A stretch of 43,186 nt of DNA from Rhodospira trueperi (GTDB taxonomy: Bacteria; Pseudomonadota; Alphaproteobacteria; Rhodospirillales; Rhodospirillaceae): the NCBI RefSeq assembly GCF_900101965.1, contig NZ_FNAP01000010.1, positions 1 to 43,186 on the forward strand, given 5' to 3'. Of the stretch, positions 1 through 43,186 are shown piece after piece. A model generated the notes under the pieces. It did not search any database. It was not told the origin of the DNA and worked only from the letters and a program-made list of their open reading frames with translations. Each line of letters opens with the position of its first letter. The stretch's first letter is position 1. The position numbers were made by a program, and so were the translations under genes.

Positions 1-2
1 CC

Positions 3-566
3 TTTCGGTCGTGTACCACGGACAGCAAGCATGATCTGCCCGTGGCGCCCAACCTGCTGAACCGGCAGTTCTCGCCGGACGCCCCAGGGCGCGCCTGGGT
101 CGCCGACATCTCATACATCCCGACCGACGAGGGCTGGCTGTACCTCGCCGTGGTCCTCGACCTGTTCAGCCGCAAGGTGGTCGGCTGGGCGATGCGCGAC
201 CACATGCGCACCGAACTGCCGCTGGCGGCCTTGATGATGGCCACCCAACGCCAAAAGCCTCCGCCTGGCCTGATCCACCATTCCGACCGAGGCAGCCAGT
301 ATGCCTCCCACGACTACAGAAAAGCGTTGAAAAACAGTGGCCTGGTCGCCTCCATGAGCCGCAAAGCAAACTGCTGGGACAACGCCCCCATGGAGAGCTT
401 CTTCGGAACCCTCAAGTCCGAACTGGTCCATGATCGTCGATACGCAACCCGCGAGGAGGCCAAACGCGATCTGTTCGCCTACATCGAAGGCTACTACAAT
501 CGCCGGCGCCTTCACTCAGCGCTCGGCTACATCACACCAGAGCAGGCCGAGCTTCGTGCCGCGTAA
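3..566 (+). CDS. IS3-family transposase OrfB, 5' truncated by window edge
   Basis: This is the integrase-core (rve, DDE) half of an IS3-family transposase, which cuts and joins element ends. The frame is open to the left edge, so the N-terminal part is missing from the window. Counting from the GTG at 42, the catalytic triad is visible: D22 in WVADIS, D82 in HHSDRGSQY and E118 in NAPMESFFGTLKSE. The 35 residues between D82 and E118 fit the D35E pattern. The C-terminus (YNRRRLHSALGYITPEQ) is the normal family ending, so this end is complete. In the usual arrangement it is made as an OrfAB fusion by frameshifting from orfA; that part is not visible here. Confidence 0.93.
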   Translation, partial: FRSCTTDSKHDLPVAPNLLNRQFSPDAPGRAWVADISYIPTDEGWLYLAVVLDLFSRKVVGWAMRDHMRTELPLAALMMATQRQKPPPGLIHHSDRGSQYASHDYRKALKNSGLVASMSRKANCWDNAPMESFFGTLKSELVHDRRYATREEAKRDLFAYIEGYYNRRRLHSALGYITPEQAELRAA

Positions 567-571
567 CCCGG

Positions 572-596
572 TGTCCACTTTTTCGGGGCAAGGTCA
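572..596 (+). repeat. IS3-family right terminal inverted repeat
   Basis: The 25 bases after the transposase stop read, on the minus strand, TGACCTTGCCCCGAAAAAGT and onward. This is the typical TG-start, C-rich then A-rich tip of an IS3-family inverted repeat. The left partner is outside the window. Confidence 0.75.
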
Positions 597-661
597 GCCC
601 GAACATCATCCGGGATTTCGTGCATGGCATACCAACGCCGCCGAAGCTTCTTGATGTACAT
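597..661 (-). pseudogene. tyrosine integrase, N-terminal stub interrupted by the IS3 element
   Basis: The minus strand from an ATG at 661 reads MYIKKLRRRWYAMHEIPDD, followed by VR, and then runs into the IS end. This matches the typical beginning of phage/island tyrosine recombinases (a basic YIKK.RRRWYA...IP.DVR start, DUF6538-like). An AAGGGG ribosome-binding site sits 9 bases before the ATG, so the start was functional. Only about 21 codons remain before the IS boundary at 596; the rest presumably continues beyond the left IS end outside the window. The assignment rests on a short stretch, but pattern, RBS and the break at the IS tip agree. Confidence 0.72.
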
Positions 662-1020
662 TGCCAGGAACCCCTTCACACCCACGTTTCACACCAACGC
701 TATCACGTCGAAGGGGGCAGTTTTCAAGGGTTTTCTGGTGTTAGATGGTGTGGCTCAGAGCGTCCCACCCCCTCCGCCATTCTCGCATCAGCGGTGGTCT
801 CTCGGTGAGGTGGTCGCCGCCAGAAATCGCCAGCTTCCGCGGGTCTCTTAGAGTCAAGCTGTTGACCGCCCCGACGACTTTTTTCCCCTCATCTCCTCCC
901 TTTCGGCCAATTCTCTCCGAGGCTGTTGACTGCGAAGTCGATGAAGGGACGGTTGAGGTGAGGTATCGTGTGCTCTGTCGCCGTATCCGCGCCGTACTGG
1001 TCGGTCACCATACCGGAAGG
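662..1020. other. intergenic stretch without a recognisable gene
   Basis: No convincing coding frame is present on either strand. The stretch includes the leader of the truncated integrase (662-690) and a tRNA-Ser-like 3' end near 750-779, described separately. The rest looks like decayed sequence. Confidence 0.5.
750..779 (+). other. possible attachment-site remnant resembling a tRNA-Ser 3' end (copy A)
   Basis: The bases GTCCCACCCCCTCCGCCA end in an acceptor-like CCCCTCC plus GCCA, preceded by a CCCAC that could be the 3' side of a T-stem with GTGG upstream. No tRNA body precedes it. It lies about 100 bases upstream of the integrase start, a normal place for an att site. It shares the 10-mer CCTCCGCCAT with a second copy at 2166-2175. 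The inference is tentative because the match is short. Confidence 0.35.
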
Positions 1021-1215
1021 TCACCACTTCCATCCTTCGACGGCGGCGATGACTGCAGCAAATGCCGCGATCACAGTCATGACCAGGACTATCCCATACC
1101 CGAACCGCGCCCAGAACACTCGCCAGCGAATTTCAGCAACCAATTCGGTGCGGGTGACACTGCCATCACGGAGACGGATTAGGTCACTTTCGTTTTCTTG
1201 ATACCGCCGCCGCAA
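1021..1215 (-). CDS. small single-pass membrane protein, unknown
   Basis: Sixty-four residues with a charged N-terminal half (RRRYQENESDLIRLRDGS) and one hydrophobic segment at about residues 38-58 (YGIVLVMTVIAAFAAVIAAV) ending EGWKW. The composition fits a small inner-membrane protein with one helix. The only usable start is a TTG at 1215 because a stop lies nine codons upstream, and no strong ribosome-binding site is visible. It is isolated between the integrase scar and higBA. I recognise no family; it may be real or a chance hydrophobic frame. Confidence 0.4.
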   Translation of the reverse strand: MRRRYQENESDLIRLRDGSVTRTELVAEIRWRVFWARFGYGIVLVMTVIAAFAAVIAAVEGWKW

Positions 1216-1397
1216 ATCGTCAGTTGTGTAAAGCTGAAATTAGAATTTGTTGCGGCCGTCAATACCGTGCCGGACGCGCCGTACATCGTACCATCTCATC
1301 AAGTGAACGGTCTGGTCGGGGTGAGGAACACTCATGCGTTTGACCGCTCTGTGTTACCGTGACTCAGACCCTCTCGCGGACGACGCCCCATTCGATG

Positions 1398-1706
1398 TCA
1401 CGCCGCACTCGACAGCGGCTTGGCCCGTTCGATCCGCGCCATTTCGCGGGGCGAGTGCGTCGCCTCCCACAAATCCGTGCGCCGCTGCACGTTGAGCCAG
1501 AAATCCGGACTATTGCCGAACACCCGCGCGAGGATGAGGGCGGTCGGCGCGGTCACCGAGCGGCGGTCGTTGCACAGCTCGTTGACGTGCTTGCGCGGAA
1601 CGCCCATGGCCTCGGCCAACGCGCCCTGTGTCAATCCCAAGGGCCGCATGAACTCCTCCACCAGAATCTCACCGACCGTGGCCGGCTTGCGCTTGGTCAT
1701 CAACAT
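1398..1706 (-). CDS. higA: HigA-type antitoxin, XRE-family DNA-binding protein
   Basis: A 102-residue protein of the HigA/VapI addiction-module family. The helix-turn-helix spans about residues 20-75, with the characteristic GLTQGALAEAMGVPRKHVNE and the following NDRRSVTAPTALILARVFG. The N-terminal KPATVGEILVEEFM is the usual HigA opening. It starts 9 bases after the toxin stop, with GAGG 8 bases before the ATG. In this family the antitoxin neutralises HigB by direct binding and represses the higBA promoter. The toxin-first order is the standard higBA order. Length is normal and no break is visible. Confidence 0.9.
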   Translation of the reverse strand: MLMTKRKPATVGEILVEEFMRPLGLTQGALAEAMGVPRKHVNELCNDRRSVTAPTALILARVFGNSPDFWLNVQRRTDLWEATHSPREMARIERAKPLSSAA

Positions 1707-1715
1707 GGCGTGACC

Positions 1716-2012
1716 TCACCTGTAACCGTGGTCATCGAGATAAGTCTCCGACGCTTCGCCCGTGCGGCCGTCCCAACGAAAAATCAGCCGCCACTGCTTG
1801 TTGACGCGGATGGAATGGAGTCCGGCGAGATTTCCGCGCAGCGTCTCGAAGTGGTTACTGGGCGGCACCCACAAATCCTGGTCACACGTCGCATCGTCGA
1901 TCATCTGGAGCTTGCGGAACACACGGGTTTCGTGGTCGGGCGGGATGTGGCGGGACCGGACGTCGTCCACGAAGAATGCCCGCAGCCAGTCATCCCGAAA
2001 CCCAACGATCAT
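1716..2012 (-). CDS. higB: HigB-type toxin, RelE/ParE superfamily mRNA interferase
   Basis: Ninety-eight residues, the normal length for HigB. It starts MIVGFRDDWLRAFF, contains LWVPPSNHFETLRGNLAGLHSIRVNKQWRL split over the central beta strands, and ends with a FRW...DDHGYR tail; the core RVNKQWRLIFRW is the diagnostic block. HigB proteins cleave mRNA on the ribosome. GGAG lies 7 bases before the ATG at 2012. It is co-transcribed with higA just downstream. The pair lies between two tRNA-end-like repeats, so it was probably cargo of an integrated element. It appears intact. Confidence 0.9.
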   Translation of the reverse strand: MIVGFRDDWLRAFFVDDVRSRHIPPDHETRVFRKLQMIDDATCDQDLWVPPSNHFETLRGNLAGLHSIRVNKQWRLIFRWDGRTGEASETYLDDHGYR

Positions 2013-2143
2013 CCCGCTGCTCCATGCTGAGTCAATGTACCACCCCTAGGGACACTCGGCAAGAAACCCAAACACCGCGACACCAAGCGATCGGGACCAT
2101 GGTCAATAAAGCAACCTATCGAATTTACAGAAATTTCCGGAGA

Positions 2144-2174
2144 CGGTTGGATTCCAGAGTCCTTCCCTCCGCCA
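2144..2174 (+). other. possible tRNA-Ser 3'-end remnant (copy B)
   Basis: The sequence GGTTGGATTCC followed by AGAGTCCTTCCCTCCGCCA resembles the T-loop and acceptor end of a tRNA-Ser (TTCGAATCC...CCCTCCGCCA), with changes. No D-arm or anticodon arm precedes it, so it is not a tRNA gene. A factor-independent terminator begins 27 bases later, the layout normally seen behind tRNA genes. This is what an integration event at the 3' end of a tRNA leaves behind. The call is inferential. Confidence 0.4.
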
Positions 2175-2200
2175 TCTATCCCATTAAGATGGTTTCTCCA

Positions 2201-2223
2201 AACCCGGCTTCGGCCGGGTTTTT
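2201..2223 (+). terminator. factor-independent terminator
   Basis: An 8-bp stem AACCCGGC/GCCGGGTT with a TTCG tetraloop is followed directly by a run of T. It is oriented for the plus strand although no plus-strand gene ends nearby. The best explanation is that it once terminated the tRNA whose 3' end persists at 2144-2174. Confidence 0.85.
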
Positions 2224-2231
2224 GCGGTGTT

Positions 2232-2465
2232 TCAAAGGGATATGGGGGCGGGGCCGACGACCCACTCCTCGAAGGCCTCGGCCTGGGGCAGCCTGGAGCG
2301 CATGATCCGGCGGTACACATCCCGTTCCGGAATGATCAGCAGGTCAGAGGACGGGGCGTCGCCAAAACCCAATTCCGTCAATTCAACGGAATTGAACTTT
2401 TTCAATGCCTTACAGTGCTTGCGAGCCTCCTGATCAGCGTCAGCGCACCCCATGATCTCCGCCAC
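2232..2465 (-). pseudogene. truncated prophage antirepressor (BRO-N domain remnant)
   Basis: The frame reads ...ARKHCKALKKFNSVELTELG... then IIPERDVYRRIMRSRLPQAE and FEEWVV. This is the second half of the BRO-N domain found in phage antirepressors. It stops immediately after FEEWVV, where a full protein would go on with LPSIRKTG and a C-terminal domain. A GTG at 2465 can serve as start, but BRO-like sequence (REPGDADFQTRGFVHKGVAE) continues in frame upstream to about 2519, so the beginning is also lost. It lies just behind the helicase gene stop on the same strand. It is a non-functional phage relic. Confidence 0.7.
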
Positions 2466-2518
2466 GCCCTTGTGAACGAACCCGCGCGTCTGAAAGTCAG
2501 CGTCTCCCGGCTCCCGCT

Positions 2519-5500
2519 TTACGCGTTCCCAAGCAGGAACTCGACGTCCTCCTCGCTGATGTCGAAGGGGGTGGCGCCGTCGGGGTCATACAGGCCGTCG
2601 GCCAGCGCCTGCTTGCGGTCCTTCAGGGTCTGCATCTTGACCTCGATGGTGTCCTCGGCGATCAGGCGGTGGACGAACACCGGCTTGTCCTGGCCGATGC
2701 GGTGCGCACGATCCGTGGCCTGTTGCTCCACCGCCGGGTTCCACCACGGATCGTAATGAATGACCGTATCAGCGGCGGTCAGGTTCAGGCCCACGCCGCC
2801 CGCCTTCAGGCTGATGAGAAACAACGGCATGTCGCCTTTCTGGAACCGCTTGACCACGCTCGTCCGGTCGCGCGTCTGCCCGGTCAGCATCACATAGGGA
2901 ATGCCGGCGCGCGTCACCGCCGTCTCGATCAGGTCCAGCATGCTGGTGAACTGCGAGAACAGCAGCACGCGCCGACCCTCGGCGACCAGTTCGGGCAGCA
3001 TCTCCATCAAGCGGTCGAGCTTGGCCGAGCCGGCGGCGCGCACCTTGTCCGCGCGGCCGGCCTGACGCGCCCCGGCCACAAGGCGCGGGTCGCAACACAC
3101 CTGACGCAGCCGCAGCAGCGCCTCCAACAGTTCAATGCGGCTGCGCGCCAGCCCCTTTTTCGCGATGGCCTCGCGGACCTTGGTATGCATGGCCAGCCGG
3201 ATCGCCTCGTAGACGGCGCGCTGATTGGCCTCCAGGGTGACATGCTCCACGATGTCGGTGCGCGGCGGCAGGTCGGCCAGCACATCCCCCTTGGTCCGGC
3301 GCAGCAGGAACGGCCGCAGCCGCCGCGACAGCCGCCCCTGCCGCTCGGTGTCGCCCTGCTTCTCGATGGGCGTGCGCCACTGCTTGGTGAAGCTCTTACG
3401 GTCGCCCAGCAATCCCGGCGAGATGGCATCGTACAGCGCCCACAGCTCCCCCAGGTTGTTCTCGACCGGGGTGCCGGTCAGGGCCAACCGGTGGCGCGCG
3501 GTCAGGCGGCGCAAGGTCTTCGCCGCCGTGGTCTGCGGGTTCTTGATGGCCTGCGCCTCGTCCAGGATCAGCAGATGCCAGTCCTGTCCGGCGAGAACCT
3601 CGCCATCATGGGCCAGCAGCGGGTACGTGCTGAACACGAGATCATGCTCGCCCAGACGTCCGAAATCGGCCTTGCGCTCCGGCCCTTGCAGCACCAGCGT
3701 CTTCAGGTCGGGGGCGAACTGCGCCGCCTCGGCCTGCCAGTTGCCCATCAGGCTGGTGGGGGCGATCACCAGGGAGGGGCGGTCGAGACGGCCCTCGGCC
3801 TTCTCTATGGACAGATGCGCCAGCGCCTGCACCGTCTTGCCCAGGCCCATGTCGTCGGCGAGGATGCCGCCCAGCCCGACCTCTCGCAGAAGTTGCATCC
3901 AGGCTACCCCAGCGCTCTGATAGGGCCGAAGCGTGCCAGTGAAGGCCGGCGGCAGCGTCACTTCCGGCGGCGCGCCGTGGGCCTCGCGCAGGCGGCGACC
4001 CAAGGCACGCACCTGCTCGCCGCCCTTGAAGACGACGCCGCTGTCGGCCACCGCGTCCTCGAACGCCGTCAGGTCTGCCATGTCCAACGCCAACAGGCGG
4101 CCGCCATGGGCGGGGCCGGCGTCGCTGCCCAACAGGTCCACCAGGGCGCGCAGGATGGGTTTGATCCGCGCGAACGGCAGGACGAAGACCCGGCCGTCCG
4201 GCGCCCTCACGTTCAGGGTCTCAATGTCCTCGCCGACATCGTCCAGCAGGTCGTCCAGGGCGTCCGCCGGGATCCCCTCCAGCACGCCCAGCAGGGCCGG
4301 CAGCAGGTCGACCCGCTCGCCGTCCACCATCACACCCAGGCTGAGGTCGAACCAGTCGATCCCGGAGCCGTCCCCGGGCTGTTCCAGGCCGGCCTCGACA
4401 TCGCCGTCGATCAGGATCGGGCGCAGCGGGAAATCGTCGGCGATCTCCACCTGCCAGCCCGTCTCGCGCAGGCGCGGCACGTCCTCCAGCAGCACGGCGA
4501 GCCATGCCGAGTCCAGGTCCTCGTCCGGGATCAGGGTGAGGTCGTCGCGATGGGCCTGAGGAATCGAAAGGTCATAGCGGTTGCCGGCGCGGGTGAAGCC
4601 GATGCGGGACAGGGCGCGCAGGGCGTCCCGTTCCTTGCCCTTGGCGCGGACAACCTGGACCAGACCGTCCCCGTCGCGCCGGGTGACCTTGGCATCGGTT
4701 TCGGTGGCGGGAACATCGAGCCCGCCGTAGCGAAACCACGGGCGCGCCAGCCGCAGCGTTTCCGTTCCAGTTCCGCCCCCGTAGCGCATCCAGTAGGGAC
4801 TGCGCTGGACCTCCAGGGGGAAGATGCGCAGGCACGGAACCGGGGCCTCCTTGATGACCCGGGGCGGCGGAAGGGCGCGGGGCAGAACCTCCGGCGTGGC
4901 GCCGGTGACCTGATCGCCCAGAACCGTCGACAGTCGGCCGCGCACCGGTTCGACCTGCTCGGGCGCCAGCGCCGGCGCCGCCAACAGCGCCGCCAGGGTG
5001 CGCGGCGCGATGGGCAGCGACAGCGGCGACGCGATCACCCGGTCGGGGACCGTCGGATCGGCGGTGATGGCCCACGGCGGCCCCATGGGCAGCACCGCCA
5101 GCGGGTCCGAGGCATCTGTGTCGGCGTCCGGCACGACGACGGGGCGTTGCCGGCCGTCGTCCTCCACGGTCCAGGTTGCGCGGCCCGGGCGGGGCTCGCC
5201 GCGCACCATCGCGGGTCCGGTCAGATCGTTCCAGCGGGCACGGCCGGTCTCAAGGATCGCCTCCAGGATGGAGGCGCCCTGATCGCCCGACAACGTGCGT
5301 CCGCCCATCCCCGAGCCGCCGTCGCGCAGGCGAGCCAGGCTGTCCAGGATGGTCCGGTCGGACGGCCGCAGAAACTTCGCGCCGCCTTGTGCGCTGGAGA
5401 TGTTCGAGGGATCGTAGGGATTGGCGCTCTTGGAGAAGGAGCCGTCTTTCAACAGCCGAACGGACAGGGGGCGCACCCGGGCCTCTCGGCGGCCGGTGGG

Positions 5501-6001
5501 CCAGACGTACTCATGAACGACATAGATCAGGCGCTGGCGGACGGTTTCCGGATAGGCCTCGCTGTCCGACTCCCCGGCGGCCTCCAACGACCGCAACCAC
5601 TGATCGACCGCCGGTTCCAGGACCCCGGCATCGTTCGCGGCGGGCGGTGGCCGCTCCACCTCCACCTCCACCAGTTCGGCGGACGTCGCCCCCCTTTCCG
5701 GCAGGCGCAGCACGCCGTCATCAAGCGCCTGCAACAACAGAGCGACGGCATGCTTGCACTTCAGGCCCACCGGACAGGCGCACTCGGTCATCACCGTGGG
5801 CACGCCATGCCGGTCAAGGGCCAGGCGCGCCTCCGTCTGGTAGGGGAGAGAGCGGGTGCCCTTGACCGTGCCCGCCACGCGGGTTCCGTCCGGCGACGCG
5901 GACGTCACCGCCGCCCGGCCGGAGCGGTGATACGTCGCTCCACGCTGCCAAGTCACGGTGCCGAAGGCGAGCTTGAGGAGATGAAGCGGAGGAACCGGCA
6001 C
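2519..6001 (-). CDS. SWIM zinc-finger SNF2-family DNA helicase/translocase
   Basis: A protein of about 1160 residues with an N-terminal SWIM zinc finger (CxC...CxH in ECACPVGLKCKHA, residues 74-84) and a C-terminal SNF2 ATPase. Visible motifs are DDMGLGKT (Walker A, about residue 713), ILDEAQAIKN (Walker B, about 810), LTGTPVENNLGELW, LLFSQFTSML, KAGGVGLNLTAADTVI and DPWWNPAVEQQATDRAHRIGQ (about 1090). Bacterial SNF2 proteins move along double-stranded DNA and remodel nucleoprotein complexes; several belong to phage-defence loci. The frame extends to a GTG at 6127, but family-like sequence begins only around LLKLAFGTVTWQRG. I therefore prefer the GTG at 6001, which has only a weak GGGA 9 bases upstream. 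The gene follows the giant DUF4011 gene on the same strand after a 343-base gap. Confidence 0.9.
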   Translation of the reverse strand: MPVPPLHLLKLAFGTVTWQRGATYHRSGRAAVTSASPDGTRVAGTVKGTRSLPYQTEARLALDRHGVPTVMTECACPVGLKCKHAVALLLQALDDGVLRLPERGATSAELVEVEVERPPPAANDAGVLEPAVDQWLRSLEAAGESDSEAYPETVRQRLIYVVHEYVWPTGRREARVRPLSVRLLKDGSFSKSANPYDPSNISSAQGGAKFLRPSDRTILDSLARLRDGGSGMGGRTLSGDQGASILEAILETGRARWNDLTGPAMVRGEPRPGRATWTVEDDGRQRPVVVPDADTDASDPLAVLPMGPPWAITADPTVPDRVIASPLSLPIAPRTLAALLAAPALAPEQVEPVRGRLSTVLGDQVTGATPEVLPRALPPPRVIKEAPVPCLRIFPLEVQRSPYWMRYGGGTGTETLRLARPWFRYGGLDVPATETDAKVTRRDGDGLVQVVRAKGKERDALRALSRIGFTRAGNRYDLSIPQAHRDDLTLIPDEDLDSAWLAVLLEDVPRLRETGWQVEIADDFPLRPILIDGDVEAGLEQPGDGSGIDWFDLSLGVMVDGERVDLLPALLGVLEGIPADALDDLLDDVGEDIETLNVRAPDGRVFVLPFARIKPILRALVDLLGSDAGPAHGGRLLALDMADLTAFEDAVADSGVVFKGGEQVRALGRRLREAHGAPPEVTLPPAFTGTLRPYQSAGVAWMQLLREVGLGGILADDMGLGKTVQALAHLSIEKAEGRLDRPSLVIAPTSLMGNWQAEAAQFAPDLKTLVLQGPERKADFGRLGEHDLVFSTYPLLAHDGEVLAGQDWHLLILDEAQAIKNPQTTAAKTLRRLTARHRLALTGTPVENNLGELWALYDAISPGLLGDRKSFTKQWRTPIEKQGDTERQGRLSRRLRPFLLRRTKGDVLADLPPRTDIVEHVTLEANQRAVYEAIRLAMHTKVREAIAKKGLARSRIELLEALLRLRQVCCDPRLVAGARQAGRADKVRAAGSAKLDRLMEMLPELVAEGRRVLLFSQFTSMLDLIETAVTRAGIPYVMLTGQTRDRTSVVKRFQKGDMPLFLISLKAGGVGLNLTAADTVIHYDPWWNPAVEQQATDRAHRIGQDKPVFVHRLIAEDTIEVKMQTLKDRKQALADGLYDPDGATPFDISEEDVEFLLGNA

Positions 6002-6344
6002 GGATCGCAATCCCGGACAAGCGCGTAGGAAACATGATGATGAGCAGACGCCGACACAGCGTTGCCCACGAACCGTTGGGACAACCGTCGGGACGACCGA
6101 GTTGGTCGGACCATTGGGTTGGGGCACGGTTTTGTGAGACAGGACGCTGCGCTACCTTAGGGTTCCCCCGATCACTGCGACATCCTGGATGCCTTCCGGC
6201 ATGCTTGCAACGCTCTCATCGACCAGCCAAGCTGAATTTGATCTCTGGGTCCTCAATCCTGGCGGTCGTCGACCGCTCCATAAACGGTTTCGCATGGGGC
6301 AGGTCCGGAGACCGGGATCGGTTGTCCAACGTCGAACGACACGA
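6002..6344. other. intergenic gap between the two large helicase genes
   Basis: No family-like reading frame was found. An imperfect 12-base tandem repeat (AACCGTTGGGAC / AACCGTCGGGAC) lies at 6071-6094, within the possible N-terminal extension of the SNF2 gene. The length suggests a separate promoter for the SNF2 gene, but I cannot point to clear -35 and -10 boxes. Confidence 0.45.
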
Positions 6345-9300
6345 TCACGCCAACACCCGCTCCAGCCTGTCGCGCGCGCTCTGGCTGAGGCGGGCGAGGC
6401 CGATGGCCCGAGCCAGTGCACCAGGATCGCCCATCAAATCCAGGTCGGCGTTGATGGAGCGCAGTTCCGCCGCGCAGATGTAGTCCACCGAGCGGACGTC
6501 GTCGTCGCGACCCTGGCAGCGGGCCGGGGCCGGGTGGCCGTGGTCCGGCGCCTTGGCCCAATAGAACACGCCGACGTCCTCGGTGGTCCGTGCCGCGTGG
6601 TCGCCGGCGACCTCCAGCACCCGCTCGCGGATCAACCGGCCCGCCCGCTTGAACCCGTGATGACGCGCGATGCGCCGCACCAGGATGTCCTCGTGGACCG
6701 GGCCTTCGGTGTCCACCACATGCCGGACCATGGCGGCCAGCCGGCCGTCATAGGAGTCGTCATAGAATGCCTCCGGATCGGAGGCCAGATCCGGGGCATT
6801 GAACGTCGAGACGACGTAGGTTCTGGCCACGTCGAGCGGCCCGGCGTCGCGAGGGGGCGCCGGGCTGTCCGCTGATCTGCTCGCGGTCTCCCCATCGGTC
6901 GGGGAGCGGTCGGCGGCGGCCAGCGGACGCGGGGCGGCCGGAGCGTCGAGGGGGCCGACATCGCCGAAAAGATCGGTATTCCGCGCTGTGCCATGTGTTT
7001 CCGCCGGGCCGGTGGAGCCGGTTCCGGCGGGTGCGGCGGTCTCCTTGTGGGGCATCCCTTTGGTCTCCGTTTCGGTTTGCGCTTCGGCTTCGGCCATGGC
7101 CTTCGCTTCGGCCTCCGCCTTCGCGGCCGCCGCCTCGGCCCGCCGCGCGCGGTCGGCCTCCAGATGCGCCCGCAGGGCCGCGTCGACCGTCCCCAGGGCC
7201 GCGTCGGCGTGGTGCCACCAGTCGGTCGACCAGATGCGGAACAGCGTCCAGCCCAGGCTTTCCAGGACCGCCTGCCGGATCTTGTCGCGTTCCCGAGCGT
7301 TGGCGGCGCTGTGGTACATGGCCCCGTCGCATTCGATGCCGGCCAGATAGCTGCCGGGCAGGTCGGGATGCACGACGCCCAGGTCGACGCGGTAGCGCGA
7401 CACGCCGATCTGCGGATGAACCTCCCATCCGCGCTCGCGGAGCGCCCGCAGCACGGCACTCTCGAATGGTGATTCCACGTCGCCGACAGACCCGAACACA
7501 GCGCTGCCCAGCGCGGACGGGCCGCGCTCGGCGAACTCCAGGAAGTGCTTCAGGTCGGTGACGGCGCGGGCCTGCGTGCGCGACAGGTCGATCCGCTCTG
7601 GCGCCAGGGATGAAAACACCCGCATCTCGAACCGTGCCCGGGTCAGCGCCACGTTCAGGCGGCGTTCGCCGCCCTGTTTGTTCAGCGGCCCGAAGTTCAT
7701 GGTCATGTGGCCGGTTCGGTCGGGACCGTACGTGATGCTGAACAGGATCACGTCGCGCTCGTCGCCCTGCACGGTCTCCAGGTTCTTGACGAACACGGGT
7801 TCCTCCAGGCCGTCGGCGGCGAAGGCCCATTCGATCTCCGGCTGTCGGCCGCGCGCCTCGTCCAGCAGGTTCTCGATCAGGGTCTGCTGTTCCGCGTTGA
7901 AGGTCACGACGCCAATCGACAGCGCCCGCACCGCCTCGTCCGGGTGCGTCAGGCGGCGCACCACCTCGTCGACGACGGCGCGCGCCTCGCCCTCGTTATG
8001 CCGGGCCTTGCCGCGCGCGTAGTGTCCCTCGGTTCGCACCAGGGCCACACCATGGTCGCGCACCGACGGCGCCGGGAAGGTGACGAGCTGGTCCTCGTAG
8101 TAGCGGCTGTTGGAAAACGCGATCAGGCTTTCCCGACGTGAGCGGTAGTGCAGCGACAGCACGCGTTCGGGAATGCTGGCGCCGCGCATTTCGTCGAGGA
8201 TGCTTTCCAGCGTAACGTCGGTTTCGACATCCCCGTCGATGTCGTCGTCCGAGCGGTCGAAGAAATTGGTGGGCGGCATCTGCTTCGGATCGCCGGCGAC
8301 GATCAACTGGCGGCCGCGCGCGATGGCGCCGACGGCGTCCCACACCGTGATCTGCGAGGCTTCGTCGAAGATGACCACGTCGAAGGGTGTCTGCTCCGCC
8401 GGCAGGTACTGGGCCACCGACAGGGGCGACATCATCAGGCACGGTGCCAGCGTCCCCAGCACATCCGGAATCTCCTGCACCAGTTGGCGGACCGGCTTGT
8501 GGCGCGCCTTCTTCTGCAGTTCCCGGTTCAGAATGCCCCACTGGGAGCCACGGGTGACGGTCTCCTGATCCGGCATGTCGCCGCGCAGGCGGGCGACGAT
8601 ATACGCGGCCGTCAGGGCCTGGAAGGTCTCGTCCACCTCCCTGAACTTCTGGATGGCCGCCTCGTGCTCGGCCGTGGAGAAGGTCCGCAACACCTCGTCC
8701 TCGCCGATGATGGCGGCGGCCCACCATGTGCAGTACGCCGCTTCAAAGACATCCCGGGCCTGTGTCGGGTCGATCCGTCCGGCCTCCAACGCCTCGACCA
8801 TCGGCATCAGATCGAGGTCGATGGCCTGGGTGCGGCGGCGGCGCCACGCACACCACTCCCGAAGCTCCGCCCGGGCGCCGGCGATTCCCGCCGCCATGTC
8901 GACCACCGCGTCGAGGTCCGGCGCGGCGGCGGCATCGGTCCCCGCCGACGGGGCGCCGCGCTGGCGGTCGAACGCCTGGTGAGCCTCGCGGTAGGCGTCC
9001 ATGGCCTGATCGAGCGAGCGGGCCACCACCCCGACCGGCGCGTCGGCGGCCAGCAGGTCGTTGCCGTCGTGGAGCAGGTCGCGCAGGCGCGCCCGCAGAG
9101 CGGTCAACGCGGTGGCGTCGTCGGCGAGGCGGCCGGCGGCCTGCCGGGCGCGCTGGCCGAGGTCGCGCAGCCGGTCCATGTCGTCGGGCGCGCTGTCGTG
9201 ACCGCGCCAGCCCTTAACGGCCTCCAGGATCGGTCCCAGGCGGTCGATGGCCTCGCCGTGGCGCCGCAGCCGCGCGAGAACGGGGGCGTCGTGCTCCGGA

Positions 9301-12300
9301 TCGGGTTTGCCGGCTGTGTTGCCGAGCCGCCGCATCTCCTTGCGGATGCGCCCCTTCAGGAAGGCGCGCTTGGGCCACCATGTCTCGCGGGCGACGGCCC
9401 ATCGCCGAGCCAAGGCATCGCCATCCAACTCGCGCCAGGCCATGGGATCGAACGGAACACTGAGATCCCGCTGGGCCGCCAGATAGTCCCGCAGATGCGT
9501 CACCGCCTGGTCGAGTGCCTCCAGGCGCTCGGCACCGTCGGGACCGAAGGCGCAGGCGGTCTGGCGGCGATGCGACTCCCGCAGCACCTGGGCGAGGTCC
9601 ACAAGGGCATCCAGGCGGCCGGGTGTGAGCGTCGGACAGTCGAAGCCGACGGCGTTCGCGAAGGCGGCGCAGGCGGCCCGCAGGTCGCGGGCGGTTCGCG
9701 TCAGGGTCTCGGACCCCTCAACGAGGTGCGTTTCCCACTGCGGGGACCAGTCGCCGCCCAGCACGCCCCGCAGCGGGCTCGCGGATAGATTGCGCACGGC
9801 GCCGGCCTGGATCGCCAGCGCCTCGACGGCCTCGCGCATGGCCTCCAGGGTCGCCTCGTCGTGCATGTCGGCCTTGGGCCAGCGGAGCGAGACGTGCGCC
9901 GCCAGGGCTGCGTCCCGGATCGACACGCCGACGGCGTGGTGCGGCGTCAGGCCGTTGCGGTGGCGCGCATGCAGGTGATCGACCACCTGATTGAGGCGGT
10001 CGCGCAGGGTGCGCAGGCGCTCGGCCTCGCGGTGCCAGGTGGCGGCGTCGTGCGGCTGCCCGCCCGTCCACGCCTCGCCAAGCTGGCGCAGCACATCGGC
10101 CTTGCGCGCCTTGTTGGAGTGCAGTTGCAGGCAGAAGGGACCCAGCCCGATGCGCTCCAGCCGGCGGTGAACCACCTCCAGGGCCGCCGCCTTCTCGGAC
10201 ACGAACAGCACGGACTTCCCGCTGCCCAGCAGGTGGGCGATCATGTTGGCGATGGTCTGGCTCTTGCCGGTGCCGGGCGGCCCGATGATGACGAAGGTTT
10301 TGCCCCTGTCAGCCGTGGCGATGGCCGCCATCTGCGACGAATCCGCTGGCAGTGGCGCCAGCAGGTCGGACGGCGCGTACAATCGGTCCACCTGGGCGCC
10401 GTCGACGAAGCGAATGTCGCTGGGGAACGGGTCGCGCGGCGTGTCGATCAGGTGCTGGACAACGGCGTTGCGACGCAGGGCGTCGGTGCGATCGACCAGA
10501 TCCTTCCACATCAGGTACTTGGCGAACGAGAAGTGGCCCAGGACCACGTCCTCGACCACCTCGAAGCCAGGCGCGTCCTTGATCGCGTGGCGAACCCTGG
10601 TCCAGATGCCGGCGACGTCGATGCCGCTGTGATCCTCCGGCAGCGGGCCGTCCAGCCCGCCGATGTGGATGTCGAAGTCCTTGCGTAACATCTCCAGCAG
10701 CGTGGTGTTGAAGCGCGGCTCGTCATCGTGGGCGGTCAGCCTCACGCCGCTGCGCACCGAGGTTCGGTCCAGCGCCACCGGCATCAGGATCAGGGGCGCG
10801 CGGAAGCGGCGGTCGTCCTTGTCATCGCGTTTCCACAACAGGAAGCCCAGGGCCAGGAACAGCGTGTTGGCGCCGCCTTCCTGCAACGCGGTGCGGGACC
10901 GGCGGTAGATTTCGACCAGCCGGCGAGACAGCTCGGCCTCCGGCAGATCGACCAGGACCTGATTGTGTTCGAGAGCGTCGGCCGCGTAGTCCTGGGTGAT
11001 CGCCTCACCGGTGCGCTGACGGTGCAGGTCCGCATCCTGCCCGGGCGCGGAGCGGTGCGGCACCGGCTGGACGGCGATCCGGGCGTTGGCGGCAAGCTTG
11101 TCTTCCAGCAGACCCGGATCGGGGCAAATGAGGGACAGACTGGTGGTGCTGGCGCGGTGGTGCAGCATCGGATTGCGCACCGAGAGATCGAGCAGCCGCC
11201 GGTGCCAGCGCTCCAACCGCCCCGCCGGGGTGTCGTCCTGCACCGGCGCCTCGGGCGCGGCGTCGAAGCCGGGCAGCGGTGGCGGTGCCTCCAGCCCCAG
11301 AACCACGGTCGGCGCCGCCAGGGCGGCGGGCTCCATCCCGTCCGCCGGGCCGCTCTTCAGGCCCAGGGGGGCGATCCGGAACGCCCGCGCGCGGCGGATG
11401 TCGACGGCGGCGCCGAACGTTTCGTCGCGCTCTGGCAACACCTGATCGCCGGCCGCCTCGATGGCGCGCGTGAACGGCGGCGGCGGGTTGGACGTGACGT
11501 AGGTGGTCTCAAACAGCAGCAGTTCCTTCAGCGCCACCCGCTTGCGCAGCGGCTCGGCCTCGTCAATGACGATGGTCGACAACTGCTCCGGTTGCAGCCA
11601 CACGCCGATCAGCGCGTGGCCCTGCGGCAGCACCACGACGGGATTGAGCCCCGCCTGCTCCAGCGCCGAACAGAACAGCATGGTGAGGTCGAGACAGGTC
11701 GCTAGGCCACTGTCCATGATCTGGCCGGGCAGCCGGATCTTCTGGCCGTCCCGCTCGAAGCTGGCCGGCGGCATGGCGTAGTTGAGGCCGAGGTTGGCGA
11801 TGGCCGTGTAGATGGCGGCAGCGATCTCCCAGACGCGCTCGCGCCGGCCGGACTGATAGCCGTCGATGCCGCTCGGCCGGCCGGCGTGGCGCAACACCTC
11901 CGCCGCGTCACCGAGAATCCGGTCGACCACCGGGTCGTTGGGCACCGAGAACGCCGCCAGTTGCTCCGGCATGTAACCCGCGCCGCCCCACTCGTTGTAG
12001 GCCAGCAATTCGATGGGGCGGGTGGTTTCGGCCAGGCACACGCCCGCATGTTCGGCGCGGATGGTCAGCGTGCCGCGCACCGCATCGGCCAAGTTGAGCA
12101 GGAACTGGCCGTCGACCTCGACGTCGGGGGTCTTCACCGCCACGGACGTCCCCGGCCCGATCCGGTCCAGTGTCCAGACCGCATCGCGAAAGAACGGCGG
12201 CGTCGCGGTGGCGGTCACGGTCACATTGTCGAGGGCGGTGTCGGGACCGCGGTTTTCCACGCTCAGCGCGCGCACAACCGGAAACGCGCTCTGGTGGCAA

Positions 12301-12365
12301 GCGAAGTTCACTTTCGGTGTCGTTTCGACGTGAAGGATCAGCCCCTCGGACTCCGCCCCATCCAT
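6345..12365 (-). CDS. giant DUF4011 / SF1 helicase / Vsr-like nuclease / DUF3320 protein
   Basis: A 2006-residue protein. In order: an N-terminal beta-sandwich-like part, a Cys-His domain with ATCLDLTMLFCSALEQAG and QGHALIGVWL that looks transglutaminase/papain-like, the DUF4011 block (WHRRLLDLSVRNPMLHH), an SF1 helicase with GPPGTGKS (about residue 694), VIFDEASQ (about 1330), LSLHYRSRRESL and NVALTRARFEMRVF, then a Vsr/MTES_1575-type nuclease (ESAVLRALRERGWEV, YRVDLGV, GIECDGAMYHSA, about 1630-1710), an Ala/Glu-rich linker, and DUF3320 near the C-terminus. This architecture (DUF4011-helicase-Vsr) has, to my memory, been reported as phage defence. The start is the ATG at 12365, with GGGGG just upstream; the longer open frame beyond it overlaps another gene and is not family-like. 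The frame is intact. Confidence 0.93.
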   Translation of the reverse strand: MDGAESEGLILHVETTPKVNFACHQSAFPVVRALSVENRGPDTALDNVTVTATATPPFFRDAVWTLDRIGPGTSVAVKTPDVEVDGQFLLNLADAVRGTLTIRAEHAGVCLAETTRPIELLAYNEWGGAGYMPEQLAAFSVPNDPVVDRILGDAAEVLRHAGRPSGIDGYQSGRRERVWEIAAAIYTAIANLGLNYAMPPASFERDGQKIRLPGQIMDSGLATCLDLTMLFCSALEQAGLNPVVVLPQGHALIGVWLQPEQLSTIVIDEAEPLRKRVALKELLLFETTYVTSNPPPPFTRAIEAAGDQVLPERDETFGAAVDIRRARAFRIAPLGLKSGPADGMEPAALAAPTVVLGLEAPPPLPGFDAAPEAPVQDDTPAGRLERWHRRLLDLSVRNPMLHHRASTTSLSLICPDPGLLEDKLAANARIAVQPVPHRSAPGQDADLHRQRTGEAITQDYAADALEHNQVLVDLPEAELSRRLVEIYRRSRTALQEGGANTLFLALGFLLWKRDDKDDRRFRAPLILMPVALDRTSVRSGVRLTAHDDEPRFNTTLLEMLRKDFDIHIGGLDGPLPEDHSGIDVAGIWTRVRHAIKDAPGFEVVEDVVLGHFSFAKYLMWKDLVDRTDALRRNAVVQHLIDTPRDPFPSDIRFVDGAQVDRLYAPSDLLAPLPADSSQMAAIATADRGKTFVIIGPPGTGKSQTIANMIAHLLGSGKSVLFVSEKAAALEVVHRRLERIGLGPFCLQLHSNKARKADVLRQLGEAWTGGQPHDAATWHREAERLRTLRDRLNQVVDHLHARHRNGLTPHHAVGVSIRDAALAAHVSLRWPKADMHDEATLEAMREAVEALAIQAGAVRNLSASPLRGVLGGDWSPQWETHLVEGSETLTRTARDLRAACAAFANAVGFDCPTLTPGRLDALVDLAQVLRESHRRQTACAFGPDGAERLEALDQAVTHLRDYLAAQRDLSVPFDPMAWRELDGDALARRWAVARETWWPKRAFLKGRIRKEMRRLGNTAGKPDPEHDAPVLARLRRHGEAIDRLGPILEAVKGWRGHDSAPDDMDRLRDLGQRARQAAGRLADDATALTALRARLRDLLHDGNDLLAADAPVGVVARSLDQAMDAYREAHQAFDRQRGAPSAGTDAAAAPDLDAVVDMAAGIAGARAELREWCAWRRRRTQAIDLDLMPMVEALEAGRIDPTQARDVFEAAYCTWWAAAIIGEDEVLRTFSTAEHEAAIQKFREVDETFQALTAAYIVARLRGDMPDQETVTRGSQWGILNRELQKKARHKPVRQLVQEIPDVLGTLAPCLMMSPLSVAQYLPAEQTPFDVVIFDEASQITVWDAVGAIARGRQLIVAGDPKQMPPTNFFDRSDDDIDGDVETDVTLESILDEMRGASIPERVLSLHYRSRRESLIAFSNSRYYEDQLVTFPAPSVRDHGVALVRTEGHYARGKARHNEGEARAVVDEVVRRLTHPDEAVRALSIGVVTFNAEQQTLIENLLDEARGRQPEIEWAFAADGLEEPVFVKNLETVQGDERDVILFSITYGPDRTGHMTMNFGPLNKQGGERRLNVALTRARFEMRVFSSLAPERIDLSRTQARAVTDLKHFLEFAERGPSALGSAVFGSVGDVESPFESAVLRALRERGWEVHPQIGVSRYRVDLGVVHPDLPGSYLAGIECDGAMYHSAANARERDKIRQAVLESLGWTLFRIWSTDWWHHADAALGTVDAALRAHLEADRARRAEAAAAKAEAEAKAMAEAEAQTETETKGMPHKETAAPAGTGSTGPAETHGTARNTDLFGDVGPLDAPAAPRPLAAADRSPTDGETASRSADSPAPPRDAGPLDVARTYVVSTFNAPDLASDPEAFYDDSYDGRLAAMVRHVVDTEGPVHEDILVRRIARHHGFKRAGRLIRERVLEVAGDHAARTTEDVGVFYWAKAPDHGHPAPARCQGRDDDVRSVDYICAAELRSINADLDLMGDPGALARAIGLARLSQSARDRLERVLA

Positions 12366-12437
12366 GATGTCCCCCGTTTCCAACACCGGACAATCGTTGC
12401 TCAAGGGGGCGCCGGGCGCAAGAATGGATCGGGTTTG

Positions 12438-12824
12438 GTGCTGGTCATCGCGGCCGGACGCCGCGCGGTCCTTGGAGGCGAGCGTGCGCCTTTCGACAAC
12501 ACCGCTCACCTGCCCCTCGTGTTCCTGCCCTCGCTCGATCGTCAGGCCGACCCGCCCGACCCCGCGTGTCGCGCCCTGAGGGCGTCGGCGCGGAGCATCG
12601 AATACATCACGGCCCAGGGCACCGGGTTCGGCCAGAGCGACGGGTTCGCCCTGTTCTCGCACCTCAAGGACGGGCGCGTCCGGTTCCGCGTGCGGAGCCA
12701 GGGCCAGTGGATGATTTCCGTCAACCACAAGGAGGACGTGACGCCGAACGGCCCGCTCGCCGATCTGGTCGGCAAGGCCGATCAGGTCTACCACGGCGCC
12801 ACCCTGACGTTCAGCGTTCGGTAG
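12438..12824 (+). CDS. unknown protein divergent from the DUF4011 gene
   Basis: About 128 residues. The C-terminal part (IEYITAQGTGFGQSDGFALF, then HLKDGRVRFRVRSQGQWMIS and a final strand-rich HGATLTFSVR) has the alternating pattern and composition of a real beta-rich protein, unlike the shadow frames around it. The chosen start is a GTG at 12438, 72 bases from the ATG of the divergent giant gene, leaving room for back-to-back promoters. No good ribosome-binding site is visible, so the start is uncertain and the N-terminus may be damaged. No family is recognised. The position suggests an accessory or regulatory partner of the DUF4011 protein, which is only inference. Confidence 0.5.
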   Translation: MLVIAAGRRAVLGGERAPFDNTAHLPLVFLPSLDRQADPPDPACRALRASARSIEYITAQGTGFGQSDGFALFSHLKDGRVRFRVRSQGQWMISVNHKEDVTPNGPLADLVGKADQVYHGATLTFSVR

Positions 12825-12857
12825 AGCGAACCGCGACCAATCCGAGACACGATGGTT

Positions 12858-12894
12858 CCGGATTGGGTTTCGGCCGGATTGGGTTTCGGATTGG
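12858..12894 (+). repeat. perfect 16-bp tandem duplication plus partial third copy
   Basis: The unit CCGGATTGGGTTTCGG occurs at 12858-12873 and again, without change, at 12874-12889. It is followed by ATTGG, the inner part of a third unit. It lies just downstream of the unknown plus-strand gene. Confidence 0.9.
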
Positions 12895-12934
12895 CCGCGT
12901 CGCTCTGCTCGTGGTGGTCGATTTAGCCCGACGG

Positions 12935-13020
12935 CCGACCGTTGGCTGACCGGTCGGCCGTCGGGGGGAGGGGCCGGGCGACCGACCGTTGGCTAGGCGG
13001 TCGACCGTCGGGGGGAGGGG
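12935..13020 (+). repeat. 39-bp direct repeat (two copies, four mismatches)
   Basis: Copy 1 is 12935-12973 and copy 2 is 12982-13020. Both begin CCGACCGTTGGCT and end CCGTCGGGGGGAGGGG. They differ at four positions in the middle. The 47-base offset leaves an 8-base spacer. Confidence 0.85.
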
Positions 13021-13036
13021 TCGCGCCCCCCGACGG
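13005..13036 (+). repeat. strong G/C-run hairpin
   Basis: CCGTCGGGGGG (13005-13015) pairs perfectly with CCCCCCGACGG (13026-13036) around a 10-base loop. The 5' arm plus loop carry runs of six and four G. No T-run follows, so it is not an ordinary terminator. It could be a structured end of the upstream plus-strand transcript or a G-rich repeat. Confidence 0.7.
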
Positions 13037-13142
13037 CCCCCGATGGCCGTCAACGCGGTGCCCATGCTGCCACACCACGCTGTTCGGCCGGAGATTAAGG
13101 GTCCGCCGGCTTGGCCGCCGATGGGACGACCATCGCCACAGT

Positions 13143-13383
13143 AGTGCGAGTGCGTGTCATTTGCATCCGAAAATCCTGCCGTTCCAAATCTTTCGGGTTA
13201 ATGGGCGACATGCCCCGGGGAAAGAATGGTCGGATCGCGAGCGATCCTCGCGAGAAAACCCGCGTGTCGGGCGCCGGCTAGGTGGCGGGCCTGGGGACAC
13301 CGAGAACGTCCGATCCGTCCTGTCTCATCCCCTCCCCCGAAGACCGTTGGGTCCACAAAAGTGCGAATGCGACTCGATTGCAT
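13143..13383 (+). repeat. 24-bp imperfect repeat pair upstream of the DUF2892 gene
   Basis: AGTGCGAGTGCG...TTTGCAT at 13143-13166 recurs as AGTGCGAATGCG...ATTGCAT at 13360-13383, with 19 of 24 positions equal. The second copy contains the partial palindrome AATGC-N9-GCATT. The form recalls alphaproteobacterial Fur-type operators (TGCGAAT/ATTGCA), but this is not established here. Confidence 0.4.
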
Positions 13384-13494
13384 TTATTCATGGACGCGGA
13401 CCCACCCCTCGGTCTACCATCCTCAGAGTCAGGCGATCCGCTTTCGGATGGTCGCCTACGCACCGTTTCACGTCCTCGGAGGGAAAGCCAGACC

Positions 13495-13743
13495 ATGTCC
13501 AAGAACCTCAGCACTCTCGACCGCCTGCTGCGATTTGGCGTTGGCATGACGCTGATCTTCGCCGCCATATGGTGGGAACCCCTGTCCCTCTGGGGCTGGA
13601 TCGGAGTGATTCCGGTCGTCACCGCCCTGGTCGGCTGGTGCCCGTTCTACCTGCCATGGGGTTTCAGAACCCGCAAGACCGAGCAGGCGTCGGCGCCCGG
13701 GGCCAAGCGTGCGCCCTCCCCCAGGCAATCGCCCGCCGGGTAA
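13495..13743 (+). CDS. DUF2892 (YgaP-type) small inner-membrane protein
   Basis: Eighty-two residues. The opening MSKNLSTLDRLLRFGVGMTL, the helix pair IFAAIWWEPLSLWGWIGVIP and VVTALVGWCPFYLPWGF are diagnostic of DUF2892, a two-helix membrane domain of unknown function often found alone or fused to rhodanese. The WCP(F/L)Y motif is present. Start is the ATG at 13495, with GGAGGG about 10 bases upstream; the frame is open further 5' but not family-like. The tail (about residues 60-82) is basic and probably cytoplasmic. It stands alone. Confidence 0.85.
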   Translation: MSKNLSTLDRLLRFGVGMTLIFAAIWWEPLSLWGWIGVIPVVTALVGWCPFYLPWGFRTRKTEQASAPGAKRAPSPRQSPAG

Positions 13744-13854
13744 TCCCGCCGCCCGCTCACAGGAACACGCCAGCGCAAGCCACGGGACAGGATGAGCGGA
13801 GCGGGCAACCGCGCCTTTTGCTGTTCGGCAGCTCGCGCGGCGCCGACCTGAAGG

Positions 13855-13887
13855 TCTCCCGGCTTTCGCACAAGCGAAGCCGGGAGA
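13855..13887. terminator. long perfect hairpin downstream of the DUF2892 gene
   Basis: TCTCCCGGCTT (13855-13865) pairs with AAGCCGGGAGA (13877-13887), and inside it CGC/GCG pair around an ACAA loop with a single bulged T. No T-run follows on either strand. It probably ends or stabilises the DUF2892 transcript; the call as terminator is tentative. Confidence 0.45.
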
Positions 13888-13976
13888 CGGGGCGTTGGCG
13901 CTGGCGCGGCCGGGCGAACCCCTGAAGGGGGTCACGGCCCTCGGCTCCATGCTCCCACCGGACCGGAGGCAGGATC

Positions 13977-14243
13977 ATGAGACAGGACCCCGAACGCATT
14001 CGTACGCTGACGGCATCGACGTCCCCGTGCATCGCGGCCATCGCGGAAAGCGAGGGCATGGTGCCCCTGCTTGCCGCAGCGTGGACCGACATGACGCTCC
14101 GCCAGCCGCATGGGCGTCAGACCATTCGCGAGGTCCTGGACCGGGCGGCGCGCACAGCCAATCGCCGTGGCGATCGCATGGCCGCGTCGCGGTACCATGA
14201 CGCCTTGCGCGAGTTCGACCGGTCCTTTGAGGCAAGGTCGTGA
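13977..14243 (+). CDS. small hypothetical protein, first of a coupled pair
   Basis: Eighty-eight residues, soluble, rich in Arg and Ala, with no signal peptide or membrane segment. The middle reads IAAIAESEGMVPLLAAAWTD and the end DRMAASRYHDALREFDRSFE looks helical. The ATG at 13977 follows a strong GGAGG ribosome-binding site, which makes it more than a chance frame. It overlaps the next ORF by four bases. No family recognised. Confidence 0.6.
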   Translation: MRQDPERIRTLTASTSPCIAAIAESEGMVPLLAAAWTDMTLRQPHGRQTIREVLDRAARTANRRGDRMAASRYHDALREFDRSFEARS

Positions 14244-14578
14244 AATCCATGACCATGCGGATCGTTGACAGCGCCATGATCGACGGCTCATCCGCGCGAA
14301 GCGCACGCGCCCTGGCGCGACCCACCGCGTGGACCACCGAAGACCCACGGGCGCGCGCCGCCGCAGCCCACGCCCGTGTCGCCTTGAAAACGGCGCGCAG
14401 CGCGGGGCGTGCCATGAAACGACATGATACCGAGACGTTTGGTGGAACCGCCGAGCCCGCCGTGACAAACGTGCTCAACGACCCGCTCATTCACTCCATG
14501 ATGCACCGCGACGGCGTGCCCTTGGAGTCACTGCAAGCCTTGATTCGCGACGCCCGGGCGCGCTTGCGCGCGCTGTAG
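14240..14578 (+). CDS. small hypothetical protein, second of a coupled pair
   Basis: About 112 residues from a GTG at 14240 that overlaps the previous stop as GTGA; an ATG at 14249 is an equally possible start. The first two thirds are Ala/Arg-rich and helical. The end (NDPLIHSMMHRDGVPLESLQ, then a basic ARARLRAL) looks like a genuine conserved tail. Translational coupling to the previous ORF is likely. No family recognised. The IS66 relic begins about 50 bases downstream, so the gene could be trimmed. Confidence 0.5.
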   Translation: MKSMTMRIVDSAMIDGSSARSARALARPTAWTTEDPRARAAAAHARVALKTARSAGRAMKRHDTETFGGTAEPAVTNVLNDPLIHSMMHRDGVPLESLQALIRDARARLRAL

Positions 14579-14629
14579 CCTCGACCGCCTCACCACCACC
14601 GAGCCCCTCGGGGCGACAGGGGGAAACTT

Positions 14630-14795
14630 CTGTATTGGGATGGGCAGGTCTTCTGCCTGTACTACAAGGTGCTGGCGCATGGCCGCTTCCCCTGGCCGTC
14701 CGGAGGCGACGGGACCGTGCGACTGACGCCGGCACAGCTGGCGATGCCGTGGGAGGGGATCGAGGTGGCGCGGGCGGTGGCCGAGCCGGCCCCGG
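14630..14795 (+). pseudogene. IS66-family TnpB (accessory protein) C-terminal fragment
   Basis: The frame gives LYWDGQVFCLYYKVLAHGRF, then PWPS...DGTVRLTPAQLAM and WEGIE. This is the C-terminal half of IS66 TnpB, an accessory protein required for transposition. The N-terminal half and tnpA are missing. No start codon fits, so this is a relic. Confidence 0.8.
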
Positions 14796-14819
14796 CCGAG
14801 GAGGAAGAGACCGACCCGT

Positions 14820-15162
14820 CCCCGAGAGCGAGACAGCATCGGACCCGGGCCAGCCGTCCCAGAAGACCGCGCCGCGCCGTCGCAAGAAGCCCAAGGTGGT
14901 TGCCGGACACCCCCCGCGCGAACGCATCGTCCTGGGCCCGGGCGAGCAGTGTCCGGCCTGCGGCAGGCCGCTGCGCCTGGTGGGCGAGGTTCTGGCCGAC
15001 GCCATGACCCTCATCGAGACCGCCAAGATGAGCGGCCTGAATCCGGAGGCCTACCTGACCGACATCCTGGCCCGGATCAACGATCACACGATCAACCGCC
15101 TGGACGACCTGCTCAAATGGAACTGGCGCGCAGCCAACGCCTGCCAGACCGCCGCCGCGTAA
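14820..15162 (+). pseudogene. IS66-family transposase TnpC with large internal deletion
   Basis: The frame has the TnpC spacer and zinc-binding region (RRRKKPKV...HPPRERIVLG, then CPACGRPLRLVGE). It then jumps straight to the C-terminal IS66 element (TLIETAKMSGLNPEAYLTD, INDHTINRLDDLLKWNW) at about 15003. Several hundred residues, including the whole DDE catalytic core, are gone. The join is in frame, so a short fusion could be made, but it cannot transpose. Confidence 0.82.
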
Positions 15163-15187
15163 TCTTCAAGCCCCTATCTCGGCGGCC

Positions 15188-15203
15188 CAGAGCGGCCGGT
15201 TAC
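15188..15203 (+). repeat. probable right tip of the IS66 relic
   Basis: CAGAGCGGCCGGTTAC shortly after the TnpC stop reads GTAACCGGCCGC on the other strand, matching the GTAA start usual for IS66 ends. The left tip is not found. Confidence 0.4.
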
Positions 15204-15291
15204 CACCCGCCAACCCCCGATGAATAATCCAGGCCCGCTCGCCCCGACGCTGCGGATCATCCCAAGTGAGTTCCGGCCACCACCAGCACGA

Positions 15292-16947
15292 TCAGAATAG
15301 GGCCGCGCGAACATCAAAGACGACAACACCCGCAGCGGCGTCGCAATGGTGGCAGCCTATGATGCCGGGTTCGAAGTCCGGCGTGATCCGGCGCACCCGG
15401 GTTTCTTCGTAGCATGTCAAATCAAGCGCCGTGATTTCCATCACATTGAGCCCGTATCCGTAAGTGCCATGGGAATTCTCCTGTGACGTTCGGTACAGAC
15501 GTCCGTTCTCGTGAAACACGCGCCCGCCGTTTCGGGCAGTGCAGGACCCGACCACCACCGGATTCAGGGGGTGGGGCTCCAATCGACGCAGAAGCGGGCT
15601 GTCGGCGCGATAAACATGCAATTCCCCACTATAATCATCGAAAATATCGCCAAATATGTTGGTGAACACCCACCAAGCGTTCTCATGGACCGCCAGCACC
15701 GTATCCGCGGCGCGGGTCCCTTCCAATGCCGTCGCCACCAGTTCCCATTCCAAAGGAAACGCGCGCGCGCGCCACACCTCGATGCGGGCGGCTTGGATTG
15801 TTTCCGGTATCATCCAGATGTCGCCGTTCCACCTGAAGACAAACGGAAAAGAAAGGTGATAGGGGCGCCGCAACGCATCGCCGATGACGTCGAAGCGGTC
15901 ACCGTCCGTTCGGGCCACGGCAATATGGCCAAGGCCGGTCCTGTAATCGTAATCCTCATAGAACACGTACAGGCCGTCTTCGGTCTCGAACAGGAACGGA
16001 TCAGCCCAAAAGGCATGGCTTGGCGGCATCACAGACTGAGCCGCCGCAGGGTCGAAGGTGTGGGGAGTGCCCCGGCCGATCTTCAGATAAAACCCCCCGT
16101 ACCGGCGGCCGAGGCGGGCGCCGGCGGCCCGTTTGAACCGCTGCACGACCTCCCCGCCCCACCGCGTCAGGTAGCGGGGCACGTGGGATCGCGCCGATGG
16201 CGATGGTCTCGGTTCGGCCAACCCGAGATCCTGAACGGCGCCGTCCTGGTGCAGGCGCGCCAGCTCCCGCATCACCAACGGCACCGCCTTCTCGCGCAAG
16301 AACGCGTGATGACGGCTAGCCGGGAACTTCGTGTCATGGTCAACACGGGCAACGACGCGAGGAGGCTCTTCCGCACTCTGTTGGACCGTCAGGACGACGG
16401 GGGTGACAGGGGCTTCCTCAAACGCCTCGCGATAGCCGGCCCCGCTCGCGAAGGCATCAAGCCGCCAGACCCCGAATCGGGTTCGGGCACACAGCGTCAG
16501 GACTCTTGGATCGTGGACGAAATCGACCACAACATCGAATGTCCGTTGGCCGGCCACCGCTTCTGCCAGAGGCATGACCGGGGCGGAGGTGGGCTGCGGC
16601 GGGCGCTCTCCACTGGTCGACCCACGCTGAAAGCGGGCTGTCACGCCGGCCTCCGCCCACATCAGCGCCCTTACGGCGATTGAAGTGGTTGCTGCTGGAC
16701 GGGGAGCGTCCACAAAAACGAGCGCCTCAATGGAGAAGCGCACATCCGTCACAATATGGTCGATGAACCGCCGCTCGGCGCGCGTGGGCGCGGCCGGATC
16801 CGCAACCACAATGGCAGTCCGCACAACGCCCGGCCGTGGCGCGGGTGTCGCACCGCCACCGTTCGACCGAGACCGTCCCGTCCTGGGGGGACCGGCTCTG
16901 GCAGGGGACGCAGCGGCCAGCGCCGGGTCCAATCCGTTCATTGTCAC
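15292..16947 (-). CDS. GINT1-like protein (beta-propeller sugar-active domain)
   Basis: A 551-residue protein. Residues about 110-255 (FDVVVDFVHDPRVLTLCART, YREAFEEAPVT) resemble the formyltransferase-like front part of this family. Residues about 270-551 match the glucosamine inositolphosphorylceramide transferase N-terminal/arabinanase-like propeller, with HAFWADPFLFETEDGLYVFYE, SFPFVFRWNGDIWMIPE, SGELHVYRADSPLL and HENGRLYRTSQENS. Bacterial members sit in polysaccharide or glycan loci, but their reaction is not established. The start is the GTG at 16947 with AGGG 7 bases upstream; an ATG at 16941 is an alternative. The first 40 residues are low-complexity. It follows the radical SAM gene on the same strand after 600 bases. 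Confidence 0.78.
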   Translation of the reverse strand: MTMNGLDPALAAASPARAGPPRTGRSRSNGGGATPAPRPGVVRTAIVVADPAAPTRAERRFIDHIVTDVRFSIEALVFVDAPRPAATTSIAVRALMWAEAGVTARFQRGSTSGERPPQPTSAPVMPLAEAVAGQRTFDVVVDFVHDPRVLTLCARTRFGVWRLDAFASGAGYREAFEEAPVTPVVLTVQQSAEEPPRVVARVDHDTKFPASRHHAFLREKAVPLVMRELARLHQDGAVQDLGLAEPRPSPSARSHVPRYLTRWGGEVVQRFKRAAGARLGRRYGGFYLKIGRGTPHTFDPAAAQSVMPPSHAFWADPFLFETEDGLYVFYEDYDYRTGLGHIAVARTDGDRFDVIGDALRRPYHLSFPFVFRWNGDIWMIPETIQAARIEVWRARAFPLEWELVATALEGTRAADTVLAVHENAWWVFTNIFGDIFDDYSGELHVYRADSPLLRRLEPHPLNPVVVGSCTARNGGRVFHENGRLYRTSQENSHGTYGYGLNVMEITALDLTCYEETRVRRITPDFEPGIIGCHHCDAAAGVVVFDVRAALF

Positions 16948-17554
16948 GCCACGGCCCTATTTTCGGCGACGTCCTCGCCCAAGACACTCAACCAATGGCT
17001 TCCCGATCTCCGCCCCCAAACGCGCGCCCATCGCTGATCGGCTGCGACAGGCCCATTAGGCGCCTCGCTGGTTCAGCGAAGCACCGGCCCGCCTCCAATG
17101 GATCACCGTGCCGGAAGGAAAACGGTTGCAGGTCTAGGACACCCCATCCTCGGTCAACGCGGAAACTCAATACAGGTGACGAGATTAGACCCCTAGGACC
17201 GCAGCTTCAACCGCCTTCTCAGGGAGGACCGGTGCTGCCAGCGGGAATGACAATCAGGAGACGGAATCGCCAATCCATGACCCGCTGTCTCCCAGGGACC
17301 CGGCTTTCTGTCGGCGCGAGCCCATGCCGTCGCCACCGGCGCGTTATGCCATGACGACACAGCACCCTATCGCGGCAACGCTGCACGCGAGGTAGCGACC
17401 CGGATCTTTCGGACCTTGGTTCTTATGCCGAGACACGCCCCGGCAACGCCCAACTCGGCCGAAAAAGCGACTGATCGGACCGTATCGGACGGCCGAAACG
17501 GCCCCTTTCGGGCCGAAACGACACATCACGCCGGCCTCTCGTCGATCCATTCGA
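16948..17554. other. 607-base gap without a recognised gene
   Basis: I find no family-like protein on either strand. The decamer GGCCGAAACG is repeated exactly at 17491-17500 and 17511-17520, and an imperfect hairpin spans 17491-17514 close to the radical SAM stop; it may act as its transcript end. Confidence 0.5.
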
Positions 17555-19276
17555 TCACGTCGGGCTCGACGCCAACGCCACCCCGGACTCCTCCGGCCGG
17601 ATCGAAGGCACGGGGGATGGCTGATCGTCGGTCGCCCGCGCCAGATCCCACGAGATCAGGTCACCATACTCGTCGAACATTTTTCGCGATCGATCATCCG
17701 TCTCGATCAGGTGATGGATTCGGTCCATGGCTTCCACGGCGGCGTCCGAGTCACCCATATGTTTGTGACACAGCGCCTTGCAATACAATGCAATGATATG
17801 AAATGTATGGCGAACCAGAACATCTTCAAACTCCACCAGCGCTTTCTTATAATGCCCAGATCTCATCTTTACATTATTGATGAAGTTCACATCCAGGTTG
17901 GCCCTGTACGCCAATTTCTCCAGATCATCCGCCGATATCTCCGGCGTGTCGAATGAACGGTCGCGATACGTTCCCGTCCACGACCGGTCATCGTTCGACA
18001 GGACCCCCATATCGCTGAATTCTTGGAACATCTCGCTCCCAATCAAGGGCATTGCCACCATGAATTCGCACCAGTCGGCGCCCAAATCACGGGCAAACGC
18101 CACGGTTTCCTTCATGTTCTCTATAGTCTCTCCGGGAAATCCAAGAATGAAATAGCACCGGACATAAATATCATGGTTAACAGCATAGGCTACCAAGTCT
18201 CTGGCACGGTCCAAACTGCATCGTTTCTTGATGATATGTTTTTGGACATAGTCGCTTCCCGATTCGATTGCGAGAGTAAGAACGCTCATACCGGCGCGGC
18301 GAAGCGCTTCAATGACATCTTTATCGAGAGTATTAACAGAAAGAGCATTTGGAAATTGCATTTCCATGTTCTCAATGTTCAAACCATCAATTGCATCAAG
18401 AAGGCCAACAATTCTTTCTTTCTTGATGGTGAACATGTCATCTTCAGGAACGAAAAGATTGACGCCCCAGCGTTTGTTCAGGATTCTTATTTCTTCCAGA
18501 ACATTTTCTTGAGATCGATACCGCATTTCCCGCCCGTGAACGGTATGGCTGCTGCAAAACGTACAATGGAACGGGCACCCGCGCGACGTCATGATCGAGG
18601 CCATCCGGGCTTCGCGCGCCGCCCCGAAATTCCGCTTCCGCGAGTAGGGGGAATTCACATAGGCATCCATGTCCAGAAGGTCCCAATCCGGGAACGGCAA
18701 ACGATCCAGGTCTTCGACCATCAAACAGCGATCCAGCACCCCGGTCCGATGATCGGTGATCGCTGTCTTGTCGAAGAACCCGCGCACGTCCGCTGGGACG
18801 CCCTCGGCCATCTGTCTGATGAACTGCGCGAATCCGAGTTCCGCCTCCCCTCGGGCCACCCAATCGACATCGGGGCGCGCGAGCAGGCCATACACGTCAT
18901 TGGTTGCGTGCATGCCCCCGACGACAACGGTTGTGTCGGGCCACATCTCGCGAAGGATAGGCATCATGCGGCCAAAAAACTCAACAGAAAATGAGAACAT
19001 AAAAGAAACAGCAAGAATATCAGGAGATCGCTCTACAGAATCGTTCGCTACATTAAAAATGAAGTTTTCGATTGATCCGTGCTTACCTCTATTGAGCGTT
19101 TCTATATTGTAATCAATTAGATCAACAAACTTAACCCCTGCCGATTCTTTGATCGCAGAAGACAGGTACATTATTCCTAACGGCATCGAAACCGCCGGAT
19201 ATACATTGCTTCCCCCCAGTATACCGTCCACTGATATCGTCGGAAGATTGACAAACGTCACATTGGGGGTGGTCAT
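17555..19276 (-). CDS. B12-binding-domain radical SAM protein
   Basis: A 573-residue protein with a Rossmann-like B12-binding region (about residues 20-160, with VVVGGMHATND) and a radical SAM core whose cluster ligands are C234, C238 and C241 in RGCPFHCTFCSS. Downstream are LTLAIESGSDYVQKHIIKKR and FILGFPGETIENMKETV, both typical of this superfamily. The last part (about 470-540) looks like helical repeats. Such enzymes often modify lipids, sugars or peptides; the substrate here is unknown. AGGAG lies about 8 bases before the ATG. The gene is visibly AT-richer than its neighbours, especially 17.8-19.3 kb, which suggests recent acquisition. Its partner may be the GINT1-like gene downstream. 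Confidence 0.87.
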   Translation of the reverse strand: MTTPNVTFVNLPTISVDGILGGSNVYPAVSMPLGIMYLSSAIKESAGVKFVDLIDYNIETLNRGKHGSIENFIFNVANDSVERSPDILAVSFMFSFSVEFFGRMMPILREMWPDTTVVVGGMHATNDVYGLLARPDVDWVARGEAELGFAQFIRQMAEGVPADVRGFFDKTAITDHRTGVLDRCLMVEDLDRLPFPDWDLLDMDAYVNSPYSRKRNFGAAREARMASIMTSRGCPFHCTFCSSHTVHGREMRYRSQENVLEEIRILNKRWGVNLFVPEDDMFTIKKERIVGLLDAIDGLNIENMEMQFPNALSVNTLDKDVIEALRRAGMSVLTLAIESGSDYVQKHIIKKRCSLDRARDLVAYAVNHDIYVRCYFILGFPGETIENMKETVAFARDLGADWCEFMVAMPLIGSEMFQEFSDMGVLSNDDRSWTGTYRDRSFDTPEISADDLEKLAYRANLDVNFINNVKMRSGHYKKALVEFEDVLVRHTFHIIALYCKALCHKHMGDSDAAVEAMDRIHHLIETDDRSRKMFDEYGDLISWDLARATDDQPSPVPSIRPEESGVALASSPT

Positions 19277-19390
19277 GGTCAGATCTCCTGGCAGGAGAAC
19301 CTGGCAATAACGATTTTGCCTCTTTATGATCGGTGTCTCTGAGTTAAAATTCTGCGAACGAACGGCGCGAAAATGCGCCCATACGCCGCC

Positions 19391-19420
19391 GGCGGAGTGC
19401 CGCGATGCGGCGGCTCCGCC
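19391..19420 (-). terminator. strong double-stem hairpin after the acyl-CoA synthetase/GNAT gene
   Basis: GGCGGAG pairs with CTCCGCC, and inside it GCCGC pairs with GCGGC around GAT. It lies about 30 bases past the stop at 19452 on the minus strand. A short T-run follows only some distance later, so termination strength is uncertain. Confidence 0.5.
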
Positions 19421-19451
19421 TTACGGTCATTGCAGGGTTCGTATCGCCCGC

Positions 19452-22169
19452 TTACGCCGGATCATGCGCCGAGCGTTCCGGCACCTCCTGGAGTTCCAGC
19501 ACCAGCTCGTACACATCCTCCTCGACCATGCGTTCGCGGCGGAAACCCAGGTTCTCGCAGAAATGCAGCATGCGGGTGTTGTCCTTCAGCACCTGCCCGA
19601 TCATCTGCCGGGTGCCGCGCGCGCGGCAGTAGCGGATCATCTTTTCCAGCAGTGCCACGCCGAGCCCGGAGCCCTTCAGGTCGGAGCGCACGACGATGGA
19701 GAACTCGGTGCGTTCGTTGTCGGCGTCGGTCACCGTGCGCACCACACCCAGTGTTTCCTCTGCCTTGTCCTTGTCCAAGTCAGCGCGGGCAATGAAAGCC
19801 ATTTCGCGCTCGTAGTCGATCTGCGTCAGGCGGGCCATCTGATCGTGCGGCAGTTCCTTGACCAGCCCGAAGAAGCGGAACCGAATGTCCTCCGACGTCA
19901 GACTGGAGACGAACTCGTAGTGCTTAGGCTCGTCCTCCGGGCGGATCGGGCGCAACAGCACCTTCTCGCCGTTCGTCATGGTGAACCATTCCTCCTGTTC
20001 CTTGGGATAGGGACGAATGGCGAGACGGTGCGGTCCGCGTGTCTGCTTGGGGTCCAGCTTGATGCGGGCATCGACGGCAAGCACGCCCCGGCTGTCGGCG
20101 AACAGCGGGTTGATGTCCAGTTCCGTGATCTCCGGAATGTCGCACACAAGCTGCGAGACCTTGATGAGGGTCAGGCAGATGGCGTCCAGATCAGCCGGCG
20201 GGCGGTCGCGGTAGCCCTGAAGGCGCTTGTAGATACGCGTGTTCTCGATCAGGTTGCGGGCGAGGTTCATGTTCAACGGAGGCAGGGTCACCGCCCGGTC
20301 GGCGATCACCTCGACGGCGGTACCGCCCTCGCCGAACAGAACCACCAGGCCGAACACCGCGTCGGTGGTCACGCCGATGATGAGCTCGTGAGCGCCCGGG
20401 CGGCGCATCATCCTCTGCACCGTGAAGCCGTCGATCTGGGCATCGGGGAAGGTCTCGCCCACCCGGTTCAGCATGCTCTGGGCCGCCTGCCGCGTTTCCT
20501 CGGGCGAGTTGAGGTTCAGCATCACGCCGCCGACATCAGACTTATGCGTGATGTCGGGCGAGAGGATCTTGACCGCCACCGTGCAGCCCATGCGGTCGGC
20601 GATCTCCAGCGCCTCGTCGGGCGTGCGCGCGATATGGGTCTCGACGGTCGGAATGCCGTAGGCCGCGAACACCGCCTTGGCATCCGGCTCGCTCATCACG
20701 AAGTGCCCCTTGGCCATCGACCCTTCGATGACCAACCGGGCCGTGGTCGTGGCCGGGGTGAATTCCACGGGAAGCGAGGCCGGCGTCTCCATCAGCATTT
20801 TCTGGTTGCGGGCGAAGGTCACCGTGTGCATGAACGCCCGCACCGCCTGATCCGGCGTTTCGTAGGAGGGCAGACGCGCCTGTGCGAACATGCGGCGGGC
20901 ATTCGCGACGGCACCCTCGCCGACGAAGCAGGTGGTGATGTGCGCCCGCTTGTTCTTCTCGGCCAGTTCAATGACCTTTTCGGCGATCTCGTCCGGACTG
21001 CTGATGGCGGTCGGCGCGTGCATCACGAGCATCGAGTCCACCTCGGGCGCCGTGAACAGGACCTCCATGGAGTCCGTATAACGCTTGCCCGGCGCGTCAC
21101 CGATGATGTCGATGGGGTTGGAGCGCGACCACGTCGGCGGCAACACGGCATCAAGCTTGCCGACGGTCTCGTCGGACAGGACCGCCATCGTGCCGCCCAT
21201 GTCGATCAGATCGTCGACGGCCATGACCCCGATGCCGCCGCCGTTGGTCATGATGGCCAGCCGTTCGCCTTTCAGGCGGCGTTGGTGGGCGACCGTTTCC
21301 ACCGCCTCGAACAGTTCCTCAAGGTTGTACACCCGCAGAATGCCGGCACGGCGGAAGGCGGCGTCGTAGATATGATCGGCCCCGGCCAGCGCGCCGGTGT
21401 GCGAGGCGGCGGCCTTCGCGCCCTCGGCGACGCGGCCCGACTTGATGGCCAGGACGGGCTTGTTTCGGGCGGCGGCGCGGGCTGCGGACATGAACTTGCG
21501 GGCGTCGCGCACGGCCTCGATGTACAGCAGAATGGCGCGGACGTCGGGGTGCGTGCCCAGATAGTCGATGGTATCGCCGAAATCGACATCCAGATTGTCG
21601 CCCAGCGAGATGAAGTGCGAAAAGCCGATGCCGCGCGGCGTGGCCCAATCCAGCACCGCCGTGCACAGGGCGCCGGACTGGCTGACGAACGCCACCTTAC
21701 CGGGCTTGGCCGGTTCGTGCAGGAAGCTGGCGTTCAGGTTCACGCCCGGGACCAGAAGACCGACGCAGTTCGGCCCCAACAGGCGCATGCCGAAATGACC
21801 GGCGATTTCCAGCATCCGCTCCTGGGCGGTGCGGCCCTCGTCGTCCTTGATCTGACCCAGGCCGGCGGTGATGACAATGGCCGCCAGCACGCCCTTGTCG
21901 CCCAGGGCCTGGACCACATCGGGCACCGCCTTCGGCGGAACGCAGACGACCGCCATGTCCGGCGTCACCGGCAACGCGGCCACATCCTTGTAGGCGAGAA
22001 CACCGGCGATCGCCGATTCCTTGGGATTGACCGGCATGATCGGACCCTGGAACCCGCCCATCAGCAGGTTACGCATGACCAGCGCCCCGACCGTTTGCGG
22101 GCGGTTCGAGGCCCCGATCACGGCAACCGAGCGCGGCGCGAACAGGCGTTCCAGATTCCGTGTGCTCAT
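19452..22169 (-). CDS. NDP-forming acyl-CoA synthetase fused to GNAT acetyltransferase (Pat-like)
   Basis: A 905-residue fusion. Residues 8-130 are the CoA-binding domain (RSVAVIGASNRPQTVGALVM), about 150-460 the ligase domain, about 480-700 an ATP-grasp domain (KILSPDITHKSDVGGVMLNL), and about 725-890 a GNAT domain (RNLL-type start LLRPIRPEDEPKHYEFVSSL, acetyl-CoA loop SDLKGSGLGVALL). Homologues such as Salmonella Pat and E. coli PatZ acetylate lysines, among them in acetyl-CoA synthetase. Here the position of the phosphohistidine of active synthetases is occupied by His257 (AAASHTGALAG). GAGGGA lies about 8 bases before the ATG. The gene is monocistronic. Whether it is a ligase, an acetyltransferase or both cannot be read from sequence. 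Confidence 0.9.
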   Translation of the reverse strand: MSTRNLERLFAPRSVAVIGASNRPQTVGALVMRNLLMGGFQGPIMPVNPKESAIAGVLAYKDVAALPVTPDMAVVCVPPKAVPDVVQALGDKGVLAAIVITAGLGQIKDDEGRTAQERMLEIAGHFGMRLLGPNCVGLLVPGVNLNASFLHEPAKPGKVAFVSQSGALCTAVLDWATPRGIGFSHFISLGDNLDVDFGDTIDYLGTHPDVRAILLYIEAVRDARKFMSAARAAARNKPVLAIKSGRVAEGAKAAASHTGALAGADHIYDAAFRRAGILRVYNLEELFEAVETVAHQRRLKGERLAIMTNGGGIGVMAVDDLIDMGGTMAVLSDETVGKLDAVLPPTWSRSNPIDIIGDAPGKRYTDSMEVLFTAPEVDSMLVMHAPTAISSPDEIAEKVIELAEKNKRAHITTCFVGEGAVANARRMFAQARLPSYETPDQAVRAFMHTVTFARNQKMLMETPASLPVEFTPATTTARLVIEGSMAKGHFVMSEPDAKAVFAAYGIPTVETHIARTPDEALEIADRMGCTVAVKILSPDITHKSDVGGVMLNLNSPEETRQAAQSMLNRVGETFPDAQIDGFTVQRMMRRPGAHELIIGVTTDAVFGLVVLFGEGGTAVEVIADRAVTLPPLNMNLARNLIENTRIYKRLQGYRDRPPADLDAICLTLIKVSQLVCDIPEITELDINPLFADSRGVLAVDARIKLDPKQTRGPHRLAIRPYPKEQEEWFTMTNGEKVLLRPIRPEDEPKHYEFVSSLTSEDIRFRFFGLVKELPHDQMARLTQIDYEREMAFIARADLDKDKAEETLGVVRTVTDADNERTEFSIVVRSDLKGSGLGVALLEKMIRYCRARGTRQMIGQVLKDNTRMLHFCENLGFRRERMVEEDVYELVLELQEVPERSAHDPA

Positions 22170-22297
22170 CTTTTATCCCTCGACGGTATGGGCTGAATGA
22201 CCCGAGCGTTCAGATCGAGGGTACGCCTTTTTTGCTGCACTGCAAGATCAACCATCCGGACCCGGTCCGGTTTCTGTCCGACCCGGGTCCACCCCGA

Positions 22298-23341
22298 TCA
22301 ATCCGGCACGAACAGCTTGCCCTGGAACAAGGCCAGCATGGTGCGCAGAAACACGGTGACGACCACGATGGTGGTAATGGCCAGCAGCCCCCAGCCGACA
22401 TACAAGGTCCAATTCGTCCCGGTCAGGGCATGAAACTCCAGCGTGGCCACGGTGACCGCCGCTATCGGGAAGGTGTAGGCCCACCAGGACACGAAAAACG
22501 GCACTTTCATGTACTGCGCGACCAGGGAGAAATTCAGCAGGGTGATGAACAGGGCCAAGTGGATCATCATGCGGGCAAAGCCGTCCAGGGCCTCGGCATG
22601 GGCGGCGCCGTCCGGCAGAAGTCCGGCGTTCAACTGAATGTAGGACAGGAACCCGATGGCCGGGGGCGCGATCAGGATGAACAGGGTGGGGACGAATTTC
22701 GCCGGCATCTGATCGTGAAACACGATGCGATAGAACACGATGGTGAACAGCAGGAGCCAGAACACCATGCCGATCGAAAAGAAGAACCAGGACACCTCGT
22801 CATAGCCCAGGCGCGTCCCGCTCAACGGCACCAGAACGTTCCCGACGATCGGAATGAACCAGGCCGGGTTGGAATGATTGATCTGATGATTGTGAACGAT
22901 CCATCGGCCGATCAGGCGTAGCGTCAGCAGCAAATGCAAACCGGTCCCGACGGCCCACAGCAACAGAGTGACAGTGTGCGAGTAAGGACCGGTCCCCAGC
23001 GACAGCAACAACAGACTGATTGAGACCGCTGGAAAGAAGCTAGACCGGATCGGGTGATTGAACTCCGCTTTCACCTCAGCCGGATGCAACATCCATTTGA
23101 AGACATACAGGATGGCGATGGCGACGAAGGCCACGCCAGCGAACCCCAGCACGGCCTCACCGATGATCGACGGCATCTCCAGCACATGGTGTGCCTTGCG
23201 CCAGGCAATGCCGAGTCCCGCCGTGCCCATGACCAGGGCAAACAGCGGAATCGGCACGTGCATCAACCAGTTCGATTCGACCTTCTCGGCGTGGGTCGGC
23301 GTCTGCGTGCCCGCTGCGGCGGGCGCGGCTGTCTCGTTCAT
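22298..23341 (-). CDS. SLAC1/TehA-family anion channel or transporter
   Basis: About 347 residues with roughly ten hydrophobic helices. Typical pieces are NWLMHVPIPLFALVMGTAGL near the N-terminus, NHPIRSSFFPAVSISLLLLS, and the C-terminal SWWAYTFPIAAVTVATLEF. The family contains plant SLAC1 anion channels and bacterial TehA (tellurite and C4-dicarboxylate transport). GGAGGA lies 9 bases before the ATG at 23341; a TTG four codons earlier would be too close to it, which decides the start. It stands between the acyl-CoA synthetase and NUDIX genes on the same strand. The transported anion is unknown. Confidence 0.87.
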   Translation of the reverse strand: MNETAAPAAAGTQTPTHAEKVESNWLMHVPIPLFALVMGTAGLGIAWRKAHHVLEMPSIIGEAVLGFAGVAFVAIAILYVFKWMLHPAEVKAEFNHPIRSSFFPAVSISLLLLSLGTGPYSHTVTLLLWAVGTGLHLLLTLRLIGRWIVHNHQINHSNPAWFIPIVGNVLVPLSGTRLGYDEVSWFFFSIGMVFWLLLFTIVFYRIVFHDQMPAKFVPTLFILIAPPAIGFLSYIQLNAGLLPDGAAHAEALDGFARMMIHLALFITLLNFSLVAQYMKVPFFVSWWAYTFPIAAVTVATLEFHALTGTNWTLYVGWGLLAITTIVVVTVFLRTMLALFQGKLFVPD

Positions 23342-23404
23342 GGGAAACAATCCTCCATCAATGTTCGACGTTGCCGTCTGCGCTCATGGTTATATTCGCC
23401 ACCC

Positions 23405-23998
23405 CTAATATGCAAGCCGTGACTGGACCGACTCCGGAATCTGCCCAGCCAGTGCCATCAGGCGCGCCCGGAACAGGGTCGCAACGCTTTGCGCGTCGGT
23501 GATGGCGCCGGTCTCGGCCATGTGCACGGCCTCGCGGAACGGAACCCGACGGATCTCCAGCCTTTCCGTCTCCTCCGGATCGCTGGGACCCTCGGTCAAG
23601 TCCCAGGCTAAAAACGACACCGCCGCCTCGTCGGTGATGCAGTTCGACAGGTGCAGCCGCAGGATCTCGACCCATTGCCCCGCTATGAGACCCGTTTCCT
23701 CGCGCAACTCGCGACGCGCCGAGTCCAGGGCCTTGGTCCCCAACGGACATCCCCCCTCTGGCAGTTCCCAACTCCATGCCCCGAGCGGATAGCGGAACTG
23801 GCCCACCAGGGTTACCGACCCGTCTGAGTCCACAGGCAACACACAGACAGAGCGGTTTTGAAAATGAACCACCCCGTATCGTCCAAGGGTTCCGGCCGGT
23901 GTGATCACCTGATGCTCGGTGACCCGAATCCACGGGTTGTCGTAAACCTTCCGCGTCGAGAGCGTTCTCCAGGGACTGTTGTCTGGATCGGATGGCAT
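23405..23998 (-). CDS. NUDIX hydrolase, ADP-sugar pyrophosphatase-like
   Basis: A 197-residue protein with a NUDIX box at about residues 82-104 (GGCPLGTKALDSARRELREE, then TGL). The catalytic REL.EE core is intact; the Glu normally found after GX5 is Thr. The N-terminal VYDNPWIRVTEHQV...GRYGVVHFQNRSV and the late ERLEIRRVPFREAV resemble ADP-ribose/nucleoside-diphosphate-sugar hydrolases. These clear toxic or signalling nucleotide derivatives in the cytoplasm. AAGGAG lies about 8 bases before the ATG. The gene is divergent from pgpA. The substrate is not predictable. Confidence 0.88.
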   Translation of the reverse strand: MPSDPDNSPWRTLSTRKVYDNPWIRVTEHQVITPAGTLGRYGVVHFQNRSVCVLPVDSDGSVTLVGQFRYPLGAWSWELPEGGCPLGTKALDSARRELREETGLIAGQWVEILRLHLSNCITDEAAVSFLAWDLTEGPSDPEETERLEIRRVPFREAVHMAETGAITDAQSVATLFRARLMALAGQIPESVQSRLAY

Positions 23999-24105
23999 CG
24001 CCTTGGCTCCTTTTGACGCGACGAACCGCTGCCATCCGACGAAACACGCCCACGATACGTCGGGATGCTACAGGGTCGCCCCCGTCATTGATTTGATGGA
24101 GCGCA

Positions 24106-24753
24106 ATGGCCGGCAAGACACTCGCGATCATCGCCGGGACCCCATATGATGCGGACGCGCGCGCGTCCGGGATTCCCGGCATGGCCGCGCCCCGTTTCGT
24201 CGAGGGTCTCTTTGAAAAGGCTGTGTCGTTGTCCAACCGCCCGACTGTGACGCCCCCTCCCGCACCGCCCGGGCCGGCCGTGCGCTGGCTCGCCACTTGG
24301 TTCGGCAGCGGCCTGAGCCCCATTGCCCCGGGGACCGCCGGCTCCCTTGCCGCCCTGCCCTTCGCCTGGGGATTGAACGGCTGGGGTGGCCCGTGGCTGT
24401 TGCTGGCCGGCGCGCTGGCGGTTTTCGCCCTTGGAATCGGCGTCAGTGACGCCTACGGTCGCGCCGTCGGGCGCCGGGATCCCGCCGAGGTCGTGATCGA
24501 CGAGGTTGCCGGCCAATGGCTGACCCTGGGGCTTGTCCTGCTTGTCTTCCCTTGGGATGCTGTCTCCCTGACGCTCGGGTTCCTCGCCTTCCGCGTGGCC
24601 GACATCGTCAAGCCATGGCCGGCGCGCCAGATCGACCGCACGACCCACGGCGGCGTCGGAATCATGGCCGACGACATGGTTGCGGGCGTTTACGCCGCCG
24701 CCGCCGTTCTGCTTGGTCTGACCGCTCTTGAGATCTGGATCGTCGCGCCATGA
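24106..24753 (+). CDS. pgpA: phosphatidylglycerophosphatase A
   Basis: PgpA removes the phosphate from phosphatidylglycerol phosphate in the inner membrane. From residue 59 the protein matches the family: RWLATWFGSGLSPIAPGTAG, then VVIDEVAGQWLTL and the late KPWPARQIDR...GGVGIMADDMVAGV, with several membrane helices. Length is 215 residues, 50-55 more than usual, because of an N-terminal extension (MAGKTLAIIAGTPYDADARA...). The ATG at 24106 has GGAG nearby; an internal ATG at 24181 lacks a site, so the long form is preferred. It overlaps pncC by ATGA. Confidence 0.9.
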   Translation: MAGKTLAIIAGTPYDADARASGIPGMAAPRFVEGLFEKAVSLSNRPTVTPPPAPPGPAVRWLATWFGSGLSPIAPGTAGSLAALPFAWGLNGWGGPWLLLAGALAVFALGIGVSDAYGRAVGRRDPAEVVIDEVAGQWLTLGLVLLVFPWDAVSLTLGFLAFRVADIVKPWPARQIDRTTHGGVGIMADDMVAGVYAAAAVLLGLTALEIWIVAP

Positions 24754-25337
24754 GTGCTCTCGACAAGACCCTGATCGACCACGCCCGGGATGTCCTGGAG
24801 GCATGCCGCCGGGACGGCCTGACCCTGGCCGTCGCCGAGTCTTGCACCGGCGGGCTGCTGGCGGCCAGTCTGACGGCGGTGCCGGGCTCCAGCGACGTCT
24901 TCGATCGCGGGTTCGTGACATACTCCAACGAAGCCAAGAGCGAGGTTCTCGGCGTGGAACCCGAACTGCTCGCCTCGGTTGGCGCGGTCAGCGAAGATGT
25001 CGCCGTGGCCATGGCCCTGGGTGCGCTGGCCGCCAGTGGTCGGAGTATCAGCGCGTCGATCACCGGGATCGCCGGACCAACCGGCGGATCGGAGACCAAA
25101 CCCGTCGGTCTGGTTTTTATGGCGGCTGCGCGTATGGACGGACTGGTCCGGCCCAAGCGCTATGTGTTCGCCGGCAGCCGGGACGACATTCGCCTCGCCA
25201 GCACGCACGCAGCCCTCGATCTGCTGCTGGAACTGGTCACGTTGCGCGACGACATGCTGGAAGACGAGGACGATCCGCCGTCCGGGTCCTCGGACGATCC
25301 GAACGCCAACGCCGGCGACCACGGCAACGGTTCCTGA
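24750..25337 (+). CDS. pncC: CinA-family nicotinamide-nucleotide amidohydrolase PncC
   Basis: PncC deamidates nicotinamide mononucleotide to nicotinate mononucleotide, part of pyridine-nucleotide salvage. The CinA C-terminal domain fills the protein, with VAESCTGGLLAASLTAVPGS (about residues 28-47), FVTYSNEAKSEVLGV and SITGIAGPTGGSETKPVGLV. The last 25 residues are an acidic Asp/Gly-rich tail not seen in the core family. The start overlaps the pgpA stop (ATGA), so the two are translationally coupled, a common alphaproteobacterial pairing. Length is 195 residues. Confidence 0.93.
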   Translation: MSALDKTLIDHARDVLEACRRDGLTLAVAESCTGGLLAASLTAVPGSSDVFDRGFVTYSNEAKSEVLGVEPELLASVGAVSEDVAVAMALGALAASGRSISASITGIAGPTGGSETKPVGLVFMAAARMDGLVRPKRYVFAGSRDDIRLASTHAALDLLLELVTLRDDMLEDEDDPPSGSSDDPNANAGDHGNGS

Positions 25338-25342
25338 TCACG

Positions 25343-26677
25343 ATGTCCAAAGGCCGCCGGCCCACCGGGCGTCCATCCGGCGCCCGCCGCACCGCCCGCT
25401 CGAACTGGCCCGGCCCCGACACCGTCGAGGTCACGGTCACCGCTCTCGGGGCGCGGGGAGACGGCCTCGCCCAACACGAGAGCAGCGCCCTGTTCGTGGT
25501 CGGTGCCCTGCCGGGCGAACGCGTCCGCGCGCGCGTCGGGGCGCGCAAGGGGCATGGGTGGCAGGCCCATGTCACGGACGTGCTCCAGGCCTCGGCGGAG
25601 CGGATCGAGCCGGCCTGTCCGCATTTCGGGCCGTGTGGCGGCTGCACCATTCAGCACCTGAGCCCGTCCGCCCAGGCCGCGTGGAAGCGCCAACAGGTGG
25701 TCGAGGCCCTGATCCGGCGCGGATTCCCGGCGCCGGAAGTGGACGCGACCGTCAGTGTTCCCCCGGGCCAGCGGCGGCGTTGCACGGTGGCCTGGCGGCG
25801 CACGCCCCGGGGCGCACTCGTCGGGTTCCATGCCCAGGACACTCACCGCCTGGAGGACGTACGCGCCTGCGCGATGCTGACGCCCGCGCTGTTCGCCCTG
25901 ATGGAACCGCTGCGCGCCCTGGTGCGGGACATCGCCCGTCCGGGTGAGCACGGTCAGGCGGTTCTGACCATGACGGACACCGGGGCGGAGGTCGCGCTGA
26001 TCCTGGCCCGGCCCCCAGACCTGGCGGCGCGGGAACGCCTTGCTGCCTTTGCCGAGGCCACCGATCTGGCGCGGCTGAGGTGGATGCCGGACCCGGACAG
26101 CGCCCCGGAACCGCTCGCCGAGCGGCGTCCGCCGGTGGTGACATTGGGTGAGGCCGCCGTTGTCCTGCCGCCCCTCGCGTTCCTGCAACCCTCCCGGGCG
26201 GGTGGCGACGCCATCACCGCTTCGGTTCTGGCCCGTCTGCCGGAGGGAAGCGGTTCCGTGCTCGACCTGTTTGCGGGTGTCGGCACCCTGAGCTTCCCGC
26301 TTGCCGGAACGGGGCGGCCCGTCCACGCCGTCGATGCGGCGCCGGAGGCCCTCTCGGCCCTGGCGGCCGCGATTCCGCCGCACCGACAAATGACCACGGC
26401 ATGTCGCGACCTCGAGCGGGACCCGCTTCAGGGCGCCGATCTGACGGGTCATGAGGTGGCGGTGTTCGATCCGCCGCGCGCCGGCGCACGGGCCCAGGCT
26501 GCCGCCCTGGCCCAGCATGGTCCCGACCGCATCATCGCTGTCTCGTGCAACCCGTCGAGCTTCGCCCGCGACGCCCGCGCGCTGGCGGACGGCGGTTATA
26601 CCCTCGGACGCGCCACACCCATCGACCAGTTTCCGTGGTCGGCGCACGTCGAACTGGTGGCGGGATTTTCGCGATAA
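25343..26677 (+). CDS. class I SAM RNA uracil-5-methyltransferase (TrmA/RlmC/RlmD type)
   Basis: A 444-residue protein that methylates uracil-C5 in rRNA or tRNA. A TRAM-like domain covers about residues 20-85. The iron-sulfur cysteines are visible in CPHFGPCGGC (C92, C98, C101) and RACAML (about 175). The methyltransferase fold has VLDLFAGVGTLSFPLAG (about 306), FDPPRAGARAQ (about 375) and the catalytic SCNPSSFARD (about 400). The ATG at 25343 lies 5 bases after the pncC stop, so it is third in the pgpA-pncC operon. Which uracil it modifies cannot be told. Confidence 0.9.
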   Translation: MSKGRRPTGRPSGARRTARSNWPGPDTVEVTVTALGARGDGLAQHESSALFVVGALPGERVRARVGARKGHGWQAHVTDVLQASAERIEPACPHFGPCGGCTIQHLSPSAQAAWKRQQVVEALIRRGFPAPEVDATVSVPPGQRRRCTVAWRRTPRGALVGFHAQDTHRLEDVRACAMLTPALFALMEPLRALVRDIARPGEHGQAVLTMTDTGAEVALILARPPDLAARERLAAFAEATDLARLRWMPDPDSAPEPLAERRPPVVTLGEAAVVLPPLAFLQPSRAGGDAITASVLARLPEGSGSVLDLFAGVGTLSFPLAGTGRPVHAVDAAPEALSALAAAIPPHRQMTTACRDLERDPLQGADLTGHEVAVFDPPRAGARAQAAALAQHGPDRIIAVSCNPSSFARDARALADGGYTLGRATPIDQFPWSAHVELVAGFSR

Positions 26678-26704
26678 CGTCGGCTGGAAGCCCGGCGACC
26701 GGCC

Positions 26705-27016
26705 TCAGCCCCCCTGACGAATGGTAAACAGGGTTTCGAACCGCGCCAGATCCAGGATCTCCCGTACCGTGCCCTGGGGTCGCGACAGGACAATCATGGT
26801 GCCCGTCTTCCTGGCCTGCTCCCGCAGTGTCAGCAGAAAACCGAGCCCGGCGGAATCCATGTACGACAGGTCATGGAAATCCACTTCGACCTCGCCCGGC
26901 TGATTGGCGAGAACTTCCCGCACCACCCGCTCGAATACTCCGCGATCTTCGTGGACCAACCGATCCCGCAGGCTCAGCACAACCTTGCCGCTTTGCGCGT
27001 TGACTTCGTATCGCAC
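26705..27016 (-). CDS. STAS-domain anti-sigma-factor antagonist-like protein
   Basis: About 103 residues, all STAS domain. The phosphorylatable serine lies in YMDSAGLGFLLTLREQ, as in SpoIIAA/RsbV proteins that toggle binding to an anti-sigma or kinase partner. Start choice: the ATG at 27022 sits one base from GGGAGG, whereas a GTG at 27016 has it at 7 bases, so GTG is more likely. It follows the chemoreceptor gene by about 85 bases on the same strand and may be co-transcribed. A role in a general stress or chemosensory switch is inferred; no partner kinase is in the window. Confidence 0.85.
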   Translation of the reverse strand: MRYEVNAQSGKVVLSLRDRLVHEDRGVFERVVREVLANQPGEVEVDFHDLSYMDSAGLGFLLTLREQARKTGTMIVLSRPQGTVREILDLARFETLFTIRQGG

Positions 27017-27100
27017 GCCCATGCCTCCCGTTGACGTTCCGCCGGCCCTTCCAAGCTCCAGCGGCCGAGCCAGCGCCCGGCCGCCAAGTCTTGATCGGCG

Positions 27101-29449
27101 TCACCCCCTAGCGCCCGCCCGTTTGCGGATGAAGGTGTCCAACCCGGCCAACTGTGCCTCGTTCAGTTCAAAACGGACATGGGTCCCGGTTCCCGTCTTT
27201 GCAACGACACTTCCCGTCATGGACCCAAGTTCCGGAACATCCATGGTGAAGGCATGACCCCGTTCGACGTCAAGAGCCCGATCCACGGTGCCGACCCCAC
27301 TGCGGGCCAAATCCTGCAACAAGCACGACTGGCTCGCGCCACCGCCCAGGTTCAGCGTCACCGCCACGTTGACGGTATGCAGGGCGCTGTCCCGCCGATC
27401 ATCGTCCGACCCGCCGCGCATCAGCTTTTCCAGGGCATCCTGCATCTGCCTGACGCGCGCACGCACATCTTCGGCGGACTGCTTGACGGATCGGGCGTGT
27501 TCGCCGGTCACGGAACTGCTCTCCAGGACCTGCCCGATGTTGTCGGAGGACTCCTGCGTGCTGTGCGAGGCCTGCTGAGCGTTCTGACTGATTTCCTGGG
27601 TCGCGCCCGTTTGTTGCTCAACGGCGGCCGAGACCGTCTGGGTGATGTCGTTGATTTCGCCGATCACCCTGGCGATGTCCTCAATGGCCGTCACGGCCTC
27701 CCGCGTGGCCGCCTGCATGCCGCCGATCTGGTTGGCGATATCCTCGGTCGCGGTGGCGGTCTGGTTGGCCAGCGTCTTGACCTCGTTGGCCACCACCGCG
27801 AAGCCTCTGCCGGCATCCCCGGCCCGCGCCGCCTCGATGCTGGCGTTCAGCGCAAGCAGGTTGGTCTGTTTGGCGATGTCGCTGATCATGTTGACCACCT
27901 CGCCGATCTGGTCGGCCGCCTCGGCCAGTCCCTGGATCCGCTGATTGGTGGTTTCGGCCTGCCTCACCGCCCGATGGGCCGTCTCCGTCGAGGCCGTCAT
28001 CTGACGCGAGATTTCGCCGATCGACGCGGCCATCTGCTCGGCGGCCGCCGCGACCGCGTCCACGCCGTGGGCCGCGTCCCGCGAGGCCGACGCGGCGGCA
28101 TCCGAGCGCGATTCCGTGTGTTCCACGGACTCGGCCATCTTCAGCGCCGCCTGGTGCATGGCGTCGGCCTGTTGCTGCACAAGAATAATGGCGCTGCGCA
28201 CCTCCTCGTCCAGCGCATTGGTAAGCGCGAACATCTCGGCCCTGACCTTGCGGGCGTTGCGTCGATGCAGCGCCTCCTGCTCGGCAGCCATTTCCTTCAG
28301 TTTATAGCCGTTGTCCTTGAACACCTGGACGGCGTCGGCCATGTCGCCGATCTCGTCCCGGCGGGACCGGCCCGGAATTTCGACGGACAGGTCATCGTGC
28401 GCCAAGCGTTCCATGGCGGCCGTCATCGCCGTCAGCGGCCGGCTGAGCAGACGGCGCAGCATCAGCACGATCAGACCCATCACGCCCAGGGTGGCCAACG
28501 GATTCACGACCGCCTGCACGGTTGTCGAACTTGACTGCGTTTCGTTCAGCCCCGTCACCCGCTGGCCCAGCCGTGCGGCGATGGCCCTTGAGGCCTCTTC
28601 GACCTCTCTACGGCGGGTTTCGGTCTGCTCCTTGAGGGCCGCCATCTCACGCTGCTGCTCGGCCTCCATCGCGGTCATCCGCTCGACCGAACGTTCCTCG
28701 ACGGCGATCAGCGACTCCCGCGAGACCGCCAGTTCAAGGACACCCCGGATCGGGTCTTCGACGCCATGGCACCCCTGACATTCCGGATCGTTGGTCAGCG
28801 TGACATAGGAATAGAGGACCGGCCGGAGCACTCCCCCTGAATCCTCGACCTCGCCAGGCTGCTCCGCCGAACCATCCGCGCTGGCCAGCGCCTCCCTCAG
28901 GCCGGACTCGCGGTCCGCCGGAATGGAGACCGGGTTCTCCCGGCTGCGGCGCTCGAAATAGGTTGTGCCCAGGAGTCGATTGACATCCTTGATTGTGTCG
29001 TTGTCCGAAAAGGCCTGGACCCCCGTTGTCCGCCACAGCCCGATGTCCAGCACATCCGGGATCTGCGACAGATTGAACATGATGTCCTCGGCCGTGGTGG
29101 CTTCGCCGCTCATCATGGCGGCGCGGATCATCTCCGTCGCGGCGGATGACAGGCCCTCGTGCTTGCCGGCGATGAACCGCCGCTCGCCCAGGGTCTCCCC
29201 GTGAGTCTCGGTTTCGGTCACGGCGTGCTCGGCTGCCTGACGGGCAATCTGCGTCTCCACCAGCGCGTCATGAGTCTCGCCGATGACGGCGTTCTTCTCG
29301 GCCAGGATGCCGCTCACATCGTCCGCGAAGTCCTGCGTTTCGGACCGAACGATGGTCGAAAAGTAGTAAACGAGGGCGATATTGACGATCGCGATGATGG
29401 CAACAAGAGCGACGACAACGGCGGTGATCTTCGCGGTCAACGACTTCAT
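27101..29449 (-). CDS. methyl-accepting chemotaxis protein with CxxCH haem motif and PilZ-like tail
   Basis: A 782-residue membrane receptor. TM1 is about residues 9-31 and TM2 about 313-333. The periplasmic part (32-312) carries CQGCH at 224-228, a c-type haem attachment motif, in a Tll0287/DUF3365-like setting, followed by a coiled-coil. A HAMP domain (about 335-390) and the signalling hairpin ([35 protein letters not shown], about 545-600) follow. The last 95 residues look like a PilZ domain ([11 protein letters not shown] in place of DxSxxG), so c-di-GMP sensing is possible though motifs are imperfect. The haem suggests redox or gas sensing. AGG precedes the ATG by a few bases. The STAS gene lies downstream. 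Confidence 0.92.
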
Positions 29450-29692
29450 TAGACCTATCTTTCTTCAACGCAGACCGACCCGGGCACCCCCATCAGACAT
29501 CGATAAAGGGTGACATGCAGGCACTACAGAACCGCACCTCGGCGATTCCTGAACAACGGACCGCGAAGTATAGTCGAATGTAGCCTGGGGGTCATTACGG
29601 ATCGATCCGCGTCGGAGACATACCTGGGTCTTCAGATCTCGCCAACTGCTCGGGCCGCGCGGGACAGCGGCGCCGGCCGCCCCTCAATCGGC

Positions 29693-29878
29693 TCAGCCGG
29701 CCGGCTCATCTTCCTCGACCCGTCCGCCGGTGATGATGACCGTCACCGTCATGATCATGGCGGTCAGCGCCAGCACCAAATAGATCACCCACCACTGCTG
29801 GAAGATGAACACCGCGAGATACCCGAGAAGGGCCGCCAGGGCGACGGCCAGAATGAGGATCAGTTTGACGGTGACCAT
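29693..29878 (-). CDS. small two-helix membrane protein, unknown
   Basis: Sixty-one residues, almost all in two hydrophobic helices: VKLILILAVALAALLGYLAV and VIYLVLALTAMIMTVTVIIT, with a short acidic tail (GRVEEDEPAG). GAGGGAG lies about 10 bases before the ATG at 29878, which selects this start over a longer open frame. It precedes the chemoreceptor gene on the same strand with a 240-base gap. No family recognised. Confidence 0.65.
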   Translation of the reverse strand: MVTVKLILILAVALAALLGYLAVFIFQQWWVIYLVLALTAMIMTVTVIITGGRVEEDEPAG

Positions 29879-30342
29879 GACGCTCGCTCCCTCTTCGGGG
29901 CCAATCTTGAACAATCCCAAATAGCCGATCCCGCCCGGACTGTCCAGCACGGCGACGCTGTGACAGCAATTCTCAGGATGGCGTGAGAACACCTGTTGCG
30001 ACCAGCGCAGGCCTGTTCTCCTCCCCCCTTCGGGGGGACGTTGGGAGGGGGGCGAGGTGATGTCCGCACGGACCCCGCTTGCCGCATCAACCCCACGGGC
30101 TTTTTTTTTCAACCCCACCCCACTCCTCCCCTCCTCTACCCAGAGGAGGGCGTTCGGGTCGCGCCTGGAGCTCCCGACAGGACCCTTCGGAGGCCGTGCG
30201 ACCAAAATGAGAACTGCCGGCGCTGTGAGGCGCTGAACACCCGGCCTTGAGCGGCCGCATTGACAGCCCCCCGGGCTGCCCGCAAGCTCTGACCCAACAT
30301 GACGGACTGGGACTTTGAGGCTCAGATTGTCGCTCTCTAGGA
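29879..30342. other. intergenic stretch with a GC-rich palindromic element
   Basis: No gene seen. At 30016-30058 a CCCCCC-TTC-GGGGGG hairpin is followed by GGGAGGGGGGCGAGG, and at 30101-30109 lies a run of nine T, then C-rich tracts with AGAGGAGG to about 30150. This looks like a REP-type intergenic repeat common in GC-rich alphaproteobacteria. Confidence 0.55.
30016..30155. repeat. REP-like GC-rich palindromic intergenic element
   Basis: Alternating C-runs and G-runs (CTCCTCCCCCC, GGGGGG, GGGAGGGGGGCGAGG) can fold in more than one way, with a T9 run and a second C-rich half. It lies just upstream of the DUF1538 operon and beyond the 5' end of the small membrane protein. Other genomic copies are expected but none is in this window. 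Confidence 0.5.
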
Positions 30343-31134
30343 TTGCGCGCCATCCTGCCCGAGCGCGAACCGCACGAACTGACGGACGCTGTCACCGGCA
30401 TGGCACATCCCCTGCGTTCCTTTCTCGGGCTGGTCCTGAGCGCCCTGCGTGACCTCGCACCGATCATTCTGGTGATCGGGTTTTTCCAGATCGTCGTCCT
30501 CCAGCAACCGTTTCCCAACCTGGGACCGATCCTGGTCGGCCTGCTTCTGGTCCTGCTGGGACTGGCGCTGTTCATCCAGGGACTGGAGATGGGCCTGTTC
30601 CCGCTCGGCGAGTCCATGGCCCACGCGTTCGCGCGGAAGGGCAGCCTGGTCTGGCTGCTGGCGTTCGCCTTCGCGCTGGGGTTCGGCACCACGGTGGCGG
30701 AACCGGCCCTGATCGCGGTGGCCGCCGAGGCGGCCGAGGCCGTGGCTCAGGCTGGCCTGATCGAGCCGGACGCGGACAGTCAGGCCACGTACGCGTTGGG
30801 CCTGCGCTATACGGTGGCGCTGGCCGTCGGGCTGGCCATCCTGGTGGGTGTGTTTCGCATCATCAAGGGCTGGCCGGTGCCGGTTCTCATCATCGGCGGC
30901 TACCTGATCGTGGTGGCCCTGACCTTCATCGCGCCGCCGGAGATCGTCGGCGTGGCCTATGATTCCGGCGGCGTGACCACCTCCACCATCACCGTGCCGC
31001 TGGTGACGGCCCTGGGGGTGGGGCTGGCCTCCATGCTGGGCGGGCGCAATCCGCTGATCGACGGCTTCGGCCTGATCGCCTTCGCCAGCCTGACCCCGAT
31101 GATGTTCGTCATGCTCTACGGCCTGCTGTATTGA
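30343..31134 (+). CDS. DUF1538 integral membrane protein, first copy
   Basis: Up to 263 residues with about six or seven membrane helices. Conserved blocks shared with the next gene are [29 protein letters not shown] and [20 protein letters not shown] followed by [14 protein letters not shown]1538 is an uncharacterised family; the paired copies and glycine-rich signatures suggest a transporter. Start is uncertain: TTG at 30343 has AGGA directly against it, while ATG at 30400, near the usual family start, has no clear site. It leads an operon of five genes. The glycine- and threonine-rich [10 protein letters not shown] motif is a likely substrate or ion site, by inference. Confidence 0.88.
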
Positions 31135-31153
31135 ACCGGGAAGGGACCGCGCC

Positions 31154-31945
31154 GTGTCCACCCTGATCCAGTTGATCGATACCCTGTGGACCACGATCCT
31201 GGACGTGGCGCCGATCCTGCTGATCCTGGTGCTGTTCCAGGTTCTGGTGCTGCGTCAGAAGGTCCCGCACCTGCGCCGCATGATCCTGGGGTTCCTCTAT
31301 GTGGTGCTGGGCCTGGACCTGTTCCTGGTCGGCCTTGAGATGGCCCTGTTTCCCCTGGGCGAGATCATGGCCGCGCAGTTGACCGACCCGGCGTTCATGG
31401 GGGTCGCACGGGACGCGGCCGGTGGCCTGGGGTGGCGGGACTATCTGTGGGTCTATGCCTTCGCCGCCGCCATCGGGTTCTCGACCACCATCGCCGAGCC
31501 GGCGCTGATCGCCGTCAGCCTGAAGGTCACGGAGGTTTCGGGCGGGGCCGTCAAGTCCTGGGGCCTGCGCGTGGCGGTGGCCATCGGCGTCGCCTTCGGG
31601 GTCTCCCTGGGCGCGCTGCGCATCATCACCGGCTGGTCCTTGCCGATCCTCATCGTCATCGGCTATGTGGTCGTCATCGTTCAGACCGTGATCGCGCCGC
31701 GCCAGATCATTCCCCTTGCCTACGATTCCGGGGGCGTGACAACCTCCACCGTTACCGTTCCGCTGGTCACGGCCCTTGGGCTGGGCCTGGCTTCCAACAT
31801 CCCGGGGCGAAGCCCCCTAATCGACGGCTTCGGGCTGATCGCGCTGGCCAGTCTGTTTCCCATGATCACCGTCATGGGCTACGCGCAGATCGGCGAGTTG
31901 CTGACCCGGCGCGCCGCCCGCCGCACCGCGAGCGAGGATTCATGA
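31154..31945 (+). CDS. DUF1538 integral membrane protein, second copy
   Basis: A 263-residue paralogue of the upstream gene with the same ordered motifs: [49 protein letters not shown], then [14 protein letters not shown]. The pair probably forms a heterodimer or a two-half channel. AAGGGA lies about 8 bases before the GTG at 31154, 19 bases after the previous stop. Its own stop overlaps the P-II-like start as ATGA. The C-terminus is a short basic cytoplasmic tail (LTRRAARRTASEDS), suitable for contact with the regulator. Confidence 0.9.
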   Translation: MSTLIQLIDTLWTTILDVAPILLILVLFQVLVLRQKVPHLRRMILGFLYVVLGLDLFLVGLEMALFPLGEIMAAQLTDPAFMGVARDAAGGLGWRDYLWVYAFAAAIGFSTTIAEPALIAVSLKVTEVSGGAVKSWGLRVAVAIGVAFGVSLGALRIITGWSLPILIVIGYVVVIVQTVIAPRQIIPLAYDSGGVTTSTVTVPLVTALGLGLASNIPGRSPLIDGFGLIALASLFPMITVMGYAQIGELLTRRAARRTASEDS

Positions 31946-32292
31946 AGTTCAAGCTGATCATCGCCAGCACACCGGACGACATGACCGACGCCATTGCCGA
32001 TGCCGCCCGCGAGGAGGGGGCCACCGGCTGCACGATCCTGACCAACGCGCGCGGACAGGGGCTCAAGAAGGCCAAGACCTTTCTGGGCCTGGACCTCGCG
32101 GGCGCCCGCGACGTGGTGCTGATCCTGGTTGAGCAGCACCTAGGGCGGCGCATCCTGGAAGCCATCGGCCGCGCCGGCCATTTCGACGCCAGTCCCGGCG
32201 CCGGCATCGCCATCATGATCGACGTCGAGGACGCCATCGGCCTGAACAGCCAACTTCATACCATCCAGACCGAGATCGAGGACGAGATATGA
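31942..32292 (+). CDS. P-II-like regulatory protein
   Basis: A 116-residue protein with the P-II ferredoxin-like order: KFKLIIASTPDDMTDAIADA, EEGATGCTILTNARGQGLKK, VVLILVEQHLGRRILEAIGR and GAGIAIMIDVEDAIGL. The T-loop (about residues 37-57, RGQGLKKAKTFLGLDLAG) has no tyrosine, so GlnD-type uridylylation is not expected. The GDGKIF B-loop is replaced by SPGAGIAIM. P-II-like proteins bind ATP/ADP or other nucleotides and gate transporters; here the obvious client is the DUF1538 pair. It overlaps both neighbours by ATGA. Confidence 0.87.
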   Translation: MKFKLIIASTPDDMTDAIADAAREEGATGCTILTNARGQGLKKAKTFLGLDLAGARDVVLILVEQHLGRRILEAIGRAGHFDASPGAGIAIMIDVEDAIGLNSQLHTIQTEIEDEI

Positions 32293-32723
32293 CCCAGCGT
32301 CCCTATGTGCCGATCCGTCAGGTGATGTCCGAAACCCCCTACCTGATCGAGGGCATGGCCACCGTCGCCCAGGCCGTGCGCATGATGAAGGACAAGGGGG
32401 TCAGTTCCCTGGTCATCCGCAAGCGTCACGAGGGCGACGAGTTCGGCATGGTCGTGATCCAGGACATCGCCGACAAGGTGGTGGCGCAGGACCGCTCACC
32501 CGACCGGGTCAACGTCTACGAGATCATGAGCAAGCCGCTGATCTCGATCCAGGCGGACATGGACGTGCGGTACGCGATCCGGCTGTTGGGCCGCTTCCGC
32601 CTGTCCCGCGCGATCGTCATCGAGAATGGGGACCTGGTCGGAATCGCCACCCTGCGCGACCTTGTTCTCGCCCACCTGATCGGAGACGGCCCCGTGCCGC
32701 CCGCGCCGACGGAGACCACCTGA
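32289..32723 (+). CDS. tandem CBS-domain protein
   Basis: A 144-residue protein made of two CBS domains, about residues 7-62 (VMSETPYLIEGMATVAQAVR, GVSSLVIRK) and 76-132 (IMSKPLISIQADMDVRYAIR, RLSRAIVIENGDLVGIATLR). CBS pairs bind adenine nucleotides and gate channels or enzymes. Its start overlaps the P-II-like stop (ATGA) and its stop is one base before the exchanger start, so all are co-translated. A second adenylate sensor next to a P-II-like one is the notable feature. The protein is soluble and complete. Confidence 0.9.
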   Translation: MTQRPYVPIRQVMSETPYLIEGMATVAQAVRMMKDKGVSSLVIRKRHEGDEFGMVVIQDIADKVVAQDRSPDRVNVYEIMSKPLISIQADMDVRYAIRLLGRFRLSRAIVIENGDLVGIATLRDLVLAHLIGDGPVPPAPTETT

Positions 32724-32724
32724 C

Positions 32725-33714
32725 GTGATTGTCGCCTCCCTGTTCCTGATCGCCGGCATCGTGCTGCTGCCGGTCGGCTCCAACATCCTGGTCAGCGGCG
32801 CGGTCGCCTTGTCGGAGCGACTGGGCATCTCCCCCTTGGTGGTGGCCCTGACCGTCGTGGCCTTCGGCACCTCGCTGCCGGAGCTGGTGGTCTGCGTCGA
32901 TGCCGCCCTGGACGGAGTCCCCGGCATCGCCATCGGCAACGTCGTGGGATCCAACATCGCCAACATACTTCTCATCATGGGCGCGGCGGCTCTGCTGGCG
33001 CCCATCGCCTGCCATCAGCCCCGCGCCTTCCTGCGCGACAGCCTCATCATGATCGGCGCGACGGGCCTGTTCATCGCCGCCGCGCTGTCGGGCGTGATCC
33101 CGCGCTGGCAGGGCGGCGGCATGCTGGGCCTGCTGGTGCTGTTCGTGCTGTACTCCTATTGGCGGGAGTCCGCCGGAAAGGACGCGGCCGACGCCCATCT
33201 GGCCGAGGTCGAGGAGTTCGAGGGACTCAAGAACCGCTCCTGGATCGTCATCATTGGAGCCATCGCGCTGGGCCTTGTCGGCGTGGCGGCCGGGGCCAAC
33301 CTGCTGGTGGACGGCGCCGTGGTCATCGCCAGTGAGCTTGGCGTGCCCGAGGAAGTCATCGGCCTGACCATGGTGGCCCTGGGGACCTCGCTGCCGGAAC
33401 TGGCGGTCGCCGTGACGGCGGCCATGAAGGGCCAGCCCGACGTCGTGGTCGGCAACGTCGTGGGCTCGAACATTTTCAATATCCTGGCCATCCTGGGCGC
33501 GACCGCGCTGGTGATCCCGGTGGAGATCCCGGCCCAGGTGCTGCGGTTCGACATCTGGGCCATGGCGGCGGTGTCCATCCTGATGGTCCCCGTGATGCTG
33601 AGCGGCAGACGCATGGGCCGTGCGGAGGGGATCCTGTTCCTGGCCGCCTACGCAGGATACACGGCGCTTCAGTTCTTCGGCGTGGACCGCGTGCTGGGCG
33701 CCGTGAGTGCCTGA
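32725..33714 (+). CDS. Ca2+/Na+ (cation) exchanger, YrbG/CaxA-type CaCA family
   Basis: A 329-residue exchanger. The two inverted alpha repeats are clear: VVAFGTSLPELVVCVDAALD with IGNVVGSNIANILL, and MVALGTSLPELAVAVTAAMK with VGNVVGSNIFNIL. These GTSLPE and GNxxGSN blocks carry the ion-binding residues. About ten helices; a hydrophilic loop lies at about residues 150-170. The GTG start at 32725 is one base after the CBS stop. Members exchange Ca2+ for Na+ or H+ across the inner membrane. Being last in the DUF1538/P-II/CBS operon, it probably works on the same ion gradient. Confidence 0.92.
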   Translation: MIVASLFLIAGIVLLPVGSNILVSGAVALSERLGISPLVVALTVVAFGTSLPELVVCVDAALDGVPGIAIGNVVGSNIANILLIMGAAALLAPIACHQPRAFLRDSLIMIGATGLFIAAALSGVIPRWQGGGMLGLLVLFVLYSYWRESAGKDAADAHLAEVEEFEGLKNRSWIVIIGAIALGLVGVAAGANLLVDGAVVIASELGVPEEVIGLTMVALGTSLPELAVAVTAAMKGQPDVVVGNVVGSNIFNILAILGATALVIPVEIPAQVLRFDIWAMAAVSILMVPVMLSGRRMGRAEGILFLAAYAGYTALQFFGVDRVLGAVSA

Positions 33715-33727
33715 GGCCGCGAGAGCC

Positions 33728-34510
33728 ATGACGACCACCATCCCGCCCCAGGCTCTCGTGACCGGCGCCGCGCGTCGACTGGGACGCGCCCTGGCGCTGG
33801 AACTGGCCGACGCCGGCTTCGCCGTGGCGGTGCACCACCTGGGCTCCGCCGACGAGGCCGAAGAGACCCGCGCGCTGATCGAGGCGGCCGGCGGACGCGC
33901 GACCGCAGTACGGGCCGATCTGTCCGTAGAACACGAAACCGCCACCCTGGTGGACCGCGCCGCCAACGCTTTGGGCGGCCCCATCGGCGTTCTGGTCAAC
34001 AACGCCTCCACGTTCGATTACGACGCCTGGGACACGGTGACGCGCGACAGCTGGGACCATCACATGGAGCCCAACCTGCGCGCGCCGTTCGTCCTGACCC
34101 AGGCCCTGGCCCGCGCCCTGCCCGCCGACGCCGAGGGGCTGGTGCTCAACATCATCGACCATCGGGTCTGGAACCTGACCCCGCACTTCGTCAGTTACAC
34201 AGTCAGCAAGGCCGGGCTGTGGGCGCTCACCCAGAGCCTCGCGCTCGCCCTGGCCCCGCGCGTGCGCGTCAACGCCATCGGCCCCGGACCCGCGCTGCCG
34301 AGCCCGCGCCAGACCCAAGCCCAGTTCGACGCCCAATGCGCCGCCATGCCCCTGGGCCGGGGGACGTCTCCGGACGAGATCCGCCGCGCGCTCCGCTTTG
34401 TCCTTGAAGCGCGGTCGATGACCGGGCAAATGATAGCGCTGGATGGGGGGCAGCATCTGGCCTGGGCCTGGCCGGCCCGGGGCGGTCTGGCGGATGCGCC
34501 GGAGGAGTGA
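33728..34510 (+). CDS. SDR-family oxidoreductase, pteridine/dihydromonapterin reductase-like
   Basis: A 260-residue short-chain dehydrogenase. NAD(P) binding TGAARRLGRALALELAD, NNAS in VLVNNASTFDYDAWD and the catalytic YxxxK in SYTVSKAGLWALTQSLA are present. The early GAARRLG (Arg at the NADPH-selecting place) favours NADPH and a FolM/pteridine-reductase role, in line with folB directly downstream. An earlier GTG at 33707 overlaps the exchanger gene; the ATG at 33728 is preferred because the protein then begins just before the dinucleotide fold. A pterin substrate is inferred. Confidence 0.87.
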   Translation: MTTTIPPQALVTGAARRLGRALALELADAGFAVAVHHLGSADEAEETRALIEAAGGRATAVRADLSVEHETATLVDRAANALGGPIGVLVNNASTFDYDAWDTVTRDSWDHHMEPNLRAPFVLTQALARALPADAEGLVLNIIDHRVWNLTPHFVSYTVSKAGLWALTQSLALALAPRVRVNAIGPGPALPSPRQTQAQFDAQCAAMPLGRGTSPDEIRRALRFVLEARSMTGQMIALDGGQHLAWAWPARGGLADAPEE

Positions 34511-34604
34511 CCCCCGTTCGCCGACCGTCCCCGTTGCGTTCGGGCCGGCGGCTCTTGGCGCCCGTCCCGGCAGTCCTTTCCCTTCTCAGACATTGGGTGG
34601 TTCG

Positions 34605-35030
34605 ATGAGCCCTCGCTCCAACCTGTATCCGACCACCCCGCTGACGCCCCTCGCGGACGCCGAGGCCGGCCTGCGCCATGTGTTCGTGCGCGACCTCGTC
34701 CTTCCGGCCCGGATCGGCGTGCATGCCCATGAAAAGAGCGGTCCCCAACGCATCCGCCTGAACCTCGACCTCGGGGTGCGAGAAGGCGCCGCCGGTCTGG
34801 GGGACCGGCTTGAGAACGTCGTCTGTTACGAGGCCGTCCTTGATCGCGTGCGGGCCATCGTCGCCGACGGGCATGTCAATCTGGTCGAGACGCTGGCCGA
34901 ACGCATCGCCCAGGCCTGCCTGGAGGACGCGCGGGTCCGCCGCGCCGTGGTGCGAATCGAGAAGCTCGACGTGTTCCCGGAGGCCGTCAGCGTCGGCGTG
35001 ACCATTGAGCGGCTCAATCCGTTCGGATGA
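34605..35030 (+). CDS. folB: dihydroneopterin aldolase
   Basis: A 141-residue FolB-family protein acting in folate synthesis, where it splits dihydroneopterin to hydroxymethyl-dihydropterin. Family blocks are VFVRDLVLPARIGVHAHEKS, QRIRLNLDLGV, then HVNLVETLAERIAQACLEDA and VVRIEKLDVFPEAVSVGVTI, which holds the conserved lysine. The ATG at 34605 follows GGGTGG and fits the family length; an upstream in-frame start would add sequence unlike the family. It lies 94 bases after the SDR stop. Confidence 0.9.
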   Translation: MSPRSNLYPTTPLTPLADAEAGLRHVFVRDLVLPARIGVHAHEKSGPQRIRLNLDLGVREGAAGLGDRLENVVCYEAVLDRVRAIVADGHVNLVETLAERIAQACLEDARVRRAVVRIEKLDVFPEAVSVGVTIERLNPFG

Positions 35031-35636
35031 CAGCCCGCGCCGACGGTGTCATTCCTTTGCAGGAGACACACGTTCGATCGCCGTCGAAACACCCACTCCA
35101 ACGCCTGTAACAAAAGGTCCACATCGAGTCGTAACCACTCGAATCGATCAGAATCCCGCCAAAACCCGACGGTTTTCTTTTCGGAACAAGTTGTACACAG
35201 GAAAGGACCCGCACCGAACCCGACACGCGCCTGTCAAGAACGGCGGTCTCCGACCGTCGATTTTTCGCGGCAGGATATTTTTGGCGTTTCATAACAAGAG
35301 GTTAGAGAAACTGCCCAAAAGTTGGTCACGGTGATGAAACGCCCGGATTTCCTGGGAGTCGGTGCGGCCAGACACAATCCGCCCACAAAGTTACCCACAG
35401 GTTCAGTGGATATATTCCCTCTTGCCATGCGGCGCGACCTGTCACAGCCCTCTGATTCGGCGTTGCGCGCGGCGGGATTCACAACCCTTAACTCGTTCAG
35501 TCATGGTTCGGTTGATGTGCCAAACTCCGCCATTCGAAGCCCTCAGAGTGGAACAGACCAGATCGAGGTGGCGCCGGATCGGAGTCGAGCCCCCCTGCCC
35601 CCTGTCCGGGCACGCTCCTGATCGGGAGGCGCCGTC
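35031..35636. other. 606-base AT-richer leader region before uvrC
   Basis: No gene recognised. It has AT-rich patches (35262-35306, 35409-35417) and two DnaA-box-like 9-mers, TTGTACACA at 35191-35199 and TTACCCACA at 35391-35399, each inside GTTnnnCACAGG and exactly 200 bases apart. The uvrC promoter must lie here; no clear -35/-10 pair stands out. Confidence 0.5.
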
Positions 35637-37508
35637 GTGAAGGGCGAGGCCTCCGAATCCCCTCCCCCTGAAACCGGCGTGGCCGTGATCGCCGCCACGG
35701 TGCGCACCCTGCCCAACGCGCCCGGCGTCTACCGCATGCTCGACCGCTCGGGCGATGCCCTTTATGTGGGCAAAGCCCGGAGCCTGAAAAAGCGGGTGGT
35801 GGCGTACACCCACCCGGAGCGGCTGCCCATGCGCCTGCGGCGCATGATCGACGCGACCGCGCGCATGGAGGTGGTGACCACCCACACCGAGGCCGAGGCG
35901 CTGCTGCTCGAAAGCAACCTCATCAAGAAGCTGAAGCCGCGCTACAACATCCTTCTGCGCGACGACAAGTCGTTCCCCTACATCCTGATCGCGGACGACC
36001 ACGCCTGGCCGCGCGTGCTGAAGCACCGGGGGCCGCGCACCCGAGCCGGGCAGTACCACGGCCCCTATGCCTCCGCCGGGGCCGTCAACCGCACCCTGGT
36101 GGCGTTGCAGAAGGCGTTCCTGCTCCGCTCGTGCTCCGACAGCGTGTTCGCCAACCGCACGCGTCCCTGCCTGCTGCACCAGATCAAGCGCTGCTGCGCG
36201 CCCTGTGTCGACCGCGTGACGCCGGAGGACTACCGGGGCCTCGTCGAGCAGGCCCGGGCCTTCCTGGAGGGCCGCAGCCACGACATGCAGCGCGAGCTGG
36301 CGGCGCGCATGGAGGACGCCAGCACCCGGCTGGCGTTCGAGGAGGCGGCCATCTACCGCGACCGCATCCGCGCCTTGACCAGTGTCCAGTCCCACCAGGA
36401 CATCTCGTTGCCCGGCGTCGGCGAGGCCGACGTGGTGGCGTTGCATCAGGCCGGCGGGCAGACCTGCGTGCAGGTGTTCTTCTTCCGCGCCGGCAACAAC
36501 CACGGCAACCGCGCCTACTTCCCCAGCCACGCCCGCGAGGACGAACCCGGCACGGTGCTGGAGGCGTTCCTGGGCCAGTTCTACAGCCGGCAGATGCCGC
36601 CCCGGATGATCCTGCTTAGCGAGGACATTCCCAACCCCGAGCTTGTCGCCGAGGCGCTGTCCATCCGCGCCGACCACAAGGTGTCGCTGCACGTCCCCCA
36701 GCGCGGCGCCCGGCGCAAGGTGATCGACCACGCCCTGACCAACGCCCGCGAGGCGCTGGGACGGCGCATGGCCGAAACGTCGGCACAACAGACGCTGCTG
36801 GAGGGACTGGGCGAGGTGCTGGGCCTGGAGGCGGCGCCGGAGCGGGTGGAGGTCTACGACAACTCCCACATCTCCGGCACCAACCCCATCGGCGCCATGA
36901 TCGTGGCCGGGCCGGAGGGCTTCCAGAAGACGTCCTATCGCAAGTTCAATATCCGGCACGCCGAGGCCACCGCCGACGACTACGCCATGATGCGCGAGGT
37001 GATGGAGCGCCGCTTCGCCCGTGCCCTCAAGGAGGACCCCGACCGCACGCGCGGCCAGTGGCCCGATCTGGTGCTGATCGACGGCGGCCAGGGGCAACTT
37101 TCGGCGGCCTCCGGCGTGCTGGAGGATCTGGGCATCGAGGACGTGCCCCTGGTCGGCGTCGCCAAGGGGCCGGATCGCGACGCCGGCCGCGAGCGGTTCT
37201 TCATTCCCGGACGGCCGTCGTTCCTGCTGCCGCCCAATCATCCGGTGCTGTACTTCGTGCAACGGCTGCGCGACGAGGCGCATCGCTTCGCCGTGGCGGG
37301 CCATCAGGCGCGGCGCAAGAAGGCCGCCGCCGCCAACCCGCTGGACACCATCCCCGGCATCGGGGCGGCGCGCAAGAAGGCGCTGATGCACCACTTCGGC
37401 TCCGCCAAGGCGGTGTCTCAGGCCGGGTTGGCCGACCTGGAGGCGGTGGAGGGCATCAGCGAAGGGTTGGCCCGGAAGATTTATGAGAGGTTCCACGGCA
37501 CGGATTGA
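35637..37508 (+). CDS. uvrC: excinuclease ABC subunit UvrC
   Basis: UvrC makes both cuts around DNA lesions marked by UvrAB. All domains are present in 623 residues: GIY-YIG nuclease ([20 protein letters not shown], 29-48), the cysteine cluster ([13 protein letters not shown]), the UvrB-binding UVR helix (about 221-245, [14 protein letters not shown]), the RNase-H-like 5' nuclease ([19 protein letters not shown], about 404, and LIDGGQGQL, about 481) and C-terminal helix-hairpin-helix ([20 protein letters not shown], about 568). GGGAGG lies 8 bases before the GTG start. The frame is intact. It converges with nrdG. Confidence 0.97.
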
Positions 37509-37616
37509 TGCGGAGACTGCCCGGCCCCGATGACCGACACCCTTGATCTGCGGACGTTTGGACGAACCCTGATACCAGGGTCATCGCGCGGGAAGACGGC
37601 CGCCCACCGCGGATCC

Positions 37617-37656
37617 AGGGCGCGTTGCGTGAGTCGGCACGCGCGCAACGCGCCCT
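37617..37656. terminator. 13-bp perfect hairpin between uvrC and nrdG
   Basis: AGGGCGCGTTGCG pairs perfectly with CGCAACGCGCCCT around a 14-base loop. It stands in the 254-base gap between the convergent uvrC and nrdG stops. Only a short TATTT follows on the plus strand. It probably ends transcripts from both sides. Confidence 0.65.
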
Positions 37657-37762
37657 CGGTATTTGATACTTCGGCCCATCGTCGTCGCGATCCATTCCGG
37701 ATCGCTTGGAATTTGGTCTGATCGCCGTCCCGGAGGGACGGGTCATTTCGGGGGTCGGCCGG

Positions 37763-38446
37763 TCATGCCCGCGTGTGCATCGTCGTGAACGCGGCGGCCC
37801 GGTCGGCGGAAAGGGCGGGAAACGGGCGCCCGTCGGGATCGGTGGGCAGGGCGGCCGTCGGTCGAGCGTGTTGCAACACCAGGTCGCGTACGCCCATGGC
37901 CGCCAGATCGTCGGCCAGCCGGTCGAGCGCGGCGGCCTCCAGCAGGGCCGGATGCACCGTGGTGCGCGCCTCGAACGGCACCCCGCTGGCGATCAGCCGG
38001 CGCAGGCTGTCCCGCGCCCGCTCGCCACTGCCGGGCACGCCGGTGATCGCGGCATACTCCTCGAACGGCGCCTTGACGTCGAAGCCAACCCAGTCGAGCG
38101 GCGGCAGCACCGCCGCCAGCCGGTCCGGCCAGGGGCCGCCGGTGTGCAGCCCCACCGCGAACCCCAGCGCGCGCACGGCGTCGAGGGCGTCGGACAGGCC
38201 GCGCTGCGCGGTCGGCTCCCCGCCAGAGACCACCACGCCGTCCAGAAGGCCGCGCCGCTGCTCCAGAAAGGCGAGAACGTCCGCCCAGGGGATGTCCTCA
38301 CCGGGTCCGTCGGCCGTCAGCAGGTCCGGATTGTGGCAGTAGGGGCAGCGCCAGGGACAGCCGCGCAGGAACACGGTGGCCGTCAGGCGGTCGGGCCAGT
38401 CCACGGTGGAGAACCGGGCGAGGCCCCCAACGCGCAGGTCAGCCAA
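37763..38446 (-). CDS. nrdG: anaerobic ribonucleotide reductase activating protein
   Basis: NrdG is the radical SAM activase that installs the glycyl radical on NrdD. The 227-residue protein has the cluster motif GCPWRCPYCHN (CxxxCxxC, about residues 30-40), VVVSGGEPTAQ, and LDWVGFDVKAPF. Its TTG start at 38446 overlaps the stop of the glycyl-radical ORF by eight bases, so they are coupled. The family-like sequence begins within five residues of this start, so no better start exists. Confidence 0.93.
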   Translation of the reverse strand: MADLRVGGLARFSTVDWPDRLTATVFLRGCPWRCPYCHNPDLLTADGPGEDIPWADVLAFLEQRRGLLDGVVVSGGEPTAQRGLSDALDAVRALGFAVGLHTGGPWPDRLAAVLPPLDWVGFDVKAPFEEYAAITGVPGSGERARDSLRRLIASGVPFEARTTVHPALLEAAALDRLADDLAAMGVRDLVLQHARPTAALPTDPDGRPFPALSADRAAAFTTMHTRA

Positions 38447-38633
38447 CGGACCGGGCGGGCTCGCGGAAGGCCACGCGGTCGGCGAACTCGCCCTGCTTGC
38501 CCCGGTTAAAGGACGACACCGGGCGGTGATAGCCCATGACGCGGGTCCAGATCTCGCAGGGCTGGCGCTCCTCGTCCTTCAGGTCCAGGGCACCCGGGGT
38601 CCCCAGGGCTTCGGCGGCGGTCAGGTGAGTCAT
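38439..38633 (-). CDS. nrdD: separate glycyl-radical domain of class III ribonucleotide reductase
   Basis: A 64-residue protein whose core CEIWTRVMGYHRPVSSFNRG, then KQGEFADR, lines up with the C-terminal end of single-chain NrdD (RRVCGYL...FNKGKQEEV). The glycine in RVMGY is the candidate radical site. It lies in the same reading frame as the large NrdD, with one TGA and six codons between. AAGGA, about 9 bases before its own ATG at 38633, shows it is independently translated. The large protein upstream lacks this end. The two chains must assemble for activity. The identification rests on short but specific similarity. Confidence 0.8.
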   Translation of the reverse strand: MTHLTAAEALGTPGALDLKDEERQPCEIWTRVMGYHRPVSSFNRGKQGEFADRVAFREPARSVG

Positions 38634-38651
38634 GCTGTGGGTTCCTTTTGG

Positions 38652-40730
38652 TCAGGACTCGGACGGGGTCAGGGCGCCCCGACGCTTGCGGGCCAGGATC
38701 TCGGCGTCGCACTTGGGGCAGAAGGCGTGCTCGCCGGCGATGTAACCGTGCTTGGGGCAGATGGAGAACGTCGGTGTGATGGTGATGTAGGGCAGCGCGA
38801 ACGACCCCAGCGCCCGCTTGACCAGGGTCTTGCAGGCGGTGGTCGAGGAGACCCGCTCGCCCATGTACAGGTGCAGGACGGTGCCGCCGGTGTACTTGCG
38901 CTGAAGCTCCTCCTGCCGCTCCAGGGCCTCGAACGGATCATCCGTGAAGCCCACGGGCAGTTGGCTGGAGTTGGTGTAGTACGGCTGGTCGGCCGGGCCG
39001 GCCTGGAGGATGTCCGGGAAGCGTTTCTTGTCCTCGCGGGCGAAGCGGTAGGTGGTCCCCTCGGCCGGCGTGGCCTCCAGGTTGTACATGTGCCCGGTCT
39101 CTTCCTGGTACCGGACGATACGGGCGCGGATGTGGTCCATCAGACGCACCGCGAAGGCGTGGCCCCAGGATGTGGTGATGTCCTCCGCGTCTCCCGTGAA
39201 GTTGCGGATCATCTCGTTGAAGCCGTTCACGCCCAGCGTCGAGAAGTGGTTGCGCAGCGTGCCCAGGTAGCGGCGCGTATAGGGGAACAGGCCAGCATCC
39301 ATGTGCTGCTGGATGACCTTGCGCTTGATCTCCAGGCTGGTGCGGCCGATGTCCATCAGCCGGTCGAGCGCGGCCAGCAGGCCGGCCTCGTCGCCCTTGT
39401 GGAGGTAGCCCAGGCGCGCGCAATTGATCGTGACCACACCCAGGGAGCCGGTCTGCTCGGCGCTGCCGAACAGGCCGTTGCCGCGCTTGAGCAGCTCGGT
39501 CAGATCCAGTTGCAGCCGGCAGCACATGGAGCGCACCATGTTCGGTGACAGGTCGGATTTCAGGAAGTTCTGGAAGTACGGCAGGCCGTACTTCGCCGTC
39601 ATCTCGAACAGAAGCTCGGTGTTCTCGCTATCCCAGGGGAAGTCCTTGGTGATGTTGTAGGTCGGGATCGGGAAGGTGAACACGCGCCCCTTGGCGTCGC
39701 CGGCCGTCATCACCTCGATGTAGGCGCGGTTGATCATGTCCATCTCGGCCTGGAGGTCGCCGTAGGTGAACGGCATCTCCTCGCCGTTGATCAGCGGCAC
39801 CTCGTCCCGCAGGTCCTCCGGGCAGGTCCAGTCGAAGGTCAGGTTGGTGAACGGCGTCTGGGTGCCCCAGCGCGACGGCACATTGAGGTTGTAGACCAGT
39901 TCCTGGATCGCCTGCCGAACCTCGGCGTAGCTCAGCCGGTCGTTGCGGATGAACGGCGCAAGGTAGGTATCGAAGGAACTGAACGCCTGCGCGCCGGCCC
40001 ACTCGTTCTGGAGCGTGCCCAGGAAGTTGACGATCTGCCCCACGGCGCTGGACAGGTGCTTGGGCGGGCTGGCCTCCACCTTGCCCGGCACGCCGTTCAG
40101 GCCCTCGGTCAGCAGGGTGCGCAGCGACCAGCCGGCGCAGTAGCCGGACAGCATGTCCAGGTCGTGGATGTGCAGATCGCCCTCGCGGTGGGCGCGGCCG
40201 ACCTCGGCCGGGTAGACGTGCGACAGCCAGTAGTTCGCCACCACCTTGCCGGAGACGTTCAGGATCAGCCCGCCCAGGGAATAGCCCTGGTTGGCGTTGG
40301 CGTTCACCCGCCAATCGGCGCGGTTAAGGTATTCGTTGATGGAGCGTTCGACGTCCACCACCGTCTCGCGGTCGCGGCGCAGGCGGCTGCGCTGTTCGCG
40401 GTAAACGATGTAGGCGCGGGCGGTGGCGGTGTGGTTGGCCGAGATCAGGGCCTGCTCGACCACGTCCTGGATCTGCTCGATGTGCGGCGTCCGGTCCTGG
40501 AAGCGGTGGGCCAGGACCTTGACGATCTGGATCGCCAGCAACTCCGCCTCGCTGCCCTCGAACTCGCCGGTGGCCTTGCCGGCCCGCTCAATGGCCGAGC
40601 GGATGCGGTCGCGATCGAACGGTGCTTCCGTGCCGTCGCGCTTGACCACCGCGCGCGGCGGCGCCACCAGCGGGCGCCGGGGCGCGATGCCGGGCACGGA
40701 CTGCGGTTCGATCAACGGGGAGAGTTCCAT
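38652..40730 (-). CDS. nrdD: anaerobic (class III) ribonucleoside-triphosphate reductase, large chain
   Basis: A 692-residue reductase that makes dNTPs without oxygen. It has an ATP-cone at about residues 26-115 (RAVVKRDGTEAPFDRDRIRS), the class III barrel (GDLHIHDLDMLSGYCAGWSL, GTQTPFTNLTFDWTCPEDL, FTFPIPTYNITKDFPW, FGSAEQTGSLGVVTINCARL) and a C-terminal zinc site (CPKHGYIAGEHAFCPKCD, about 655-675). It ends shortly after, without a glycyl-radical loop; that part is encoded by the next ORF. The ATG at 40730 follows GGAAGG; the longer open frame runs into the riboswitch and is rejected. Confidence 0.93.
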   Translation of the reverse strand: MELSPLIEPQSVPGIAPRRPLVAPPRAVVKRDGTEAPFDRDRIRSAIERAGKATGEFEGSEAELLAIQIVKVLAHRFQDRTPHIEQIQDVVEQALISANHTATARAYIVYREQRSRLRRDRETVVDVERSINEYLNRADWRVNANANQGYSLGGLILNVSGKVVANYWLSHVYPAEVGRAHREGDLHIHDLDMLSGYCAGWSLRTLLTEGLNGVPGKVEASPPKHLSSAVGQIVNFLGTLQNEWAGAQAFSSFDTYLAPFIRNDRLSYAEVRQAIQELVYNLNVPSRWGTQTPFTNLTFDWTCPEDLRDEVPLINGEEMPFTYGDLQAEMDMINRAYIEVMTAGDAKGRVFTFPIPTYNITKDFPWDSENTELLFEMTAKYGLPYFQNFLKSDLSPNMVRSMCCRLQLDLTELLKRGNGLFGSAEQTGSLGVVTINCARLGYLHKGDEAGLLAALDRLMDIGRTSLEIKRKVIQQHMDAGLFPYTRRYLGTLRNHFSTLGVNGFNEMIRNFTGDAEDITTSWGHAFAVRLMDHIRARIVRYQEETGHMYNLEATPAEGTTYRFAREDKKRFPDILQAGPADQPYYTNSSQLPVGFTDDPFEALERQEELQRKYTGGTVLHLYMGERVSSTTACKTLVKRALGSFALPYITITPTFSICPKHGYIAGEHAFCPKCDAEILARKRRGALTPSES

Positions 40731-40865
40731 GCCGGCCTTCCACTCCAGAGACGGGACGGAGCGGATCGCCACGGACGCATCACCGTCGCGCGGACCAGAA
40801 TGGACGCCGCGCGGATTCGGCAACGCTCCGCCGGAGCACCCCGCCCGAGGGAGAAACACGGTTCA

Positions 40866-41033
40866 CGGCAGGTCTCCTGGCTCGCGGGTCACCGCGTCCG
40901 CCCGACCTTCCCGGAGCCCGAAGGCGCCAGTGGTGTGGAATGGGCGGTCGCTCTCCGCTCACAGTTGCGGGGGCAGCTCCGGCCTTGGTCCGCGCGCCCG
41001 CTGGGGGCAAGGATCGCACCGGCATTCCCTCTT
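40866..41033 (-). ncRNA. cobalamin riboswitch upstream of nrdD
   Basis: Read on the minus strand, the canonical elements occur in order: GGGAATGCCGGTG, then GGAGCTGCCCCCGCAACTGT with GAGCGG, CCACTGG, GGGAAGG and the closing GCGAGCCAGGAGACCTGCC. These are the conserved core and B12 box of the cobalamin riboswitch. A 135-base leader separates it from the nrdD start. A GCTCCG-C-CGGAGC hairpin at 40825-40837 lies in that leader, but there is no T-run, so control is probably translational or Rho-linked. B12 would switch the operon off. Confidence 0.93.
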
Positions 41034-41043
41034 GGCACGACGC

Positions 41044-41059
41044 ACCCCATATCTGGAGC
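41044..41059 (-). promoter_or_regulatory. NrdR-box-like operator 1
   Basis: The 16 bases ACCCCATATCTGGAGC match 10 of 16 positions of the NrdR consensus (acaCwAtATaTwGtgt), centred at 41051.5. It pairs with the second box exactly 31 bp away. Confidence 0.6.
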
Positions 41060-41074
41060 GAGCAGTGACCGTGA

Positions 41075-41090
41075 ACACGAGATATGGTGC
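41075..41090 (-). promoter_or_regulatory. NrdR-box-like operator 2
   Basis: ACACGAGATATGGTGC matches 12 of 16 consensus positions, centred at 41082.5. It covers the likely -10 of the nrd promoter, the expected place for the NrdR repressor. Confidence 0.68.
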
Positions 41091-41111
41091 CAGATCGTGC
41101 CCGGATGTCAA
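41081..41111 (-). promoter_or_regulatory. sigma-70-type promoter of the nrdDG operon
   Basis: On the minus strand a perfect TTGACA (41111-41106) is followed after 17-19 bases by ACCATA/CATATC as -10. Transcription would begin shortly before the riboswitch. The scfR-like gene stop lies just upstream. A CCGGATG/CATCCGG inverted repeat (41101-41107, 41125-41131) overlaps the -35. Confidence 0.6.
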
Positions 41112-41123
41112 GCAACAATACCG

Positions 41124-42545
41124 TCATCCGGTCGAGTATGGCGCAAAGCGGCGGCTGGTCTCGTCGATACGGAGGGGTTTTCCCAGCGGCGGGAAGGCAC
41201 GCTGCGGGCAGTCCGGGCGTTCGCAGACCTTGCAGCCGGCGCCGATGGGCGTCGCCGCCGCCGGGTTGGTCAGGTCCAGCCCGGTGGAATAGACCAGCCG
41301 GTCGGCGTGGCGCAGGTCGCAGCCCAGCGCCACGGCGAACACCTTGCGGGGCGTGCCGTGGCCGCCGCGCCCGCGCGCCACGGTGCGGGCCACCCACAGA
41401 TAGGTGCGGCCGTCCGGCATCTGCGCCACCTGGGTCAGCGTCTCGCCCGGATGGGCAAAGGCCGCGTAGACGTTCCACAGGGGGCAACTGCCGCCGATGC
41501 GCGAGAAGTGAAAGTCCGTCGCCGACTGCCGCTTCGAGATGTTGCCGGCCCGGTCGACGCGGATGAAGAAAAACGGCACGCCCCGTGCCTCGGGCCGCTG
41601 CAGCGTGCTGAGGCGGTGGCACACCGTCTCGAAGCCCACGCCGAAGCGGCGGCCCAGCAGGTCGATATCGTAGCGCTCGACCTCGGCGGCCTCCAGCATC
41701 GGCCCGTAGGGCATGATGAGCGCCCCGGCGAAGTGATTGGCGAGCCCGATGCGGGCCAACGCCCGCGCCTCGTCGGTCAGAAACCCGGCCTCGGCCACCA
41801 GCCGGTCGATGGCGGCGCCGGCTTCCAGAAACGCAAGCTGCGTGGCCAACTGAAAGGCCGCCTGTCCCGGCAGCAGGGTCTTGGACAACCGCAGCACCCG
41901 ATTGTCCGGGTCCAGATCGCGCAGCACGCCCGCCCCCGTCCCGTCGACCCGGACAATGCGCAGGCCGTGGCGCGCCTCCAGCCGGGCCGCCAGCCCCTCG
42001 ACCATGTCGCCCACGGGCAGCTTCTCCGCGATGGCGACCGATTCGGCCTGACGGTCCAGCGCGTCGATGTAGTTGTGGTGGCGGTAGAAATAATCGCGCA
42101 CCTCCTCGAACGGCATCGGCGTCGTGGTCACGCCCCCATCTGCGCCGCCGTCTCCCCCCAGACGCGCGGCGAGAGCGTCCGCCCGTTCGGTCGCGGCGCG
42201 CATGCGCCGGTGCATGGTGACGATGGCCCGCGCCACGTCCGGCATGTCGGCGGTCAGGGCGCGGACATCGCTTTTCGCCACCGCCCGGCCGAGATCCTGG
42301 TCAGCGAAGATGTCGGTCAGGTCGGCCATCAGGCGCGCCTCGTCATCCTCCGAGAACACCTGAACATCGACCCCGAACACCGCGTTGATCCGCAGCAGCA
42401 CGGGCACGGTCAGGGGGCGTTGGTTCTTTTCAAGCTGGTTCACGTAGCTGGGGGACAGGTCCAGCATTTGCGCCAGCTTCGCCTGGGTCAGCGCCCGGTC
42501 CTCGCGCAACCGCTTCAGGCGTCCGCCGATGTAGGCCTTTCGCAT
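41124..42545 (-). CDS. XRE-family short-chain fatty acyl-CoA regulator (RamB/ScfR/MccR type)
   Basis: A 473-residue regulator. The XRE helix-turn-helix occupies about residues 9-63 (RLKRLREDRALTQAKLAQML, DLSPSYVNQLEKNQRPLT). A peptidase-M78/IrrE-like middle follows, but its usual HExxH is absent (FQLATQLAFLEAG). The C-terminal DUF2083 domain ends with a cysteine cluster CKVCERPDCPQRAFP (about 433-447) that may bind metal. Family members control acetate, propionate and glyoxylate-shunt genes in response to acyl-CoA. The ATG at 42545 has GAAGGG 8 bases upstream, which excludes the longer open frame. Confidence 0.88.
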   Translation of the reverse strand: MRKAYIGGRLKRLREDRALTQAKLAQMLDLSPSYVNQLEKNQRPLTVPVLLRINAVFGVDVQVFSEDDEARLMADLTDIFADQDLGRAVAKSDVRALTADMPDVARAIVTMHRRMRAATERADALAARLGGDGGADGGVTTTPMPFEEVRDYFYRHHNYIDALDRQAESVAIAEKLPVGDMVEGLAARLEARHGLRIVRVDGTGAGVLRDLDPDNRVLRLSKTLLPGQAAFQLATQLAFLEAGAAIDRLVAEAGFLTDEARALARIGLANHFAGALIMPYGPMLEAAEVERYDIDLLGRRFGVGFETVCHRLSTLQRPEARGVPFFFIRVDRAGNISKRQSATDFHFSRIGGSCPLWNVYAAFAHPGETLTQVAQMPDGRTYLWVARTVARGRGGHGTPRKVFAVALGCDLRHADRLVYSTGLDLTNPAAATPIGAGCKVCERPDCPQRAFPPLGKPLRIDETSRRFAPYSTG

Positions 42546-43032
42546 GCTCGCACCCTTCACACTATCCACAAACCATCCGGTTTTCGCCGTCAGGCACCTG
42601 CTTTTCCGACCCTTCACGGGCCATCGGTCGTTGTGAAGAGTGCGGGGCATCGCCGGACGGCACAAGCGGATTCCCACCGAAAGGATGACGCGACCGCCGT
42701 CTCGGCACCGCGCCGGACAGGCCGTGACCCGGTCGGCTTTCCACCGCGCGCACCGGGCCTTCGATGAAGTCATGATGCCGCTCGAACCGGGCACACCCTG
42801 TCGCTGAAGAAAATTCTGCCCCGCCACTACTTGCGAGACGGCCCAGCGGTCAAGCCCAACGTCTTGACGTTTTGATCGACCGCTTCACTTGCGAAACTGC
42901 GTCCGGATCGACCATAATTCTCGCAGGGATTTTCAGCAGGTCGTGCTTTCTTCAATGGGAGAGAGCCGTCGTGCCGTCATAACCCAGTGACATCAATCCA
43001 TTTTTTCTCGGCGAGGCGTAGGGGGACGTGGC
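42546..43032. other. divergent intergenic region with paired octamer
   Basis: No gene seen. ACTTGCGA occurs twice, at 42829-42836 and 42887-42894. The second overlaps the -35 of a possible promoter (TTGCGA, 18 bases, CATAAT at 42913-42918) pointing to the gene at 43033. The octamers may be operators of the neighbouring regulator. Confidence 0.45.
42889..42918 (+). promoter_or_regulatory. possible promoter of the exported-protein gene
   Basis: TTGCGA (42889-42894) and CATAAT (42913-42918) are separated by 18 bases and lie about 115 bases before the GTG at 43033. One copy of the repeated ACTTGCGA covers the -35. Confidence 0.4.
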
Positions 43033-43186
43033 GTGGATGAGATTGGTTCGAGGCCCTTTTCCGGACAGGCGGCGCGTGGAGGTGTCGCGACCCGCCCCAC
43101 CGTTCGGTGGACAACAATCGTCCGGGCGGCCCTGTTGTGCGGAACGGCCCTCGCCCCCTGGCCCGCCATGGCCGCCGATTACGACA
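43033..43186 (+). CDS. exported protein, N-terminal part only (cut by window end)
   Basis: The visible 51 codons give a 27-residue hydrophilic start, then a signal peptide: Arg, hydrophobic TTIVRAALLCGTALAPWP, and AMA-AD as a good signal-peptidase I site, so mature protein begins ADYD. AGGGGGAC precedes the GTG at 43033 by about 7 bases. Divergent from the acyl-CoA-responsive regulator, so it may be its target. The family cannot be told from so little sequence. Confidence 0.65.
   Translation, partial: MDEIGSRPFSGQAARGGVATRPTVRWTTIVRAALLCGTALAPWPAMAADYD

Follow-up and report, generated by a model that had tools for sequence, protein, structure and literature searches.

The DUF1538 gene pair of Rhodospira trueperi probably encodes an UmpAB-type cation/proton antiporter that is gated by the P-II-like protein encoded directly behind it, with a CBS-domain protein as a second sensor, in a manner akin to SbtA-SbtB and AmtB-GlnK. 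We assign this reading, for which we infer the contact, the ligand and the direction of control, a probability of about 0.65; it is based on the kinship of the pair to both UmpAB subunits, the predicted P-II fold, a conserved gene linkage and one fusion frame.

Gene layout of the locus

The source DNA is contig NZ_FNAP01000010.1 of the Rhodospira trueperi assembly GCF_900101965.1, and the window, by which we mean the whole stretch analysed, comprises 43,186 nt of its forward strand. All five open reading frames between 30343 and 33714 of the window were confirmed on the + strand:

30400..31134, + strand: umpA-like DUF1538 membrane protein (ATG start; alternative upstream TTG at 30343)
31154..31945, + strand: umpB-like DUF1538 membrane protein
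31942..32292, + strand: P-II-like signalling protein, 116 aa
32289..32723, + strand: stand-alone tandem CBS-domain protein, 144 aa
32725..33714, + strand: CaCA-family Na+/Ca2+ exchanger, a genus-specific addition outside the conserved cassette

Alignment to the UmpA model makes ATG 30400 the likelier umpA-like start. Two 4-base overlaps join the P-II-like gene to its umpB-like and CBS neighbors, 19 bases separate the DUF1538 genes, and a single base lies between the CBS and exchanger genes. The five closely packed genes described in the first-pass annotation are therefore all present and correctly placed, and both of the 10-residue motifs said to be common to the paralogous DUF1538 proteins occur in both of them; as a set, the first four genes stand, whereas the fifth, the exchanger, belongs with them only in this genus. 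Because the gene order is conserved in other genomes, a chance arrangement is implausible. When the window and six cassette loci were searched against Rfam at gathering scores, the sole match was a cobalamin riboswitch distant from the cassette, and riboswitch control of the cassette was rejected on this ground.

A DUF1538 pair related to both UmpAB subunits

A DUF1538 pair of Halomonas zhaodongensis, UmpAB, is reported to be a two-subunit Na+(Li+,K+)/H+ antiporter (PMC5484666), and the earlier statement that no function had been described for such a pair does not hold against this measured activity. According to that report, co-expression of umpAB allows E. coli KNabc to tolerate 0.4 M NaCl and 30 mM LiCl, Na+, Li+ and K+ are exchanged for H+ in vesicles with UmpAB, the two proteins form a hetero-dimer, with UmpB co-precipitating alongside UmpA, and the published Halomonas clone carries umpAB with two upstream ORFs (PMC5484666). 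By our arithmetic, the four ORFs of known size take up nearly all of this 4.2-kb clone, which probably stopped shortly after umpB. The terms P-II, PII and CBS do not occur in the main text of the paper (PMC5484666). Since Halomonas UmpAB works in E. coli without either protein, P-II and CBS are not needed for transport itself.

Both window proteins match Pfam PF07556 (cut-off 22.6 bits) over nearly its entire length, the umpA-like protein with 224.5 bits (profile positions 1-211 of 211) and the umpB-like protein with 227.5 bits (1-210 of 211). The NCBIfam models tell them apart: the umpA-like protein scores 362 bits with the UmpA model versus 173.2 bits with the UmpB model, and the umpB-like protein 328.5 bits with the UmpB model versus 208.8 bits with the UmpA model. 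Judged by these scores, the pair is one UmpA-like and one UmpB-like protein encoded by adjacent genes. Both proteins miss the equivalog cut-offs of NF041627/NF041628 (362 of 490 and 328.5 of 500 bits), and the same substrate as that of Halomonas UmpAB is therefore not assured. Searches with the UmpA model over sets of 34, 197, 369 and 20 genomes, the Halomonas locus not being among them, returned nothing above the cut-off; the three top scores there (423, 416 and 408 bits) lie in UmpAB-P-II-CBS cassettes. In a tree of 112 domains built with FastTree only, whose long branches leave deep placements unsure, three label changes are needed to account for first and second DUF1538 domains.

Four residues of the umpB-like protein do not vary across 17 rows: E115 (codon 31496-31498), D191 (codon 31724-31726), T196 and T197. 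Of these, E115 and D191 lie at or adjoin the breaks of two predicted discontinuous helices (model pLDDT 87). Placed at predicted helix breaks, these four residues would fit a cation site. The best Foldseek match of the predicted structure had an E value of 0.84 among the PDB matches listed (best 50 of 133), and a PDB sequence search with the UmpB-like protein and the DUF1538 profile gave no match; with no convincing PDB fold match, DUF1538 is assigned no known transporter fold. An internal repeat in DUF1538 was also considered and rejected, as half-versus-half profile comparison was non-significant at four cut points (best probability 1.5%).

A divergent P-II protein and its CBS neighbor

The P-II-like protein passes the Pfam P-II cut-off narrowly (27.5 versus 25 bits). 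Its predicted structure (pLDDT 84.8) has structural matches to GlnK, SbtB and CPII, the best Foldseek match being GlnK1 (E 2.4e-6, TM 0.65), and a profile comparison with PDB P-II chains reached E 2e-5. On its Pfam score and a predicted ferredoxin-like fold with T-loop, the protein is a member of the P-II superfamily. The T-loop region, at about 32050-32106, carries the motif KTFLGL (32074-32091), for which many relatives have KTFFGL, and is not the best-conserved part of the protein. In classical GlnB/GlnK the T-loop tyrosine is the uridylylation site, and the ATP phosphates are bound by basic residues that follow the B-loop glycines or belong to the last strand. The T-loop region of the cassette protein is without tyrosine in 30 of 30 rows, and the archaeal GlnB/GlnK segments GDGRIFV...VKIR align with GTGIAFQ...VGLE in the cassette profile, so that the cassette P-II appears from this alignment to be without the basic residues to which ATP-phosphate binding is ascribed. 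On these two counts, its assignment as a classical GlnB/GlnK was rejected.

The next protein scores 62.4 bits with Pfam CBS (cut-off 24) in two stretches corresponding to two CBS domains. The exchanger scores 215 bits with Pfam Na_Ca_ex (cut-off 24.9) and is a clear member of the TIGR00367 calcium/sodium antiporter (CaCA) family (236.9 bits, cut-off 179.65).

Conservation of the DUF1538/P-II linkage

Of 80 named loci, 79 have a P-II-like gene directly downstream of DUF1538, and the same holds for 57 of 62 own-phylum clusters and for all six plasmid loci opened. One of the hosts of the cassette is the free-living marine Reinekea blandensis MED297 (L077). Without four loci that were found through P-II matches (L142, L146, L153, L215), the own-phylum figure becomes 53 of 57 clusters. 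P-II is also found in 17 of 17 further gammaproteobacterial regions, one of them ordered P-II, CBS, DUF1538 and another having its P-II at a distance of 1.5 kb, and in 6 of 6 more regions chosen for long open frames. The own-phylum count covers 60 of 80 fetched regions, 5 of which come from 20 close relatives, and a few genomes give two loci or clusters; left out were 14 regions fetched as P-II loci without a nearby DUF1538, L156 (DUF1538 at the contig end), L200-L203 (same genus, counted apart) and L211 (empty). Two genomes of one family carry the DUF1538 pair and the P-II+CBS pair on separate contigs, and a directly downstream P-II is missing from three further clusters. The linkage persists despite changes in gene order (L146, L242) and extends to Bacillota.

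The CBS gene comes next after P-II in all 77 named loci with a determinable position, in 32 of 56 determinable own-phylum clusters (it is absent from 24) and in none of the six plasmid loci. We sought a third recurrent partner in 105 loci and found none, the commonest other neighbor family occurring in 13 of them. The first-pass annotation had tied P-II, CBS and CaCA genes alike to DUF1538. The survey upholds this for P-II, pairs without it being the exceptions given above; for CBS it holds among the named loci, in part within the own phylum and not for plasmid loci or the fused type described below, and for CaCA it fails.

DUF1538 occurs in 126 of 398 sampled genomes of the own phylum and in 43 of 213 genera. 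At E<2e-11, a threshold picked after inspecting the results table, a P-II profile with rows taken from cassettes, some within the searched genomes, matched 119 of 125 DUF1538-positive genomes versus 5 of 272 DUF1538-negative genomes; at the default E<=0.001 it also matches 78 of the 272, presumably through ordinary P-II proteins. This association rests on counts, as the Fisher test ignores relatedness. Orphan genes of the cassette P-II subfamily stand away from DUF1538 at L137-L141, L143-L145 and L147-L149.

A second architecture and a fusion frame

A second architecture has both DUF1538 domains in a single protein, with a tandem P-II protein encoded behind it and no CBS. This fused DUF1538 protein goes with a second type of P-II, which is tandem in all 12 own-phylum clusters of this kind and in all four clostridial plasmid loci; CBS is found in 0 of the 12 clusters. 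The DUF1538 frame of one of the 12 (L206) is broken.

At L246, DUF1538, DUF1538 and P-II are joined in a single 650-codon open frame containing no N and no stop, with both Pfam scores above cut-off (DUF1538 438.4 bits, P-II 31.6 bits). Among 247 loci no other open frame unites the two kinds of domain; the single genome that has it is 92% complete with 5% contamination, and the P-II part of the frame is without the KTFFGL motif. No second DUF1538-P-II fusion was found among the listed matches from 394 genomes of the same order, 94 of which had matches. As read from the sequence, this natural frame speaks for a direct link between P-II and transporter.

Alternative explanations

The P-II-like and CBS proteins might instead be co-transcribed sensors for other targets, such as enzymes or gene expression, their linkage reflecting shared conditions and not direct gating of UmpAB. 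The activity of UmpAB without P-II and CBS would fit this explanation, as would the orphan subfamily copies in 5 of 272 DUF1538-negative genomes and the two genomes of one family in which the DUF1538 pair is unlinked from the P-II+CBS pair. We nevertheless consider it unlikely, given the single DUF1538-DUF1538-P-II frame of L246, a linkage that outlasts rearrangement and reaches Bacillota, and the lack of any further gene recurring around the cassette. A distinctly improbable explanation is that DUF1538 of this lineage exchanges H+ not for Na+/K+ but for something else, the antiport found in an E. coli screen being one activity of a broader family. It draws on the scores below the equivalog cut-offs and on reports of Na+/H+ antiport for MFS, CDF and UPF0118/AI-2E proteins, from which it follows that such assays can expose activity in several families. 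However, the invariant E115, D191, T196 and T197 would suit a cation site, and two papers on cable bacteria discuss homologues of UmpAB as adaptations to salinity.

The first-pass annotation had coupled the DUF1538 pair to Na+/Ca2+ exchange, and a nucleotide-gated DUF1538 transporter forming a functional unit with such exchange could account for an exchanger gene that starts 1 base behind CBS in the window, follows the cassette in 4 of 4 same-genus loci (L200-L203) and is also found in one alphaproteobacterial MAG (L070). That MAG is the only case among the 80 named loci, and none of the 62 own-phylum clusters or the 6 plasmid loci has the exchanger downstream, some of these contigs being short. 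Thus, the exchanger, although a TIGR00367 CaCA member, falls outside the conserved DUF1538/P-II cassette, the proposed coupling is not sustained, and we regard a Na+/Ca2+ unit as very improbable.

Proposed mechanism and significance

Under the favored reading, that of a P-II-gated antiporter, UmpAB would be a two-subunit cation/proton antiporter encoded together with its own regulators. The P-II-like protein, probably a trimer, may dock via its T-loop on the cytoplasmic face of UmpAB and would block or release transport in response to a small-molecule ligand, probably an adenine nucleotide. Where present, the CBS-pair protein would act as a second nucleotide sensor on the UmpAB/P-II complex. 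UmpAB may assemble as a trimer of UmpA-UmpB heterodimers; since the searches yielded neither a structure nor a fold match for DUF1538, trimerization is a guess. In this genus, where an exchanger gene has been added after the cassette, the Na+/Ca2+ exchanger could draw on the Na+ gradient set up by the antiporter.

P-II proteins are familiar as gatekeepers that put transporters under metabolic control. Among the P-II-controlled cases that a 2023 review presents are the importers of ammonium, nitrate/nitrite, urea and bicarbonate (PMC10710835). If our reading is true, a dedicated P-II on a Na+/K+/H+ antiporter extends P-II control to pH and salt homeostasis, and the UmpAB antiporter of 2017 gains several candidate regulators, for which the E. 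coli system already in use offers a test. The analysis suggests that many bacteria switch a Na+/K+-proton exchanger by a cellular small-molecule signal. On a wider proposal our judgment is evenly balanced: a widespread class of P-II-gated monovalent cation/proton antiporters, in which UmpAB is combined with a dedicated P-II and either CBS (type I) or a second P-II domain (type II), once fused, would tie Na+/K+/pH homeostasis to a small-molecule signal and stack P-II and CBS control on one transporter, probably as an UmpA-UmpB trimer under a P-II trimer.

Comparison with known systems

Our open-access literature search, mostly of abstracts and listings, found no paper linking P-II or CBS with DUF1538. 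Like UmpAB, the window has paralogous adjacent DUF1538 genes, one UmpA-like and one UmpB-like; unlike UmpAB, its proteins stay under both equivalog cut-offs. A P-II group linked to a cation antiporter is already in print, with a different pump and perhaps a different group: PII-NG proteins are reported to be clustered with the proton/metal antiporter CzcABC, as in Geobacter GSU2134-2137, and this linkage is said to hold for most of them (PMC7726332). The likeness is one of gene linkage, a P-II gene standing beside the gene of a proton-driven cation antiporter, but CzcABC is a metal efflux pump and the cassette P-II is linked to DUF1538.

As described for SbtA-SbtB, one operon holds a sodium-linked transporter and a P-II-like gene, and SbtB is among the structural matches of the P-II model. 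Unlike that system, the cassette often adds a CBS protein or a second P-II domain, and unlike SbtB its P-II is without the C-terminal CGPxGC motif. SbtA, a single protein of 10 helices, is absent from the best 50 of 133 fold matches of the UmpB model; SbtA-family membership of the UmpB-like protein was rejected, with no PDB sequence match and no fold match below E 0.84 among those 50. AmtB-GlnK, described as a transporter with a linked P-II gene (PMC10710835), shares that arrangement with the cassette, and the P-II model finds its best matches among GlnK structures, but the DUF1538 pair is not an ammonium channel and the cassette T-loop has a tyrosine in 0 of 30 rows. SbtA-SbtB and AmtB-GlnK are both described as cases in which a linked P-II protein plugs its transporter, and they are the precedents for the gating proposed here.

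Composition of the gene cluster

The five genes reported in the first-pass annotation are all present in the window in the order claimed: a umpA-like and a umpB-like DUF1538 gene, a P-II-like gene, a CBS-pair gene and a cation exchanger gene. The two DUF1538 genes, which form the one such pair in the window genome, are separated by 19 bases, 4-base overlaps join umpB to P-II and P-II to CBS, and the exchanger starts 1 base past the CBS gene. Domain assignments for all five exceed the curated Pfam cut-offs, that of P-II barely (27.5 versus 25).

30400: ATG, the likelier start of the umpA-like gene; the alternative, the upstream TTG at 30343, was used in the first-pass annotation

The ATG is favored because the UmpA model alignment begins at model position 3, close behind it. 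Two other features lie in the window.

27101–29449 (−): methyl-accepting chemotaxis protein with a CxxCH motif (ECQGCHG) in its N-terminal sensor part
40850–41088 (−): cobalamin riboswitch, 113.4 bits versus a gathering score of 31.5

The chemotaxis protein also matches the Mcp40H-20 sensor family, though below threshold, and is possibly a heme-binding sensor.

Conservation of the P-II and CBS partners

In named genomes, one conserved pattern scanned over contigs returned at least 595 stretches, 594 encoding a relative; the best 80 of the 594 were kept and comprise Alpha-, Beta- and Gammaproteobacteria together with MAGs whose labels place them in desulfobacterial and Bacteroidota lineages. 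In 79 of these best 80, the DUF1538 genes have a P-II-like gene immediately downstream, and the sole exception (L066) has no P-II in three forward frames, with 720 bases to the contig end. The CBS-pair gene comes next in all 77 loci with enough contig left. Since these were the 80 closest among the matches listed, further samples were added. DUF1538 occurs in 126 of 398 genomes of the window's own phylum, the window genome included, and in 43 of 213 genera. Eighty fetched regions yielded 60 hand-chosen loci, typically one to a few from each genus and five from close relatives of the window genome, with 62 DUF1538 clusters; P-II follows directly in 57 of the 62, or in 53 of 57 without the four loci found through P-II matches. 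The five exceptions are the second DUF1538 pair of L146, with P-II just upstream; L180 and L185, where a P-II and CBS pair lies on another contig of the genome (L150, L151); L183, with a cassette-type P-II elsewhere in the genome (L149); and L194, in whose genome (84% complete) the P-II profile found no match. In this phylum CBS comes next in 27 of the 39 separate-gene clusters where this could be determined, in 5/5 fused clusters with a single P-II and in 0/12 fused clusters with tandem P-II. All 17 further gammaproteobacterial regions contain P-II, directly downstream in 15, ~1.5 kb downstream of DUF1538 in L238 and upstream in L242 (order P-II, CBS, DUF1538), and 16 contain CBS; six more regions, picked for long DUF1538 open frames, all carry both. 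As a conserved genetic module, the suspected combination of a DUF1538 transporter with P-II and, in many cases, CBS is strongly supported. No third partner recurs: within 4 kb of the cassette, the commonest other gene appears in no more than 13 of 105 loci. In nine of the 105 (for example L058), CBS is immediately followed by an amidase-like gene, AmpD-like by sequence reading, probably as local synteny.

The association was also tested at the level of genomes. A cassette P-II profile (alignment A2, some rows of which come from genomes of the sample) was searched against the 398 genomes used above, the window genome being left out of the counts. At E<2e-11, a threshold set on hand-copied E-values after the gap was visible (next DUF1538-negative genome, 7.7e-11), it matched 119/125 DUF1538-positive versus 5/272 DUF1538-negative genomes, as plain genome counts that ignore kinship. 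Half of the six misses have no match at all, and the other three match more weakly (6.5e-8 to 1.4e-5). With the default E≤0.001, 122/125 and 78/272 genomes match, respectively, because distant P-II proteins then count.

The fifth gene is a clear CaCA member. An exchanger was found downstream of the cassette only in the window, in 4/4 same-genus loci (L200–L203) and in L070, the single case among the 80 named loci (best 80 of 594), so that the proposed coupling to Na+/Ca2+ exchange is local only and the exchanger is outside the conserved unit. In this genus it could draw on a Na+ gradient. One further named locus has an exchanger of the same CaCA family upstream, not downstream, of the cassette.

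L114 774–2704: exchanger and cassette in a MAG labelled Flavobacteriaceae

Two architectures and a gene fusion

The module takes two forms. In the first, the DUF1538 domains are separate (fused in five own-phylum loci), with one P-II and usually CBS behind them; in the second, a two-DUF1538 protein is followed by a two-P-II-domain protein without CBS, as in 12/12 own-phylum clusters (in L206 the DUF1538 frame is broken) and 4/4 fused clostridial plasmid loci. Eight plasmid records matched, and all six opened contain P-II; two alphaproteobacterial plasmids combine separate DUF1538 genes with a single P-II of the second type. Some genomes, such as that of L178, hold both architectures.

L146 5559–9627: back-to-back cassettes on one strand, reading fused DUF1538, P-II, CBS, P-II, separate DUF1538 pair
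L246 4494–6443 (−): DUF1538-DUF1538-P-II single open frame of 650 codons (Pfam)

The L246 frame scores 438.4 bits for DUF1538 (cut-off 22.6) and 31.6 bits for P-II (cut-off 25), and its P-II part lacks the KTFFGL motif. It is alone among 247 loci, and the matches listed from 394 genomes of its order include no second fusion; its genome, G437, is 92% complete with 5% contamination. Read from the sequence of this one assembly, the fusion is direct genetic evidence for P-II acting on DUF1538.

In a tree of 112 DUF1538 domains built with FastTree (54 hand-picked loci plus the window), the first-domain rows show two changes of the fused/separate label, eight labels jointly require 20 changes versus a shuffled mean of 70.6, and the label for a single P-II lacking CBS is scattered, with 8 changes.

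The DUF1538 transporter

The first-pass annotation was mistaken in stating that no function had been described, as a DUF1538 pair had been cloned from Halomonas zhaodongensis as umpAB and characterized by Meng et al. 2017 (PMC5484666). As described there, co-expression restored salt and alkali tolerance to E. coli without three antiporters, UmpB co-precipitated with UmpA, and vesicles exchanged Na+, Li+ and K+ for H+, best at pH 9; the terms P-II, PII and CBS do not occur in the main text. Two cable-bacteria papers treat UmpAB homologues as salinity adaptations, and DUF1538 appears in a table of a 2026 paper, in the section that treats key genes of pH adaptation. By NCBIfam model score the window pair splits cleanly into one UmpA-like protein (362 bits with UmpA versus 173.2 with UmpB) and one UmpB-like protein (328.5 with UmpB versus 208.8 with UmpA). 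Both fall below the equivalog cut-offs of 490 and 500 bits, respectively, and are for this reason termed DUF1538/UmpAB-like here, with no claim to an identical substrate range.

No solved structure matched the transporter by sequence, and none convincingly by fold. The predicted UmpB-like model (pLDDT 87) has two helices broken at residues 114–115 and 196–200, beside which E115, P116, D191, T196 and T197 are invariant in 17 rows; we propose these residues as a candidate cation/proton site.

The P-II-like protein

The AlphaFold2 model of the P-II-like protein (pLDDT 84.8) matches GlnK, SbtB and CPII structures (Foldseek E from 2.4e-6) and the cassette profile recovers P-II chains in the PDB, both indicating a P-II fold. 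Its sequence is not that of a classical GlnB/GlnK, as the T-loop region lacks tyrosine in 30/30 rows and the archaeal GlnB/GlnK stretch GDGRIFV...VKIR is instead GTGIAFQ...VGLE. The basic residues of this stretch hold the ATP phosphates in classical P-II; because they are replaced here, the ligand may differ. The T-loop region contains a conserved K-T-F-F/L-G-L motif; the region averages 3.27 bits of conservation, more than either core helix (2.74, 2.81) and less than the 25–30 loop (3.70) or the last two strands (3.32, 3.37).

Orphan genes of the cassette subfamily occur with no DUF1538 nearby, in two genomes of one family just upstream of a flavin-dependent oxidoreductase-like gene (by N-terminus reading), and with other neighbors in L144 and L147–L149.

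L138 5894–6223: orphan P-II gene
L140 5922–6251: orphan P-II gene

Proposed mechanism and comparison with known systems

In E. coli, UmpAB needs neither P-II nor CBS for activity, which argues that these partners are regulators. In AmtB-GlnK and SbtA-SbtB the P-II protein encoded with the transporter serves as its cytoplasmic plug (PMC10710835, PMC8352866), in the latter with a hydrophobic cleft of the transporter receiving the T-loop (PMC8352866). As this is so in both structurally known precedents, the likeliest role of the P-II-like protein by analogy would be a ligand-controlled brake on the UmpAB-like transporter. The CBS protein would serve as a second sensor, a role that the second P-II domain may fill in the type without CBS. 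The P-II ligand might also be a metal or ion, as proposed for PII-NG (PMC7726332).

No paper reporting a DUF1538/P-II/CBS module was found in the literature searched. A P-II group beside a proton/cation antiporter, PII-NG with CzcABC, is already published (PMC7726332), and P-II beside a transporter is of a known kind (AmtB-GlnK, SbtA-SbtB); what is new is the pairing of P-II with DUF1538/UmpAB, the CBS or second P-II partner, and the breadth of the association.
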